DNA from: Acidimicrobiia bacterium
GTDB taxonomy: Bacteria; Actinomycetota; Acidimicrobiia; Acidimicrobiales; Bin134
Direction of reading: 5' to 3'
DNA: 64,000 nucleotides
Assembly: GCA_022826705.1 (NCBI GenBank)
Contig: JAJDUJ010000027.1
Location: forward strand, 1-64,000
Part shown: one piece after another, positions 1 through 64,000 of the stretch
How the letters are laid out: every line of letters starts with the position of its first letter
Numbering within the stretch: the stretch's first letter is position 1
Position numbers and translations under genes: made by a program
Notes under the pieces: model-generated
Told to the model about the DNA's origin: nothing
Databases searched by the model: none
The model's input: only the letters and a program-made list of their open reading frames with translations

Positions 1-57
1 CCGGCCTCCAACGAGCCGACGCCCAACGACGCGCCTGGCACCGAAACCAACCGCTAA
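1..57 (+). CDS. C-terminal tail of an upstream gene (partial)
   Basis: Reading frame 1 is open from the window edge to a TAA at 55-57 and would give an 18-residue hydrophilic tail rich in Pro, Asn, Thr and Glu. GC-rich codons here change to an AT-rich gap shortly afterwards, as expected at the 3' end of a gene. Nothing can be said about function, and the frame could be chance because only 57 bases are visible. Confidence 0.35.
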   Translation, partial: PASNEPTPNDAPGTETNR

Positions 58-139
58 CATGACCAACCAACCACCACCGCCCACCCGCCAAAGCGGCTTG
101 AAAAAACCGGCAACCCGTCGCGAAAAGTCAGATACATCT

Positions 140-180
140 CAGGGATAAGGACACGAGTATTATATCCCTGCTCAGAGGGT
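140..180. repeat. Inverted repeat with 8-bp perfect arms
   Basis: CAGGGATA at 140-147 is matched by its exact reverse complement TATCCCTG at 173-180, separated by 25 bases. It lies in the AT-rich gap after the partial upstream gene. It could be a regulator site or a weak hairpin; there is no following T tract, so a simple terminator is not favoured. Confidence 0.4.
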
Positions 181-233
181 CAAATGCAAACTGTCAGTAA
201 AATTAAGAAAAATCAAGAGAATTGAAAAAACAA

Positions 234-271
234 GTTCTATATATATAGAAATCACACTATATACATAGAAC
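234..271. repeat. AT-rich inverted repeat (14-bp arms, one mismatch)
   Basis: GTTCTATATATATA at 234-247 pairs with TATATACATAGAAC at 258-271 with one mismatch and a 10-base spacer. The surrounding stretch 120-340 is strikingly AT-rich compared with the rest of the window and contains no convincing gene. The symmetry would suit a dimeric DNA-binding protein or an extruded hairpin. It lies downstream of the 3' end of the leftward tRNA-Ala, so termination of the tRNA transcript is another possibility. Confidence 0.45.
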
Positions 272-342
272 AATCATATTGTGTTACGTATGGAATTGAA
301 TGCTTCAGCGCAAGAAACTGAGGCAGCCGTCCGAACAAGCGG

Positions 343-416
<74 letters not shown>

Positions 417-508
417 GCGAAGAGGGAACTTTACCAGCCGTCGAATGGCTGACCCACATGGGATAACGGTTATTGGCATTGTCCAGAGGCTCGGTAGATT
501 TAGCGGCG

Positions 509-2980
509 ATGGACGGCTACGACCCGGCGGCTATCGAGCCCAAATGGCAGCAGCGCTGGATCGACGACGCCACCTACGACATCAACAACGACGATCCCCG
601 GCCGCCGTACTACGTGCTGAGCATGTACCCCTATCCCAGCGGCCCGGCCCACATCGGCCACGTTCGCAACTACACCTTCGGCGACCTGCTGGTGCGCTAC
701 CGCACCATGCAGGGCGACGGTGTGCTGTCGCCCATCGGCTTCGACAGCTTCGGCCTGCCCGCCGAGAACGCCGCCATCAAGACCGGCACCCACCCCCGGG
801 TCCACACCGACGCCAACATTGAGCGGTTGTCGTCGTCGTTGCGCCGCATCGGCGCGGTGTACGACTGGCGCCGCACACTCAGCAGCCACGACCCCGACTA
901 CATCCGCTTCACCCAGTGGATCTTCCTGAAGTTCTACGAGGCCGGCCTGGTGTATCGGGCCACCGCCCCGGTGAATTGGTGCCCGGGCTGCCAGACGGTG
1001 CTGGCCAACGAGCAAGTGCTGGCCGACGGCACCTGCGAGCGCTGTAGCAACTTGGCCCAGCAACGCGAGCTGGAGCAGTGGTTCTACCGCATCACCGCCT
1101 ATGCCGAAGAGCTGCTGGAGGGCCTAGACGGGTTGGACTGGCCCAACCGGGTCAAGACCATGCAGCGCAACTGGATCGGCCGCTCTGAGGGGGCCGACTT
1201 CACCCTGCCCATCGCCGACGCCGACGGCAATCCCCGCGAGGACATCGACGGGATCCCGGTGTTCACCACTCGGCCCGACACCAGCTTCGGCATGACCTTC
1301 GCAGTGATGTCCCCCGAGCACGCCCGGGTGTCCGAACTGGTGACCGAGGAGCGTCGAGCAGAGGTGGATGCGTTCATAGCGGCGGTGGCCGAGCGCAGCG
1401 AATTCGAGCGGCTGTCGGTGGGCGGCCCGGCCGACAAGCGGGGGGTGGACACCGGCACCCGGGTGATCAACCCGTTCACCGGCCAGCCCATCCCGCTGTT
1501 TTTGGCCGACTACGTGCTCACCACCTACGGCACCGGGGCGATCATGGCCGTGCCTGGTGAGGACCAGCGCGACTGGGACTTCGCCACCGCATACGGCCTG
1601 CCCATCATCCGCACCGTGGAGCCCTCCGAGGGCTTTGACGGCGAGGCCTACACCGGCGACGGGCCGTCGATCAACAGCGACTGGCTGAACGGACTGTGGA
1701 TGGACGAGGCCAAGGCCGCGGCCATCGACTGGTTGGAAGCCCAGGGCATTGGCGAGCGCAAGGTGAACTACCGGCTGCGCGATTGGCTGCTGTCCCGCCA
1801 GCGCTATTGGGGCTGCCCCATCCCCATCGTTTATTGCGAGGCGTGCGGGGCTGTGCCGGTGCCCCACGAAGACCTGCCAGTGGGCCTGCCCGACGACGTG
1901 GCCTTCATGCCCACCGGCCGCTCCCCGCTGGTGGACCACCCCGGCTTCATGCACACCGAGTGCCCGAACTGCGGCGGCCCGGCCCGGCGGGAGACCGACA
2001 CCATGGACACGTTCGTGGACTCCTCCTGGTATTTCCTGCGCTTCGCCGACCCCCACAACTCAGATCTGCCGTTCAGCACCGAGGCGCTGGAGCGGTGGCT
2101 GCCGGTGGACCAGTACATCGGCGGGGTGGAGCACGCCATTCTGCATTTGATGTATGCCCGTTTCTTCACGCGGGCGCTGTCTGATCTGGGAGTGGCTCCC
2201 GCCGGGCTGCGGGAGCCCTTCCAGCGGCTGTTCACCCAGGGCATGGTGCGAATGGGCGGGGGGAAGATGTCGAAGTCGCGGGGCAATTTGGTGGCACCCG
2301 AGGACATCATCGACGCCCACGGCGCCGACGCCCTGCGCCTGGCCATCTTGCAGGTGAAGCCCCCCGCCGAGGACGTGGACTGGGAGGACTTCGGCCTTGA
2401 GGGCTGCGCCCGCTTCCTGGGCCGGCTGTGGCGACTGGCCGCGGGCACCGCTGAGCGGGCCAACCCGGCCCGCTCCGGCCCTGTCTCCGAAGCCGATCAG
2501 GCCATCGATGCGGCAACCCATCGGCACATCCACCGCGTTACTTCGGAGTTCGACCGCTGGTCATACAACACCGCGGTGGCCGGTTGCATGGAGTTCACCA
2601 ACGAGCTGTACCGCTACGTGCAGTCCGACGACGGACCCCACCACGACACGCTGGCCTTTGCCATCGACTCCCTGCTGTTGGTGATGGCGCCGATGGTGCC
2701 CCACATCTGCGCCGAGCTGTGGGAGATGCGCCGAGGCGGCAACATCCACACTAAGCCGTGGCCCACTGCGGATGAGGCCAAGCTGGTGCTGGAGACGGTG
2801 ACCATGGTGGTGCAGGTGAACGGCAAGGTGCGCGACCGCTTCGAGGTGGCCGCCGACATCGCCGACGCCGAAGCCGAGGCGCTGGCGCTGGCGTCAGAGC
2901 GAGTCCAGCAGTATCTCGACGGCGGCGAGCCCCGACGGGTGATCGCCCGCCCGCCCAAACTGGTGAACGTGGTGGTCTAG
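509..2980 (+). CDS. leuS: Leucyl-tRNA synthetase
   Basis: Class Ia aminoacyl-tRNA synthetase that charges tRNA-Leu in the cytoplasm. The HIGH-type motif lies in PSGPAHIGH near residues 43-51 and the KMSKS loop at 586-590 (GKMSKSRGN). Between them is the CP1 editing insert, including the TTRPDTxFG segment that lines its hydrolytic site, and the C-terminal third is the anticodon-binding helical bundle. I chose the ATG at 509 (823 aa), because family similarity begins at its [12 protein letters not shown] segment; a TTG at 473 would add 12 residues without similarity and neither start has a strong Shine-Dalgarno. Length is normal for bacterial LeuRS. Confidence 0.96.
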
Positions 2981-3000
2981 CGGGCCTCTATCAGCGCCGC

Positions 3001-4188
3001 TCAGACGTCCCAAACCACGTGAAGCTCTTCGGGGCCGCGGAACGCCACCCCCCGGATTAGCGGCGGGTCGGCGTCGGGGTCGAGGCGCAGGCCCGGGAGG
3101 CGCTCGATGATGGCCGGCAGAGCCACCCGCATCTCCAGGCGGGCCAAGTGCATGCCCAAGCACAGGTGCCGCCCCCAGCCGAATGCCATGTGGGGCACCG
3201 GCTGCTCACGGTCGGGATCCCAGCGGTCGCCGTCGGCATACACCCGCTCGTCGCGGTTGGCAGACGTCATGGTCATCATCAGCCGGGTACCCGCCGGTAT
3301 CGGGCAGCCGTCCACCTCGATGTCCTCGGTGGCCTCCCGGGTGGCTAGTGGCGCGGAGCTCTCCCACCGCAGGGTCTCCTCGATCACTTGATCGAGCAGC
3401 GACCAGTCGCCCTTGAGCCGGTCGATCCAGCCGTCGTGGGTCAGCAACGCCGTCAAGGCGATGCCCATCTCCCGGGAGGTGGTCTCGGCCCCTGCGGGCA
3501 TGAGCAGCCGCAGAAACCCGTAGATGTGCTCGTCGTCGAGACGCTGCCCGTCGATCTCGGAATGGATGATGTCGCTGATCAGGTCGTCTTGGGGGTTTTG
3601 TTTGCGGTCCTCCACGATGGGGGAGAGGTAGTCGCGCATGGCCTGGGAGGCCTCATGGCCTACTTCTGGATACAGGGGGCCGGCGCTCACCTGCTCGGAC
3701 CACAGCCGAAACTGGTCGGCGTCATCCAGCGGCACCCCCATGATCCCGGCGATCACCCGGGTGGGGAACCGCTGGGTCAGCTCGGCCACCAGATCGGCCC
3801 GCCCCCGAGAAGCGATGCCGTCGAGCAGCTCGTTGACGATGGGCGCCACCAGCTCGGTCTCCCAACGGGCCAGCGCCGAAGACCGAAACGCCTTAGACAC
3901 CAGCCCCCGATAGGCGGTGTGCTCGTCGCCGTCCATCCCCAGCATTAGCGGCCCCATGAACGGGGTCATCGACTCGGCCACCACCCGGGTGGAAAACACC
4001 GCGCTGTTGCGCAGCACCTCTTCGGTATGGTCGCGGCGGTACAGGTTCAGGATTCGCCCGCCGAATCCGTCGTCGCGCACTTCCGGAGGCTCGGCTCGGC
4101 CCCGGTCCCACTCCTTATGGGGGTTGATGGCGGCCTCTTCGGCCTGGGCCAAACCTTCGTGAAAGTCCGACGGATCCTGTGCGTCCAT
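3001..4188 (-). CDS. Cytochrome P450 (first copy)
   Basis: 395-aa soluble bacterial P450, a haem-thiolate monooxygenase needing separate redox partners (none nearby). The haem loop FGWGRHLCLG places the thiolate ligand at Cys343. The I-helix oxygen-activation motif is AGAETT and the K-helix ExxR is EETLR. Substrate cannot be read from sequence. It is the last gene of a leftward operon (APH-like kinase, PAC2, LLM oxidoreductase, P450) and starts 25 bases after the LLM gene stops. Its 3' end faces the 3' end of leuS. Confidence 0.93.
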   Translation of the reverse strand: MDAQDPSDFHEGLAQAEEAAINPHKEWDRGRAEPPEVRDDGFGGRILNLYRRDHTEEVLRNSAVFSTRVVAESMTPFMGPLMLGMDGDEHTAYRGLVSKAFRSSALARWETELVAPIVNELLDGIASRGRADLVAELTQRFPTRVIAGIMGVPLDDADQFRLWSEQVSAGPLYPEVGHEASQAMRDYLSPIVEDRKQNPQDDLISDIIHSEIDGQRLDDEHIYGFLRLLMPAGAETTSREMGIALTALLTHDGWIDRLKGDWSLLDQVIEETLRWESSAPLATREATEDIEVDGCPIPAGTRLMMTMTSANRDERVYADGDRWDPDREQPVPHMAFGWGRHLCLGMHLARLEMRVALPAIIERLPGLRLDPDADPPLIRGVAFRGPEELHVVWDV

Positions 4189-4213
4189 AGCCGGAGACTC
4201 TATTGCGGTGGCT

Positions 4214-5266
4214 CTATTGATGTGAACGGCCCGGAATGGCCCGAAGCGCCTCGCGCACCTCGGCCCAGGGTCCGTTGGCCCGGAGGCCCTGGCCGAACGA
4301 CATCCGGTCGATAAGCCCGCCGTAGCTGGCCGCCACGCCGCTGGCCAGGTTCTGGGGCTCGGCCACCACGCCGAAAGTTCCCAGCATGGTGTCGTCGATC
4401 ACGTCTGCCATTTCCACCCACTGGCCCTGCTTGGACATGCGGTTCAGCTCGTCTTGGGCATCGCCCCAGCCGTGGTGCTCGAGCACCGGGCGGTATGCGG
4501 GGGTGGAACCGTAGAAGGCCAGTTGCTGGCGGGCCGCTTGGGCCGCCGACGCCATCTCCTCCTCGGTTTCGCCGGTGACGATGAACACGGGCATCGAAAC
4601 CTCGATGTCCATGGGGTCGCGGCCTGCTCGGGCGGCTCCGCGCTCGAGGGCGGGCAGCGACACTTCCCGCACGTAGCTCGGAGTGGTGAACCCGTGGCTG
4701 ATCCAGCCGTCGGACGACTCGCCGGCCGCCTCGGTCATGAGGTCGCCCACCGCGGCCAGATGGATGGGGGGAGGGCCGAAGGGATTGGCGCCGGGGCTGA
4801 ACATCGGCGTCATGAGGGTGTGTTGATAGAACTCGCCGCGAAAGCTCAGCTTCTCCCCGGTCTCCCAGCAGTCCCATATGGCCTTGATGGCGTCGATCTG
4901 CTCCTTCATGCGGGCCGCGGGGTGAGACCAGGGCATGGAGAATCGCTTGGTGATGTGGGGCTTTATCTGAGAACCCAGACCGAGAATGAAACGCCCGCTG
5001 GAATAGGCCTGAAGATCCCACCCTATGTTGGCCAAGATCATCGGGTTGCGAGCGAATGACACCGCAATCGAGGTTCCGATCTGGATGCTGGTGGTGTGCT
5101 CGGCGGCCAGAACCAGCGGCAGGAACGGGTCGTGGTCGAGCTCGGCCGACCAGATCCCGTCGTAGCCGGCGGCCTCCAAGTTGCGGGCGTTGTCGGCGGC
5201 ATCCCCCAGGGGCCCAACCGAGCCCTTTCTGGCCGCTCTGGTAACAAGGCCTCCGTCTAGCTTCAT
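4214..5266 (-). CDS. LLM-class F420-dependent oxidoreductase
   Basis: Luciferase-like TIM-barrel enzyme of 350 aa. The N-terminal GYDGIWSAE and the NIGWDLQAYSSGRFILGLG segment are typical of the LLM family, whose actinobacterial members often use F420 rather than FMN. I chose the ATG at 5266 because GAGAGGACAG lies just upstream and family similarity starts there; a longer frame to 5395 adds unrelated residues. Cofactor choice is inference. It sits between the PAC2 gene and the P450 and is probably co-transcribed with both, which hints at a shared oxidative pathway. Confidence 0.88.
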   Translation of the reverse strand: MKLDGGLVTRAARKGSVGPLGDAADNARNLEAAGYDGIWSAELDHDPFLPLVLAAEHTTSIQIGTSIAVSFARNPMILANIGWDLQAYSSGRFILGLGSQIKPHITKRFSMPWSHPAARMKEQIDAIKAIWDCWETGEKLSFRGEFYQHTLMTPMFSPGANPFGPPPIHLAAVGDLMTEAAGESSDGWISHGFTTPSYVREVSLPALERGAARAGRDPMDIEVSMPVFIVTGETEEEMASAAQAARQQLAFYGSTPAYRPVLEHHGWGDAQDELNRMSKQGQWVEMADVIDDTMLGTFGVVAEPQNLASGVAASYGGLIDRMSFGQGLRANGPWAEVREALRAIPGRSHQ

Positions 5267-5294
5267 GCTCTGTCCTCTCTGGTGGTGGTCGCGG

Positions 5295-6164
5295 TCATTT
5301 GCTTTCGTCCTGGTCGCGTAAGAAGCGCTCCAGCTCTTCGGCCAGCTCGTCGCCAGTGGGTATTTCCTCGCCCTGTTCTCCCATGCTGGTGTCATAGGCG
5401 CTTTCCAGCTGGCCGAGCAGGCGCTTGTGGCTGGCGTTCTGGGCGATCATGGTGTCGAGCCGGCGGGACACCTCCAGCCCCTCGGCGATCAGCGGCGCCG
5501 GGTCGAACCGCAGGTCGGCTGCGGCCCGCAGGCCCTGGAACAGCGCCGCGGTGGCGGCGGGGAACGGGGAGCCGGACGCATAGTGGGGCACCTGCGCCCA
5601 TACCGACACCGTTTCCAATCCGGCGGCCTCGAATTGCTTGGCCAGCGCCGCGCTGATCCCGGCGGGAACCTCCAGGGTGCCCGCGGGGGCGCCGAACCGC
5701 TCGATCAGATCCTGGGAGGTGCCGGTGGCCGACAGCCGCACCGGCCGGGTGTGGGGCACCGCGGCGGGATACGCCCCCAGAGACACCACTCGAGCTACTC
5801 CAAGCTGCTGCACCAGCTCGTCAACGGCCGTGCAGAACGCCTGCCAGCGAAAATCGGGTTCTGGCCCGTGGAGCAGCAGGAACGCCCGCTGGTCCAGGTC
5901 GCTCACCTGTTGGAGGCGGATGGCCGGCCAGCTGATGTCATCCACCTGGCCCTCCCGAACGGTCATAGTGGGGCGGCGGGCTCGGTGGTCCACCAGCAGA
6001 TCGGCGTCGAAGCTGGCCACCAGCGCGGCGTCGTCGGCCTTCAACATGATCTCGGTGGCGTTGCGCATGCCGAAACCGGCATCCACCCATCCGTCAAAGG
6101 CCACCACCAGCACAGGATCGGCCAATTCGAGTTCTTGGTGGACGGTGACCAGTTCGCTGCTCAT
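5295..6164 (-). CDS. PAC2 family protein
   Basis: 289-aa protein of the PAC2 superfamily, related to proteasome-assembly-chaperone-like proteins widespread in actinobacteria. Family features include the start PVLVVAFDGWVDAG, the central VSLGAYPAAVPHTRP and the segment VPHYASGSPFPAAT. The C-terminus is an acidic helical tail. No catalytic role is established for the bacterial members. Its ATG overlaps the stop of the preceding kinase-like gene by four bases (ATGA), so the two are translationally coupled. Confidence 0.88.
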   Translation of the reverse strand: MSSELVTVHQELELADPVLVVAFDGWVDAGFGMRNATEIMLKADDAALVASFDADLLVDHRARRPTMTVREGQVDDISWPAIRLQQVSDLDQRAFLLLHGPEPDFRWQAFCTAVDELVQQLGVARVVSLGAYPAAVPHTRPVRLSATGTSQDLIERFGAPAGTLEVPAGISAALAKQFEAAGLETVSVWAQVPHYASGSPFPAATAALFQGLRAAADLRFDPAPLIAEGLEVSRRLDTMIAQNASHKRLLGQLESAYDTSMGEQGEEIPTGDELAEELERFLRDQDESK

Positions 6165-7219
6165 GCCACTTGCTCCGCGGCCGATGTGGCCATTTCAACC
6201 AGCGCGTCCACCCGGGCCACAAAGCTGTCGGCCCCCTGTGGTGGCGCCTTGTCGCCCATGGCCCCGCCCACATACCGGCTGTAGACGCCCTCCAGGATGC
6301 AGGCCAGCTTCCAATAGCCGAAGGCCATGTAGTACCCGAAGTTGTCTATTTCGCGCCCGGACACTTCCGAGTAGAGGTCGAACATCTCGGCTCGGCTGGC
6401 GAATCCGGACTCGCCGGTGGGGGGATCGTCCAACGCGTATTCCGAATCATCAGGCTCAGCCCAATACACCAGAAGCTGGGCCACGTCGGCGTTGCGGTCG
6501 CCCAGGGTGCACAGCTCCCAGTCGAGCACGGCCAGCACTTCGCCTTCATCGCTCAGCATGCAGTTGTCCAGGCGGTAGTCGCCGTGGACGATCCCGGCTT
6601 GGCCCTGTTCAGGGATGCGGGCCACAAGGTGGTCGTGAACCTCCTGGATCTGGGGGCGGTCCTGGGTCTTGGACTCCTCGAACTGGCGCAGCCAGCGTCG
6701 GAGCTGGCGCGCGATGTAGTCCTCCTTGCGCCCTAGATCGCCCAGCCCCACCTCGTCCACGTCAACTGCGTGGATGTGGGCCAGCGTCTCAGCAATCGAC
6801 TGGGAGGCTGTCCAGCGCACCTCAGGGGCCAGCGCGGCCGCGTGCTTGCGGTTGCGCACTACCTTCCCGTCCACAAAGTCCATGACGTAGAAGGGGCGCT
6901 CGTTTACCTCTTCGTCTTCGCACAACCCGAAGGCTTGGGGCACCGGCACGTCGGTATCGGCTAGAGCGGCGATGATCTTGTGCTCTCGGCCCATGTCGTG
7001 GGCGGTGGCCAGCACCTGGTACAGCGGCGGCCGGCGCAGCACGTAACGCCGGCCGTCGGCATCGGTGGCCTTGAAGGTGAGGTTGGAATGCCCACCGGCA
7101 ATCAGCTCGAACGTCAGCGGCAGGGCGACGCCGGGCACGTTGGCCTCGAACCACGCGCTGACCGCGTCGTGCTGGATGCCTCGGATGTGGTCCATGCGAG
7201 AGGTCACGCTAGCGTTCAA
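6161..7219 (-). CDS. Aminoglycoside-phosphotransferase-like kinase (ACAD10/11 type)
   Basis: 352-aa protein with the protein-kinase-like APH fold. The catalytic loop IVHGDYRLDN carries the His-Gly-Asp and downstream Asn expected for phosphotransfer, followed by VLDWELCTLGD, whose Asp would bind the metal. This pattern matches the phosphotransferase family often beside acyl-CoA dehydrogenases and implicated in hydroxy-acyl-CoA breakdown rather than antibiotic resistance. It is the first gene of a leftward operon and is divergent from the thioredoxin gene. A start at residue 9 (MDHIRG) is equally possible. Confidence 0.86.
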   Translation of the reverse strand: MNASVTSRMDHIRGIQHDAVSAWFEANVPGVALPLTFELIAGGHSNLTFKATDADGRRYVLRRPPLYQVLATAHDMGREHKIIAALADTDVPVPQAFGLCEDEEVNERPFYVMDFVDGKVVRNRKHAAALAPEVRWTASQSIAETLAHIHAVDVDEVGLGDLGRKEDYIARQLRRWLRQFEESKTQDRPQIQEVHDHLVARIPEQGQAGIVHGDYRLDNCMLSDEGEVLAVLDWELCTLGDRNADVAQLLVYWAEPDDSEYALDDPPTGESGFASRAEMFDLYSEVSGREIDNFGYYMAFGYWKLACILEGVYSRYVGGAMGDKAPPQGADSFVARVDALVEMATSAAEQVA

Positions 7220-7242
7220 TCTGGTTCGATGAGAGGTAGCCG

Positions 7243-7947
7243 ATGGCCGATGTGACTGATGCGACGTTCACCACTGAAGTGGTCGAGCGCTCCCACACCG
7301 TGGCGGTGGTGGTGGACCTGTGGGCGCCGTGGTGCGGGCCGTGCAAAACGCTGGGGCCGATTCTGGAGCAGGCAGTGGCGGCCACCGGCGGGGCGGTGGA
7401 GCTGGCCAAAGTCAACGTGGACGACAACCCCCAGACTGCTCAGGCCTTTCAGGTCCAGAGCATCCCCGCGGTGTACGCCATGCGCGACGGCAAGGTGGTC
7501 GACGGGTTCATCGGCGCCCAGGGAGAGGCCGCGGTAGCCCAGTTCGTGCAGGGTCTGATTCCCACCGAACAGGAGAGCGAGGTGGAGGCTCTGGTGGCCG
7601 CTGGCGACGAGGCCTCTCTGCGGCGGGCATTGGAGCTAGACGCCGACCACGAGGGCGCCGTGGTGGGGCTGGCCGAGTTGATGGTGGCTGATGGCCGGGG
7701 CACCGAAGCCCTCGATTTACTGGAGCGGATCCCCGAGACCGCCGAGGTCCGCCGAGTGGCCGCGCTGGCCCGCACCGGCGGCGGGGCCGACAATGGGGAT
7801 GTCGAGGCCCGGCTCGACGATCTGCTGGGCCGGGTGAAGGCCGATCCCGACGCCCGCCAGGAGTTCGTCGACCTGTTGGAGATCATGGGCTCCGACGATC
7901 CCCGCACCTCCGTCTACCGCCGTCGCCTCACCACCCAGCTCTACTGA
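7243..7947 (+). CDS. Thioredoxin-domain co-chaperone with TPR-like tail (CnoX/YbbN type)
   Basis: 234 aa. Residues 1-110 form a thioredoxin fold with an intact active site WCGPCK at 30-35 and a cis-proline segment QSIPAVYA. Residues about 115-234 are helical repeats ending in a segment typical of YbbN/CnoX proteins, ending DDPRTSVYRRRL. YbbN-type proteins hold unfolding clients and protect them from over-oxidation. Unlike E. coli YbbN, both active-site cysteines are present, so it may also reduce disulfides. GAGAGG precedes the ATG; a strong hairpin follows the gene. Confidence 0.88.
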   Translation: MADVTDATFTTEVVERSHTVAVVVDLWAPWCGPCKTLGPILEQAVAATGGAVELAKVNVDDNPQTAQAFQVQSIPAVYAMRDGKVVDGFIGAQGEAAVAQFVQGLIPTEQESEVEALVAAGDEASLRRALELDADHEGAVVGLAELMVADGRGTEALDLLERIPETAEVRRVAALARTGGGADNGDVEARLDDLLGRVKADPDARQEFVDLLEIMGSDDPRTSVYRRRLTTQLY

Positions 7948-7966
7948 GCTGCCGCAGGCAGCCGGG

Positions 7967-7986
7967 GACAGGGCGTTGGCCCTGTC
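7967..7986 (+). terminator. Hairpin terminator after the thioredoxin gene
   Basis: Perfect 8-bp stem GACAGGGC/GCCCTGTC with a GTTG loop, 20 bases after the stop codon and followed by a T-richer stretch (GATTCTGATTTT). A smaller hairpin (CTGCC/GGCAG, 7949-7961) sits just before it. Probably rho-independent termination that separates this gene from the competence genes. Confidence 0.65.
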
Positions 7987-8061
7987 GATTCTGATTTTCG
8001 GCTGATACTCTGAAGCCGCTTCCCCCGCCACTGGCATGGCGCGCCGCGCCCGGACGGGCTA

Positions 8062-8745
8062 ATGGAAGACTCCTCATTGCCGCCTCCCAGGCCGACCCCC
8101 GCAGACAGGGTCAGGGAGATGGTGGATGACTACCGCCACTTGATCACCGGGCCCCGGCTGTTGATGATCGGCGGTGGACTGGTGGCCGCCATTGCGGTGG
8201 CGGCCTATCTGATGGCGGGGGCCAGCAGCGCTCCTCGGCCCGAGGCAGTGATTCCCATGGCGACGTCGCTGCCCGCCCGCTCGACACCGGTTGCTGAGGC
8301 GACGACGATCTTGGCGCACGCCGCCGGTGCGGTTCACGCCCCGGGGGTGTACCTCTTTCGGGGCGAGGCCCGGGTGTTCGACTTGGTGGAGGCGGCCGGA
8401 GGGCTGGCGCCCGACGCCGACCACGACCGGGTGAACCTGGCCGCCCCGTTGTCGGACGGACTCTGGATGTACTTCCCTCGACTCGGTCAGATGGCAATAC
8501 CCGCGCCTCTGGGCGGGAATGGATCGGCGGGCGGCGGTGCGACCGCCCATTTCGGGCCTTTGAACCTCAACACCGCCACTGCTGAGCAGCTTGAGTCGCT
8601 GCCCGGGGTGGGGCCGGCCACAGCTGCGGCCATCATCGACCACCGCCAGCGCATTGGTGGGTTCGCCTCGGTAGACGGGCTGCTGGCCGTGTCCGGCATC
8701 GGCCCGGCCAAGCTGAAGCAGATCCGCGACTTGGTCGCAGTGTGA
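8062..8745 (+). CDS. comEA: ComEA-type DNA-binding competence protein
   Basis: 227 aa. One transmembrane helix at about 33-54 (LLMIGGGLVAAIAVAAYLMAG) anchors the protein. A SLBB domain follows (GAVHAPGVYLFRG...), and residues 165-227 form a ComEA-type helix-hairpin-helix pair: LNLNTATAEQLESLPGVG and LLAVSGIGPAKLKQI. In competence systems ComEA binds incoming double-stranded DNA outside the membrane and passes it to ComEC. The next gene is comEC, overlapping by four bases, which supports the call. Confidence 0.93.
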   Translation: MEDSSLPPPRPTPADRVREMVDDYRHLITGPRLLMIGGGLVAAIAVAAYLMAGASSAPRPEAVIPMATSLPARSTPVAEATTILAHAAGAVHAPGVYLFRGEARVFDLVEAAGGLAPDADHDRVNLAAPLSDGLWMYFPRLGQMAIPAPLGGNGSAGGGATAHFGPLNLNTATAEQLESLPGVGPATAAAIIDHRQRIGGFASVDGLLAVSGIGPAKLKQIRDLVAV

Positions 8746-10529
8746 GTGACCGCCACACGGTGGCACTGGCGGTGGCGGCCATGGCCGGCGCCTGGTTGTC
8801 GGCGGCCGTCCCGCTGATTCCCGCGATAGCCCTGGCGGCAGTGGCTTTGGCCGTCCGCCGGCCATGGCTTCTGGTGGCCGCGGTCTTGCTGATGGGCTCA
8901 TCGCTGGGGGCCCGCGCCTGGGCGGGCCTCGACCCGCTTGAGCCCGCAGCCTTCGAGGGCGAAGCCGCCCTGGTGTCCGATCCGGTGCCGGTCGGCGAGG
9001 GAATGCGGGTGTTCGTGCGGGCAGAAGGACGGCGCTATGAGGCGTGGGCCTACGGCCGCGCCGCCCGAGACCTGAGCGACCGACTGGCCGGGGACCGCAT
9101 CAGCGTCACCGGAAGCATCCGCCCGATCCAGCCGCTGCCCGACCATCAAGCGGCCCGCCACGTAGCCAACCGGCTGAACATCGACCGCGTCCACCACTAT
9201 CGGGATGGGCCCTTTCCATATCGGATGGCCAACTGGCTGCGACGCACCATCGCCCGAGGCGCTCAGACCCTGGACGACGACCGCCTCGCCCTGTTCACCG
9301 GGCTGTCATACGGCGACGACCGCCACCAGTCACCGGTGGTGTCCGACGATTTCCGGGCCGCGGGCCTCACCCACTTGCTGGCCGTATCGGGCCAGAACGT
9401 GGCCTTCGTTCTAATCCTGGCCCGACCCCTGATCGAGCGGTTCGACTACCGGGGCCGCTGGGTGCTCACCCTCGCGGCCATCGGCTTCTTCGCCCTGGTC
9501 ACCCGGTTCGAGCCGTCGGTGCTGCGGGCCTCGGTCATGGCGGCCATCGCGGCCACCGCCACTTTGTTGGGCCGGGAGGCGTCCAGCCGCCGGGTGCTGG
9601 CCCTGGCCGTGGCCCTGTTGGTGTTGGTCGATCCGCTGCTGGTGCACTCGGTGGCGTTTCGGCTGTCGGTGGCCGCTTCGACGGGCATCATCCTGTGGGC
9701 CCCCCGTCTGGCCGAGCGCCTGCGGGGACCTCGGCTTCTGGCCGACGCTCTGGCGGTGACCGTCTCGGCGCAGTTGGCCGTGGCGCCCCTGCTGATCGCC
9801 ACCTTCGGCGGAGTGCCAGTGGCCTCGCTGCCGGCCAACCTGCTGGCCGCCCCGGTGGCCGGGCCGATCATGATGTGGAGCCTCTCGGCCGGACTGGCGG
9901 CCGGGCTGGTGGGCGGCCCGCTGGCGCAGGCCATCCACTGGCCCACCGACCTGGGCATCGGCTGGATCCAGGCGGTGGCTAGCTGGTCGGCATCTGCCCG
10001 GCTCGGCGAGCTGCGGGTTGCGCATCTGGTTGCGGTAGTGATCGGCGCGGTGATCTGGTGGCTGGCGAGGGGTCGACTGCTGCGGGCAGTGGCAGCCGTT
10101 GGGTTGGCCGCCGCGCTGCTGGTGCCGGCGGTGGCCCTGCGGACAGCCGACCCGCCGTTCCACACCGTGCTCGACTCCGGAGTCGAGGTGTGGCGCCACC
10201 ACCAGACCACAGTGGTCGTGCTCGGACCCAGCCGCTCAACCGAGCGGCTGCTGGAAGACCTGCGCCGGGCCGGAGTCGGCGCGGTGGATTTGGCAGTAGC
10301 CGACCGGGGAACCAAGTCCCAGCGCGATCAGATCCGATCGCTGCAAGAGCGCATGCACGTAGGCACAATCATCGCCCCGCCCGGCCACCGTATCGGCGGC
10401 GCCACCACCGTCCGAGCCGGCCAGCAGATCCTGATCGGAGGCCTCGTGGTAGAGGTCACCTCCCACGATCCCCGCCTGGCAGTGGCGGTCACTCCGCTGG
10501 CATCCCAAATCGTCACCGGCGCGGTGTAG
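8742..10529 (+). CDS. comEC: ComEC/Rec2-family DNA-uptake channel
   Basis: 595-aa polytopic membrane protein. It has N-terminal helices, an OB-like soluble segment (EGEAALVSDPVP...), then the competence core with HLLAVSGQN followed by many helices to about residue 460. ComEC forms the pore for single-stranded DNA in transformation. The C-terminal 120 residues sit where many homologues carry a metallo-beta-lactamase domain, but I see no HxHxDH metal motif, so any nuclease here is absent or degenerate. The GTG start overlaps the comEA stop (GTGA). Confidence 0.91.
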   Translation: MSDRHTVALAVAAMAGAWLSAAVPLIPAIALAAVALAVRRPWLLVAAVLLMGSSLGARAWAGLDPLEPAAFEGEAALVSDPVPVGEGMRVFVRAEGRRYEAWAYGRAARDLSDRLAGDRISVTGSIRPIQPLPDHQAARHVANRLNIDRVHHYRDGPFPYRMANWLRRTIARGAQTLDDDRLALFTGLSYGDDRHQSPVVSDDFRAAGLTHLLAVSGQNVAFVLILARPLIERFDYRGRWVLTLAAIGFFALVTRFEPSVLRASVMAAIAATATLLGREASSRRVLALAVALLVLVDPLLVHSVAFRLSVAASTGIILWAPRLAERLRGPRLLADALAVTVSAQLAVAPLLIATFGGVPVASLPANLLAAPVAGPIMMWSLSAGLAAGLVGGPLAQAIHWPTDLGIGWIQAVASWSASARLGELRVAHLVAVVIGAVIWWLARGRLLRAVAAVGLAAALLVPAVALRTADPPFHTVLDSGVEVWRHHQTTVVVLGPSRSTERLLEDLRRAGVGAVDLAVADRGTKSQRDQIRSLQERMHVGTIIAPPGHRIGGATTVRAGQQILIGGLVVEVTSHDPRLAVAVTPLASQIVTGAV

Positions 10530-10539
10530 CGTCGCCTGC

Positions 10540-11382
10540 GTGATCGTGGAGCTGGGGCCGCATCGCTATGACGTGACCACCCGTGCCCTGGTCATGGGCA
10601 TTTTGAATCGCACGCCCGACTCTTTCTATGACGCTGGCCAGTACTGGGACTTCGACGCTTTCTTGGCCAAAGCCGAGGAGCTGGTGGCCGAGGGGGCCGA
10701 CTTCTTGGACGTTGGCGGGGTGAAAGCTGGTCCCGGCCCCGAGGTTACCGAGGAAGAGGAGATGGACCGGGTGGTACCGGCTATCGAGGCGCTGCGGAAG
10801 CGCTTCGACCTGCCCATCTCGGTGGACACTTGGCGGGCCTCGGTGGCCCGGGAGAGCTACGCCGCCGGGGCGGTGGTGGGCAATGACATCAGCGGATTCG
10901 CCGACCCCGATTTCCTCCATGAAGCCTCGGCAGCAGGAGCCTCGGTGGTGGCCTGCCACGTACGCCTCGCTCCCAGGGTGGCCGATCCCGAGCCGGTGTA
11001 CGACGAACTGGTGGGGGAGGTGAGCCGATTCTTGTCGGAGCGGGCTCAGTGGGCAGTGGACGCGGGGATCCCCCCGCAGCGGATCATGCTCGACGCCGGC
11101 CACGATCTGGGCAAGACCCCCGAGATGTCGGCCGAACTGCTTCGCCGGTCTCAGGAGTTGGTGGAATTGGGCTATCCGGTGTTTCTGTCGGTGTCCAACA
11201 AGGGCTTTTTGGGGGCGCTGACCGGAACCGAGGTAGGCAACCGGCGGGAGGCCACGCTGGCGGCCCACGCGCTGGGCGTCGGGCTGGGCAGTCGGATTCT
11301 TCGAGCCCATGACGTGGCCGGCACACGCCGGGTGGCCGACTTCATGAGCGCCCTCCTCCAACAACAGCGGAATCACTCATGA
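10540..11382 (+). CDS. folP: Dihydropteroate-synthase-like protein (FolP2-type)
   Basis: 280-aa TIM-barrel of the DHPS family. The N-terminal signature is altered: VMGILNRTPDSFYD instead of the usual NVTPDSFSD. The DxGGESTRPG loop is replaced by DVGGVKAGPGPEV, the substrate-binding SxR segment near the C-terminus is SNKGFLG, and the DPGIGFGK segment is LDAGHDLGK. These changes resemble the actinobacterial second DHPS homologue (FolP2), which is thought not to make dihydropteroate. True DHPS activity is therefore doubtful. It starts at a GTG 11 bases after comEC. Confidence 0.8.
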   Translation: MIVELGPHRYDVTTRALVMGILNRTPDSFYDAGQYWDFDAFLAKAEELVAEGADFLDVGGVKAGPGPEVTEEEEMDRVVPAIEALRKRFDLPISVDTWRASVARESYAAGAVVGNDISGFADPDFLHEASAAGASVVACHVRLAPRVADPEPVYDELVGEVSRFLSERAQWAVDAGIPPQRIMLDAGHDLGKTPEMSAELLRRSQELVELGYPVFLSVSNKGFLGALTGTEVGNRREATLAAHALGVGLGSRILRAHDVAGTRRVADFMSALLQQQRNHS

Positions 11383-11413
11383 GCGCGCCCATCACCGGCT
11401 GGGAGCTCCCCCA

Positions 11414-12427
11414 ATGATCGCCACGGTGGTGCTGTTTCACGGAGACGACGAGGTGCTGTTGTCCAACGCGGTGCGCGAGCGGGTGGCTCAGTTGGTGGGC
11501 GACGGCGACCGGTCGCTGATGGTGGCCGAGCTGACCGAGGCCACCTACCTGGAGGACGACGACTACCACATCGCCCCGCTGGTGGACGCCGCTCAGACTC
11601 CGCCGTTCCTCACCGAGCGGCGGGTGGTAGTGGGCCGAGAGATGGGCCGGTTCTCCACCGTGGATTCGCTCGGCCCCCTGCTGGGCTATCTGGAGCAACC
11701 GTTGGAAACCACCGATCTGGTGCTGGTGTGGGAGAAGGGGCCGGCGCTCCAGCGACTCAATGCGGTGCCCAAGCGCCTATCGGAAGCGGTGGCCGAAGCC
11801 GGCGGCGACGTGGTGGGCGCCGGGATACCCCGAGGCCGCGACGGCGCCGCCAAGTGGATGGACACGCAGATCGCCGCCGCGGGGCTCCGGCTGCGGGCCG
11901 GGGCCAAGCGGCTGCTGGCCGACCACCTTGGGGAGGACATGAGCCGCCTGCCCGCGGTGCTCACCACGCTGGCGTCGGCCTATGGGCCGGATCGGGCATT
12001 GGAGGCCGACGACGTGGCCCCGTTTATTTGGGAGGCCGGGTCGGTGCCCCCCTGGGAGCTCACCGATGCGGTGGAGTCGGGCAACATCGCCGACGCCTTG
12101 GACAAGCTGCGCCGCATGCTCCACGCCGGTGGCCGCAATGAGATGCAGGTGCTGTCCACTCTCTACAACCACCACAACCGCCTGCTGCGCTTGGACGGGG
12201 CCGACGCTGCCGACGAGAAGGAGGCGGCCGAATTGCTGGGTATGAAGGGCTCCACCTTCCCGGCTCGCAAGGCGCTGCGCCAGGCCCGAAAGCTGGGGCC
12301 GAAGAAGGTTGCCCGATCCATCGAGTTACTGGCCCAAGCCGACTTAGACTTGCGAGGTGCCACGGCCATGCCTGCCGAAGCGGTGCTGGAAGTGCTGGTG
12401 GCCCGCCTGGCCCAGCTCAATCGCTAG
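11414..12427 (+). CDS. holA: DNA polymerase III delta subunit
   Basis: 337 aa. Clamp-loader delta subunit that opens the sliding clamp. The N-terminal YLEDDDYHIAPLVDAAQTPPFLTERRVVVGRE and the helical C-terminus with ALDKLRRMLHAGGRNEMQVLSTLYNHHNRLLRL match HolA. The position beside rpsT (convergent) and before lepA is a common actinobacterial order. An ATG start lies shortly after the folP-like gene, so co-transcription is likely. Confidence 0.92.
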   Translation: MIATVVLFHGDDEVLLSNAVRERVAQLVGDGDRSLMVAELTEATYLEDDDYHIAPLVDAAQTPPFLTERRVVVGREMGRFSTVDSLGPLLGYLEQPLETTDLVLVWEKGPALQRLNAVPKRLSEAVAEAGGDVVGAGIPRGRDGAAKWMDTQIAAAGLRLRAGAKRLLADHLGEDMSRLPAVLTTLASAYGPDRALEADDVAPFIWEAGSVPPWELTDAVESGNIADALDKLRRMLHAGGRNEMQVLSTLYNHHNRLLRLDGADAADEKEAAELLGMKGSTFPARKALRQARKLGPKKVARSIELLAQADLDLRGATAMPAEAVLEVLVARLAQLNR

Positions 12428-12448
12428 AAGTTGGGGGTTGGACTGGGG

Positions 12449-12718
12449 CTACTCAGCCTGGAGCCGGGCCAGACGCTTCATCAAGCGGGACTTCTTACGG
12501 GCGGCGGTGTTGGGGTGGAGCACCCCTTTGGTGGCGGCCTTGTCGATGCGCTTGATGGCCATGCGGGCCGCCTCGGCGGTCTCCTCAGCTTCGCCGTATT
12601 CTGCCGCGGCCTCCGCGGTCCGGGTGCGGGTGATGACCTCCGAGCGCACGGCCCGGTTTCGCTGGCGGCGCTTCTCGTTTTGGCGATTGCGCTTTATCTG
12701 GCTCTTGATGTTTGCCAC
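12449..12718 (-). CDS. rpsT: 30S ribosomal protein S20
   Basis: 89-aa very basic helical protein that binds 16S rRNA during 30S assembly. The start ANIKSQIKRNRQNEKRRQRN and the C-terminal segment KGVLHPNTAARKKSRLMKRL are classic S20 signatures. The start codon is GTG at 12718. It is convergent with holA and divergent from lepA. Confidence 0.97.
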   Translation of the reverse strand: MANIKSQIKRNRQNEKRRQRNRAVRSEVITRTRTAEAAAEYGEAEETAEAARMAIKRIDKAATKGVLHPNTAARKKSRLMKRLARLQAE

Positions 12719-12801
12719 AGAATGACAACTCTACCGTCCCCCAAACCCCGGTAACCACATGGGAACCTAGGGAATAAGGGCGGTAGCGTTACTCGGTTCC
12801 C

Positions 12802-14586
12802 ATGGATCTCTCCCACATCCGCAATACCTCGATCATCGCCCACATCGACCACGGCAAGTCGACCCTTGCCGACCGCATGCTGGAGCTGTGCGGGGCGGTG
12901 GACCCCCGGGATATGCGCGCCCAATATCTCGACTCCATGGACTTGGAGCGGGAGCGGGGCATCACCATCAAGCTCCAGAGCGTCCGCCTCGACCACGACG
13001 GCTGCGTGATCAACCTCATTGACACTCCCGGACACGTGGACTTCGGCTATGAGGTGAGCCGCTCCCTGGCCGCCTGCGAGTCGGTCATCTTGTTGGTGGA
13101 CGCGGCCCAGGGCATCGAGGCTCAGACGCTGGCCAACTGCTATCAGGCTCTGGAGAACGAGCTGGAGGTGGTGGCCGCACTGAACAAGATCGATTTGCCG
13201 GCGGCCGAACCCGAGCGCCGGGCAGAGGAGATCGAGCAGGTGCTGGGCATCGCCGCTGAAGACGTGCTGCACATCAGTGCGAAAACCGGCGAGGGCGTGA
13301 AGGAGCTGCTGGACGCGGTGGTGGCTCTCACCCCGCCGCCGGTGGGCGACCCCGACGCCCCGCTCCAGGCGCTCATCTTCGACTCTCACTTCGACCAATA
13401 CCGGGGGGTGGTCAGCTCGGTGCGGGTGATGAACGGGCGGCTGCGGTCGGGGGCCAAGATCCGGTTCATGCAGGCCCGCACCGACCGGGAGGCTGACGAG
13501 ATCGGCGTGTGGCGCCCCCAGCCGACACCAGTTGATGAACTGGGACCGGGCGAGGTGGGCTACCTCATCGCCGGCATGAAGAACGTGGCCGAGGCCCGAT
13601 CGGGGGAGACCGTCACCACCGCCCGCGACGGTGCGGCCGAGCCGCTGGCCGGCTACCAAGAGCCCAAGTCGATGGTGTTCTGCGGGTTGTATCCCATCGA
13701 CGGCGACGAATTCGCCGCCCTCCGCGACTCCCTGGAGCGGCTGCGGGTGAGTGACTCAAGCTTCAACTACCAACCGGAGTCGTCGGGCGCGCTGGGCTTC
13801 GGATTCCGGTGCGGTTTCCTGGGACTCCTCCACATGGAGATCGTGCGGGAGCGCCTTGAGCGGGAGTTCGGCCTCAGCCTCATCGCCACCGCTCCCTCAG
13901 TGGCCTACCGGGTGGAGCTGGCCAGTGGCGAAGAGGTGGAGGTGGACAACCCCTCGGCCATGCCCCCGGCCGCCGAGGTGCAGGGCATCCAGGAGCCCAT
14001 GCTGGCCGCCACCATCATCGCCCCCGCCGACTACACCGGCACCCTTATGGAGCTGTGCCAGGACCGCCGGGGAGAGATGAAGAAAATGGAGTATCTGTCG
14101 CCCGAGCGGGTGGAGCTGGCCTATCGACTGCCGCTGGCCGAGGTGGTGGTGGACTTCTTCGACCAGCTCAAGAGCCGCACCCAGGGCTACGCCAGCTTGG
14201 ACTACGAGCCCGATGGCTACGCCGCGTCCGACCTCACCAAGGTGGACATTCTGCTCCAACACGAGCCGGTGGACGCCTTCAGCTCCATCGTCCACCAGGA
14301 TTCGGCTTATTCCTACGGTCGACGCATGACCGAGAAGCTCAAGGAGCTGATCCCCCGCCAGCAGTTCGACGTGCCCATCCAAGCGGCCATCGGCGGAAAG
14401 ATCATCGCCCGGGAGACGGTCAAGGCCTTCCGCAAAGACGTCACCGCCAAGCTGTACGGCGGCGACGTGACTCGAAAGCGCAAGCTGCTGGAGAACCAGA
14501 AGGCCGGCAAGAAGAAAATGAAGGCCATCGGCCGAGTGGACGTGCCTCAAGAGGCGTTCATCTCCGCCCTCCGACTCGACGACTGA
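12802..14586 (+). CDS. lepA: Elongation factor 4 (LepA GTPase)
   Basis: 594 aa, full length. The G1 loop is AHIDHGKST near residue 13, G3 is DTPGHVDF and G4 is NKID. The C-terminal EF4-specific domain ends with [26 protein letters not shown]. LepA back-translocates stalled ribosomes and assists 30S biogenesis. It precedes hrcA and dnaJ in the same direction; 60 bases separate its stop from hrcA. Confidence 0.97.
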
Positions 14587-14646
14587 GGCCCCCGGCCAGC
14601 GTCTGCTGGGTGGCAGATCGGGTCAGACCAGTAGTATTCAAGCCTT

Positions 14647-15660
14647 ATGGGGACCAAAGGCGAGACGCTTTCGGCCCGCAAGGCTGCGGTGTTGCGGGCC
14701 GTGGTAGAGGGCTATATCTCCACCACCCAGCCCGTGGGTTCCTCCCACGTCTCCGAGATCGCTGACTTGGGCGTGTCTACGGCCACGGTCCGCAATGAGA
14801 TGCTGGCCCTGGAGCAGGCCGGATACCTGAGCCAGCCCCACACCAGCGCGGGGCGCATTCCCACCGAGAAGGGCTACCGCCATTTCGTGGACACCCTCAC
14901 CGACGTGTCCGGCACTCTGGGCCGCACCGAGCGCCAGCAAGTGAGGGCCTTCTTCGACACGACCCATAGCGAACTCGAGCAGATGCTGGCCGACACCAGC
15001 GCCCTTTTGGCTGACCTCACCGCCTATGCCGCCTTGGTGGTGGCCCCCCAGCACTCCACCGCCACCATCCGGTCGGTGAGCTTGGTGGACCTGTCGGAGC
15101 GGCTGGTGATGGCCCTGGTGGTGTACGAAAACGGGTCGGTGGACAAGCGCACCATTGAGGTGGACCGGCCCGCCGACTCGGTGGAGATGGCTCGGGCATC
15201 CACCCAGCTCACCGACCTGCTAGCAGGAAGCCCGGCCAGTGCCCTTCGAGATCGTGAGCTGGCCCATGCTTTGACCCCGCTGGCGACTCGGGTGCTGGAT
15301 TCGCTAGCTGATCTAAGCGATGCCGAAGAGCAGCTTTACGTTGGCGGAGCGGCCAGCGTGGCCGGGCTGTTCGACGCCACCGAGACGGTTCGCTCGGTTC
15401 TGGGAATATTGGAGAAGCAGTTGGTGGTTGTGTCGTTGGTGAGAGACATTCTGGATCGAGGTCTCACGGTGGCCATCGGCTCAGAAACCGGAGTGGCGCC
15501 GTTGGCCGAGTGCTCGCTGATTGTGGCCCCCTACGAGGTGGCCGGCCAGCCGGTGGGTTCCATCGGGGTGCTGGGCCCCACTCGCATGAACTATCCCCAA
15601 GCGCTGGCCGCAGTGGCGGTGGTGAGCCAGAACCTGGGCCACAGGCTGTCGGCTCCCTAG
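14647..15660 (+). CDS. hrcA: Heat-inducible repressor HrcA
   Basis: 337 aa. The N-terminal winged helix contains STATVRNEMLALEQAGYLSQPHTSAGRIPTEKGYRHFVD, characteristic of HrcA; the rest is the GAF-like domain that senses GroEL capacity. HrcA represses chaperone genes through CIRCE elements. No CIRCE palindrome is visible in the 60 bases upstream, so autoregulation from this site is not supported. dnaJ follows three bases after the stop. Confidence 0.95.
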   Translation: MGTKGETLSARKAAVLRAVVEGYISTTQPVGSSHVSEIADLGVSTATVRNEMLALEQAGYLSQPHTSAGRIPTEKGYRHFVDTLTDVSGTLGRTERQQVRAFFDTTHSELEQMLADTSALLADLTAYAALVVAPQHSTATIRSVSLVDLSERLVMALVVYENGSVDKRTIEVDRPADSVEMARASTQLTDLLAGSPASALRDRELAHALTPLATRVLDSLADLSDAEEQLYVGGAASVAGLFDATETVRSVLGILEKQLVVVSLVRDILDRGLTVAIGSETGVAPLAECSLIVAPYEVAGQPVGSIGVLGPTRMNYPQALAAVAVVSQNLGHRLSAP

Positions 15661-15663
15661 CCC

Positions 15664-16791
15664 ATGGCTTCTGATTTCTACGAGCTGCTCGGCGTGGGCC
15701 GAGATGCCACCGAGGACGACCTCAAAAAGGCGTTCCGCAAGCTGGCCCGCCAGTACCACCCCGACGCCAACCCCGACGACGCCGATGCCGAGGCCCGGTT
15801 CAAGGAGATCGCTCTGGCCTATGAGACGCTGAGCGATCCCCAGAAGCGGGCCCACTACGACCGCTTCGGCACCGCGCCGGGAGCAGCCGGCGGGGGCGAC
15901 CCGTTCTCGGGCATGAACCTGAACGACATCTTCGACGCCTTCTTCGGAGGGGCCAGCCCGTTCGGCGGGAGTCCGTTCGGCACCGCCGGTGGGCGGACCC
16001 GCACCGGCCCCCAGAGGGGCGCCGACTTAGAGGCGGTGCTGACGCTCGACTTTGAGGATGCGGTGCTGGGCGCCGACGCCGAGGTGACCGTGCGCACCGC
16101 CACGGTGTGCGAGGAGTGCGAGGGCCGGGGCGCGGCTGAGGGCACCCAGCCGATTACCTGCGGCACGTGCGACGGAATGGGCCAGGTGCAGCGGGTGCGC
16201 CAGTCGATCCTCGGCCAGATGGTCACCCGCACGGTGTGCGAGACCTGCTCGGGGTCCGGCGAGGTGATCTCCGACCCGTGCCGTGAGTGCGGCGGTGACG
16301 GCCGGGTGGTGGGTGACCGGGACTACACGGTGACTGTTCCGGCGGGCGTGGGCCAGGGTTCCACGCTGCGGGTGGCCCGCCGGGGCGCAGTTGGGCCGCG
16401 GGGCGGTCCTCCAGGCGACCTCTACGTGCACATCGACGTGCGGCCCCACTCCCGATTCCAGCGCGATGGCGACAACCTGGTGGACCGGCTGCACCTGACC
16501 ATGGTCCAGGGTGCCCTCGGAGTGAACATCAAGTACGAGACGCTGGACAGCGTGGAGGATCTGGACATTCCCGCCGGCACCCAGTCTGGCGATGTGTTCC
16601 GCATCCGGGGTCGAGGTGTGCCCCGGCTGGAGGGTCGGGGCCGGGGCGATGTGCTGGTGCAGGCCATGGTGGAGACGCCCACCGGCTTAAGCGACGAGGA
16701 AATCGACCTGCTCCATCAGCTTGCCGAACTGCGGGGCGAAGAGGTGGCGCCCACGACCAGGAAGCGACGCCGTGAAGCCCGGCGGCGGTGA
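15664..16791 (+). CDS. dnaJ: Chaperone protein DnaJ
   Basis: 375 aa type-I Hsp40. The J domain has HPD in [11 protein letters not shown] near residue 35, then a G/F-rich region (about 75-120), and four CxxCxGxG zinc repeats: [24 protein letters not shown] and CRECGGDG. The C-terminal substrate-binding domains follow. It stimulates DnaK ATP hydrolysis and delivers clients. It is coupled to hrcA upstream and overlaps rsmE downstream. Confidence 0.97.
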
Positions 16792-17467
16792 CGGACCCCA
16801 CGTATTCGTCGACGACCTAGAACGCCCCGAGCTGCGCGACGAGGACCGACATCACCTAACCCGGTCGCTTCGCCTGCGGCCTGGCGACCCTTTCACCGCC
16901 TCTGACGGCGCGGGATCGTGGCGGGTATGCCGATTGGGGTCCGGTCCTGAAGGCGGGGCCGAGCCCGATGGCGAGGTGGTGTTCGTTGAAGCCCCTCAGC
17001 CGCCTCTCACCATCGGCTTCGCCCTCATCAAAGGAGGCCGCCCCGAGCTAGTGGTTCAAAAGCTCACCGAACTGGGCGTGGACGCCATCGTCCCGTTCAC
17101 CGCCGAACACAGCGTGGTGCGCTGGGAGGCCGACCGGGCAACCCGCCACACAGAGCGATTGCGTCGGGTAGCCCGCGAGGCCGCCATGCAGAGCCGCCAA
17201 GTCCGCCTCCCCGAGATCGGCGAACCCACCGACTTCGCCACCCTGGCCGCCCACCCCGGCGCCATCCGAGCCGACATAACCGGCAACCCCCCATCCCTCG
17301 ACCACCCCACCGTCCTCATAGGCCCCGAAGGCGGCTGGTCCGAAACCGAACGCCGCGAGCTAGGCGCCATCCGCCTCAGCTCCTCAGTCCTCCGCTCAGA
17401 GACAGCGGCCATAACCACCGCCGCCCTCCTAACCGCCCTCCGCGACGGCCTCACTGTTACCAGCTAG
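16772..17467 (+). CDS. rsmE: 16S rRNA m3U1498 methyltransferase
   Basis: 231 aa SPOUT (trefoil-knot) methyltransferase. Family marks are the N-terminal [32 protein letters not shown], the middle [19 protein letters not shown] and the knot segment [14 protein letters not shown] chose the GTG at 16772, which overlaps the dnaJ end by 20 bases and has AGGAAG upstream; the longer frame from 16721 lies inside dnaJ and adds unrelated residues. Its TAG overlaps the stop codon of the opposing citrate synthase gene (shared CTAG). Confidence 0.92.
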
Positions 17468-18735
17468 GAGCGCTGGTTGATGGGGGTGTAGGTGCGTTCT
17501 TGGGAGCCGGTGTAGACCTGGCGGGGGCGGGCGATGCGGCTGTCTTGTTCTAGGAGCTCTACCCAGTGGGCCAGCCAGCCGGCGGTGCGGGCGATGGCGA
17601 ACAGCACGGTGAACATGTCGGTGGGGAAACCCATCGACTGGTAGATGAGCCCGGAGTAGAAGTCCACGTTGGGATACAGGCGGCGGCTCACGAAATAGTC
17701 GTCGGCCAGGGCCACCTCTTCGAGCTTCAAGGCGATGTCGAGCAGCGGATTGGAACCGGTCACCTCGAACACGTCGTAGGCGGCTTGCTTGATGATGCGG
17801 GCCCGCGGGTCGTAGTTCTTGTACACCCGGTGGCCGAACCCCATCAGGCGGGTCTCGCCTGCCTTGACCGCCTTGATGAACGGGTCGATGTTTTCGTAGC
17901 TGCCGATGTCGTAGAGCATCTCCATGACGGCCTGGTTGGCTCCGCCGTGGCGGGGGCCGTAGAGCGAGCAAGCCGCCGCGGAGATCACCGAGTAAGGGTC
18001 GGTGTGGGCGCTTCCCACCACCCGGGCGGTGCTGGTGGAGCAGTTCTGGCCGTGGTCGGCGTGGGTGATTAGCAGCAGGTCGAGCGCTCGGGCGAAGGCC
18101 GGGTCGCACTGGTAGGTGGGCTCGGCGATCTTGAACATCATCGACAGGAAGTTGGTGGCGAAGTCCAGGTTGTTGTCGGGGTAGACGAACGGCATACCGG
18201 TGTTGAACCGGAAGCCCGCGGCGGCCACGGTGGGCACTTTGGCGATGAGCCGCACAATCTGGTGCATGCGGTTCTCGGGGTCTTCGATGTCTTTGGCCTC
18301 GGGGTAGAACGTGGACAACGCGGCGATGGTCGACACGAACATGCCCATGGGGTGGGCATCGTGGAGGAACGACTCCATGAACCGCTTGCGGAAGCGCTCG
18401 TGGATGAAGGTGTGGTGGGTGATCTCGTGTACCCACACGTCGTATTCGCCGGAGGTGGGCAGTTCGCCGTACAGCAGTAGGTAGGCCACTTCCAGGAAGG
18501 TGGAGTGCTCAGCCAGCTGCTCGATGGGGTAGCCCCGATAGCGCAGGATGCCGTTCTCGCCGTCCACCTCGCTAATGGCGCTGGTGGTGGCCGCGGTGGT
18601 GCTGAAGGACGGGTCTAAGAACCAGACGTTGGGGAGTAGTTTTCGCCACGCTGCGGCATCCACACCACCTTCGACAATCGGAACCTCTATTGACTCACCG
18701 GTCCGATTGTCGGTGATCGTTATGGATTCAGGCAC
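17464..18735 (-). CDS. gltA: Citrate synthase
   Basis: 423 aa; condenses acetyl-CoA with oxaloacetate at entry to the TCA cycle. Signatures include LLITHADHGQNCSTSTARVVGSA, the active-site segment GPRHGGANQAVMEML and MGFGHRVYKNYDPRA. The length and N-terminal domain fit the hexameric type-II enzymes. The GTG start at 18735 is supported by AAAGGAG six bases upstream. It lies in the same leftward cluster as aconitase, carboxyltransferase and a LysR regulator. Confidence 0.96.
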   Translation of the reverse strand: MPESITITDNRTGESIEVPIVEGGVDAAAWRKLLPNVWFLDPSFSTTAATTSAISEVDGENGILRYRGYPIEQLAEHSTFLEVAYLLLYGELPTSGEYDVWVHEITHHTFIHERFRKRFMESFLHDAHPMGMFVSTIAALSTFYPEAKDIEDPENRMHQIVRLIAKVPTVAAAGFRFNTGMPFVYPDNNLDFATNFLSMMFKIAEPTYQCDPAFARALDLLLITHADHGQNCSTSTARVVGSAHTDPYSVISAAACSLYGPRHGGANQAVMEMLYDIGSYENIDPFIKAVKAGETRLMGFGHRVYKNYDPRARIIKQAAYDVFEVTGSNPLLDIALKLEEVALADDYFVSRRLYPNVDFYSGLIYQSMGFPTDMFTVLFAIARTAGWLAHWVELLEQDSRIARPRQVYTGSQERTYTPINQRS

Positions 18736-18821
18736 GCACGGCTCCTTTCCCTGCTCCCTCCGGCGCTGCCGCAGCTTACCTCAGGTTGTCGCTTTCGCCC
18801 CAGAGAGAGTGTTGCCCCTGG

Positions 18822-20201
18822 TCACAGTGGGGTGTTGTCGTGGCGGCGGCGGGGGAGGGACTCACGTTTGGACTCCAAGAGATCCAAGGCCGCGGCCACC
18901 TCGGCCCGGGTGTCGGCCGGGTCGATCACCGCGTCGATCGAGCCCCGCTCGGCGGCGATGTAGGGGTTCAGATAGCGCTCCTCATAGGCGGCCTCGAGTT
19001 CGGCCCGCTCCTCGGGACTGGACCGGCGGTGGACGATCTCGACCGCGCCCCGGGCGCCCATCACCGCGACCTCCGCTGAGGGCCAGGCCAGGGCGATGTC
19101 GTTTCCCATGTGGCGGGAGTCCATCACGATGTAGGCCCCGCCGTAGGACTTCCGCAGGGTCACGTTCACCCGGCCCACGGTGGCCCGGGCATACGCGAAG
19201 GCCAGCTGGGCGCCGTGGCGGATGATGCCCCGCCACTCCAGGTCCTTGCCCGGCTGGAAGCCCGAGGTGTCCACGAAGGTGACCAACGGCAGATTGAAGG
19301 CGTCGCAGAACGACACGAACCGGGCCCCCTTCTGGCTGCACGCGATGTCGAGGGTTCCGGCCAGGGTCTGGGGCTGGTTGGCCAGGATCCCCACCGGGCG
19401 TCCGGCCACGGTGGCAAAGGCGCACACCAGGTTGGCGGCCCAGTCGGCCTTGTATTCCAGCAGGTCGCCATCGTCGGCCACCGCCCGGACGACATCTCGG
19501 ATGTCGTAACTGCCCAGGGGCGATTCGGGCAGGATGTCGCGCAGCTCGGGGGTGGGGCGGTCCACTGGGTCGTCCACCGGATACCGGGGAGGCAGCTCGT
19601 CGGCGTGGGCGGGAAGCAGGCTCAACAGGGCGCCCACCAGATCGGACGCGGCGTCTTTGTCGTCCACCAGGAAGGCGGCCACCCCGCTGCGCCGGGAGAG
19701 CTGGCCGGCGCCGCCCAGGGTTTGGTTGCTGATCACCTCGCCGGTGAATTGGGTGACCATACGGGGGCCGGAGACGAAGGCGTAGCTGTCCTCGGTGGCG
19801 ATGGCGATGTCGGCCAGGCCCAGCAGCAGGGCCGGCCCCGACACCGCCGGGCCGGTGGCGCAGAAAATGGTGGGCACCTGACCCGAGCAGTCCACCACCG
19901 ACTTGGCCACCCGGCCCCAGCCCATGGTGGCCGCGATGCCCGAGTCGATATCGGCGCCCGATGAGGAGATGAACCCCACCAAGGGCACACGGCGCAGAAG
20001 GGCCTCTTGGGCGGCTCGCTCCAGCGTCTCGCTGTCGGCCGGGCTGAGCGCCCCCCGGTCGGCCTCGTTGTCCTCCACTTCGAAGACCACGCATTCCCGG
20101 CCGTCGTAGGAGTCCAGCCAGGCTCGGGCCGATCCCGGTGCTCCGGCTCGCAGCGGGACCCGGTCGGGTCGGTTGCCGGTGGCGGTCATGGCGTCGGTCA
20201 T
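18822..20201 (-). CDS. Acyl-CoA carboxylase carboxyltransferase subunit
   Basis: About 459 aa. Two crotonase-fold carboxyltransferase halves are visible. The first has the oxyanion segment GFISSSGADIDSG. The second has VSFCDAFNLPLVTFVDTSGFQPG and RKSYGGAYIVMDSRHMGND, typical of biotin-dependent acetyl/propionyl-CoA carboxylase beta chains. It is somewhat shorter at the N-terminus than the usual ~515 aa. No biotin carboxylase or carrier gene lies nearby, so the partner must be elsewhere. The start is uncertain: I used ATG 20201; an upstream GTG at 20246 lacks a Shine-Dalgarno. Confidence 0.88.
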   Translation of the reverse strand: MTDAMTATGNRPDRVPLRAGAPGSARAWLDSYDGRECVVFEVEDNEADRGALSPADSETLERAAQEALLRRVPLVGFISSSGADIDSGIAATMGWGRVAKSVVDCSGQVPTIFCATGPAVSGPALLLGLADIAIATEDSYAFVSGPRMVTQFTGEVISNQTLGGAGQLSRRSGVAAFLVDDKDAASDLVGALLSLLPAHADELPPRYPVDDPVDRPTPELRDILPESPLGSYDIRDVVRAVADDGDLLEYKADWAANLVCAFATVAGRPVGILANQPQTLAGTLDIACSQKGARFVSFCDAFNLPLVTFVDTSGFQPGKDLEWRGIIRHGAQLAFAYARATVGRVNVTLRKSYGGAYIVMDSRHMGNDIALAWPSAEVAVMGARGAVEIVHRRSSPEERAELEAAYEERYLNPYIAAERGSIDAVIDPADTRAEVAAALDLLESKRESLPRRRHDNTPL

Positions 20202-20285
20202 GGGCAGTGCTATCAGTCTCGCGCCGTGCTCAAAGGGGACAAGCACCGAGACAGCAAAGTCTACGTTCTCGTGGCTCTGCCGCCG

Positions 20286-21188
20286 TCAACTGGGGTACAC
20301 CCCGGCCTGGTCGTAGCCGTGGGTCCCCACCACTTCGAATATCACGTCTCGCACCGCTCGGGTGACCGCCGAAGGGGCCACCCGGCGGCTGACGATCAGG
20401 CCCACCGAGCGCCGCACCAGCCCGGTGATGGGGATGCGCCGCCAGGGGCCGTCGTCGGGGGCGGCGGTAGCGGGCAATATGGCGGCGCCAAACCCGGTGA
20501 GCACCAGGGTGGCGATCATCCTCATGCCGTCGATCTCGGCCCGGGTGGTGAGCTCCACGCCCTGGATCTTGAGCTCGGAGTCGATCTCGTCTCGAAAGGC
20601 AGTGCCCGGAGGGGGCAGCAGCAGCTCGTGGCGGCTTAGCTCGGCGGGGGTCACTGAGGACTTGCGGGCCAGCGGGTGGTCGGGCGGGGCTATGAGCAAG
20701 CGGTCTTCCGCGAACAGCTCTTCAGCCCGGATCTCAGAATCGTGCAGGGGCAGGTTGACCACTGCGCTGTGCAGATCTCCGGCGATCACCTGGGGGAGGA
20801 GGCTGGTAGTGGTGGCGGTGAGCACCTCGAGGCGGATGTTGGGGTATTGGGCCTCTAGGGCGGGCAAAACGATGGGGATCAGCCACCGGGCGGTGGAGTC
20901 GATGGTGCCCAGACGGGTGACTCCGGAGATGTCGTCGCGCATGGCGGCCATGTCCAACGCGATGGCGTCGGTCTCGGCCCGGATGCGTCGGGCTCGGGCC
21001 AATACGGCCTCCCCCTCCTCGGTGAGAGTGCCGGCGTCGCGGTCCACCAGGATGGCGCCCAGCTCTTCCTCCAACTTGGCGATGTGCTTGGACACGTTGG
21101 ACTGCACGGTGTGCAGCGACCGGGCGGCCTTGGAGAACGTCTTGTGCTCGGCTATCGCCAACAGGGCATCGAGCTGGCGGATGTCCAT
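20286..21188 (-). CDS. LysR-family transcriptional regulator
   Basis: 300 aa. The N-terminal winged helix-turn-helix is MDIRQLDALLAIAEHKTFSKAARSLHTVQSNVSKHIAKLEEELG (shown here as residues 1-44 in pieces: start MDIRQLDALLAIAEH, recognition helix TVQSNVSKHI). Residues 90-300 are the periplasmic-binding-like effector domain. The ATG at 21188 is correct for LysR proteins; the frame stays open to 21875 only as shadow of aconitase. It is transcribed with its neighbours between aconitase and the carboxyltransferase, so it may sense a central-carbon metabolite. The effector is unknown. Confidence 0.93.
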   Translation of the reverse strand: MDIRQLDALLAIAEHKTFSKAARSLHTVQSNVSKHIAKLEEELGAILVDRDAGTLTEEGEAVLARARRIRAETDAIALDMAAMRDDISGVTRLGTIDSTARWLIPIVLPALEAQYPNIRLEVLTATTTSLLPQVIAGDLHSAVVNLPLHDSEIRAEELFAEDRLLIAPPDHPLARKSSVTPAELSRHELLLPPPGTAFRDEIDSELKIQGVELTTRAEIDGMRMIATLVLTGFGAAILPATAAPDDGPWRRIPITGLVRRSVGLIVSRRVAPSAVTRAVRDVIFEVVGTHGYDQAGVYPS

Positions 21189-21247
21189 GGCCGTAAATCT
21201 ACGGTCGACAGGAAGGGCGGATGTCCATGGCGGGTCTCGGCGGGCGG

Positions 21248-23521
21248 TCAGCCCATGGTCCGCTGGCGGATCAGGTTCAGCGCGCTGCCCGCCTGGAACC
21301 ACTCGATCTGGTCGTGCGACAGGGTGTGCTCGGCGGTTATGTCCACCGTGGTCCCGTCGGGCTTGGCCACCTGCACCTGCACCGGCGCGCCGGGGGACAG
21401 ATCGGCCAGGCCGATCACCGAGATGCGGTCGTCCTCGTCGATGCGGTCGTAGTCGTCGGGGTCGGCGAAGGTGAGGGCCAGCACGCCCTGTTTCTTGAGG
21501 TTGGTCTCGTGGATGCGGGCGAACGACCGGGCGATCACTGCCGCGCACCCCCGGAAGCGGGGCTCCATGGCGGCGTGCTCCCGGGACGAGCCCTCGCCGA
21601 TGTTGCGGTCGCCCACCACCACCCAGCGCTGCCCGGCGGCGTGGTAGGCGGCGGCCACGTCGGGGAACGATCCGGTGGTGCCGTCGAGCTGGTTCTTGCC
21701 TTCGCCGACCGCCCCGGTGAAGGCGTTCACCGCCCCCAGATAGAGGTTGCCGGAGATGTTCTCCAGGTGGCCCCGGTAGCGCAGCCACGGTCCGGCCATG
21801 GAGATGTGGTCGGTGGTGCATTTGCCCTGGGCCTTGAGCAGCACGGGCAGATCGGTGAAGTCCTGGCCGTCCCATGGGGAGAAAGGCTCGAGCAGCTGGA
21901 GCCGCTCAGAGTCGGGCGACACCCGTACATCCACGCCGCTGCCGTCGTCGGGCGGGGCCAAGAACCCGCTGGCGCCGGGGTCGAAGCCCTGGTCGGGCAG
22001 CTCGGTGCCCGGGCCCACCATGAGCGCCACCTCGGTGCCGTCGGGGGCGGTGATGGTGTCGCTGGCCGGGTCGAAGTCCAGCGTGCCGGCCAACGCTAGG
22101 GCCACCACCGTCTCCGGGGACGTGACGAAGGCGTTGGTGGAGGCGTAGCCGTCGTTGCGCTTGGGGAAGTTGCGGTTGTAGCTGGTGACGATGCTGTTGG
22201 GGGTGCCTTCGGCCACGTCGTCGCGGTTCCACTGGCCGATGCACGGCCCGCAGGCGTTGGCCAACACGGTGGCCCCGATGGACTCCAGGTCGGCCAGCAG
22301 GCCGTCGCGCTCGATGGTGGCCCGAACCTGCTCGGAGCCGGGGGTGACCATGAGGGGCGACTTGGCGGTGAGCCCGTGGGCCGCGGCGTGACGGGCGATG
22401 CTGGCCGCTCGGGTTATGTCCTCGTAGCTGGAGTTGGTACACGACCCAACCAGGGCGGCGCTCACCTCCAGGGGCCAGCCGTTCAGCTTGGCCTCGGACC
22501 CCAGATCGGCCACTGGCCGGGCCCGGTCGGGGGTGTGGGGGCCGTTGATGTGCGGTCCCAGCTCGGACAGGTCGATCTCCACCACCCGGTCGAAGTAGCC
22601 GCCGGGGTCGCCCAGCACGGCATCGTCGGCCCGAAGGTTGTGGGCCGCGGCGTTGGCCGCGTCGGCTACGGCCTCGCGGCCGGTGGCCTTGAGGTAGCGG
22701 GCGATGGCATCGTCGTAGGCGAACAGCGAGGTGGTAGCGCCGATCTCGGCCCCCATGTTGCAGATGGTGGCCTTGCCGGTGGCCGACAGTGAGTGTGCGC
22801 CCGGCCCGAAGTACTCCACGATGGCCCCGGTGCCGCCAGCCACGGTGAGGATCTCGGCCACCTTCAAAATCACGTCCTTGGGGGCGGCCCAGCCGTCGAG
22901 CTCGCCGGTGAGGTGCACGCCGATGAGCTTGGGCCAGCGCACGTTCCAGTGGAATCCGGTCATCACATCCACCGCGTCGGCGCCACCCACGCCCACCGCC
23001 ACCATGGCCAGGCCGCCGGCGTTGGGGGTGTGGCTGTCGGTGCCGATCATCATGCCGCCGGGGAAGGCGTACTGCTCCAGCACCACCTGGTGGATGATCC
23101 CCGATCCCGGCTTCCAGAATCCGGCGCCGTAGCGGGCGCATACCGACTCCAGAAAGTCGTACACCTCCTCGTTGTTGTCGAGGGCCGCGGCCAGGTCTCG
23201 CTTAGCGTCGATGCGGGCCGAGATGAGGTGGTCGCAGTGGGTGGTGGTGGGCACTTGCACCTCGTCTAGCCCGGCGGTCATGAACTGGAGCCAAGCCATC
23301 TGGGCGGTGGCGTCCTGCATGGCCACCCGATCGGGGCGCAGATCCACGTAGGTGGCTCCCCGCACCGGGGTGACAGCGGGGTCGTCGAGGTGGTTGACCA
23401 GGATTTTCTCGGCCAACGTGAGCTCTCGGCCAAAACGTTCCCGGGCGGCGTCGACCCGCTCGTCCAGGGTGGAATACACGTTTTCAATCAGCTCAATGGG
23501 TGTGGAGGCGGCTACCGGCAT
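21248..23521 (-). CDS. acn: Aconitate hydratase
   Basis: 757 aa; isomerises citrate to isocitrate using a [4Fe-4S] cluster. The three cluster cysteines are visible: Cys361 in GSCTNS, and Cys424 and Cys427 in [17 protein letters not shown] and the C-terminal swivel-domain segment [17 protein letters not shown] are also present. The layout resembles the mitochondrial-type aconitases rather than the longer AcnA. I used the ATG at 23521, which has AGGA eight bases upstream; the frame extends to 23947 but only overlaps plsC out of frame. It clusters with citrate synthase. Confidence 0.95.
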
Positions 23522-23585
23522 ACCTCCGATCCTACGGGCTTTCCGGCAAAATGGCCTTGTCGCGGAATTGGCCGAATGAGGGGTT

Positions 23586-24488
23586 CTACTTGGGCCAGCG
23601 GCGATGTTGGCGACGGGAGCGGGGGGAGCGGTCGCCGAGGGCCCAGGCCCGGCGCCAAGGGGACACATTGGGGCCGGTGAGGCCGGGGATGGTGCCGGCG
23701 TGGGCTCGGCGGCGGGCCTGGTACCAGTCGGTGGCGCACTCGTCGGCCAGGGTGGCCACCGCCACCTCGATGCGGGCCGCAAAACGGCGGGCGTTGTCCT
23801 CCTCGGTGGGCACCAGTGGATCGCCGAACGTGATCGTGGTGGCCGACACCTTGGGCACGTTGCGGCCCTTGGGCAAAATGCGGTCGGTGCCCTCCACGTG
23901 CACCGGCACCACCGGCACGCCGCAGCGCACCGCCAGGTAGCCGGCACCGCCTAAGAAGGGCTGGCCCCAGCCGTCGGGGCTGCGGCCGCCCTCGGGGAAG
24001 ATGAGCAGGCTCCAGCCGTCCTCGATGAGTGACGCAGCCAGCCGGGCCGAGCGCCGTCCCACTTTGGACCGTTCGATGGGGATGGCACCGATGACCAGAG
24101 CCGAGGCCGCCGACTTGACCGCCCCGGTGAAGAAATAGTCCGATGCGGCGCCTACCACCAGCCGGTTGCGCCACCTGGGTGGGATGGATGTGAACATCAG
24201 GGGGGTGTCGATGTGGCTGTGGTGGTTGGCGGCGAAGATCACCGGGCCCTCGAGGCGCTCCAGCCGGTCAAGCCCTTGGCGGCGAGGGCGGGCCAGCGCA
24301 GCCATCGCTGGCTGCATCACAACCTCTGTGATAACCCGACGGGCGGCTCGGGCCGCCGGCTTGCGGGCCCACTCAGTGTCGTAGTTGGCCCCCCGATTCT
24401 TGGGGTTGGGCGCGGGCGGAACCCCCACGGGCGGTCGGGCCGCCCGGTAGGGAAAGTCCAGCTTTGAGATCACCCGTCTAGCTGACAT
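23586..24488 (-). CDS. 1-acylglycerol-3-phosphate acyltransferase family (PlsC)
   Basis: 300 aa membrane-associated acyltransferase. The catalytic HX4D motif is HHSHID (His89, Asp94), and the acceptor motif is [11 protein letters not shown]. These enzymes esterify lysophosphatidate or related acceptors. It is the last gene of a three-gene leftward operon and overlaps the LarA-like gene by 11 bases. Its pairing with an acyl-CoA reductase suggests a role in an unusual lipid rather than bulk phospholipid; that is inference. Confidence 0.9.
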
Positions 24489-26091
24489 CGGCCATCAGGA
24501 TGGGGGGGTTGTGGAGGTGGGTGACGGTGGGCTGGCGGCCCACGGTGTCGCTGGCGATCTCCAGGGCGTCTTGGAGTGTGGATGCGGGGCGGAAGCCCAT
24601 GCGCTGCACCGCCCGGGTGTCGCCGCCCACGATGATCACCTCGCCTAGATGCTGGAGGGCGTGGGCCCCCCAGTACCACATGTAGAAGGGGTGGACGCCG
24701 TGGTAGGCGTACGACGTGCGGTACAGGTGGATGTACCACTCGTCGGTGGCGAACTGGCGCTCGTATTTCGCCTCGATCTCGACGGGATCGGTGGTGTCGG
24801 CCAGTACCTGCTCGAAGAAGTCGATGTAGCTGGGGTGGTGCACTGGGTGGAACTCCCAGCGGGTGGGGTGGCCCATGATGACCACGCCGCCCTCTCGCAC
24901 CAGCGGGCGTCCCCGATAGAGGTTGAAGAAGTAGCCCAGCCCCAGACACATCACCAGGATCGGGTTCATCACCGAGTTCACGTTGTAGGGGCAGATGTAG
25001 GGCAGGCCCATGGTCAAGATGTCGGTCTGGCCCTCCACGGGCACCAGGTGCTGGGCGTACACATTCTCGGTGGTCACCTTGTGGACGGCTTCCACCTCGC
25101 CGGCCTGCACCGAGGTCAGCTCATAGGGCGCCCGCCACGACTGGAAGATCTGGCGGGCCATCTGGGGAGGGGCGTACTTCAAACCCGTGGTCATGGCCAC
25201 GAAGGCGGCCCGGTCCTTGGCCGTCCACTCCCACTCCCGCTTCTGGAGCATGGCCAGCGGCCCGTCCACCCCGAAGGTGTTGTTGTTGACCGTGGTCTCG
25301 ATCTGGAAGATCTTCACCCCGGCGTCGCGCAGCACCTTGCCCATGCGCCAGTTGGAGGCGTGCAACTCGGAGCGGTGCTGGTCCATGAACGACTTGGACT
25401 CCTGCATCGTCTTGACGTTGTGGTGGTGGCGCAGCCCCTGGTAGCCGGCCAGGCCGGTGGCGGTGCTTTTGTGGCCGCCGTCCATGGCCACCAGGTTGAT
25501 GTTCACGTACACCACCAGGTCGCTCTCGGCGGCCCGCTTGGAGAACTGCACCTCCTCACCGTGGGGAGTGGTGCCTAGCACCACCATGCCGTCGGGGTCC
25601 TCGGCGTCGTGGTTGTAGAGGCAGCCCGAAGGGGCGAATGCATCGTAGGTGCGGTCGCCCAGCGAGTAGCGCAGTTCGTCCTCGGTCATGCGCCGGTGCA
25701 GGGCCAGCGCGGCGATGATGTGGACGTCGTCCACCCCGGCCGCCGCGGCCATCTCCAGCACTTGCTCGATCACCATCTGGCGGATGTCGGGGCGGCGCAT
25801 AGGGGGCAATGGTAGGGAGATGTCGTCAAAGGCGATGGTGAGCTTCATGCCCGGGCGGAGCTGGGCGGGCAGCGGATCCTGGTCGATGGGGTTGAGCAGC
25901 GCCCGGCGGATGGCGCCCTCGGGATCGGCCAGGCCCAGCAGCGGCTCGGCCGGGTAGATCACCCGGCTGCGCCCGGCCGGAAGCTTCTCGGTGCGGAAGC
26001 CCTCGCCGTGGTGGAACAGGATCGGCGGGGTAGAGCGGTCCACCTCGAGCACCATGCCCGGGCGGGGGGTTGGCCGCACTCGGTCCTTCAT
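24478..26091 (-). CDS. LarA-like (DUF2088) protein
   Basis: 537 aa related to nickel-pincer lactate racemase LarA. The segment LTIAFDDISLPLPP corresponds to the LarA DDxTRP region but with altered residues. ALALHRRMTEDEL (His132) matches the conserved catalytic-His segment, and GGHKS (205-209) matches the GGxKS region holding the lysine that binds the pincer cofactor. The C-terminal half (MGHPTRWEFHPVHH...) differs from LarA. No larB, larC or larE is nearby. Function is unknown; it may act on a different 2-hydroxy acid. It overlaps both neighbours. Confidence 0.75.
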   Translation of the reverse strand: MKDRVRPTPRPGMVLEVDRSTPPILFHHGEGFRTEKLPAGRSRVIYPAEPLLGLADPEGAIRRALLNPIDQDPLPAQLRPGMKLTIAFDDISLPLPPMRRPDIRQMVIEQVLEMAAAAGVDDVHIIAALALHRRMTEDELRYSLGDRTYDAFAPSGCLYNHDAEDPDGMVVLGTTPHGEEVQFSKRAAESDLVVYVNINLVAMDGGHKSTATGLAGYQGLRHHHNVKTMQESKSFMDQHRSELHASNWRMGKVLRDAGVKIFQIETTVNNNTFGVDGPLAMLQKREWEWTAKDRAAFVAMTTGLKYAPPQMARQIFQSWRAPYELTSVQAGEVEAVHKVTTENVYAQHLVPVEGQTDILTMGLPYICPYNVNSVMNPILVMCLGLGYFFNLYRGRPLVREGGVVIMGHPTRWEFHPVHHPSYIDFFEQVLADTTDPVEIEAKYERQFATDEWYIHLYRTSYAYHGVHPFYMWYWGAHALQHLGEVIIVGGDTRAVQRMGFRPASTLQDALEIASDTVGRQPTVTHLHNPPILMADVS

Positions 26092-28400
26092 GACGCCTTC
26101 CGGCTTCCGATTGGGAGCAGCTTGCGGGGGCCGCCGGGGGCTTTGTCGAAGTACTCGATGAGCCAGCCCCGCTTGCGGGCCAGCATGGCCAGCTTGGGCT
26201 CCGGGTTCACTGCCACCGGGTAGCCCACCGCCTCCAGCAGGGCCAGGTCGCTGGCCGAGTCGGCGTAGGCCACCGACTCCGACATGAGCAGCCCCTCGGC
26301 ATTGGCAAAGTCACGCAACACTTCGGCCCGCGACTCGCTGGTGGGCGGCACCTCGGCGAGTTGCCCGGTGTAGGTGCCGTGGGACTGGGCCAACTCGGCG
26401 CACACGATGTGGTCGAACAGCGGGCGCAACGGCTCCACGATGAAGTCCAGCGCGCCGGTGATGAGCACGGTGGTGTGCCCGGCGGCGCGGTGCTGGCGCA
26501 CCCGGCGGATGGCGGCGGGGTAGGACTGGGTCAATATCAAGTCGCTGAACATCTCGCCGGAGTCCTCGGCCATCTGCTCTATCGGCGCCCCTTGGTAGCG
26601 GCGGTAGAAGTGGCGGAGGAAGTCGCTGCGGTCCCGGTGGTCCAGGGCCAGAAGCGAAGGGGCCTCCAGTAAGATCTTGGCCACCAGTCGGGCCCGTTCG
26701 TCCAAAGGCAGTCGCCGAGTGGCCAGCCAGCCGTAGGCCATGACCACGTTGGCGGCGATGACGGTGTTCTCCAGATCGAAGGCCGCCATGTGTCGGTCGG
26801 GGGAGAGGATCTGGGTTCGCTGGCGGTCTTTGCGGGTCGGACCCGTCCGCCCCGACGGAGCCGTCTTGACCCGGCCCTGGGCCACCACGGTGGGCAGATG
26901 GATGTCGATCACGTAGTGGGGCCAGTCGATGATCCGGGGGTCGAAGCAGTACAGCTCTTTGTCTTCGTCATCCAGGCTGTCCCATAACTCCAGCAGCCGG
27001 TTTACGCCGAACAGGGCTTCGCACTCGGTGTAGGCCCCGTAGAGTTCCACGTAGCCCAGCGCCCGCTCCACTTGATCGCGCCGCTCGTCCAAATCCGCGG
27101 TGATCTCGGCTTGGCGGCCCCGGATGGGCAGCCGCCCCAGCACCCGCTCACCGGCGTTCAGCCCGGTCCGCAGCCGTCTGAGCTGGCGGACCACCCGGCC
27201 CCGGCCCGGATAGGTCCAGTTGGGCGGGGGGATGGGCTGGTCGCGGTCGTCGTAGATGGGATTCTCGCTGAACCAGCTGTGGGCCAGATCCACCAGCTGG
27301 TTGAATCGAAACGGGTTGATCGCTCCCGACGCCACCTGGATGATCTGGCGGTCGGTGTCGTGGCCCCGGGCGGCCACCGCACAGATGGCCGCGGCCACCA
27401 GATCCACCGGGATCACGTCCAGCACTCCCTGGGGGATGCCGGGGAAGTCGGTGAGCAGCCCCCGGCCGTAGCCGATGATGATGGGCTCGGCCATGCGGAA
27501 GCCCCGAATCCACCCCGGGAATGGCTCGGCATAGGCCGACTCGATGATCGACGGCCGCACGGTGGAGACCTCTAGGTCGCCCTTGATCTCGGTCACCGCG
27601 GTCTCGGCCAGCGCCTTGGTGAAGGCGTAGGCGTCGGGGAAGCCCAGCGAGGCGGCCCGCGACCGACCGGCCTCCACCATTTGGTCGTGGACCCAGCGGC
27701 TGCGGAGTTGCTCGGTCTTGGCGGCCAGCGCTGGGGTGCCGGCCGCCCCCAGCTCATGGCGAGCCCGGCTGCGGAACTCCTCCAGTCGGGCGGGATTGCG
27801 GCTCTCGGTCTCGGTGGTGATGCGCCGGCGGCGGCTGGCCTCGGCCTCGTCCTGCCATGACACGGGCACGTACATGGGGCCGTCGGCCAGGGGCTCTTCG
27901 GGGGCGTTCCCCCGGCGGCTCCCGGCCACATAGCAGGTGGACACCGCGATGAAGTGGGGGGACGCTCCCATCTCATTGAGCATGTTCACCAGTCGCACCG
28001 GCCCCATGAGGTTGACTTCCACCGCGGTGTCCAGCGGGTTGTCGAACGCCACCGCGGCGGCCGAGTGGATGACGATATCGCAGTTGGCGATCAGCTCCCG
28101 GCCGGTGTCGTCCAGCCCCAGGCCATCGACGCCCACGTCACCGGCCACGCCGGTGATCCGTTCCTGGCAGAGCTGTTCGAACTCGTCGTTGCCCAGCTGG
28201 TCGCGCAGCCGGTCGAAGACGTCGTTGCGGATTATCTCCCGGCGAATGCGCTGTTCGACCCCTCGGCGTCCGGGGCGTACCAACAGCACCAATTCCACCT
28301 CGGGCACGCAGCGCAACAGCCGCTCCACGAGAGCGGTGCCCAGGAAACCGGTCGTGCCGGTGATCGCCAGCCGCTTGCCGGCCAGCGCATCAGAGATCAC
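26088..28400 (-). CDS. Fatty acyl-CoA reductase / HAD-IB phosphatase fusion
   Basis: 770 aa. Residues 1-~510 are an extended SDR of the male-sterility type with NADPH motif TGTTGFLG (14-21) and active-site YAFTK (Tyr258, Lys262). Such enzymes reduce fatty acyl-CoA to aldehyde or alcohol. Residues ~536-750 are a HAD-IB hydrolase: motif I is FDLENT (Asp542, with Glu544 in place of the usual second Asp), motif II LITGALDF, and motif IV AYADSASDLALLEAVG. A basic linker joins them. GTG start. It leads the operon with the LarA-like and PlsC genes. Confidence 0.87.
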   Translation of the reverse strand: MISDALAGKRLAITGTTGFLGTALVERLLRCVPEVELVLLVRPGRRGVEQRIRREIIRNDVFDRLRDQLGNDEFEQLCQERITGVAGDVGVDGLGLDDTGRELIANCDIVIHSAAAVAFDNPLDTAVEVNLMGPVRLVNMLNEMGASPHFIAVSTCYVAGSRRGNAPEEPLADGPMYVPVSWQDEAEASRRRRITTETESRNPARLEEFRSRARHELGAAGTPALAAKTEQLRSRWVHDQMVEAGRSRAASLGFPDAYAFTKALAETAVTEIKGDLEVSTVRPSIIESAYAEPFPGWIRGFRMAEPIIIGYGRGLLTDFPGIPQGVLDVIPVDLVAAAICAVAARGHDTDRQIIQVASGAINPFRFNQLVDLAHSWFSENPIYDDRDQPIPPPNWTYPGRGRVVRQLRRLRTGLNAGERVLGRLPIRGRQAEITADLDERRDQVERALGYVELYGAYTECEALFGVNRLLELWDSLDDEDKELYCFDPRIIDWPHYVIDIHLPTVVAQGRVKTAPSGRTGPTRKDRQRTQILSPDRHMAAFDLENTVIAANVVMAYGWLATRRLPLDERARLVAKILLEAPSLLALDHRDRSDFLRHFYRRYQGAPIEQMAEDSGEMFSDLILTQSYPAAIRRVRQHRAAGHTTVLITGALDFIVEPLRPLFDHIVCAELAQSHGTYTGQLAEVPPTSESRAEVLRDFANAEGLLMSESVAYADSASDLALLEAVGYPVAVNPEPKLAMLARKRGWLIEYFDKAPGGPRKLLPIGSRKAS

Positions 28401-28484
28401 CGCAGTGTTTTACCAAACCCAGGGACTTTTCCCCAGCCCACTCGCACTCTTGGCAGTCGATAGTCGCGGTGCGGAGCCATTGTC

Positions 28485-29543
28485 TCAGCTGTCAGTGCGA
28501 CGGTGCTGCCGGCGGCGCTCGTAGCGCTCGTTGGCCAGGTCGACCAGCGCCTCGATGAGCTTCGGGTAGGAGAGCCCGGAGGCTTGCCACAGTTTGGGGT
28601 ACATGCTGATGGGGGTGAAGCCGGGAATGGTGTTGACCTCGCTGAGCAGCATTCCCCGGTCCTCGGCTTCGTAGAGGAAGTCCACCCGGGCCATCCCTTC
28701 GCACCGCAGGGCGCGGTAGGCAGCGATCGCGAGGCGTTGAACGTCCTGGGAGGCTGCCTCGGATATCTGGGCAGGAACCAACAGCTCGGCGCCGTCGGTC
28801 AGGTACTTGTCGGCGTAGTCGTAGAACTCAGCGCCGGGCACGATCTCGCCGGGGACCGACGCCTTGGGGTCGCGGTTGCCCAGCACGGACACCTCGATCT
28901 CCTGGCCGATTACAGCCTCCTCGATGATCAGCGTCTCGTCATACTGGGCGGCTGTCTCGAGCGCTTTGACCGTCTCGAGTTCGGTAGTGGCCCGGCTCAC
29001 CCCCACCGACGAGCCCATGTTGGCCGGCTTCACGAACAGCGGTAGTCCCAACTCCGCAATGGCCTGTTCGGCCACTGCCTCATAGCGATCGTTGGCCGAT
29101 GCAGTTCGGTAGCGGCACTGGGGAAGACCGTGCTGGGCGCACACCAGCTTGGCCACGGATTTGTCCATGCACAACGCCGAGGCCAGCACCCCTGATCCCA
29201 CATAGGGGACGTCGGCCACTTCCAGCAGCCCCTGGATGGTGCCGTCTTCGCCCATGGGTCCGTGAATCAGGGGGAACACCACCGTGTCGGGCTCGGCGAA
29301 GATCTCGGCCGGGGCCACGGCGACGCCGTCGGCGTCCAACCGGTCGGGGAGGGGATCGGGAAGCTCGGCCAGCCGCCACTGCCCCTCTCGGGTGATGCCC
29401 AGCGCCACCGTCTCGAAGCGGTCTCTGTCGGCCGCGGCAGCCACATGGCGGGCCGAAACACAGGACACGTCATGCTCGGCCGACCGGCCGCCGAATAGCA
29501 GCACCAAGCGGGTGCGGGTTCCCACAGGCCGACGGTACCCCAC
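28485..29543 (-). CDS. ddl: D-alanine--D-alanine ligase
   Basis: 352 aa ATP-grasp ligase making D-Ala-D-Ala for peptidoglycan. Signatures are LLFGGRSAEHDVS at the N-terminus, the HGPMGEDGTIQGLLE segment, the ATP-grasp lysine region LFVKPANMGSSVGVS, and the metal-binding end LLSEVNTIPGFTP. Two in-frame GTG starts (29543 and 29525) are possible, neither with a clear Shine-Dalgarno. It is divergent from murF, which uses its product, with only about 30 bases between the starts, so promoters must overlap the coding ends. Confidence 0.95.
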   Translation of the reverse strand: MGYRRPVGTRTRLVLLFGGRSAEHDVSCVSARHVAAAADRDRFETVALGITREGQWRLAELPDPLPDRLDADGVAVAPAEIFAEPDTVVFPLIHGPMGEDGTIQGLLEVADVPYVGSGVLASALCMDKSVAKLVCAQHGLPQCRYRTASANDRYEAVAEQAIAELGLPLFVKPANMGSSVGVSRATTELETVKALETAAQYDETLIIEEAVIGQEIEVSVLGNRDPKASVPGEIVPGAEFYDYADKYLTDGAELLVPAQISEAASQDVQRLAIAAYRALRCEGMARVDFLYEAEDRGMLLSEVNTIPGFTPISMYPKLWQASGLSYPKLIEALVDLANERYERRRQHRRTDS

Positions 29544-29573
29544 CGATTGCCCCGACAGTGGGAGGCTAAGCGT

Positions 29574-30878
29574 GTGCGAATGTCGGCATCGGAGGTGGCA
29601 GAGGCGGCCGGCGGCCGTCTTTTTGGCCCCGACGTCGAACTGTCCGGAATCTCCATCGACTCAAGGACGGCGGCCTCAGGCGAGTTGTTCGTGCCGGTGG
29701 TGGCTGAGCGGGACGGCCACGACTTCATCGACGACGCCTTGGCCGCCGGGGTAGCTGCCTATCTGACCTCTGAGGCCCCCCGGGGGGCCACCGCAGTGGT
29801 GGTGGACGACACCGCTGCGGCCCTGGCCGAGTTAGGCCGCCATGCCCGCAGACGGTTCGCCGGCCCGGTGGTGGGCATCACCGGGTCGGTGGGCAAGACC
29901 TCGGTGAAGGACATGGCTGCCGCAGCCATCGGGGCGGACCGACCGACCCACGCCAGCCCGATGTCGTTCAACAACGAACTGGGCGTGCCGCTTACCTTGG
30001 CCAATTGCCCGGAGGATGTCGAGGCGGTGGTGGTGGAGATGGGGGCTCGGGGCATGGGTCACATCGCCTGGCTCTGCTGGCTGGCTCGGCCCACCGTGGG
30101 CGTGGTTACCTCCGTCGGGGCGGCCCACACCGAGTTGTTCGGGACCGTGGAGGCCGTGGCCGAGGCCAAAGGAGAGCTGGTGGAGTCGCTAGATCCGTCG
30201 GGCGTTGCCGTGCTCAACGCCGATCAGCTCCTGGTGGCGGCCATGGCCGAGCGGACCGAGGCCACGGTGTTGACCTTTGGCCGCGCCGCAGGAGAGGTAC
30301 GGGCCTCCAAGGTGAGTTTGGACGACGGGCTGTGCCCCCGATTCCGGCTGGAGACGCCTCATGGGCAGGCCGATGTGGCCCTGGCGGTTTGCGGCGAGCA
30401 CATGGTGGACAACGCCTTGGCGGCGGCGGCGGCCGCGTTGGCCGTCGGAGTGGGGGTGGATGAGATTGCCGCCGGGCTGGGTTCGGCTCGACTGTCGCCG
30501 TGGCGGATGGAGGTGACAGAACTGGCCTCGGGGGCTGTGCTCATCAACGACTCCTACAACGCCAACCCCATGTCGATGGCCGCTGCACTGCGCTCGTTGG
30601 CTGCCGTGGACCGACCCCGCCGGGTGGCGGTGCTGGGGGAAATGGCCGAGCTGGGAGACCGGACGGTCGCCGAGCACGCTGCCATCGGCGCCCTGGCCCA
30701 AGAACTTGGCATCAAGGTCATCCCAGTGGCCACCGCCGACTACGGGCTGGCCCCGGTGGATGATTCCATCGCCGCGGTGGCCGCCCTAGGCCCGGTAGAC
30801 GGCGACACCGCGGTGCTGGTCAAAGCCAGTCGGGCGGCTGGCCTAGAAGCGGTGGCTGCTGCGTTGGCCGAGGGCTGA
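29574..30878 (+). CDS. murF: UDP-N-acetylmuramoyl-tripeptide--D-alanyl-D-alanine ligase
   Basis: 434 aa Mur ligase that adds D-Ala-D-Ala to the UDP-MurNAc-tripeptide. The P-loop GITGSVGKTS is at 101-110; NNELGVPLTL, EMGARGMGHI and the C-terminal INDSYNANPMSM are typical MurF segments. I chose the GTG at 29574 since GGAGG lies eight bases upstream; an ATG two codons later is the alternative. It is divergent from ddl, the preceding step of the same pathway. Confidence 0.95.
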   Translation: MRMSASEVAEAAGGRLFGPDVELSGISIDSRTAASGELFVPVVAERDGHDFIDDALAAGVAAYLTSEAPRGATAVVVDDTAAALAELGRHARRRFAGPVVGITGSVGKTSVKDMAAAAIGADRPTHASPMSFNNELGVPLTLANCPEDVEAVVVEMGARGMGHIAWLCWLARPTVGVVTSVGAAHTELFGTVEAVAEAKGELVESLDPSGVAVLNADQLLVAAMAERTEATVLTFGRAAGEVRASKVSLDDGLCPRFRLETPHGQADVALAVCGEHMVDNALAAAAAALAVGVGVDEIAAGLGSARLSPWRMEVTELASGAVLINDSYNANPMSMAAALRSLAAVDRPRRVAVLGEMAELGDRTVAEHAAIGALAQELGIKVIPVATADYGLAPVDDSIAAVAALGPVDGDTAVLVKASRAAGLEAVAAALAEG

Positions 30879-30947
30879 GAACGACCGCGGCTCGCGGCGG
30901 CAGTAGCTGGATGTACTGTCGGGGTCTGGTCGATGGAGGAGACGAAG

Positions 30948-32336
30948 ATGGACTTTCGTGAGCGGTCGGTGCAGGAATGGGCCGCGGCGGTGCAGAGCAG
31001 GGAGGTGTCGGCCCGGGAGATGGTGGAGGCTTCGCTAGTGGCCATCGACGCCCAGCAGGAGCTGAACGCCTTCGTGGCCATGAATCCCGAGCGGTCGTTG
31101 GCCGAGGCTGACGAGATCGACGCCCGACTGGCCTCCGGCGACGAGGTCGGGCCGCTGGCCGGCATTCCGTTCGGGGTCAAAGACTTGGAGGACGCCGCCG
31201 GGTATGTGACCACGCAGGGCTCGTTCCTGCATTCCGACGACCCACCGGCTGAGGCCGACAGCATTCTGGTGGAGCGGCTGCGGGCCGCGGGCTGCGTGGT
31301 GATGGGCAAGACCAATACCCCGGAGTTCGGCTGGACCGGTGACACCTACAACCCCGTGTTCGGGGCCACCGGCAATCCATGGAACCCGAAGCGCTCACCG
31401 GGCGGGTCGTCGGGGGGCACCGCGGCTGCGCTCATGGCCGGTCTGGTGCCGTTGTGTACCGGCTCCGACGGGGGCGGCTCCATCCGCATTCCCGCCGCGG
31501 CCTGTGGATTCAGCGGCTTCAAGGCCAGCCTGGGCCGGGTGCCGGTGGAAGGGACCTACCGGCTGTGGCCCCTCTCGGTCCACGGGCCGATGGCGCTGCG
31601 GGTGGCCGACATCGCCTTCGTGCAAGACCTGGTTATGGGGCCGTCGCCCCGCGACCTCGACTCGCTGCCCCGTCCCGGCCGGTCTTGGCGCCAAGCGCTG
31701 GACGAGGGCTGGAAGCCCAAGCGGGCGGTGTGGTGCCCGGCGCCCGACGGAAAGCCGTCCGACGCTGAGGTGGTAGCAGTGTGCGAGGCCGCAGTGGCCC
31801 AGATGGAAGCGGCTGGCGTGGCGGTGGAGGTCCGGGAAGAGGGCCTGTTCAACGACCCGATATGGGAATACGTGCTGCTGTCGGCCAACGCGGTGTCGGG
31901 CGAGTTGGGCGAGCTGACCGACGAGCAGATGGAGCAGATCACCCCCGGTCTGCGCTACTACTTCGGGCTGTCCACCAGTCCTCAAGTGGCTGATTTCAAC
32001 CGGGCGCTCGACATCTTCTACGAGATGTCTGAGACGCTCAACGGTGTGCTGGCCGACGCCGACCTGCTCCTCACCCCCACCGTGGCGGGCCATTTTCCCG
32101 AGTGCGGGGGCCAGGGGCTGGTCAACGGCGAGCTCGTCGACAACTGGATCCGCCACACTTACCCGTACAACCTGACCCGGCGGCCCGCGGGCAGCGTGAG
32201 GGCTGGCTTCGCCGCCGACGGAATGCCGGTGGGGCTCCAACTAGTGGGCCATCAGCTCGGCGATGTGCAGGTGCTCCAGGCCATGGCCTATTGCGAACAA
32301 CTCTTCGCCCCACCGATGTGGCCTGAGCTATCCTGA
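30948..32336 (+). CDS. Amidase (amidase signature family)
   Basis: 462 aa. The Ser-cisSer-Lys triad region is visible: the lysine in FGVKDLEDAAG and the serines in SPGGSSGGTAAALMAG followed by CTGSDGGGSIRIPAAACG. Such enzymes hydrolyse small amides; the substrate cannot be predicted. It lacks the C-terminal features of GatA. I used the ATG at 30948 because GGAGGAGA lies directly upstream; an ATG at 30933 is inside that sequence. tRNA-Val follows. Confidence 0.93.
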   Translation: MDFRERSVQEWAAAVQSREVSAREMVEASLVAIDAQQELNAFVAMNPERSLAEADEIDARLASGDEVGPLAGIPFGVKDLEDAAGYVTTQGSFLHSDDPPAEADSILVERLRAAGCVVMGKTNTPEFGWTGDTYNPVFGATGNPWNPKRSPGGSSGGTAAALMAGLVPLCTGSDGGGSIRIPAAACGFSGFKASLGRVPVEGTYRLWPLSVHGPMALRVADIAFVQDLVMGPSPRDLDSLPRPGRSWRQALDEGWKPKRAVWCPAPDGKPSDAEVVAVCEAAVAQMEAAGVAVEVREEGLFNDPIWEYVLLSANAVSGELGELTDEQMEQITPGLRYYFGLSTSPQVADFNRALDIFYEMSETLNGVLADADLLLTPTVAGHFPECGGQGLVNGELVDNWIRHTYPYNLTRRPAGSVRAGFAADGMPVGLQLVGHQLGDVQVLQAMAYCEQLFAPPMWPELS

Positions 32337-32345
32337 ACGACCCCC

Positions 32346-32422
32346 GGACCGTTAGCTCAGATGGCCAGAGCGCTCGCCTCACACGCGAGAGGTCACTGGT
32401 TCAAGTCCAGTACGGTCCACCA
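32346..32422 (+). tRNA. tRNA-Val (anticodon CAC)
   Basis: Cloverleaf with acceptor stem GGACCGT/ACGGTCC, D arm TTAGCTCAGATGGCCAGA and anticodon stem CTCGC/GCGAG enclosing CTCACAC, so the anticodon is CAC and reads GTG. The T arm contains GGTTCAAGTCC. The CCA end is encoded (32420-32422), unlike the tRNA-Ala at the left. An abrupt AT-rich stretch begins right after it, as often seen at tRNA integration sites. Confidence 0.95.
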
Positions 32423-32732
32423 GAATTAAGTGAAGACTTCCGCCCAGGCGAGGCGAATAGTCAAAATGGCTGGCTTTCAATTACATCAAATCACTTTATA
32501 TATATTGTTAGTACAAAACATTACCCTTGATTTCAGAGGAGGTTTGCCTGTAAACCGGTGTAAATCAATAGTTGATGTTGTTCACATCAGAAAAAAGGAG
32601 GAGCGAACCCCATATCAATATCGGGGTCACGGTAGCGCCCTCCTTGAGCTAAAAGGCCCCGACGCTTTGGGCATCTGAACAGTTTTATGCGGGATGCCCC
32701 ACTTACACCAAAAGCAAATTGGAGGCCCTGTT
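32423..32732. other. AT-rich gap between tRNA-Val and the BCCT gene
   Basis: About 310 bases clearly richer in A+T than the flanks. An 82-codon frame at 32430-32678 has no recognisable similarity or start signal, and I do not call it a gene. There is a strong Shine-Dalgarno-like AAAAAAGGAGGAG (32591-32603) with no start codon at a useful distance. A hairpin ACCCC/GGGGT (32607-32627, with inner ATAT/ATAT pairing) follows. The stretch could carry the promoter and 5' leader of the osmolyte operon, or be the scar of an integrated element. Confidence 0.5.
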
Positions 32733-34586
32733 ATGGACGACGCAGACGCCACGGCATCGGGAGATTCGCGTATTCGCCGAAGTCCTGATGACACCGACGT
32801 CGATCTCACGGAGGCGACGCAGGCCCTCCATGAATGGGAGGCCGAAGAACATCGGCTGCGGGATGAGGCAATCCACAACCGCAAGCCCTTCGAAGGCCTC
32901 CAGATCGATCCCGATATCGACTTCTACCCGGAGGTGGCCGACCGAGAGCCCGGTGACAAGAACATTGTGCGATGGGGCTTCGACATCCATCCGCAAGTCA
33001 CGTTCTGGTCGGCGGGATTCCTTCTGGTCTTCATCGGCTGGACGCTGATCTTCCAGGACACGGCCAGCGATGTATTCGGGGAGATCCTCTCGTTCATCAA
33101 CGAGAAGCTCGGGTGGCTCTACGTAATCGACTTCAACATCTTCTTGTTCATGGCGCTGTACTTCGCGTTCAGCCGGTACGGGAAGATACGGCTCGGAGGG
33201 CCGTACTCCCGTCCGGAATTCTCGACTGGGGCGTGGTACGCCATGCTCATATCGGCGGGCATCGGCATCGGGCTGATGTTCTGGGGCGTGGCCGAGCCGA
33301 TCTACCACCTGGCGTCGCCGCCCCCGCTGTTCGGTGCGGAGCCGGGCACCGGAGAGGCCGCCAAGGCCGCGGTGGCCACCACGTTCCTGCACTGGGGCAT
33401 ACACGCGTGGGCGCTGTACGGGCTGGTGGCGCTGGCGTTGGGCTTCTTCGCCTACAACCGCGGGCTGCCGCTCACCTTCCGCTCGATCTTCTACCCCATC
33501 TTGGGACCGAGGATCTACGGGAACTGGGGAAACGCCATCGACACCCTGACCGTGGTGGCCACCCTGTTCGGCCTGGCCACCTCGCTGGGCCTGGGAGCGC
33601 AGCAGGCTGCCGCCGGGCTGAACAAGCTCTACGACCTGCCCTCGGGCACCGGCTTCCAGATCGTGCTCATCGCCGCCATCACCGGCCTGGCCACCATCTC
33701 GGTGGTGGCGGGGCTCGACGCCGGGGTCAAACGGCTCAGCCAGCTCAACATCTATCTGGCCGGGGCCTTCCTGGTGTTCGTGGCTCTGGTGGGTCCGACG
33801 CTGTTCATACTCTCGCTGTTTGTCCAGAGCACCGGCTACTACGTCCAGATCATCCCCGAGTTCGGCTTCTGGAACGAGGCTTTCACCGGCACCAACTGGC
33901 AAGCCGGCTGGACCATCTTCTACTGGGGATGGTGGATTTCGTGGTCGCCGTTCGTGGGCATGTTCATTGCCCGCATATCCAAGGGCCGCTCGGTTCGCGA
34001 ACTGCTGACCGGCGTCATCTTCTTGCCCTCCGCCCTGTGCTTCCTGTGGTTCTCCGTCTTCGGCGGAGCGGCCATCGACCTTCAGCTCAGCGGCGAGCGC
34101 GACGTTGCCACCGCAGTCAACAACAACGTGGCCACAGCCCTGTTCGACATGCTGGAGGCGTTCCCGCTCACCGAAGTCGTGTCGCTGATCGGGGTGCTGC
34201 TGTTGGTGTCGTTCTTCGTCACCTCCTCTGACTCGGGGTCGCTGGTGGTAGACCATCTCACCTCGGGAGGCAAGCTCGACTCGCCGAAGCCCCAGCGAGT
34301 GTTCTGGGCGATCATGGAGGGCGCGGTTGCCGTGGTCCTGCTGCTCGGCGGGGGACTGTCGGCCTTGCAGACCGCGGCGGTGTCCACCGGCCTTCCCTTC
34401 GCGCTGATCCTCCTCGTCATGCTGTGGAGCCTGAAGAAGGCGTTCAACGAAGAGCTCGACCTGTTGGAGGGCCACTACGACGAGGCTCTCTTCCGCTCTC
34501 GCCATAGCGGCCTGATAGAGGAGGTGAAGTCCCGGCTTGAGGCCGGGCCCACGGAAGCCTCAGAGGTGAGACAGGAGGCCCCATGA
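32733..34586 (+). CDS. BCCT-family betaine/carnitine/choline transporter
   Basis: 617 aa, twelve predicted membrane helices beginning near residue 75 after a long acidic hydrophilic N-terminus. BCCT hallmarks are GIGIGLMFWGVAEPIYH in helix 3 and the tryptophan-box WGWWISWSPFVGMFIARISKGR in helix 8. These symporters import glycine betaine or related quaternary amines, usually with Na+. I chose ATG 32733 because GGAGG lies seven bases upstream. The stop overlaps the next gene's ATG (ATGA), so import and the betaine-binding lipoprotein are translationally coupled. Confidence 0.94.
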   Translation: MDDADATASGDSRIRRSPDDTDVDLTEATQALHEWEAEEHRLRDEAIHNRKPFEGLQIDPDIDFYPEVADREPGDKNIVRWGFDIHPQVTFWSAGFLLVFIGWTLIFQDTASDVFGEILSFINEKLGWLYVIDFNIFLFMALYFAFSRYGKIRLGGPYSRPEFSTGAWYAMLISAGIGIGLMFWGVAEPIYHLASPPPLFGAEPGTGEAAKAAVATTFLHWGIHAWALYGLVALALGFFAYNRGLPLTFRSIFYPILGPRIYGNWGNAIDTLTVVATLFGLATSLGLGAQQAAAGLNKLYDLPSGTGFQIVLIAAITGLATISVVAGLDAGVKRLSQLNIYLAGAFLVFVALVGPTLFILSLFVQSTGYYVQIIPEFGFWNEAFTGTNWQAGWTIFYWGWWISWSPFVGMFIARISKGRSVRELLTGVIFLPSALCFLWFSVFGGAAIDLQLSGERDVATAVNNNVATALFDMLEAFPLTEVVSLIGVLLLVSFFVTSSDSGSLVVDHLTSGGKLDSPKPQRVFWAIMEGAVAVVLLLGGGLSALQTAAVSTGLPFALILLVMLWSLKKAFNEELDLLEGHYDEALFRSRHSGLIEEVKSRLEAGPTEASEVRQEAP

Positions 34587-35641
34587 CGCAACGTAATGCA
34601 ACAAATCGACGCATCTTCAGCCGGGTGCCGGTAATCCTCGTGGCCGTGCTGGCTGCACTGGCCCTGGTGCTTGCCGGCTGCGGGACCGATGAGGATGACG
34701 GCACGGTCACGATGGCCCGGGCCAACTGGAACAGTGGCCACATGCAGGCCGCCATCTACGCCCAGCTCCTCGGAGAGCTCGGCTACGAGGTGAGCGACCC
34801 GGCCGAGAACACCCGCGACCCCAACGGGTTCTACCCTGCACTGGCCAGCGGGCAGTTCGACCTTTGGGTCAACGGCTGGTTCCCCCTGCACGACATCTAC
34901 CTGGAGGGCGAGCGGGTAACCGGCGAGACCCTCGAGCTTCCCATTGAGCCAGTGGGCTACCAGGTGCGCTCGGGAGCACTTCAGGGCTACATGATCGACA
35001 AGGCCACGGCTGACGCAATGGGGATCACCTCCATGAGCCAGCTGGCCGACGCATCGGTGGCCCGAGTCTTCGATCACGACGGCGACGGGCTCGCCGACCT
35101 GATCGGCTGCAACGACGGCTGGGGTTGCCAGACGGTCATCGACTCCCACATCGCTGATCTTGACTGGGGCGACAACGTCGAGCAGATCTCCGGCGATTAC
35201 AACAGCCTGGTGGCCGGAGTACGGGAGAGCATCGCGGCCGGCGAGCCCGTGCTGTTCTACGCTTGGACGCCCAACTGGACCTACGAGGTGCTGACACCGG
35301 GCGAGCAGGTCGTGTGGCTCGAGTCGCCCGCCCTCGACGACGAGGAGGGGACCACCGAGGTGCGGGGCCTGCGGGGCTGCGCCTCTGATCCCTGCAACCT
35401 CGGTTGGGCCGTCAGCAGTATTCGTGCGGTGGGCAACGAGGACTTCCTCGACGACAACGAGCCCGTGCGTCGCCTGCTGGAGGTCGTGACCATTCCGCTG
35501 GAGGACATCGCGGCCCAAAACGCCAAGATGGCCGCCGCGGAGCTGGGCTATTCCGAGAGCCAGATTAACGCCGACGCCGCCGACTGGATCGAGGCCAACC
35601 GCGACACCGTCGACGGTTGGCTGGCAACCGCAAGGGGCTGA
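34583..35641 (+). CDS. ProX/OpuAC-type betaine-binding lipoprotein (orphan)
   Basis: 352 aa. An N-terminal lipobox LVLAGC places the lipidated cysteine at residue 33. The mature part is an OpuAC substrate-binding domain close to ProX: NGWFPLHD (Trp99), DHDGDGLADLIGCNDGWGC (Trp180) and WTPNW (Trp228). These match the three Trp residues that form the betaine cage of E. coli ProX, including the 48-residue spacing between the last two. No ProV-like ATPase or ProW-like permease lies in the window. The flanking BCCT gene and the channel fusion, which carries a paralogous domain, are its only partners in sight. Confidence 0.92.
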   Translation: MTQRNATNRRIFSRVPVILVAVLAALALVLAGCGTDEDDGTVTMARANWNSGHMQAAIYAQLLGELGYEVSDPAENTRDPNGFYPALASGQFDLWVNGWFPLHDIYLEGERVTGETLELPIEPVGYQVRSGALQGYMIDKATADAMGITSMSQLADASVARVFDHDGDGLADLIGCNDGWGCQTVIDSHIADLDWGDNVEQISGDYNSLVAGVRESIAAGEPVLFYAWTPNWTYEVLTPGEQVVWLESPALDDEEGTTEVRGLRGCASDPCNLGWAVSSIRAVGNEDFLDDNEPVRRLLEVVTIPLEDIAAQNAKMAAAELGYSESQINADAADWIEANRDTVDGWLATARG

Positions 35642-35655
35642 CCCGGCACACTTTT

Positions 35656-37752
35656 GTGAGAGTGCATAATTCACTCCGCCGAGCGCTGGTAGCCCTATTG
35701 GTTCTGGTGCTGGGCGCCCTGGTGCTGTCCTTGGGCGCTTCAGCAACCGCCCAGGACACCTCCGACGACGCGCCCCGGGTTCGCCTGGCCCGGGCCACTT
35801 GGGACACCGGCTGGTTCCAGGCCGAGGTCTACCGGCTACTGCTGGAGCGGCTGGGTTATCAAGTCGACGGTCCCACCACGATGGACAACGCCGAGTTCTA
35901 CGGTGAGGTGGCCGAGGGGGAAGTCGATCTGTGGGTCAACGGCTGGTTCCCGTCCCACCACGTGTTCATTCCCGACGGGTCCCCAGTATCGGTGGTCGGC
36001 ACCGCAGTGGACGACGGGGCTTTGCAGGGCTACTTCGTGGATGCGGCCACCTCCGTCGCCCACGGCATCTCGAATCTGGGCGATCTGTCCGACCCTGCGA
36101 TAGCCGAGCTGTTCGACCACGACGGTGACGGCGTGGCCGATCTCGTGGGCTGCAACGTCGGATGGTCGTGCGCGTCCATCATCGACCACCACCTGGAGGC
36201 CTACGGCCTGACCGGCACGGTGGAGCATGTGCAGGGCGACTACTCGCCGCTGATTGCAGAGACCATCGACCGTTTCCGAGACGGACAGCCGGTGCTCTAT
36301 TTCACCTGGACCCCCAACTGGACGGCGGGCGAGCTGGTCCCCGGCCAAGACGTGGTGTGGCTGGAGACCCCGTTCCCGTCGCTGCCCGCCGACCTGGCCT
36401 CTTCGATCGACTACACGACCATTGCCGGGATTCCGGGATGCGCCAACGATCCCTGCCAGACCGGCTGGCCCCCCAACGACATACGGGCGGTGGCCAACAC
36501 CGATTTCCTCTCCGCCAACCCCTCCGTCGGCCGCCTGCTAGAGCAGGTGGTCATCCCGCTGACCGACATTTCCGCACAGAACGTTCGCATGGTGACCACG
36601 GGTGGCGATCCCGCCGACATACGGCGCCACGCCGAGGAGTGGGTGGCGGCCAATCAGGCCACCGTCGAGCGCTGGATCGCCGCGGCCGACCCCGACGCGG
36701 TGGGCATTTCCGAGCCCTCGGGGGAAGAAGCCGGTCCCGGGGGCACTCTTACGGTGGCCGCCCGGGCGCTGCCGCCGTTCGTGATCTACGAGAACCGCAT
36801 CTACAGCGGCTTCGAGGTCGAGCTGGTGCGGCTGGTGGCGGCCAAGCTGGGCATGGGAGTTGAGATCTATGCGGTTGACACCACCGCCAAGCAGATAGAC
36901 GACATCGACCGGGGCGTCGCCCGGCTCGGCCTGGGAGGGGTGGCCGTCACCGAGTCCCGCGAGGAGGTGGTGGACTTCTCGTTGCCCGTGTTGGACTCCG
37001 GCCTGACCATCCTTGTGCCCAACGATTCGTCGCGAGGCATCGGCGATCGGATTGCCTCATTCTTCCGGGCCGTTTGGTCGTCTGACCTGCCGTGGCTGAT
37101 GATCGTGTTCGCCGCCGCGGTACTGGTCGCCGCCCACTTGATCTGGTTGTCGGAGCGCCGCCACAATCCCGATTTCGCCGTGCCCTATCGGCGGGGCATC
37201 TGGGACTCGTTCTATTGGTCGGTGGTGACCATGAGCACCGTCGGGTACGGCGACAAGGTGGCCCGGGGGACGCGGGGCCGGGTGCTGGCGCTGTTGTGGA
37301 TCGCCCTGGGAACCCTGGTGTTCGCCAGCTTCACCGCGGCCATCGCCTCGTCGCTGGCGGTGAGCGAGCTGCGATCCGAGATCTCCGGACCCTCCGATCT
37401 GGCGGGCAAGCGGGTGGCCACCGCCACCCACTCGGCGGCGGAGACGTATCTCCCCTCCATCGGGGTGGGCCCAGTGCTGGTGGGCAACATCGATGACGCC
37501 TACCCCCTTCTGCTCGACGGAGAGGTGGATGCGGTGGTGTTCGACGCCCCGGTGCTCCAGTTCCACGCGGCCCGCGAGGGCGACGGAGAGGTCACCACGG
37601 TGGGGTCGGACTTCCAAAGGGTTCAGTACGGCTTCATGCTCAGCCCTGACGACGCCGAGCTGCGCGAGCACATAAACCTCGCGCTGTTGGACTTAGTCGA
37701 AAGCGGAATCTACGAGCGGCTCCACGACACCTGGTTCGGCCCCCAACGCTGA
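35656..37752 (+). CDS. ProX-type betaine-binding domain fused to a GluR0-like ligand-gated K+ channel
   Basis: 698 aa with GTG 35656 (start inferred from the signal peptide; the frame stays open from TTG 35617). Order: signal peptide (1-~33); ProX-like domain (~40-345) with Trp97, Trp170 and Trp218 at the betaine-cage positions; linker; amino-acid-binding lobe S1 from ~362, with Arg435 in VTESREE where glutamate receptors bind the alpha-carboxyl; helix M1 (~480-498); pore with K+ filter TVGYGD (528-533); helix M2 (~543-570) ending SFTAAIASSLAV, like the receptor gating motif; lobe S2 (~575-695) with Asp630 in VVFDAP. This is complete prokaryotic glutamate-receptor topology with a betaine-binding domain in the amino-terminal-domain position. 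The gene starts 14 bases after the ProX-like gene. Confidence 0.9.
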   Translation: MRVHNSLRRALVALLVLVLGALVLSLGASATAQDTSDDAPRVRLARATWDTGWFQAEVYRLLLERLGYQVDGPTTMDNAEFYGEVAEGEVDLWVNGWFPSHHVFIPDGSPVSVVGTAVDDGALQGYFVDAATSVAHGISNLGDLSDPAIAELFDHDGDGVADLVGCNVGWSCASIIDHHLEAYGLTGTVEHVQGDYSPLIAETIDRFRDGQPVLYFTWTPNWTAGELVPGQDVVWLETPFPSLPADLASSIDYTTIAGIPGCANDPCQTGWPPNDIRAVANTDFLSANPSVGRLLEQVVIPLTDISAQNVRMVTTGGDPADIRRHAEEWVAANQATVERWIAAADPDAVGISEPSGEEAGPGGTLTVAARALPPFVIYENRIYSGFEVELVRLVAAKLGMGVEIYAVDTTAKQIDDIDRGVARLGLGGVAVTESREEVVDFSLPVLDSGLTILVPNDSSRGIGDRIASFFRAVWSSDLPWLMIVFAAAVLVAAHLIWLSERRHNPDFAVPYRRGIWDSFYWSVVTMSTVGYGDKVARGTRGRVLALLWIALGTLVFASFTAAIASSLAVSELRSEISGPSDLAGKRVATATHSAAETYLPSIGVGPVLVGNIDDAYPLLLDGEVDAVVFDAPVLQFHAAREGDGEVTTVGSDFQRVQYGFMLSPDDAELREHINLALLDLVESGIYERLHDTWFGPQR

Positions 37753-37765
37753 TATCACATGCTGG

Positions 37766-39778
37766 ATGCTGTCTAGTACGCTGCGCCGCGGCATCTGCAT
37801 GCTGGTGGCTCTTATGGTGCTGGGTGCGGGCCTCTCCATCCTTTTGGCAGCGCCCGCTCAAGCTCAAACTGCCTCGGATGTCGTTGAGCGAGATCGGCTC
37901 ATCGCCGCACAAGAAGCACTGCTCAACGTCTACCGGTGCCGGTTCGACATCGACACTGAGATTGTTCCTGGGGGATGCGGTGGGGGTACCCCTGTCATTC
38001 CCGCGGTCCCGCCGGTGCCGTTCACCGGCACCCCAAATCGTGCCGACATAGCGGAGCGAGATCGGCTCGTCGCCGCACAAGAAGCACTGCTCAACGTCTA
38101 CCGGTGCCGGTTCGACATCGACACCGAGATCGTGCCCGGCGGGTGTTCAGGCACCTCCGATCAGACGTCGCAAACGACGGTTTTGGACACGCAGACCAGC
38201 ATTGCGATTCCTGTCTTTTATTGTGCCCCTGTCGGACATTACGACCATAGTCACCTGGCTGAAATGGTAGCTGACCTGAATCAGCATGTGACTCCGTTCT
38301 TTGCTCGCGAATCTTCTGAGTTGGTGAATGTTTATTTCACTATTGGAGGAATTGTCTCACCTATCTTTGACTGGGAGAGTATAACTCTAAGGGAACTGTG
38401 GGAACGCGGTGGGTACTCGTCTTGCGACACTGCAGCGATTGACGCAGCCAACAGCGAAACTCAAATTCTTATTATACTCGATATTCAGAATGGTGAAAAT
38501 CTTGGGGGCTATGCAACATACAATACAGGACCTTCCAGAGTTACTTTTGAGTCTTGGGGAGGACCATTTGGGAACGGATATCGTTACAATATTGCGCACG
38601 AACTCGGGCACGCATTGTTTAGCTTCCAGCACACCGATAGCGAGGATGTTGGAGAATACGATTGTTCTGAAGTTGCATGGTCAGTCATGAATAAGAGTGA
38701 TGAGTGTCTCACACGTAGCAACATAGACCCCTTGTCATATTATGAGATCTTATGCTGGCAAAAGACTACATTAGGTTGGCCCTGTTTTGATCCTGCACCC
38801 GTGGTGCCCGGTAACACTCCAAGGTCTTATGGAAGATGGAAGTCGTATGACTCGTCCAGGTTTGACCAGCTGGGTGTCATTAGCTATACACTCGAGACCG
38901 AGGGACTCTCCGATGGTAGTTCTCCTGGCCTTTGGATGTCATGTGACTATCGTGAATCCAATCAAGAATGGGGACTCTTCGCTTACGTGGGATGGGATGG
39001 ACAGGCCGTATTCGGAGACTCAGATGGCGATATGAGAGCGGAAGCACGCTTCGCTAGCGGAGATGTCCTTAAATTAGCTGGATATGAGGCGACCGGTTCG
39101 AAATTTATGAATTTCCATTTATCTAGCAGTGTTCGTTTGTTCAATGCGATCTTGCAGCGTGACGGGATACCCGTAACGTTGTCCACCACGGACAGGGATG
39201 GAAAGCTCTATTCGGCTACTTTCGACACAGAGGGTGCAGCAATCGCCGTGCAATCGGTGAGGAACTTCTGTGATCGTAAGGCATCTGATGCTTCGCGGGA
39301 GGAAAATCCTGTGCCGTCGGGTGTATGGAGAACATATGAGCACGACGTCAGAGGCTTTGTGCAGCATGGTGTAGAGACTGCGGCCATTGAGACGGAAGGA
39401 GTGGCTGACAACAACACTCCATTTCTGAAATTATCTTGTGAATATTATGAATCCAGAAATCAGTGGGATTTGTTCGCTTACGTGAGCTGGGAGGGTGACA
39501 CTGTGTTCGGTGGCGCTAATGGCAGTATGAGAGTTGAAGCGCGCTTTTCCAATGGAGATATTCTCAGCTTGGCTGGGTACGAAGGGACAGACTCGAAATT
39601 CATGAACTTGAATGCACATAACAGCTTTCGCTTGCTCAATGCGATTGTGGCGCATGATGGGATGCCGGTGACGTTGTCCACCACGGACAGGGATGGGAAA
39701 CTCTACTCGGCAACGTTCAGCACGGAAGGCGCCTCAGTAGCCGTGCGCTCTGTGATGAACTATTGCGAAGACAAGTGA
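37766..39778 (+). CDS. Secreted HExxH metalloprotease-like protein with repeats
   Basis: 670 aa. Signal peptide (1-~34, ending AQAQ). Two 31-residue copies of ERDRL(I/V)AAQEALLNVYRC...PGGC at about 41-71 and 97-127. Then a zincin-like domain with HELGH (His278, Glu279, His282) and a Met-turn-like WSVMNKS downstream. Two C-terminal repeats of ~145 residues (about 357-505 and 520-670) share GLFAYV/DLFAYV, RVEARF and STTDRDGKLYSATF. The gene is clearly AT-richer than its neighbours and uses A/T-ending codons from about 38200 on, suggesting transfer. It starts 13 bases after the channel gene. Substrate unknown. Confidence 0.8.
   Translation: MLSSTLRRGICMLVALMVLGAGLSILLAAPAQAQTASDVVERDRLIAAQEALLNVYRCRFDIDTEIVPGGCGGGTPVIPAVPPVPFTGTPNRADIAERDRLVAAQEALLNVYRCRFDIDTEIVPGGCSGTSDQTSQTTVLDTQTSIAIPVFYCAPVGHYDHSHLAEMVADLNQHVTPFFARESSELVNVYFTIGGIVSPIFDWESITLRELWERGGYSSCDTAAIDAANSETQILIILDIQNGENLGGYATYNTGPSRVTFESWGGPFGNGYRYNIAHELGHALFSFQHTDSEDVGEYDCSEVAWSVMNKSDECLTRSNIDPLSYYEILCWQKTTLGWPCFDPAPVVPGNTPRSYGRWKSYDSSRFDQLGVISYTLETEGLSDGSSPGLWMSCDYRESNQEWGLFAYVGWDGQAVFGDSDGDMRAEARFASGDVLKLAGYEATGSKFMNFHLSSSVRLFNAILQRDGIPVTLSTTDRDGKLYSATFDTEGAAIAVQSVRNFCDRKASDASREENPVPSGVWRTYEHDVRGFVQHGVETAAIETEGVADNNTPFLKLSCEYYESRNQWDLFAYVSWEGDTVFGGANGSMRVEARFSNGDILSLAGYEGTDSKFMNLNAHNSFRLLNAIVAHDGMPVTLSTTDRDGKLYSATFSTEGASVAVRSVMNYCEDK
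37886..37956 (+). repeat. Direct repeat, copy 1 (71 bp)
   Basis: This 71-bp segment recurs at 38054-38124 with a single mismatch, 168 bp (56 codons) apart and in frame. It encodes the AAQEALLNVYRCRFDID unit of the secreted metalloprotease. Near identity at DNA level points to a recent duplication or gene conversion. Confidence 0.9.
38054..38124 (+). repeat. Direct repeat, copy 2 (71 bp)
   Basis: Second copy of the in-frame unit described at 37886-37956. The single mismatch changes Ile to Val. GC-rich sequence of the repeats contrasts with the AT-rich catalytic region that follows, so the gene looks like a chimera of a local export module and foreign catalytic sequence. Confidence 0.9.
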
Positions 39779-39845
39779 GATCAGGGAATCTCGCCGTGCC
39801 CGGTGGCGGACTGCACGCCCTTTGCACAACGATGCGGATCGCTGT

Positions 39846-40304
39846 CTAGCCCCCCATCAAGGGGCCATCGGACATCGACTCGATGGTGGATTGGGCCAAC
39901 ACGTTGTGGTCGGCGTCGAGGGTTTCAAACAGCACACCGGTGGGGGTGTGCAGGTTGAACAGCACGATGGCCCCATCGGGTCCGCCCCGCTCCATGTGAA
40001 TTTCGCCAGCGGGGCTCTGGCTGTAGGTGCCGGCCGGCTTGATCTTGTGGACGGTCTCGCCGTTGGACCCCACATCGAACACGTGGTGCTCGCCCTGGAG
40101 AACCAGGGTGCGGGTGGCGGCCACGTGGCGGTGAAAGTGGCAGTGGGAGTGGGGGGCGAAGCGCACTAGCAAGTCGAGCGTGCCAAGGTCGGCCTGGGAG
40201 CCGAGCACGGCCACATCGAACTCGATGGGATAGTCGTACTCCGGACCTCCCACCATGTGGGTCCAGTCCACGTCAGTCAGGTCGAATCGAGCCTCAAAGG
40301 TCAT
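39846..40304 (-). CDS. Cupin-like protein
   Basis: 152 aa, single predicted beta-barrel. The metal-binding motif region reads HSHCHFHRHV near residue 53, followed by LVLQGEHHVF and, in the second motif region, GEIHMERGG. This resembles cupins such as acetylacetone dioxygenase-like or ring-cleavage proteins, but the exact family and substrate are not recognised. It is divergent from the BVMO gene with 20 bases between the starts, suggesting a shared control region. Confidence 0.7.
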   Translation of the reverse strand: MTFEARFDLTDVDWTHMVGGPEYDYPIEFDVAVLGSQADLGTLDLLVRFAPHSHCHFHRHVAATRTLVLQGEHHVFDVGSNGETVHKIKPAGTYSQSPAGEIHMERGGPDGAIVLFNLHTPTGVLFETLDADHNVLAQSTIESMSDGPLMGG

Positions 40305-40324
40305 GGGCCGTATCGTAGTAAACC

Positions 40325-42127
40325 ATGACCGACACTCTCTCTTCAGACACCGGGATGGACTTCGACCCCAACGCTCTCCGGGAGAAGTACCGCGAGGAAC
40401 GCGACAAGCGCCTGCGGTCCGACGGCAACGACCAGTACATCGCCATGGACGGGGAGTTCTCCCGCTATCTGGACGACCCGTCGCAAACCGGCATCGTCCG
40501 GGAACCTCTGACCGACGAGGTGGACGTGGCCATCATCGGCACCGGGTTCAGCGGGCTTTTGGCCGGGGCCCGGCTGCGCCAGATGGGGGTAGAGAGCATC
40601 CGGATGATCGAGACCGGGGCCGAGTTCGGCGGCACCTGGTACTGGAACCAGTACCCCGGCGTGCAGTGCGATATCGAGTCGTACATCTACCTGCCCCTGC
40701 TGGAAGAGCTCGACTACATGCCCAAGGAGAAGTACTCCTACGGCCCGGAGATCTTGGAGCACTGCAAGGAGTTGGGCCGCCACTTCGACCTATATCGCGA
40801 CGTCTGCTTCGGCACCCGGGTACACGAGATGCACTGGGACGACGCCGACCACCGCTGGGTGCTGCACACCAACCACAACGACCGGATGCGGGCCCGCTTC
40901 GTGATCATGGCCATCGGACCGCTCAGCCGCCCCAAGCTGCCCGGCATCGCGGGCATCGACACCTATGAGGGTCACTCGTTCCACACCAGCCGGTGGGACT
41001 ACGACTACACCGGCGGCGACACCAACGGGAACCTGACCAAGCTGTCCGACAAGGTGGTCGGGGTGATCGGCACCGGCGCCACTGCGGTGCAGTGCATCCC
41101 CCATGTGGGCGAGGCCGCCCAGCAGCTGTACGTGTTCCAACGCACCCCGTCGTCCATCGACGTGCGGGGCAACCGCCCCACCGACCCGGAGTGGGTTATG
41201 TCGCTGGAGCCTGGCTGGCAGCAGAACCGCATCGAGAACTTCGGCAACATCGTGGCCGGCAGCATGCAGGAGGAAGACCTGGTAAGCGACGGCTGGACCG
41301 ACATCCTGCGCAACCTCACCGCGCTGGGAGAGGGCACCCGCCTCGGCACCCCCGAGGAGATCGCCGAGGCCATGGAGATGGCCGACTTCCAGAAGATGGA
41401 GCAGATCCGCAGCCGGGTAGACGAGCTGATCGAAGACTCGTCCATCGCCGAGGCGCTCAAGCCCTACTACCGGCAGTTCTGCAAGCGGCCGTGCTTCCAC
41501 GACGACTACCTGCCCACCTTCAACCGCGACAACGTCACCCTGGTGGACACCGACGGCCAGGGCGTCGAACGCATCACACCCAAGGGCGTGATGGCCGGAG
41601 GCCAGGAGTACGAACTGAACTGCATCATCTTCGCCACCGGGTTCGAGGTGGGCACCGACTACTCCCACCGGGCCAACTGCGACATCTACGGCCGGGGCGG
41701 CGAGACGCTCAGCGAGCGGTGGGCCGACGGCATGTCCACCTTCCACGGTGTGGTCAGCCGGGACTACCCCAACCTATTGCACATGGGCGGCATCCAGTCG
41801 GGGGTCTCGCCCAACTTCACCGAGCTCTACAACGAGCAGAGCCAGCATGTGGCCTACATCGTCAACCAGGGCCTGTCGTCGGGGGCGACCGTGGTGGAGC
41901 CCACCGAACAGGCCGAGGCCGACTGGGTGCGGCTCATCATGGAGTCGGCCTATCGCCGAGCCGGTTTCTTGGAGTCGTGCACCCCCGGCTATTACAACAA
42001 CGAGGGCAAGCCCGACGACGGCCCCGGCTGGTTCGGCGGCACCTACGGCGGCGGCGCCCAAGAGTTCTTCAAGCTCCTCAAGGCGTGGCGCGACGAGGGG
42101 TCGCTGGAAGGCCTCGAGCTGAGCTGA
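40325..42127 (+). CDS. Flavin monooxygenase of Baeyer-Villiger type
   Basis: 600 aa. FAD-binding motif GTGFSG at 72-77, NADPH-binding GTGATA in the second Rossmann fold, and a BVMO fingerprint YEGHSFHTSRW between them. The N-terminal extension before the FAD motif is as in long-chain or steroid BVMOs. These enzymes insert oxygen beside a ketone, forming an ester or lactone. The P450 gene starts four bases after the stop, so the two oxygenases probably act in one degradation pathway, perhaps for steroids or terpenoids (inference). Confidence 0.91.
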   Translation: MTDTLSSDTGMDFDPNALREKYREERDKRLRSDGNDQYIAMDGEFSRYLDDPSQTGIVREPLTDEVDVAIIGTGFSGLLAGARLRQMGVESIRMIETGAEFGGTWYWNQYPGVQCDIESYIYLPLLEELDYMPKEKYSYGPEILEHCKELGRHFDLYRDVCFGTRVHEMHWDDADHRWVLHTNHNDRMRARFVIMAIGPLSRPKLPGIAGIDTYEGHSFHTSRWDYDYTGGDTNGNLTKLSDKVVGVIGTGATAVQCIPHVGEAAQQLYVFQRTPSSIDVRGNRPTDPEWVMSLEPGWQQNRIENFGNIVAGSMQEEDLVSDGWTDILRNLTALGEGTRLGTPEEIAEAMEMADFQKMEQIRSRVDELIEDSSIAEALKPYYRQFCKRPCFHDDYLPTFNRDNVTLVDTDGQGVERITPKGVMAGGQEYELNCIIFATGFEVGTDYSHRANCDIYGRGGETLSERWADGMSTFHGVVSRDYPNLLHMGGIQSGVSPNFTELYNEQSQHVAYIVNQGLSSGATVVEPTEQAEADWVRLIMESAYRRAGFLESCTPGYYNNEGKPDDGPGWFGGTYGGGAQEFFKLLKAWRDEGSLEGLELS

Positions 42128-42131
42128 ACCG

Positions 42132-43307
42132 ATGGCCATCAAATTCGCCTATCGCAGCGGCGACACCTGGGCCGAGCCGTGGGACGACTACCGGGCCCTG
42201 CGCGACGAGGATCCGGTACACGAGGTGGGCGACGGCGAGTTCTGGGTGCTGTCCCGGTTCGACGACGTGTTCGCCGCCGCCCGCGACACCGCCACCTACT
42301 CGTCAGCCAACGGCCTGACGACCGCTCCCGACGACATGGCCAGCTTCGATGAGAAGGCCCGCCCCATCGTGATGATGGACCCGCCCGAGCACACCGCCAT
42401 GCGCCGGCTGGTGAGCCGGCCGATGACCCCCCGCCAGGTTGCCCCGGTGGAAGACCTGGTTCGGGCGTTCATCACCGACAAGCTCGACGCGGTGGCCGAC
42501 GCCGGCGATGTCGACATCATCCAGGCGCTGTTCAAGCCTCTGCCCAGCTATCTGGTGGCCCACTATCTGGGCGTCCCGCCCGAAGATCGGGTGCTGTTCG
42601 ACCGCTGGACCGAGCGCATCGTGCAGGCCACGGCCGAGTCCACCGCGGCCTATGGCCAGGACCAGAGCGCGTTTCTGGAGCTGTTCGAGTACGCCACCGG
42701 CCTGATCGAGCGCCGCAAGACCGACCCCGGCGATGATCTGGTGACCGACTTGGTTGAACAGGGCGAGGATGTGGCCTCGGCCATGTGGATTGTGGGCTTC
42801 ATCTTCACGATGATCACCGGCGGTAACGACACCGTTACCGGGATGCTCGGCAGCTCAACAGTGTTGCTCGACCGCCATCGCGACCAGCGCCAGATGCTCA
42901 TCGACGACGCTTCGATGATTCCCAACGCGGTGGAGGAACTGCTGCGGCTTACCTCCCCGGTGCAGAACCTGGCCCGCACGCTGACCCGCGACGTGACCCT
43001 GCACGGCGTCACCATCCCCGAGGGTAAAAAGGCGCTGCTGCTCTTTGCCTCGGCCAACCGAGACGAGCGGGAGTTCGGGCCCACTGCCGGAGAGCTCGAC
43101 GTGAAGCGCCAGATCGACAAGATCGTCTCCCTAGGCTACGGCGCCCACCACTGCCTCGGCGCGTCGGTGGCCCGGCTCCAGTGCCGAGTGGCCCTCGAAG
43201 AGATGCTGCGGCGGTTTCCGGACTACTCGGTGGATGAGGACGCCGCCCGCTTTGCCGGCGGCTGGTCCACCCGCCGCTACGAGTATCTGCCCTTCTCCAC
43301 CAACTGA
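42132..43307 (+). CDS. Cytochrome P450 (second copy)
   Basis: 391 aa. The haem loop is LGYGAHHCLG with Cys341 as ligand; note Gly where most P450s have Phe at the loop start (LGYG). The I-helix motif is TGGNDT and the K-helix ExxR is EELLR. It is only distantly similar to the P450 at 3001-4188. It is coupled to the BVMO gene. No ferredoxin or reductase gene is adjacent. Confidence 0.93.
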   Translation: MAIKFAYRSGDTWAEPWDDYRALRDEDPVHEVGDGEFWVLSRFDDVFAAARDTATYSSANGLTTAPDDMASFDEKARPIVMMDPPEHTAMRRLVSRPMTPRQVAPVEDLVRAFITDKLDAVADAGDVDIIQALFKPLPSYLVAHYLGVPPEDRVLFDRWTERIVQATAESTAAYGQDQSAFLELFEYATGLIERRKTDPGDDLVTDLVEQGEDVASAMWIVGFIFTMITGGNDTVTGMLGSSTVLLDRHRDQRQMLIDDASMIPNAVEELLRLTSPVQNLARTLTRDVTLHGVTIPEGKKALLLFASANRDEREFGPTAGELDVKRQIDKIVSLGYGAHHCLGASVARLQCRVALEEMLRRFPDYSVDEDAARFAGGWSTRRYEYLPFSTN

Positions 43308-43316
43308 GTGCGGCGA

Positions 43317-43667
43317 CTACGAGAGCTGGTCCAGGCGCTCCAGCAGTGCGTCGGGGGCGCCTACGTACTGCGACAGCTCTGAGGCCGGGATTGCCTCGCG
43401 CCACTGTCCGTCTTCGCCCTTTCGGAGGATGGCGGGCAGCCCGGTGGCGGAGGCGAGCTGCTCGTCGGTGACCTCGTTTCGGTGCAAGAGCTCCAGCTCG
43501 ACGTCTGACGCCGCACAGGCCTGCTTCCAGCTCTTGGATCCCATCGGGTTCCAGCCGTGGGTGATGTCGCACAGTGCGCATTTCCCCCGGCCCAGAAGCT
43601 TGCCGGCCACATACCGCAGCTCCCCGCCGAGCCCCCCGTCAGCGTCGTAGATCCCTAGGAATGACAC
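43317..43667 (-). CDS. Conserved small protein with CxxC motif
   Basis: 116 aa, GTG start, not assigned to a named family. The core segment GRGKCALCDITHGWNP holds a CxxC and a conserved-looking His; a TGLPAILRKGEDGQWR stretch follows. The CxxC could bind metal or act in thiol chemistry. It is convergent with the P450 and lies just upstream of the DMT transporter's 3' end on the same strand. I am sure it is coding from its composition but not what it does. Confidence 0.65.
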   Translation of the reverse strand: MSFLGIYDADGGLGGELRYVAGKLLGRGKCALCDITHGWNPMGSKSWKQACAASDVELELLHRNEVTDEQLASATGLPAILRKGEDGQWREAIPASELSQYVGAPDALLERLDQLS

Positions 43668-43683
43668 GTCTCAGGCTATCGGT

Positions 43684-44538
43684 CTAGCCGGCCAGTTCGG
43701 CTCGGGTTTGGCTCAGGGCGATGGCGATGATGACCAGGGCGATTCCGCCCAGTTCTTGAGGGCTGGGAACCTGGAACAGGGCGACCAGGCCCACCAGCAC
43801 CGCGGTGACCGGGAGCAGCGCCTGAAGGAGGGCGAAGCGGTGCTGGGTGATGCGCTTCATGACCAGCTGGTCGATCCAGTAGGGGATGACGTTGGACAGC
43901 AGCCCGGTGGCCAGGGCCAACACCAGCACCGCCGGCGAATCAAGGGCCGTTCCCACCTCGGTTGCCCCGAATCCGCTGATGGCCGCCGCCCCGACCAGCA
44001 TTCCCAGCCCCAGCCCGTCGACCGCCGCCGGACCCCGGGCTACCCGGTGGCCAAGCACGATGTAGCCGGCCCAGAACATCCCGGCCAGCAGGGCGAACCC
44101 CACCCCCCGCATGGTGCCCTCGGCTTCCACGCCAGCCAGCACCACAACCCCGCCCGCAGCCACCAACAGTGCAGCCCCCGAGCGCAGGGTTCGGGTGAAG
44201 GCAGCGGCCACCAGGATCGGCCCGGTGAACTCGATGGCCACCGCGTTGCCCAGAGGCAGCTCATCGATGGACAGATAGATCGACAGGTTCATGGCCGCCA
44301 GCGCCACACCGAAGGCCGAGGCCCACGCCAGGTCGTTGGCCTTCCAGCGGCGTTGCCAGGAGCGACGCAGCAGGATGATCATCACCGCCGCTCCCAGCAC
44401 CCGCACCAGTGCCACCCCCGCCGGGGCAATCTCGTCGAACAGGTGAACGGCCACTGCCGCGCCCAGGTACTGCGACACCGCTCCCACCATGAACAGCGGC
44501 TCAGGGGCAACCGACTCCGATCGGGGCAGACGGACCAC
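43684..44538 (-). CDS. EamA/DMT-family transporter
   Basis: 284 aa with ten predicted membrane helices in two similar halves, as in the drug/metabolite transporter superfamily. The first half begins EPLFMVGAVSQYLGAAVAVHLFD, and the second contains GMFWAGYIVLGHRVARGP, the region conserved between EamA halves. It resembles RhtA-like amino-acid exporters, but the substrate is not predictable. It is divergent from the F420 PPOX gene. Confidence 0.86.
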   Translation of the reverse strand: MVRLPRSESVAPEPLFMVGAVSQYLGAAVAVHLFDEIAPAGVALVRVLGAAVMIILLRRSWQRRWKANDLAWASAFGVALAAMNLSIYLSIDELPLGNAVAIEFTGPILVAAAFTRTLRSGAALLVAAGGVVVLAGVEAEGTMRGVGFALLAGMFWAGYIVLGHRVARGPAAVDGLGLGMLVGAAAISGFGATEVGTALDSPAVLVLALATGLLSNVIPYWIDQLVMKRITQHRFALLQALLPVTAVLVGLVALFQVPSPQELGGIALVIIAIALSQTRAELAG

Positions 44539-44627
44539 AACTGTGTTCTATCCCCCCAACGCCCTGGCTTGCGGTTCCTTTGTCAAGTAGCCCGCGTCAT
44601 CTCCCGTTGAATTCATAGAGTGCAGGC

Positions 44628-45032
44628 ATGGATGAGGGCGAGATGCGGCGGCGGGTGGGGGAGGCTCGCTCTGGAGTGCTCAGCACTGTGACAGCGGAGG
44701 GCCAGCCTCACGCGGTGCCGTGCTGCTTTTTCCTCAAGGGCGATGTGGTCTATTCGGCGGTGGATGCCAAGCCCAAGTCCACCTTGGCGCTTCGGCGTCT
44801 GGACAATCTGGCTGCCAATCCCGCGGCCTGCTTGATGGTCGACTTCTATGACGACGATTGGTTGAAGCTGTGGTGGGTCCGAGTGGACGGCGCCGCCCGA
44901 GTGCTAGTCGATGGCGACGAGCGTGACCACGCCCTCGACCTGTTGGCTTCCAAATACCCCCAGTACCGAGAGACCCGCCCACCTGGCCCGGTTATCGCCA
45001 TAGACATCACGGCCTGGCGTTCCTGGCCTTAA
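44628..45032 (+). CDS. PPOX-class F420-dependent protein (TIGR03668-like)
   Basis: 134 aa split-barrel flavin/F420-binding protein. The N-terminal RSGVLSTVTAEGQPHAVPCCFFLKGD and the pattern ...AVDAKPKSTLALRRLDNLAANPAACLMVDFY match the short actinobacterial PPOX-class family. Such enzymes use reduced F420 for redox chemistry on small molecules. With the LLM protein near 5 kb it implies that the organism makes F420. The two genes flanking it point away from it or converge with it, so it is likely a single-gene unit. Confidence 0.85.
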   Translation: MDEGEMRRRVGEARSGVLSTVTAEGQPHAVPCCFFLKGDVVYSAVDAKPKSTLALRRLDNLAANPAACLMVDFYDDDWLKLWWVRVDGAARVLVDGDERDHALDLLASKYPQYRETRPPGPVIAIDITAWRSWP

Positions 45033-45047
45033 GCCAAGTCGGTCGGC

Positions 45048-46484
45048 CTATTGAGGTGTTTCAGCCGCCGCGTTGCGGCCGGCTACTCGACCGAAGGCGA
45101 GGGCGTCGCCGATGTGGAAACCGCCGTCTTTGCATCGGCTGTAGGTGGAGCTGACGGTGCCGGCAGCGTAGAGGCGGCCGATGGTCTCGCCGAAGGGGTC
45201 GAGTACTTGGGCCTTCTCGTTGCGGCGGGGGCCGCCGTTGGTCCACCCCAAGAGCGGGGCTGAGGTGAACCCGTAGTACGGGGGTGTGGCCAGAGGTGCC
45301 AGGGTGGCCGCGGGGCGGCCCAGCGGATCGTGCCCGGCGGCGCAGACCTCGTTCCATGAGGCCACCGCCGCCTCCAGCCCATCGGGGTCGATGCCGAGGG
45401 TCTCAGCCAGTTCGGCGGGGGTGTCGGCCTGTTTGATCCACCCCTTCTCGATCTCGGCGGAGTTGTCGGCGCTCCACTCGTACCCCTCCATGAGCAGGTT
45501 CCACCCCACCGGCAGGATCTCCCGAGGGGGCGAGATGGGCCCGGCCTGGCGGGTGGCCTCGTCAAAGATCACGTGTAGCGGTCGGCGCTGGAACAGCTCA
45601 TAGTCGCCGTCGATCAAGCCGTGACCGTGGCCTTGGGGCGGGATCTCGTTGTGGGATCGCCGGCCGTCGTTGCCCACGCAGATGAACCCCATGGAGAAGA
45701 TGAACATCACGTACATCCCCGACTCGAACCCGTCGGCGGCGAAGCCGAGGGCGGCCATCATGTTGTCCATGTGCCACAGGTCGGCGCCCACCTTCTGGGC
45801 CATCTTGATGCCATCGCCGGTGCCCGCTGGCGAGCCCCACACCGGGGAACCGGGAAGCTGCAAGTAGTCGCGCACCATCTCCGGGTTGTTCTCGAAGCCA
45901 CCGGTGGCCAGCACCACGCCCTGGCGGGCGCCCACCCTCAGCGGCTGCCCGCCGGACGTGGCCGCCACGCCGATCACCGCGCCGGCGGCGTCGGCCACCA
46001 GCTCGTTGGCCGGGGTGTCCAACAGCACCTCCACGCCCTTATCTCGCACCGCGGCCGAAAGGGCCTTCCACAGCAACTGCTGGCCCATCTCCCCGTTGAC
46101 CCCCAGGTAGCCGCCGTAGAACTCGGCGCCGGGCATCTCGGGATACTCAGGCTTGTAGTCGGCGTGGACGCCGGGGGTCACCCCCAGGCCCTCCAGCCAC
46201 TCGGTGTTCTTGTAGGTCTCGTCGGCCCATACCTGCACGATCTCCTCGGGCAGCGTGTAGGGGCCGCACAGCGACCGCAGGTAGGTGGCCATCCCGTCGC
46301 GGTCGAGGCTGTTGAACCAGATCCCCCCCGAGATTCGGGTGTTGCCACCCTCGCGCCCCTCGGGCATCTTCTCCAACAAGATGACCGACGCCCCTGCATC
46401 GGCCGCGGCGATGGCCGCCGCGCACCCCGCCGCGCCCATCCCCAGCACTACTACATCAGCTTCTCTGTCCCATCCATTGCTCAT
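45048..46484 (-). CDS. FAD-dependent oxidoreductase (fumarate reductase / ketosteroid dehydrogenase type)
   Basis: 478 aa. The N-terminal dinucleotide motif GMGAAG (15-20) is followed by EKMPEGREGGNTRISGG, and the C-terminal segment GRLYAAGTVSSTYSRCKDGGFHIGDALAFGRVAG closes the FAD site. The layout matches the flavoprotein family containing 3-ketosteroid-delta-1-dehydrogenases and fumarate reductases. Catalytic residues for either could not be assigned. The gene is downstream of an amidohydrolase gene on the same strand, 26 bases away. Confidence 0.87.
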   Translation of the reverse strand: MSNGWDREADVVVLGMGAAGCAAAIAAADAGASVILLEKMPEGREGGNTRISGGIWFNSLDRDGMATYLRSLCGPYTLPEEIVQVWADETYKNTEWLEGLGVTPGVHADYKPEYPEMPGAEFYGGYLGVNGEMGQQLLWKALSAAVRDKGVEVLLDTPANELVADAAGAVIGVAATSGGQPLRVGARQGVVLATGGFENNPEMVRDYLQLPGSPVWGSPAGTGDGIKMAQKVGADLWHMDNMMAALGFAADGFESGMYVMFIFSMGFICVGNDGRRSHNEIPPQGHGHGLIDGDYELFQRRPLHVIFDEATRQAGPISPPREILPVGWNLLMEGYEWSADNSAEIEKGWIKQADTPAELAETLGIDPDGLEAAVASWNEVCAAGHDPLGRPAATLAPLATPPYYGFTSAPLLGWTNGGPRRNEKAQVLDPFGETIGRLYAAGTVSSTYSRCKDGGFHIGDALAFGRVAGRNAAAETPQ

Positions 46485-46510
46485 GGCCGGGAATGTAGTG
46501 GGTCGACTGC

Positions 46511-47653
46511 TTAGGCAGGCACTTCCACTCGGTACAGTTTTTCGGCGTTGCCCCAGAGGAGCTGGTGGCGCTCTTCAGGGGAGAAGTGTCCGAGGCTGGC
46601 GGCGATCTTCTCCTCCACGTTGTCGTAGAGGCAGGTTGGGTGGGGGAAGTCGGTCTCGAACAGCACGTTGTCGAGCGGAATCCGGCCACCGAGCAAGTCC
46701 TGGGGGGCGGACTCCTCGAACCAGAACGTGGTGTACACCTGTCCGGTGAAGTACTCGCTGGGCAGCCGGTCGAACTCGGGCCGGTCATTCATGCCGCCGC
46801 CTTCGACAAACTGGTTGTCCACCGCTTCGAGCATGAAGGGCAGCCATCCGATGCCCGACTCCACCGACACCACCTTCAGCTTGGGGTAGCGGGGGAGGAC
46901 ACCCGACAGCAGCAGGTCGCACACCTGGATGCCGTTCTTGGTGAACAGATCCACAGATTGCAGGGCGTAGGCCTCGGCGAAACCTCGCTGCTCTACCCGG
47001 TTGTGGTCCCAGTTGAACTCGCCGCTGCCGATGTGGAACGACACCACCATGTCGCAGTCGCACACCGCCGACCAGAATGGATCCCAGTGGGGCTCGCCCA
47101 GATAGGGCAGGCCGAACACCTGGGGCTCGCCGGTGAAGTTCACCGACCGGTAGCCCATTGCCGCGCACCGCTGCACTTCGGCAACCGCATTGTCCACGTC
47201 CCAGAACGGGGTGGCCATCGACGGGATGAGCCGCCGGTCATCAGCGCTGCACCATTCGGAGAGGAAGTCGTTGTAGGCCCGGACGCACTCGTACTTCAGC
47301 TCGGCGTCGTCGATGGACAAGAACTTCTGGGCGCCGAACCCGCCGACATTGGGATACAGCACCTCGGCCCACACCCCTCGCTGGTCCATCAGCTCGAGGC
47401 GGGCCTGGGCGTCGAAGGCCGCCGGGTGTACCTCGTCGTAGCCGGCGGGCGAGTCGGGCATCGGCTTCGACCAGCCGGCGGGGGCCGTCGGACCCACCGC
47501 ACCGACCCGGTCGTCGCCCAGCAGCCATATCTGGCGGCCGTCGATCACCTCGACTCTGGGAACGTGGTCGCGGTGGCGGGCAGCCACTCGGCTGGTCCAG
47601 GTGTCGGCCGGCTCGGTGATATGGGTGTCGACGTCGATGATCGAATAAGCCAT
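46511..47653 (-). CDS. Amidohydrolase family protein (ACMSD-like)
   Basis: 380 aa TIM-barrel hydrolase/decarboxylase. The N-terminal DVDTHITEP carries the first metal-binding pair; a later VSFHIGSGEF supplies a metal-binding His, and VESGIGWLPF lies near the fourth strand. DNVLFETDFPHPTCLYDN near the end holds the catalytic Asp. These are the marks of the amidohydrolase-2 family that includes decarboxylases. I used ATG 47653 with GGGGC upstream; the longer frame from 47713 adds residues lacking similarity and reaches toward glnS. Confidence 0.88.
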   Translation of the reverse strand: MAYSIIDVDTHITEPADTWTSRVAARHRDHVPRVEVIDGRQIWLLGDDRVGAVGPTAPAGWSKPMPDSPAGYDEVHPAAFDAQARLELMDQRGVWAEVLYPNVGGFGAQKFLSIDDAELKYECVRAYNDFLSEWCSADDRRLIPSMATPFWDVDNAVAEVQRCAAMGYRSVNFTGEPQVFGLPYLGEPHWDPFWSAVCDCDMVVSFHIGSGEFNWDHNRVEQRGFAEAYALQSVDLFTKNGIQVCDLLLSGVLPRYPKLKVVSVESGIGWLPFMLEAVDNQFVEGGGMNDRPEFDRLPSEYFTGQVYTTFWFEESAPQDLLGGRIPLDNVLFETDFPHPTCLYDNVEEKIAASLGHFSPEERHQLLWGNAEKLYRVEVPA

Positions 47654-47724
47654 GCCCCAGTTTCGCGCCAACCGAGCGCATAATGCGTTGCCGGTCAATC
47701 GAAATTCAGTCAAGGATGGTGGAT

Positions 47725-49428
47725 ATGAGCAATGCCGGGAACCCGGGAGGAGATGAGCCCGGCGAGCGCAGCGACTTCATCCGCAGCCTGATCCGCCAGG
47801 ACATCGCCGATGGCATCTATGGCGGCCGGGTGCAGACCCGGTTTCCTCCCGAGCCCAACGGCTATCTCCATATCGGCCACGCCAAGTCGATCTGCTTGAA
47901 CTTCGACTTGGCCGCCGAGTTCGGCGGCACCTGCAACCTGCGGTTCGACGACACCAACCCCGAGACCGAGCGGGCCGACTTCGTGGCCGCCATCGAAGAG
48001 GACATCGCCTGGCTCGGCTACCAGTCCGACCGGGGCACCCTGTACGCCTCCGACTACTTTGAGCAGCTCTACCTGTGGGCCGAAGACCTGATCGGGGCCG
48101 GGCTGGCCTACGTGGACGACCAGGATGCCGACGCCATCTCCGAGAGCCGGGGCAGCTTCACCGAGCCGGGCACCGACAGCCCGTGGCGCGACCGCACCCC
48201 CGAGGAGAACTTCAACCTGTTCCGGCGAATGCGGGCGGGCGAGTTCGCCGACGGCGAGCGGGTGCTGCGGGCCAGAATCGACATGGCCCACGAGAACATG
48301 CTCATGCGCGACCCGGTGTTGTATCGGATCCGCCACGCGAGCCACCACCGCACCGGGGACCAATGGTGCATCTACCCCACCTACGACTGGGCCCACGGCC
48401 AGAGCGATGCAGTGGAAGGCGTGACCAACTCCATCTGCACTCTGGAATTCGACGCCCACCGACCGCTGTACGACTGGTTCTTGGACCACCTCGATCTGCC
48501 CGGCGACCGCCCCCGCCAAACCGAGTTCGCCCGTTTGAATGTCACCCACGCCGTGTTGTCCAAGCGCCGTCTCTCGCAGTTGGTGGACGAAGGCCATGTA
48601 GACGGGTGGGACGACCCCCGCATGCCCACCTTGCAGGGTCTTCGCCGCCGGGGCTTCCCGCCCCAGGCCATCCGGGAGTTCTGTCGCCACATCGGCGTGG
48701 CCCGGGTGGACGGCACCGTGGAAGTGGAGTTGCTGGAGTCGTTCGTCCGTCGGGAGTTGAACGCCACCGCGCTGCGCCGGATGGCGGTGCTCAACCCGCT
48801 GCGCCTGGTGATCGAGAACTATCCCGAGGGCCAAGTGGAGATGCGGGAGGCGGGCAACAATCCAGAGGATCCTTCCGCGGGGGCCCGGCAGGTGCCGTTC
48901 TCGGGGGAGCTCTACATCGAGCAAGACGACTTCATGCTCGATCCGCCCCCCAAGTTCTATCGGCTGGCTCCAGGCCGAGAGGTTCGGCTGCGGTCGGGCT
49001 ACTTCGTGACCTGCACCGGGGTGGACAGCGACGCCGACGGCAACGTGACCGAGGTGCGCTGCACCTACGACCCCGCCACCGGCTCAGGCCAGGCCCCCGA
49101 CGGCCGCAAGGTGAAGGCCACCATTCACTGGGTGTCGGCCGCCCACGCCCTTGAAGGCCGGGCCGTGCTCTACGAGCGCCTGTTCACCGACCCCCACCCC
49201 GGCGCTGAAGGCGCCGACCCCATGGACTCGCTCGACCCCGACTCGGCCCAGCTCATAGAAGGCGCCCGCTTCGAGCCCACTATGGCCGACATCGCCCCCG
49301 GCCAAGTAGTCCAGTTCGAGCGCCTCGGCTACTTCGCCCGAGACCCCGAAACCCCCGACCTATTCCACCGCACCGTTGGCCTAAGAGACGAATGGGCCCG
49401 CATCCAAAAGCGCCAGAGGGGCAAGTAG
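47725..49428 (+). CDS. glnS: Glutaminyl-tRNA synthetase
   Basis: 567 aa class Ib synthetase. The HIGH motif is in PEPNGYLHIGHAKS (His49-His52); the KMSKS-like loop is VLSKRRL. FDDTNPE and the C-terminal pair of anticodon-binding beta-barrels distinguish GlnRS from GluRS. ATG 47725 is chosen because AAGGA lies eight bases upstream. Most actinobacteria make Gln-tRNA with GatCAB and lack GlnRS, so this gene is probably an old horizontal acquisition. It converges with the SDR gene across a small hairpin. Confidence 0.95.
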   Translation: MSNAGNPGGDEPGERSDFIRSLIRQDIADGIYGGRVQTRFPPEPNGYLHIGHAKSICLNFDLAAEFGGTCNLRFDDTNPETERADFVAAIEEDIAWLGYQSDRGTLYASDYFEQLYLWAEDLIGAGLAYVDDQDADAISESRGSFTEPGTDSPWRDRTPEENFNLFRRMRAGEFADGERVLRARIDMAHENMLMRDPVLYRIRHASHHRTGDQWCIYPTYDWAHGQSDAVEGVTNSICTLEFDAHRPLYDWFLDHLDLPGDRPRQTEFARLNVTHAVLSKRRLSQLVDEGHVDGWDDPRMPTLQGLRRRGFPPQAIREFCRHIGVARVDGTVEVELLESFVRRELNATALRRMAVLNPLRLVIENYPEGQVEMREAGNNPEDPSAGARQVPFSGELYIEQDDFMLDPPPKFYRLAPGREVRLRSGYFVTCTGVDSDADGNVTEVRCTYDPATGSGQAPDGRKVKATIHWVSAAHALEGRAVLYERLFTDPHPGAEGADPMDSLDPDSAQLIEGARFEPTMADIAPGQVVQFERLGYFARDPETPDLFHRTVGLRDEWARIQKRQRGK

Positions 49429-49437
49429 GAGTTTGAG

Positions 49438-49449
49438 GCCCGAAAGGGC
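49438..49449. terminator. Short bidirectional hairpin between glnS and the SDR gene
   Basis: GCCC-GAAA-GGGC forms a 4-bp stem with a stable GNRA tetraloop in the 26-base convergent gap. There is no T tract on either side, so it may only assist termination. Confidence 0.35.
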
Positions 49450-49454
49450 GGCGA

Positions 49455-50252
49455 TCAATCGCCGACGGGCCAGCGTTCGGCGGTGGTGTTGACGGCAGGC
49501 CAGGCGTCGGCGTTGAGGGCGGCGTCGCTGCCTCCGTCCATGAACACAACCGAGCCGCAGAAGAAGCTGGCGTCGGGCGACAGCAGGAACGCCAGCAGGT
49601 TGGCCACCTCGGCGGGGCGGCCGGGGCGGTTCTGGGGGATGGGGTATACGTCGCCCAGGTTCATGATCATGTCGAGGTTGTCGGCCACCAGCGGGGTGTC
49701 GATGAGGCCGGGGGCCACCGCGTTGAGCCGGATGCCCGATCCGATCCAGTCGGCGCCGATGGCGGTGCGGCGGGTCCAGCGGGCCAAGGCCAGCTTGCTG
49801 GTGGCGTAGGCCGTGCCCGGATCGGCACCGGCCAACTCCCGGGCCTGTTCCTCGTCGTCGTTGAGGCAGGCCTCCACCAGGCCTTCGGGTAGGGAGACCA
49901 GCGTGGTGCTGGAATTGGAGCTGATGGCGATGGCCGAGGAGTCGGTGCCTTGGGCCAACAACGGGCGCAGCCCCTCAACGGTGGCCACCGCTCCGAAGTA
50001 GTTGATCGACACCACCTGCTGCGGGTCGGGGCCGGTGATCCCCGCGCCTGCTACGAGGCCGTCGATGCGGCCTCCGCTGGCGGCGGCCACCGCGCCGATC
50101 ATCTCGGTGCGGCCCTCAGGAGTGGACAAATCGGCAATGACCTCGGCGTCGCGGATGTCCACTCCGATCACCTCATGGCCGTCTCGGCTGAGCCGCTCCC
50201 TAGTGGCCTGGCCGATGCCGCCTGCTGATCCGGTGATGACGATCGTTCCCAT
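49455..50252 (-). CDS. Short-chain dehydrogenase/reductase
   Basis: 265 aa classical SDR. The cofactor motif is TGSAGGIG (7-14) and the catalytic Tyr-Lys lie in AYATSKLALARW; the preceding Ser is in the AISSNSST region. The acidic VDIRD after strand 2 suggests NAD(H) preference. It resembles 3-alpha-hydroxysteroid dehydrogenase-type SDRs. It lies downstream of an enoyl-CoA hydratase on the same strand, 15 bases away, so beta-oxidation-like metabolism is plausible. Confidence 0.9.
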   Translation of the reverse strand: MGTIVITGSAGGIGQATRERLSRDGHEVIGVDIRDAEVIADLSTPEGRTEMIGAVAAASGGRIDGLVAGAGITGPDPQQVVSINYFGAVATVEGLRPLLAQGTDSSAIAISSNSSTTLVSLPEGLVEACLNDDEEQARELAGADPGTAYATSKLALARWTRRTAIGADWIGSGIRLNAVAPGLIDTPLVADNLDMIMNLGDVYPIPQNRPGRPAEVANLLAFLLSPDASFFCGSVVFMDGGSDAALNADAWPAVNTTAERWPVGD

Positions 50253-50267
50253 AGGTACTTATCTACC

Positions 50268-51071
50268 CTAAATCGGGTCCAGGGGTTCCCATTGGGGCTC
50301 GCGTTTTTCGGCGAAGGCGGCGGGGCCTTCCACTTGGTCGGGGTGGCCCCAGATGCCGGTCATGTGGAAGGCGCCGGTCTTGCTGGCCTCGGTCAGGCCG
50401 TGCTCCATTGCGTCCCACAGGGCTTTCTTGGTGGCGGCCATGGCCGAGGGGGAGTTGCGGGCGATGGATTCGGCGATCTCGCCGGCTCGCTCCCGCAGGC
50501 GCTCGGGCGGATCGACGATCTCGCTGATCATGCCCAGCTCGTATGCCCGCTGGGGCCCCATCCGCTCGTGAGCGCCCATAAGGGCCATGCGCATAACCGT
50601 CTCGGCGGGCATCTTTTTCAACAGTGCGATGGCCTCCAGCGCCACTACTTGGCCCACCGACACGTGGGGGTCGAAGAACTGGGCGTCGGAGGCCGCGATC
50701 ACGATGTCGGCATCGGCCACCCAGTGGAAGCCGCCTCCGCAGCAGATGCCGTTGACCGCGGTGATCACCGGCTTGCGCACTTTCTGGTGCCACGAGGTGA
50801 AGTGCAGGTCGAAGTTCTCCACCGATTCCCGGTAGCGCTCCATGCCCTGTCCGTCGGTGGCCAGCTCCATCACATCCACCCCGGTCTGGAAGGCCCGCCC
50901 CTCCCCGGTGTGGACGATCACCCGCACCTCGGGGTCTCGATCCAGCTCCAGCCACGCCTCGGCGAACTCCTCTCGCATCTGGGAGTTCATGGCATTGAGC
51001 TGGTCGGGACGGTTGTTGATCAGCCATCCCACCCGGCCCCTGCGCTCCACGATCAGCGTCTCGTAGCCCAT
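50268..51071 (-). CDS. Enoyl-CoA hydratase/isomerase family (first copy)
   Basis: 267 aa crotonase-fold protein. The oxyanion-hole segments are GRAFQTGVDVMEL and NGICCGGGFHWVADADIVIA; the catalytic glutamates of classical hydratases are not evident (region LEAIALLKKMPAE), so an atypical activity is possible. I chose ATG 51071 because family similarity (GYETLIVERRGRVGWL) starts there; ATG codons at 51125 and 51128 are alternatives. The frame continuing to 51665 is a shadow of the opposite-strand DM13 gene. Confidence 0.86.
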   Translation of the reverse strand: MGYETLIVERRGRVGWLINNRPDQLNAMNSQMREEFAEAWLELDRDPEVRVIVHTGEGRAFQTGVDVMELATDGQGMERYRESVENFDLHFTSWHQKVRKPVITAVNGICCGGGFHWVADADIVIAASDAQFFDPHVSVGQVVALEAIALLKKMPAETVMRMALMGAHERMGPQRAYELGMISEIVDPPERLRERAGEIAESIARNSPSAMAATKKALWDAMEHGLTEASKTGAFHMTGIWGHPDQVEGPAAFAEKREPQWEPLDPI

Positions 51072-51164
51072 CTCGCCAGTTTGTCGCGGTACTCCCACCG
51101 ATGCCCCGTCGTTGGGAATGGCCATCATCTGTGATTTTGGATTTCTCCCCGTACATTGAGTGGT

Positions 51165-51965
51165 ATGAAACGGCTGATATCCCGCTTGTGGGGCTGGTTG
51201 AAGGCACTGTCGACCCGAGCCAAGGTGCTCATCGCCGTGGTGTTGGCCACCCTGCTGGGCGTGTTGATCTGGTTGGTGTTCTTCTGGTTCGCCTTCCAGA
51301 CATATTTCATCGACGACAAAGTTGATGAGGCTGGCCCGGTGTTCGACAGCGGCGCGGTGGCTGGAACCCCGGCTGATGAGCCAGCCGGACCCGAACCCAC
51401 GACGGGCGATCCCGGTACACCGGCTGCGGTGCCAACTACTGAGGCGCCTGACGCGCCGGCCCCGGCACCCGAGACCGATTCCGCTGCCCCGGCTCCGGCT
51501 ACGGGACCCATGCCCGGCGACGAGCTGTCGGAAGAACTGATTGCCGAGATGGACGAAGCCATGGATGAGCTGGGCATGCCGGAGGAGATGCCAGTCGAAG
51601 AGACCATGCCGGAAATGCCGCAGGTAGTGGTGGAGGCATCGGGCGAGTTCATCAGCCGCAGCCACCCCACGCAGGGACGGGTAGACGTGCTGGGCGACGG
51701 CACCGGCCAGCGGTTCCTGAGGTTCGAGGACTTCAGGACTGACAACGGCCCCGACCTCAACGTCTACCTGAGCGCGGCTCCCCCCGATGCTCCCGTCGGC
51801 CAGTTCACCGACGTGTATGTCGACCTCGGCGATCTCAAGGGGAACGTGGGCTCGCAGAACTACGAGATCCCCCGCGACCTCGACCTCGACGTCTACTCCA
51901 CAGTGGTGATCTGGTGCGTGAGGTTCTCGGTGGTGTTCGGTGCTGCCGAGCTAGTAACTGGCTGA
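51165..51965 (+). CDS. Membrane-anchored DM13-domain protein
   Basis: 266 aa. One membrane helix near 20-45 (VLIAVVLATLLGVLIWLVFFWFAF), a Pro/Ala/Glu-rich linker of about 70 residues, then a DM13 domain from about residue 160: GEFISRSHPTQGRVDVLGDG, FEDFRTDNGPDLNVYLS and IPRDLDLDVYSTVVIWCVRFSVVF. DM13 is a beta-sandwich found in electron-transfer and surface proteins, with a conserved cysteine here present in IWCVRF. ATG 51165 is used; a TTG nine bases earlier is less likely. Divergent from the hydratase. Confidence 0.88.
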   Translation: MKRLISRLWGWLKALSTRAKVLIAVVLATLLGVLIWLVFFWFAFQTYFIDDKVDEAGPVFDSGAVAGTPADEPAGPEPTTGDPGTPAAVPTTEAPDAPAPAPETDSAAPAPATGPMPGDELSEELIAEMDEAMDELGMPEEMPVEETMPEMPQVVVEASGEFISRSHPTQGRVDVLGDGTGQRFLRFEDFRTDNGPDLNVYLSAAPPDAPVGQFTDVYVDLGDLKGNVGSQNYEIPRDLDLDVYSTVVIWCVRFSVVFGAAELVTG

Positions 51966-51981
51966 TTAGTCTGGGTTGGGC

Positions 51982-52791
51982 ATGAAGCCCTACCCGTCAC
52001 CGCCCGAAGGGCTGCAAGTGGTCTTGGCTCCGCCGGTACTGACCTTGACCCTTGATCGTCCTCATCGCCGCAACGCGTTGACCGACGACATTGTTCTGGC
52101 CCTCATTGACACTCTGGAAGCGGCCAGCGCCGACGAGGAGATCAGGGCAATTTTCTTGAACGCGGCGGGCGACAACTTTTGCAGCGGCTTCGACTTGGCG
52201 GAACGGGCTGGCGACGGTTCTCGCCCCCGACCGGGCAGCATTTCCCGGCGTATGCCTTATCTGGTGAATCGGCTTATCCCGGTGATGCTGGAGGTGCAGG
52301 TCCCCATCGTCAGCGCGGTCCGGGGATGGGCGGTTGGGTTGGGCTTTAGCCTGGTGCTGGCATCCGACTTTGCGGTGGTCTCCGATGATGCCCGGTTGCG
52401 GGCTCCCTTCACGTCGATGGGCATCACCCCCGATAGCGGAACGTCGTGGTTGCTGCCTCGCCTGGCCGGTGTAGCCCGGGCCAAGCAAATGCTCATACTG
52501 GGCGAGGAGGCGTCTGGGGCCGAGGCCGCCGATTGGGGACTGATATACCGAGCAGTGCCTGATGACCGAGTCGATGCCGAAGCTGCCGATGTGGTCGACC
52601 GGTTGGCCTCCTCGGCCTCCGTTGCCGTCGGACTGACTAAGGCACTCATCCAGCGGGGTAGAGAGCGCAGCTTGGAGGCCCATATGAGCGAAGAGGCGTT
52701 TGCCATGGAGTTGTCGTCGCGCTCAGCCGACTTCCGAGAGTGGGCCGAATCCCGCCGACAGGGCCGTTCTCCCGACTTCACCGGTCGATAG
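51982..52791 (+). CDS. Enoyl-CoA hydratase/isomerase family (second copy)
   Basis: 269 aa crotonase-fold protein. The start VVLAPPVLTLTLDRPHRRNAL, the oxyanion segment GDNFCSGFDLAE and AVRGWAVGLGFSLVLASDFAVVSDDARLRAPFTSMGITPDSG are family marks. The usual hydratase glutamates are again not obvious (Thr-Pro-Asp-Ser-Gly in the second site), as in isomerase-like or unassigned members. It follows the DM13 gene by 16 bases and precedes the selenoprotein operon. Confidence 0.88.
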   Translation: MKPYPSPPEGLQVVLAPPVLTLTLDRPHRRNALTDDIVLALIDTLEAASADEEIRAIFLNAAGDNFCSGFDLAERAGDGSRPRPGSISRRMPYLVNRLIPVMLEVQVPIVSAVRGWAVGLGFSLVLASDFAVVSDDARLRAPFTSMGITPDSGTSWLLPRLAGVARAKQMLILGEEASGAEAADWGLIYRAVPDDRVDAEAADVVDRLASSASVAVGLTKALIQRGRERSLEAHMSEEAFAMELSSRSADFREWAESRRQGRSPDFTGR

Positions 52792-52838
52792 CGACTACTC
52801 ACACCGGTCTCAGCTCTACCGGCCGGTAGTCTGCTCCC

Positions 52839-53372
52839 ATGTTGGTAATGGATCCGACGGCTGCTCCGCCGCTGATTGACCCTGATCGGGGCCCCGATGC
52901 CGGTCCGCTGACCGGCAAGCGGGTGGGCATCCGCTACGACCTCACCTGGCGCTCGTTCCTGTGGACCACCGACGAGTGGACCCGCAAGCTGGAGGCGGCC
53001 GGGGCCGAGGTGGTGCCGTGGTGCTCGGAGTCCCGCCAGGACGTGAAGCTTGAGGACGCAGTGCTTGAGGAGTTGGACGGCTTCGCCACCGACGTCGACA
53101 TCGCCATCGTCGGCTTGGGCAATTGAGGCAGCTGCACGTCCTGGACCGTCCACGACGCAGTTGCTGTGGCGGCCCAGGGCAAGACGGCGGTCGCCGTCGT
53201 AACCGAGGAGTTCGTGCCGCTGGCCGAGATCATGGCCCGCAACATGGAGCGGCCGGGCCTGCGGCTGTGCGTACTGCCCTATCCGCTGGACACCCGTCCC
53301 GAGCCGGAGGTGCGCCAGATTGCCCACGACTTCTGGCCAACGTTGCTGGACTCGCTGGGAGTGCCGTCGTAG
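52839..53372 (+). CDS. UGSC-type selenoprotein (in-frame TGA read as selenocysteine)
   Basis: 177 aa if TGA 53124-53126 is read as selenocysteine (residue 96). The two halves lie in the same frame: the first ends DVDIAIVGLGN, then U-G-S-C-T-S-W-T, and the second continues KTAVAVVTEEFVPLAEIMA and ends WPTLLDSLGVPS. The tetrapeptide Sec-Gly-Ser-Cys is the signature for which UGSC-family (seleno)proteins are named, and a UxxC pair is a redox motif. A hairpin directly after the TGA resembles a bacterial SECIS. The next gene begins at the base after the TAG, so this is an intact operon member, not a pseudogene. Confidence 0.85.
53127..53166 (+). promoter_or_regulatory. bSECIS-like stem-loop for selenocysteine insertion
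   Basis: Immediately after the TGA, an imperfect stem can form: CAGC (53129-32 region) with GCTG (53163-66), TGC with GCA, GTC with GAC, and an apical TGGA/TCCA (53142-45 and 53149-52) closing a CCG loop at 53146-53148. The apical loop lies about 20 bases beyond the TGA, within the range seen for bacterial SECIS elements, and it contains a G. All pairing was done by eye. It would recruit SelB with Sec-tRNA. Confidence 0.65.
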
Positions 53373-54419
53373 ATGGCTCCTGACGGCGACGCCATCCCCG
53401 ACGGGCAGGTCGAGGCCCCCGACGACCCAGCGGAGTTCATGGCCTGGGCCACCGCTCAGGGTTGGGGCGACGGCCTGCCCTTGATCCCGCCCACACCGGA
53501 GCGGGTGGCTGGATTCGTTGCCGCGGCTGGCCGTTCCGGCGATTCGGTGTTGTTGGAGGTGCCGCCGGCCAATGCTTGGTGCACGGTGGAAAAGCTGGCC
53601 ATCAACGCTTGCATGGCCGGCGCTGCCCCCGAGGCCATGCCGCTAATGATGGCCGCCCTGGAGGCCATGGCCGAGCGCACCTTTGACCTGTTTGCACTCA
53701 ACACCACCACCAGTTCCGTGGTGCCCTGTCTTTTCGTGAATGGCCCGGCCCGCGACAGGCTGGACCTGCCGTATCAGGCCGGATGCTTTGGCGGCGCGGC
53801 GGGTGCCGGGCCGGCCATCGGACGGGCTATCCGGCTAGTGATGCGAAATGTAGGTGGTCAGGTGGCCGGCGAGACATCCAAGTGCGTGCTGGGCCAGCCC
53901 GCCCGGGTGGTGGGCCTGGTGATGGGGGAGTGGGAGGAGCGCTCCCCGTGGCCGCCGCTGGCCGAGCGCCGGGGGGTGAGCGGCGACGCAGTCACTGTTT
54001 ACGGCACCATCGGCACCATGGACATCGCCGATATCGCCGCCGACAACGGCGAATCGCTGGCCTGGGTCATCGGCCAGTCACTGGCCTATGTGGGCACCAA
54101 CGCCTACATCTCCCACTGGGGGGCCGAGGTCATGGTGGTGGTGCCCCCACCCTGGGCCGACATGCTGGCCGCGGCCTACCCCACCATCGAAGACGTGCAA
54201 GAGGCCTTGTGGCAAAACGCCCGCCACCAAGTCGATCAATTCCCCGAAACCCACAAGCAGTGGCTGGCCGAGCGCGACCGGATCAGCTCCGATGGCACCG
54301 CCTACATCGTGGAGCACCCCTCCGACGTGATCGTGATGTGCGCCGGGGGCCTCGGCAACCTCCACGCCGGCGGCCTCCACAACTTCGGCCCCACTCGAGC
54401 CATCACCCGCCCATTCTGA
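53373..54419 (+). CDS. Unrecognised partner protein of the UGSC selenoprotein
   Basis: 348 aa, no family name that I can assign. Clear segments include GDGLPLIPPTPERVAGFV, NAWCTVEKLAINACMAGA with two cysteines, FVNGPARDRLDLPYQAGCFGG, GETSKCVLG, and MCAGGLGNLHAGGLHNFGPTR at the C-terminus. No signal peptide or membrane helix is seen. Its ATG directly follows the selenoprotein's stop with no gap, and its own stop overlaps the ATG of the thiN-like gene by one base (TGATG), so three proteins are made in coupled translation. The conserved cysteines make it a candidate redox partner or substrate protein of the selenoprotein. Confidence 0.8.
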   Translation: MAPDGDAIPDGQVEAPDDPAEFMAWATAQGWGDGLPLIPPTPERVAGFVAAAGRSGDSVLLEVPPANAWCTVEKLAINACMAGAAPEAMPLMMAALEAMAERTFDLFALNTTTSSVVPCLFVNGPARDRLDLPYQAGCFGGAAGAGPAIGRAIRLVMRNVGGQVAGETSKCVLGQPARVVGLVMGEWEERSPWPPLAERRGVSGDAVTVYGTIGTMDIADIAADNGESLAWVIGQSLAYVGTNAYISHWGAEVMVVVPPPWADMLAAAYPTIEDVQEALWQNARHQVDQFPETHKQWLAERDRISSDGTAYIVEHPSDVIVMCAGGLGNLHAGGLHNFGPTRAITRPF

Positions 54420-55069
54420 TGACACCGCCAACCGAGCCCGGCGTCACCGTGGTGGTGGTAGCGGGCGGCGACCCCCCGACACCAGAAGAGATCGCCCGTC
54501 TCCCCGCCAAACCAGTGGTGGTAGCCGCCGACCACGGTCTTGACCATGCGGTAGCTGCCAGCCTGACCGTGGCTGTGGCAATAGGAGATATGGACTCAGT
54601 GTCACCCGAAGCCCTAATCACCGCCGAACAGTCCGGAACCCGCATAGAGCGCCACCCCCCCGACAAAGACCAAACCGACCTGGAGCTAGCCCTAGAGCTA
54701 GCCGCCCGCCTCGCCGACCGGGTAATCGTCATCGGCGCCGGCGGAGGCCGCCTAGACCACCTAATCGGCAACCTAAACGTGCTGGCCTCCCCCCAATGGT
54801 CAGGAGTCGACATAGAAGCCTGGCTAGGCAACGCCCAAGCGGTGGTGGTTCACGGCCATCGAGCACTGGATGCCAAAGCCGGGGACACTGTGTCGCTCTT
54901 CGCCCTCGGCAGCCCCGCACGGGTAACCACCAACGGCCTGGTCTGGCCCCTGAACGATGAAGTCCTAGACCCCCTAACCAGCCGAGGAGTAAGCAACCGC
55001 GCCACTACTAATTCCCCTCAAGTAGCGGTATCAGAAGGCGTGGTGTTGGCGGTGATCCCCCACCCGTAG
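54419..55069 (+). CDS. Thiamine pyrophosphokinase-like protein
   Basis: 216 aa. Motifs are VVAADHGLDHAV, IGDMDSVSP and HPPDKDQTDLELAL, the last two being the metal/ATP site of thiamine diphosphokinases; the second beta-rich domain with a TVSLFALG segment follows. It would convert thiamine to thiamine diphosphate. It overlaps the previous gene by one base. Coupling with a selenoprotein pair is unexpected; it may simply be the nearest downstream gene. Confidence 0.88.
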   Translation: MTPPTEPGVTVVVVAGGDPPTPEEIARLPAKPVVVAADHGLDHAVAASLTVAVAIGDMDSVSPEALITAEQSGTRIERHPPDKDQTDLELALELAARLADRVIVIGAGGGRLDHLIGNLNVLASPQWSGVDIEAWLGNAQAVVVHGHRALDAKAGDTVSLFALGSPARVTTNGLVWPLNDEVLDPLTSRGVSNRATTNSPQVAVSEGVVLAVIPHP

Positions 55070-55088
55070 GGGTCGGCGGGCGCGCTGA

Positions 55089-55190
55089 AACTGAGGCGGG
55101 GTGGGGGGTGGCCCGGCTCAGGGCGCCCGCCGCCCGGAGTTCATCGAGGACGGCGGGCTGGGCCGGGACAGGACCCGCCGCCCCGCCGGA
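55089..55190. repeat. 102-bp dispersed repeat, copy 1
   Basis: Near-identical (one mismatch) to 62967-63068 in the same orientation. It lies in a convergent gap between the thiN-like gene and the leftward SnoaL-like gene. It is very G+C rich with internal complementarity (GGCGGGC with GACCCGCC; CCCGGCTCAG...), so an RNA copy would fold strongly. After the repeat, both copies continue to an ATGGTTA close to the stop codon of the leftward gene, with an extra ~35 bp here. Confidence 0.9.
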
Positions 55191-55228
55191 GGAAGTTCGC
55201 GACGGGACCCGCCGACCCCGGTGGATGG

Positions 55229-55696
55229 TTAACCGGTAGGCCGCTCCGCCGGAAAAACCCGATTCCCCTCAACCTCAACCCGCTGCCGCCGCAAACGCAA
55301 AGAGGCAATCCGCCACTGACCATCATCACCCTTGCGGTAGGTCTCCTCGTACCACCCCGTACCCCACATCTGCCCCACACCACTCTCCGGCGGCCAGTCC
55401 AGGTGGTCCTCCATCGACCACACAGCAGAGGCGCTGTCAGGCCCGTTGATGCTTATCTCGCTCATGTGGCCATGGTGGGTGGTGATGATCGGGGCCAAGA
55501 TGGGCTCCAAGTACACCCGGAAGGCCTTGTTGCCGGTGATGTCGGAGTCCTCACCGGTGTCGTCGGGAGTGGAGATCACCACGTCGTCGCAGAACACGTC
55601 CTCCCACTCGTCCCACCGCTTCTGGTCCATAAACCGGAAGTACCGGGCCTTGAGCTGGCGAATGGCCTCGATCTCAACCAAATCCTCAGGAGTCAT
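55229..55696 (-). CDS. SnoaL-like (NTF2-fold) protein
   Basis: 155 aa from ATG 55696 (GTG 55705 adds three residues). The helical start DLVEIEAIRQLKARYFRFMDQKRWDEWEDVF and the later TTHHGHMSEI and WRIASLRLRRQ are typical of SnoaL_4-type NTF2-like proteins, which bind small lipophilic molecules or catalyse ring or dehydration chemistry. Substrate unknown. It is separated from the MDR reductase by only a few bases on the same strand, so the two share a transcript. Confidence 0.84.
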   Translation of the reverse strand: MTPEDLVEIEAIRQLKARYFRFMDQKRWDEWEDVFCDDVVISTPDDTGEDSDITGNKAFRVYLEPILAPIITTHHGHMSEISINGPDSASAVWSMEDHLDWPPESGVGQMWGTGWYEETYRKGDDGQWRIASLRLRRQRVEVEGNRVFPAERPTG

Positions 55697-55706
55697 GGCT
55701 GGCACG

Positions 55707-56717
55707 CTAGTCGGCTGAAACTCGTACGAGCTGTTTGCCGATGTTCTTGCCCTCGAAGAGCCGAGCCAGTGCCTCGGGGACGTTCTCGACGCCGTCCACC
55801 ACGTCTACCCGGTAGCGGATGCGCCCGTCGCGCACCCACTGGGCGAGGACGGGGAGCGCCTCGCCGAAGCGGTGGAAGTAGTCGGTGATGATCACGCCCT
55901 GCACCTTCAACCGCCGGAACAAGATATTGCGGAACAGTCGGGGCGACCACCAGTCGCCCTCAGCGTTGTAGGTGGAGATCATGCCGCACAGCACCACCCG
56001 GGCGTGGTTGTTCACCAGGCCCAGAACAGCATCCATCACCTCGCCGCCCACGTTTTCGAAATCCACATCGATCCCGTCGGGACACGCCTCGCGGAACTGC
56101 TCGTCGAGGTTGCCGGCCTTGTGGTCCACACAAGCGTCGAAGCCCAATTCCTCGGTCACAAACCGGCACTTCTCCGGCCCTCCGGCCACGCCCACCACGC
56201 GACAGCCCACGATCTTGCCGATCTGCCCCGCCACCGAGCCGGTGGCCCCGGCGGCCGCCGACACCACCAGGGTGTCGCCTGGTCGGGGCTCCCCGATGTC
56301 GAGCAGGCTCCAATAGGCGGTCATGCCGGTGGGACCGAGCACGCCGGTGAACGCCTCCAGCGGCACCCCCAAGTCCATTGGAATGGCCTCGGCTCGGTCG
56401 AGCACCGAGTACTCCTCCCAGATCAGCCCCCCGGTCACCACGTCGCCGGGCTGGAAGTCTGGATGACGAGACTCGATCACCGTGCCCCACGTGCGCCCCC
56501 GCATGGGCTCGCCCACCTCAATGGGGGGCATGTAGGCATCCAAGTCGCTCATCCAGATCCGATGGGTGGGATCCATAGACAGATACGTGTTGCGCACCAG
56601 CATCTGGCCATCGCCCGGCTTGGCCACCGGCAATTCGGTCAGCTCCAAGTTGTCAGCGGTGATGTCGCCCTGGGGCCGAGCCCGCAGCACCCACCGCCGA
56701 TTGCGCTCGCCGGTCAT
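55707..56717 (-). CDS. NADP-dependent MDR oxidoreductase (leukotriene B4 dehydrogenase / curcumin reductase type)
   Basis: 336 aa zinc-free medium-chain dehydrogenase/reductase. Marks are the start RRWVLRARPQGDITADNLEL, the YLSMDPTHRIWM segment, GPTGMTAYWSLLDIGEP, the dinucleotide motif AAAGATGSVAGQIGKI, and DVDFENVGGEVMDAVLGLV. Such enzymes reduce C=C bonds of enones. It precedes the SnoaL-like gene in a leftward pair and is divergent from the amidohydrolase gene. Confidence 0.92.
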   Translation of the reverse strand: MTGERNRRWVLRARPQGDITADNLELTELPVAKPGDGQMLVRNTYLSMDPTHRIWMSDLDAYMPPIEVGEPMRGRTWGTVIESRHPDFQPGDVVTGGLIWEEYSVLDRAEAIPMDLGVPLEAFTGVLGPTGMTAYWSLLDIGEPRPGDTLVVSAAAGATGSVAGQIGKIVGCRVVGVAGGPEKCRFVTEELGFDACVDHKAGNLDEQFREACPDGIDVDFENVGGEVMDAVLGLVNNHARVVLCGMISTYNAEGDWWSPRLFRNILFRRLKVQGVIITDYFHRFGEALPVLAQWVRDGRIRYRVDVVDGVENVPEALARLFEGKNIGKQLVRVSAD

Positions 56718-56773
56718 CTGGTCTCTCCCGTCATCACCGGCACACTCTACGGGGCTGTTACTAATCTCACCCC

Positions 56774-58159
56774 ATGAGCGAGATGTCTCCCGCCGACGTC
56801 AGAGAGTGGCTCGACCACCCGGTGGTGGACAGCGACGGCCACTATTGGGAGCACTGGCCCGACCTAGATCGCTACGTGCGGGACGAGGGCATCAGCGAGG
56901 GTCTGAACGCGCTGTGGGCCACGGGCACCTTCGACGGGAGTTCCCACTGGGCCCAGGTGGCCCCTGAAGAGCGCCCCCGGGTGCGGCCGTTCCGCCAGAC
57001 GTGGTGGGGCGTCCCGTTCGGCAACACCGACGACCTGGCTGCGGCCATGGCCCCCGAGCTGATGTACCGCCGTCTGGATGAACTGGGCTTGGATCTGGCC
57101 CTCTGCTACCCCACGTGGGGGCTGGTGGTGCCCAGCCAGCGAAACGACGAGATCCGCCGGGGGATGTGCCGGGCTTGGAACCGCTACACCGCCGACGTGT
57201 ACGACAGCTTCGGCGATCGCCTGGTGCCGGTGGCCACCATCCCCACCGCCACTCCCCAAGAAGCGGTGGCGGCGCTGGACCACGCGGTGGTCGATCTGGG
57301 CTTCAAGGTTGCGATGCTGGGCGGCTTCGCGGTGCGCGACCTGGAAGGCGGGGGAACCTGGATCGACTCGCTGGGCCTCGACAGCGCCTACGACTACGAC
57401 CCACTGTGGCAGCGGCTGGTGGAGCTGGGGGTGGTGGCCGGCTTCCACTCCGGTTCGATGGGGTGGAGCGGACGGCGGTCGATCACCAACTTCTCCTACA
57501 ACCACATGGGCAACTTCGCCGGGGCCAGCGAGGCCACCCTCAAGTCGCTTCTCTTCGGCGGTGTGCTGCACCGGTTCCCCGATCTGCGGCTGGCCTTCCT
57601 CGAAGGGGGCACCACCTGGGCGGTGCAACTGGTACACGACATGATCGGCCACTACTACAAGCGCGGTCCCGAGGGCCTGCCGGCCTACGACCCTGATGCC
57701 TTCGACCCCGACCGGTTCGACCGGCTGCTGGACGAGCACGCCGGAAAGCTCAATCCCGAGCCCGGTTTCGGCGCCCAATTCGCCGACTTCTTCCGCACCC
57801 CCGACGTGGTGAACGACTTCGAGGCGTCGGGTATCACCGGGCCCGACGACGTGATCCGCCAGATCTCTACGTCCTGTTGGTTCGGCTGTGAAGCCGACGA
57901 CCCGCTCACCCGGCTGGCCTTCGATCCCGAGCTGCCGGGCGGCATCCCGTTGAACGCCGTCTTCAGCTCCGATATCGCCCACTGGGACGTGGCCAACATG
58001 GTCGACGTGATGCCCGAGGCCTACGAGCAGGTGGAGAACGGCTGGCTCGACGAGTCGCAGTTCCGGGCCTTCATGTGCGACAACGCGGTGCGGCTCTGCA
58101 CCGGCGCCGACCCCGGTTTCTTCAAGGGCACGGTTCTCGAGGACTACCAGCCCGCCTGA
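56774..58159 (+). CDS. Amidohydrolase-2 family protein (second copy)
   Basis: 461 aa. PVVDSDGHYWEHWPDL carries the first metal-site segment (DGH in place of DxH), VVAGFHSGSMGW supplies a His, LRLAFLEGGTTWAVQLVHDMI follows, and LNAVFSSDIAHWDVANMVDVMPEA contains the late Asp. Longer than the 380-aa member at 46511-47653 and only distantly similar. It probably acts as a hydrolase or decarboxylase on an organic acid. It precedes two sulfatases on the same strand, 66 bases upstream of the first. Confidence 0.87.
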   Translation: MSEMSPADVREWLDHPVVDSDGHYWEHWPDLDRYVRDEGISEGLNALWATGTFDGSSHWAQVAPEERPRVRPFRQTWWGVPFGNTDDLAAAMAPELMYRRLDELGLDLALCYPTWGLVVPSQRNDEIRRGMCRAWNRYTADVYDSFGDRLVPVATIPTATPQEAVAALDHAVVDLGFKVAMLGGFAVRDLEGGGTWIDSLGLDSAYDYDPLWQRLVELGVVAGFHSGSMGWSGRRSITNFSYNHMGNFAGASEATLKSLLFGGVLHRFPDLRLAFLEGGTTWAVQLVHDMIGHYYKRGPEGLPAYDPDAFDPDRFDRLLDEHAGKLNPEPGFGAQFADFFRTPDVVNDFEASGITGPDDVIRQISTSCWFGCEADDPLTRLAFDPELPGGIPLNAVFSSDIAHWDVANMVDVMPEAYEQVENGWLDESQFRAFMCDNAVRLCTGADPGFFKGTVLEDYQPA

Positions 58160-58225
58160 GCGCTGCCCTCCGATGGCTGTTGGCCATTGCCGTATTGTGT
58201 CGGCGGCGAACCACAAGGAGATCCG

Positions 58226-60544
58226 ATGACCGATCAGCGCCAGCAGGAGCACTACCCCGGGTTCGAGGGCACGGTGGGCAAGATCATGGCCACCTCCGAG
58301 TCGTGGTGGCCGCCCCGCCCCACCCCGCCCGAGGGCGCTCCCAACATCGTGGTCGTACTGGCCGACGATCTGGGCTATTCCGACGTGGGCTGTTACGGCT
58401 CGGAGATCGCCACCCCGGCCATCGATGAATTGGCTGCTACCGGGGTGCGCTACACCAACTTCCACGTCACGCCGCTGTGCTCGCCCACCCGGGCCGCGCT
58501 TTTGACCGGGCTCAATTCCCACCACGTGGGCGTGGGCTTTGTGGCCAACGCCGATCCCGGCTTCCCCGGCTATGCCGGAGAGCTGCCCCACAACCAGCAA
58601 ACGCTGGCCGAGATGCTCAAGGCCAGCGGCTACGCCACCATGGCGGTGGGCAAGTGGCATCTGTGCAAGGAAACCGATCTGTCGATCGCGGGCGACACCC
58701 ACTCATGGCCGCTCCAGCGGGGCTTCGACCAGTTCTACGGATTCTTGGAGGCACTCACCAACTTCCATCACCCCCACCTGATGTATGAGGGCAACAGCCC
58801 CATCGACATCTCCGAGTATCCAGAGGGGTATTACCTCACCGACGATCTCACCGACCGGGCCTGCCACATGATCCGAGAGGTAAAGGCCACCGACCCCGAC
58901 AAGCCGCTCTTCTTGTACTACGCCCACGGGGCGGTCCACGCTCCGCTGCACGCCAAAGCCGACGACATCGCCCGCCACCGAGGCAACTACGACAAAGGCT
59001 GGGACCAGCTTCGCGAAGAGCGCCTGACCCGCCAGATCGACCTCGGAGTGGTGCCGCCGGACACCGAGCTGCCGCCCCGCAATTTCGAGCCCGACGAGGA
59101 CGTGCGGGCGTGGGACAGCTATTCCGAGGGCGAGCGCCGGGTCATGGCCCGCTACATGGAGGTGTACGCCGCCATGGTGGAGTCGATCGACGACAGCGTG
59201 GCCCGCATCCGGGCTGAGCTGGAGGCCATCGGCCAACTCGATAACACCATCTTCGTATTCACCAGCGACAACGGCGCATCCCGCGAGGGCCGGGCCCAGG
59301 GAACCACCTCCTACTTCACCTACAGCAATCCCGGGGCAATGTCGTCGGCGGAGGTGGGCGAAGAGGAGATGAACGCCCTCGACGCCATCGGCGGCCCCAC
59401 CACCTGGCCCCACTACCCCCGAGGCTGGGCCATGGCCTGCAACACCCCCTTCCGTCTCTACAAGATCACCTCCTACCGGGGCGGCCACTCGGTGCCGTTC
59501 GTGTTCTCGTGGCCGGCCCGCACTGCTTCGGTCGGCGGGGAACTGCGCCACCAGTACGCCCACATCATCGACCTGCTGCCCACCCTTTCGGAGATGGTGG
59601 GGGTAGATATCCCCTCCGAGCGCCACGGACTGGCCTCCGAGAGCCCCGACGGGGTGTCGTTTGCCGCCACGCTGGGCGACCCAGATGCCCCCTCCGAGCG
59701 CACCGAGCAGTACTACGAGTGCATCGGCCACCGGGCTTACTACCGCGACGGCTGGGGGGCGGCCGCCTTCCACGAGTTCATGACCCCGTTCAGCACCGAC
59801 CGCTGGGAGCTGTTCAACCTGGAGGAGGATCTCAACGAGCGGGTCGACCTGGCCGAGGCCGAGCCCGAGAAGCTGGCCGAGCTCGTCGAGGCCTGGGAGG
59901 AGGCCGCCTGGCGCAACCGGGTGTACCCCCTCGACGAGGGCACGGGCCTATACCGCCTGCTTCGTCCCGCTGAGCACGACCTGCTCACCCGGCCGCTGCG
60001 GATCCTGCCCGGCACGCCCACCGTGGAGCGGTATCGAGCGTCGCGGATCATCGCGGGGGGCAACTTCACCGTCACCGTCGACCTGAACCACCAACCCGGC
60101 GACCAGGGAGTGCTGGTGGCCCACGGCGGGCAGGCGTCGGGCTATGTGCTCTACATCGAAGACGGCGCCCTGCACTTCGAGGTGAATAGCGGCGGCCTGC
60201 CTATGGTGTTCGACCCCATGGACCTGCCGGGGGAGTGCCAGCAGATCGTTCTGGACGTTGCCGCCCCCGGCGGGCGCATCTGGAACATCACGGTGAACGC
60301 CGACGGCCAGACCGGTATCACCGCGGCAGACATCCCCCAGATCTACGGCTTCATCCCCTGGGAGGGCATAGACGTGGGCGTCGACCGTCGCTCCCCGGTG
60401 TCGTGGCAGCTCCACCAGCGCCACGGCTCGTTCCCCTACACCGGCACCATCCACCAAGTGACCTACGTTCCCGGCCCCCCCGCCCCCGACACCGAAGAAG
60501 TCCGCCTAGCCGAACTCCGCGAAATCGGAATGGGTCTTGAATAG
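58226..60544 (+). CDS. Arylsulfatase (first of a tandem pair)
   Basis: 772 aa type-I sulfatase. [14 protein letters not shown] carries the metal-binding Asp pair and [11 protein letters not shown] (Cys85) is the site converted to formylglycine. MAVGKWHL and FTSDNGAS complete the active site. After about residue 590 there is a C-terminal beta-rich extension ([24 protein letters not shown]...) that may bind substrate. No signal peptide is visible, so it may be cytoplasmic. ATG 58226 has AAGGAG six bases upstream. The next gene is a close paralogue. Confidence 0.94.
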
Positions 60545-60565
60545 CCCCCGCCGTCCCGCCGGGGG
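60545..60565 (+). terminator. GC-rich hairpin between the tandem sulfatases
   Basis: CCCCCG (60545-60550) pairs with CGGGGG (60560-60565) around a 9-base loop, starting directly after the stop codon of the first sulfatase. There is no T tract. It may reduce read-through or protect the upstream transcript. A TATCTATAGT sequence just downstream could be a -10 element for the second sulfatase. Confidence 0.4.
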
Positions 60566-60607
60566 ATGGTGTATCTATAGTGGCCGCCGCAGCCACGAGG
60601 AGAACAG

Positions 60608-62932
60608 ATGACCGATCAGCGCCAGCAAGAGCACTATCCCGGTTTCGGGGGCAAGATCGGACGCATCATCGCCACCTCGGAGTCGTGGTGGCCGCCCAAG
60701 CCCACGCCGCCTGCCGATGCCCCCAACATCGTGATCGTGCTGGCCGACGATCTGGGCTTCTCCGATCTGGGCTGCTACGGCTCGGAGATACCCACCCCGG
60801 CCATCGACGCGTTAGCCGCCTCCGGCGTGCGCTACACCAACTTCCACGTGACTCCGCTGTGCTCGCCCACCCGGGCCGCGCTGCTGACCGGTCTCAACTC
60901 CCATCACGCCGGGATGGGCTTCGTGGCCAATGCCGATCCCGGTTTCCCCGGCTATGCCGGCGAGCTGCCCCACAACCAATCAACGCTGGCCGAGATGCTC
61001 AAGGCCAACGGCTACGCCACCGCGGCGGTGGGCAAGTGGCATCTGTGCTTGGAGTCGGACCTGTCGATCGCCGGCGACACCCACTCGTGGCCGCTCCAGC
61101 GGGGCTTCGACCAGTACTACGGCTTCTTGGAGGCCCTCACCGATTTCCACTTCCCCCACCAGCTCTACGAGGGCAACAACCCCGTTCATGTGGACGAGTA
61201 TCCCGAGGGCTACTACCTCACCGACGACCTCACCGACCGGGCCTGTCGCATGATCCGCGAGGTCAAGACCACCAACCCCGACAAACCGCTCTTCTTGTAT
61301 TACGCCCACGGGGCGGTCCACGCTCCGCTGCACGCCAAGGCCACCGACACCGCCCGCCACCGGGGCAACTACGACAAGGGCTGGGACCAGCTCCGCGAGG
61401 AGCGCTTGGCCCGCCAAAAGGAAATGGGCATCGTCCCCCCCGATGCCGAGTTGCCCCCCCGCAATACCGAGCCCAACGAGGATGTGGCGGCCTGGGACAG
61501 CTATCCCGAGCCCGACCGCCGGGTGATGGCCCGCTACATGGAGGTTTACGCCGCCATGGTGGAGTCGATCGACGAGAGCGTGGCCCGCATCTCAGCCGAA
61601 CTGGAAGCCCTCGGCCAGCTCGACAACACCATCTTTGTGTTCACCAGCGACAACGGGGCGTCCCGGGAAGGCCGGGCCCAGGGCAGCACCTCGTATTTCA
61701 CCCACAGCGGCACCGGGGCCCGGCCCTCCCCGCCGGTGAGTGAATTCGAGATCGAAGCTCTTGAGGCCGACGAAATCGGCGGCCCCACCACTTGGCCTCA
61801 CTATCCCCGGGGCTGGGCTATGGCCTGCAATACCCCCTTCCGGCTCTACAAGATCACCGCCCACCGGGGCGGCCACTCGGTGCCCATGGTGCTGTCGTGG
61901 CCGGCTCGCACCACGGCCATGGGCGGGGAGCTGCGCCACCAGTACACCCACATCACCGATCTGCTGCCCACCCTGGCCGACCTCCTCGGCCTCGACGTGC
62001 CCACCGAGCGCCAGGGACAGGCCTCCGACGCCCCCGACGGAGTGTCGTTCGCGCCCACGCTGAGCGATGCCGACGCCCCCTCCGACCACACCGAGCAGTA
62101 CATCGAGTGCATCGGCCACCGGGGCATGTACCGCGACGGTTGGGGGGCGGCCATCTTCCACGAGCACCATACCCCGTTCAGCGAGGATCGCTGGGAGCTG
62201 TTCAATTTGGCCGACGACTTCAACGAGCGCAACGACCTGGCCGACGCCGAGCCCGAGAAGCTGGCCGAGATGGTGGAGGCCTGGGAGGAGGCCGCCTGGC
62301 GCAACCGGGTCTTCCCCCTCGATGAGGCCTCCGGGCTATTCCGCACGGTGAAGCCGCCTGAACACGCCAAGCTCACCCGGGAACTGCGCATCCTGCCCGG
62401 ATCGCCCACCGTGGAGCGATTGCGGTCGTCCCGGCTCATCGCCGGCGGCAATTTCACCATCACCGTGGATCTGCACCACCGCCCCGGCGACCAGGGCGTG
62501 CTGGTGGCCCACGGCAGCCAGGCGTCGGGCTATGTGCTCTACATCGAGAACGACGCCCTGCACTTCGTGGTCAACAGCTCGGGCCGGTACTTGGCCGCCG
62601 ATCCCGTAAGCCTGTCGGGGGAGTGTCGCCAGGTTGTGGTTGACGCCGCCGCCCCCGGCGGGCGTATCTGGAATTTCACCGTGAGCGCCGACGGGAGGGA
62701 GGGTGCCACGCTGGCCGAAGTCCCCCAGATGATCGGCTTTTTGCCCTGGCAGGGCATCGATGTCGGACTCAACCGGCGCTCCCCGGTGTCGTGGGACCTC
62801 TACCAGCGCCACGGCACCTTCGGCTACACCGGCACCATCCACCAGGTGACTTACACCCCCGGCCCCCCCGCCCCCGACGTAGACGACGCCCTCCTAGAAG
62901 ACTTCCGCGAATTCGGAATGGCGTTGGAGTAG
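60608..62932 (+). CDS. Arylsulfatase (second of a tandem pair)
   Basis: 774 aa, a close paralogue of the preceding gene along its whole length, including the first ten residues ([10 protein letters not shown]) and the C-terminal beta-rich extension. Active-site features are [20 protein letters not shown] (Cys85), AVGKWHL and FTSDNGAS. A differing stretch is the variable loop around residues 355-390 (TGARPSPPVSEFEIEALEADE), which may alter substrate choice. GAGGAGA precedes the ATG. The pair arose by duplication and then diverged. Confidence 0.94.
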   Translation: MTDQRQQEHYPGFGGKIGRIIATSESWWPPKPTPPADAPNIVIVLADDLGFSDLGCYGSEIPTPAIDALAASGVRYTNFHVTPLCSPTRAALLTGLNSHHAGMGFVANADPGFPGYAGELPHNQSTLAEMLKANGYATAAVGKWHLCLESDLSIAGDTHSWPLQRGFDQYYGFLEALTDFHFPHQLYEGNNPVHVDEYPEGYYLTDDLTDRACRMIREVKTTNPDKPLFLYYAHGAVHAPLHAKATDTARHRGNYDKGWDQLREERLARQKEMGIVPPDAELPPRNTEPNEDVAAWDSYPEPDRRVMARYMEVYAAMVESIDESVARISAELEALGQLDNTIFVFTSDNGASREGRAQGSTSYFTHSGTGARPSPPVSEFEIEALEADEIGGPTTWPHYPRGWAMACNTPFRLYKITAHRGGHSVPMVLSWPARTTAMGGELRHQYTHITDLLPTLADLLGLDVPTERQGQASDAPDGVSFAPTLSDADAPSDHTEQYIECIGHRGMYRDGWGAAIFHEHHTPFSEDRWELFNLADDFNERNDLADAEPEKLAEMVEAWEEAAWRNRVFPLDEASGLFRTVKPPEHAKLTRELRILPGSPTVERLRSSRLIAGGNFTITVDLHHRPGDQGVLVAHGSQASGYVLYIENDALHFVVNSSGRYLAADPVSLSGECRQVVVDAAAPGGRIWNFTVSADGREGATLAEVPQMIGFLPWQGIDVGLNRRSPVSWDLYQRHGTFGYTGTIHQVTYTPGPPAPDVDDALLEDFREFGMALE

Positions 62933-62966
62933 CCCCCCTCCTCCCTTCCCCTTAGATGGCGATCAC

Positions 62967-63068
62967 AACTGAGGCGGGGTGGGGGGTGGCCCGGCTCAGG
63001 GCGCCCGCCGCCCGGAGTTCATCGAGGACGGCGGGCTGGGCCGGGACAGGACCCGCCGCCCCGCTGGA
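62967..63068. repeat. 102-bp dispersed repeat, copy 2
   Basis: Second copy of the sequence at 55089-55190, same orientation, one mismatch. It again sits in a convergent gap, here between the second tandem sulfatase and the leftward third sulfatase, and ends a few bases before the latter's stop codon. It is non-coding as far as I can see: short frames through it have no start signals. Confidence 0.9.
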
Positions 63069-63074
63069 GAATGG

Positions 63075-64000
63075 TTACGAGTACTCCGCAACCTCCAACT
63101 CCCGCAACACCTCAAACCTCTCCCGCAGTTCCCGACGCCGGCTGCGGTCGTTGGCCAGATTCACCAGTTCGTGCGGATCGTCATCGTGGTCGTACCACTC
63201 GTGGTCGTGATCATCGAAGTCGGCGTCGGGCCCAAACAGCATGGAGTCGCCCAGCGACACTCCAAGGTTGCTGACCCCGCCGCCGATGCCGTAGTAGCGG
63301 CAGTACTTGTGGCGGCCGTCGAACACCCCGGATGAGGCGTAGCGCACCTTTTCCACCCCCAGATACCACGGCCACCGCTGGGCGAACAGGATGTGGTCGC
63401 GGATCACCGCCGACTGGTCGTCGAACAGCGGGCTCAGGCTCTGGCCGGACAGATCAGAGGCATCCACCCCGGCCAGCTCCAAGATGGTGGCGGCCAAGTC
63501 GGTGTGGCAGGTGAGCGATTCGGTGGCCGTTCCCGCAGCAGTCAGCCCCGGAGCGGACAAGTAAAGCGGGATCCGCATGGTCTCCTCATAATTCCACGGC
63601 CCCTTCGACCGCAGCCCATGCGAGCCGCACTGGTCGCCGTGGTCGGAGGTGAACACCACCACGGTGTTGTCCCACTGGTCGATGTCGTCCAGCGCGGCCA
63701 GGATCACCGCCAGGCACTGGTCGCTCAACTGGTGCAGCTTCACGTAGTAGTCGAGCTGGCGCAGCCACAGGTCGCGGTCGCCGGGGTCCATCGGCCCCGG
63801 GGTGCTGTTGCGCTCCATTTCCAGCAGCCAGCGGCGGTGCACATCGGGCTTGGTGTGCAGGTCGTCGTCGAAGTTCTCGGGCAGCTCGGTACACCACCGC
63901 TCGATCTCGTGGGCGAAGGCGGGCAGGTTGGTAGCCCGACCCCACTTGCGCCGGTCGAGCTTCTCCCGGCTCTGGGCCACGTAGTCGGGCGCCTGCTCCC
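63075..64000 (-). CDS. Sulfatase (third; partial, N-terminus beyond window)
   Basis: The frame is open to the window edge, so about 308 C-terminal residues are visible. VVVFTSDHGDQCGSHGLRSKGPWNYEETMRIPLYLSAPG holds the metal-binding Asp-His pair and the lysine of the sulfatase active site; SLTCHTDLAATILELAGVD is also typical. The catalytic Cys region lies outside. The family is different from the tandem pair: shorter C-terminus and no beta-rich extension. It resembles the choline-sulfatase/iduronate-sulfatase-like branch, an assignment I hold only weakly. Confidence 0.9.
   Translation of the reverse strand, partial: EQAPDYVAQSREKLDRRKWGRATNLPAFAHEIERWCTELPENFDDDLHTKPDVHRRWLLEMERNSTPGPMDPGDRDLWLRQLDYYVKLHQLSDQCLAVILAALDDIDQWDNTVVVFTSDHGDQCGSHGLRSKGPWNYEETMRIPLYLSAPGLTAAGTATESLTCHTDLAATILELAGVDASDLSGQSLSPLFDDQSAVIRDHILFAQRWPWYLGVEKVRYASSGVFDGRHKYCRYYGIGGGVSNLGVSLGDSMLFGPDADFDDHDHEWYDHDDDPHELVNLANDRSRRRELRERFEVLRELEVAEYS

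Follow-up and report, generated by a model that had tools for sequence, protein, structure and literature searches.

The window, which is the whole 64,000-nucleotide stretch of DNA analyzed here, encodes a protein in which a ProX (OpuAC) binding domain and a GluR0-type channel are joined on one chain. This ProX-GluR0 fusion is real and is patchily distributed. Its architecture, the conservation of the ligand cage and of the K+ filter, the linkage to genes for a BCCT transporter and a separate ProX, and the grouping of the ProX domains on a tree are all read directly from sequence. We predict that the protein is an inverted K+ channel whose opening would be set by betaine (at the N-terminal domain) and by an amino acid (at S1-S2), a prediction to which we give about an even chance.

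Gene and domain architecture

A single open frame on the forward strand (35656-37752, 698 codons plus stop) encodes the fusion. Candidate starts are GTG 35656, GTG 35662 (where the homologue P0002 begins) and TTG 35617. The features of the locus are as follows.

32694-34586, forward strand: BCCT transporter gene with GxGxG and FYWGWW motifs (Pfam PF02028, E 5e-191)
34583-35641, forward strand: separate ProX gene, with a 4-base overlap with the BCCT gene
35656-37752, forward strand: ProX-GluR0 fusion gene, 698 aa, start GTG 35656 or GTG 35662; architecture common to 234 non-identical proteins
35656-35739, forward strand: hydrophobic N-terminal segment, likely signal peptide, residues 1-28 (predicted helix 4-28)
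35767-36690, forward strand: ProX/OpuAC domain, residues 38-345, with W97, H101, W170, W218, C166, C172, C262 and C267
36691-36741, forward strand: linker, residues 346-362, variable in sequence and nearly fixed in length
36742-37035, forward strand: S1 lobe, residues 363-460, with Arg435
37087-37164, forward strand: M1 helix, residues 478-503 (predicted structure)
37186-37254, forward strand: pore helix and TVGYGD filter, residues 511-533
37270-37374, forward strand: M2 helix, residues 539-573, with SFTAAIASSLAV
37378-37749, forward strand: S2 lobe, residues 575-698, with Asp630

Pfam identifies OpuAC (residues 41-331, E 7e-44; 150.8 bits, curated cut-off 21.2), SBP_bac_3 (366-695, 4e-23, split by the pore), Ion_trans_2 (512-567, 3e-14) and Lig_chan (480-586, 3e-13). 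The original prediction of a ProX-type domain and a complete glutamate receptor-like channel in one frame is confirmed at 35656-37752, with OpuAC, SBP_bac_3 and Ion_trans_2 all on one chain and with W97, W170, W218, R435, D630 and TVGYGD at the positions it gave. The N terminus has a clear hydrophobic segment (predicted helix 4-28). The S1 and S2 halves flank two membrane helices and a pore loop (predicted helices 478-503, 511-527 and 539-573), and this GluR0-type S1-M1-pore-M2-S2 part spans residues 363-698, with TVGYGD at 528-533 and SFTAAIASSLAV at 558-569. There is no M4 helix after S2, where the chain ends (residue 698), and the N-terminal domain is OpuAC by Pfam, not of the LIVBP type.

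The N-terminal domain has the ProX fold, and the ligand core has a fold matching 1ii5 and 2pyy, with glutamine- and glutamate-binding folds matching equally well. The top Foldseek matches of the structure model include full-length GluA2 and NMDA chains; this monomer model positions the two halves with respect to each other at low confidence (pTM 0.49).

Conservation and selection

Two full-length searches of 5.8 billion proteins from all sources gave 717 and 688 matches (E <= 0.001), the best 120 of each being listed. Both halves are present in 213/213 homologues among the matches listed (P0002-P0214, scanned with the two parts of the window protein). From 279 sequences with both parts, six partial ones were dropped (L003, L011, L047, L062, L081 and L083, some being window or locus copies cut at a locus edge). 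Merging of identical sequences then gave 234 non-identical fusions (195 from the protein searches and window, 39 from loci). The architecture therefore recurs, and homologues are not always split.

An assembly join or mis-annotated gene pair had been named in the original prediction as a possible refutation, and most named sources of homologues are metagenome assemblies. We reject this explanation and consider it vanishingly improbable, given that 234 non-identical proteins, among them the Euzebya tangerina and Salsipaludibacter albus ones, have the fusion in one frame and that the fusions group as a single clade in each of the two trees, of ProX domains and of channel parts (below). Where NCBI names the listed homologues, it does so as 'ABC transporter substrate-binding protein ProX', and thus public annotation conceals the fusion of ProX to a channel.

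W97, W170, R435, the TVGYGD K+ filter and the four cysteines (C166, C172, C262 and C267) occur in all 234 fusions. At position 218, 199 fusions have Trp and the other 35 Phe, so that an aromatic cage of three residues is present across the family; H101 is found in 222 (Gln in 12) and D630 in 230 (3 Glu, 1 Ala). Both ligand sites had been predicted to look intact, and their residues (the Trp cage, R435 and D630) are present and largely conserved. Mean conservation is 0.82 for ProX, 0.81 for S1, 0.90 for M1-P-M2, 0.78 for S2 and 0.56 for the linker, and the distance from W340 to L365 is 25-27 residues in 231/234 fusions. A linker free in sequence and constrained in length is what mechanical coupling between the two halves would leave. 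We rejected the possibility of a decaying or unselected gene, as dN/dS is 0.11-0.18 in both halves (window compared with L026, L027 and L030). Degraded copies do occur at two loci: L129 10583-11434 (genome G369) has a 283-residue frame lacking ProX, M1 and pore, and L062 7986-9037 has a fragment from fusion residue 283 on.

Distribution

The genome samples are all within Actinomycetota; the protein searches drew on sequences of any source, with the best 120 of 717 and the best 120 of 688 matches listed. Among 60 related genomes, whole fusions were found in three of the 21 from the same genus (G013, G018 and G021, with a fragment in G005) and in one of the 38 from the same order (G055). In the class sample (198 genomes) the fusion occurs in ten, and the same ten hold a separate ProX that scores >300 bits against that of the window, seven others having a weaker ProX only. 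Nine genomes in the phylum sample (346 genomes) encode a GluR0-type channel at E <= 1e-22. Five of these genomes have fusions (G000, G055, G302, G154 and G143), G369 holds a broken copy, and the channels of the remaining three (G040, G374 and G160) lack ProX. In the class of Euzebya, 3/66 genomes have the fusion and one more has a remnant. This patchy spread (3/21 in the genus, 10/198 in the class, 5/346 in the phylum) argues against a core osmotic function.

Named sources among the matches listed include a Candidatus Poriferiso... record, Acidimicrobiaceae assemblies, and Euzebya tangerina and Salsipaludibacter albus, both Nitriliruptoria. The E. tangerina protein (P0122) is carried, at 100% identity, by G302.

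Genomic neighborhood

In the window the BCCT gene, the separate ProX gene and the fusion gene (at 35656) are codirectional, and the BCCT is the only one found in its genome assembly. The separate ProX has LAGC near its start, which we take to be a lipoprotein-like motif suggesting that the protein is a lipoprotein. This neighborhood was missing from the original prediction, the interpretation of which is supported as a whole.

We compared 41 other loci, 38 from a scan of genome contigs (all Acidimicrobiia, Acidimicrobiaceae or 'bacterium') and three from Nitriliruptoria. The BCCT-ProX pair adjoins the fusion in 35 of them, head to head in 28, tail to tail in five and codirectional in two. That the three genes stay side by side despite three different orientations argues for a common function. 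BCCT and separate ProX overlap by 4 bases in 23/35 loci and are 31 bases apart in 10/35. Regarding the remaining six loci, L028, L036, L047 and L063 reach a contig end, the BCCT of L029 is cut by a contig end, and L062 has a fusion fragment only, with the pair absent. The window BCCT has GIGIG at residue 189, and GxGxG and FYWGWW occur in 35/35 linked BCCT of other loci.

The database names imply a subunit of an ABC importer. With the ABC genes of L080 (Pfam ABC_tran+CBS and BPD_transp_1) as reference, such genes were identified in only 1/41 loci (L029) and, by phmmer, not in the window; L074 has one weak ATPase match (55 bits). Thus, we reject the ABC-importer assignment. The L080 genes themselves adjoin a tandem ProX-ProX protein (L080 6249-8447, G007) with two nearly identical domains, and such one-frame proteins of 704-732 aa also occur in L019 and L108.

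The tight BCCT-ProX pair (window 32694-35641; L124, L125, L127 and L128) is also found without the channel gene, and it is possibly a binding-protein-dependent BCCT carrier. No title or abstract opening among the matches listed describes a BCCT carrier that has a binding protein of its own. In a number of loci (L034, L040-L046, L048-L049, L051-L052 and L054-L060) the BCCT-linked ProX is shorter, about 310-321 aa, with no match to some 30-35 positions near fusion residues 237-273, where the fusion has C262 and C267.

Thirteen bases after the fusion gene is a gene (37766-39778) for a 670-aa protein with no Pfam or NCBIfam match. Direct repeats (ERDRLIAAQEALLNVYRCRFDIDTE) lie in the N-terminal part of the product and two repeats resembling each other in its C-terminal part; it also has a HELGH like that of zinc proteases. 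By phmmer, relatives occur only in L026, L062 and, weakly, L027.

Evolutionary origin

A tree was built from 45 ProX domains picked by hand for spread (16 fusion, 14 BCCT-linked and 15 other). In it the fusion domains form one clade (100/99) that is sister to the BCCT-linked ProX (94/96; 93% of bootstrap trees), and the two groups together are set apart from the 15 others (100/100). The position of the fusion clade, sister to the neighboring ProX and apart from other ProX, suggests that the sensor arose by ProX duplication; most likely, what was duplicated was the BCCT carrier's own binding protein. On a tree of the channel part, 13 fusions form one clade (100/100) among 43 standalone channels (92 standalone rows thinned to 40, plus 3 locus rows). 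Repeated independent fusion is not supported, given one clade on both of these trees of hand-chosen or thinned rows. A standalone-channel query found OpuAC in 0/101 matches, in a list that also misses the window's own family even though that family is within the length limit of the list, so other fusions of this kind may exist.

BCCT-ProX pairs without the channel occur in G360, G568, G564 (64% complete) and G561 (78% complete); at the L128 locus the contig stops close to ProX. The most economical order of events is that the pair came first, followed by duplication of ProX, a single fusion to a GluR0 channel, joint descent and later losses.

The 92 standalone GluR0-type relatives (P0215-P0310) comprise 59 with TVGYGD or TIGYGD and 33 without such a filter, a split that recalls Groups 1 and 2 of PMC2950845.

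Predicted betaine cage and candidate ligands

In a phmmer alignment to E. coli ProX (1r9l), W97, W170, W218 and H101 of the fusion correspond to W65, W140, W188 and H69, which reportedly bind betaine. Excerpts of PMC8601584 name Trp65 and Trp188 of ProX, and those of PMC2861598 describe a three-Trp prism in OpuAC. The BCCT-linked separate ProX (n=39, by our own assignment) have W97, W170 and H101 in all cases and Trp (34) or Tyr (5) at 218; in other ProX (n=25) W97 is found in 22, W170 in 21 and W218 in 25. For the second site, an Arg in S1 and an Asp in S2 are given as amino acid contacts of prokaryotic glutamate receptors in the available text of PMC2950845.

The conserved cage and the BCCT linkage favor a betaine role for the fusion, as far as sequence can indicate one. 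Other methylamines may be ligands, considering that the nearest solved BCCT is a trimethylamine carrier and that Phe218 variants exist. An alternative is that gating does occur through the ProX domain and that the ligand is not glycine betaine itself but another methylated amine or an analogue, with choline, proline betaine, trimethylamine, TMAO, carnitine and DMSP as candidates. The solved BCCT closest to the neighbor is the trimethylamine carrier TmaT (509 bits; BetP 318 bits), which did not bind betaine according to the portion of PMC11708041 available, and the window BCCT falls under the NCBIfam betaine cut-off (558, cut-off 650), so that the ligand shared by carrier and channel need not be glycine betaine. 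Similarly, Phe at 218 (35/234) and Gln at 101 (12/234) suggest that affinity or ligand may vary within the family. However, the betaine model still gives the best NCBIfam score of the BCCT (choline BetT 455), the fusion scores 333.4 on the NCBIfam ProX equivalog (cut-off 215) and only 34 on the choline-binding model, and the three-Trp cage and His match E. coli ProX. We regard gating through ProX by such another ligand as a minority possibility.

Proposed mechanism

We propose that periplasmic glycine betaine, or a close relative, would close the ProX clamshell of the fusion, and that this closure would be passed via the short, nearly fixed-length linker to bias the S1-S2 clamshell, where an amino acid ligand would provide a second input. 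Four subunits would together open the K+ pore, and the two soluble parts of each would lie on the outer side of the membrane. As betaine arrives in the periplasm, the neighboring BCCT, likely Na+-coupled, would import the same or a similar solute; the carrier has the GxGxG that is described, in the part of PMC11708041 available, as conserved in BCCT betaine carriers. K+ exit by way of the channel would offset the charge of betaine uptake and would discard stored K+, whose place betaine takes as the cell adapts to high osmolarity. If the second ligand is glutamate, the channel would report glutamate released alongside K+. PMC13099474, which shows that GluR0 carries K+ and acts in KCl shock, describes in its discussion how K+ glutamate is exchanged for neutral solutes. 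Taken together, the protein may be a betaine-gated K+ channel, in which a GluR0 channel independently gained an outer sensor, a copy of a betaine carrier's binding protein, that would read betaine along with an amino acid and so exchange K+ (glutamate) for betaine. We put this full scenario slightly below an even chance.

The same protein could instead be gated by the amino acid only, with ProX aiding assembly or tuning gating and betaine neither opening nor closing the pore, much as N-terminal domains act in animal receptors. The same phylum has GluR0-type channels that lack such a domain (G040, G374 and G160), GluR0 works alone without one in Synechocystis (PMC13099474), and an N-terminal domain was dispensable in an engineered chimera of an AMPA receptor with the Kcv K+ pore (PMC6385376, in part). 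A domain with a structural role only would be expected to lose its cage, but W97 and W170 are as invariant as the filter (234/234) and position 218 is always aromatic. This, together with the linkage to BCCT and ProX genes, makes gating by the amino acid only a minority possibility. Much less probable still is that the tethered ProX captures betaine for the neighboring BCCT, the pore being a counter-ion path that ProX does not gate. The BCCT linkage (35/41 loci) and the grouping of the fusion ProX with BCCT-linked ProX fit such a capture role, but a separate ProX beside the BCCT in 35/35 linked loci could already serve it, and a linker this short, and almost constant in length, fits coupling to S1-S2 better than the passing on of betaine.

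Compatible solutes and K+ movement are the two sides of osmotic adaptation, and in the usual view turgor, ionic strength or gene expression couples them. If betaine gates the fusion, it would provide a direct molecular link between the two. The family is a natural set of GluR0 channels with an N-terminal domain from another binding-protein family, suggesting that the order of parts of animal receptors arose more than once, and with two well-defined sites it is a simple system for how an outer domain controls a pore. Two named species with the fusion, Euzebya tangerina and Salsipaludibacter albus, open the way to tests.

Comparison with known systems

We found no report of an OpuAC-channel fusion in titles and abstract openings among the matches listed, in a search outside which most subscription journals lie. 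Ion channels go unmentioned in the accessible portion of a survey of solute-binding proteins (PMC9602780), and Ger et al. 2010 on prokaryotic glutamate receptors (PMC2950845) name neither betaine nor an N-terminal domain; their Figure 6 legend lists IPR001828, an extracellular ligand-binding receptor domain that a prokaryotic sequence of the figure may carry.

The fusion shares with GluR0 of Synechocystis and the Group 1 prokaryotic receptors the S1-M1-pore-M2-S2 order, the K+ filter, the S1 Arg, the S2 Asp and the ligand-core fold (1ii5, 2pyy). By sequence it has every Group 1 feature that could be judged, plus the added domain; a signal peptide with the N terminus outside, tetrameric assembly and glutamate-gated K+ conduction are further hallmarks of the group. 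GluR0, as the original prediction stated, is described in the part of PMC6385376 available as having no N-terminal domain, whereas the fusion has ProX in that place. The neighboring BCCT shares PF02028, GxGxG and the aromatic FYWGWW stretch with BetP and TmaT, and differs from them in being paired with a separate ProX gene.

E. coli ProX is the glycine betaine-binding protein of ProU and serves an ABC importer. The ProX of the fusion differs from it (1r9l) in being joined to a channel and encoded beside a BCCT gene, and the partner ABC genes that accompany ProX in ProU-type importers are found in 1/41 fusion loci. In eukaryotic ionotropic glutamate receptors the N-terminal domain is of the LIVBP type. 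AMPA and NMDA receptors have the same order of parts as the fusion (an outer bilobed domain, a ligand domain and an inverted pore), but the fusion lacks M4, has a K+ filter, and has a ProX/OpuAC domain instead of the LIVBP domain. As the N-terminal domains belong to different families, the likeness to animal receptors is most likely convergent.
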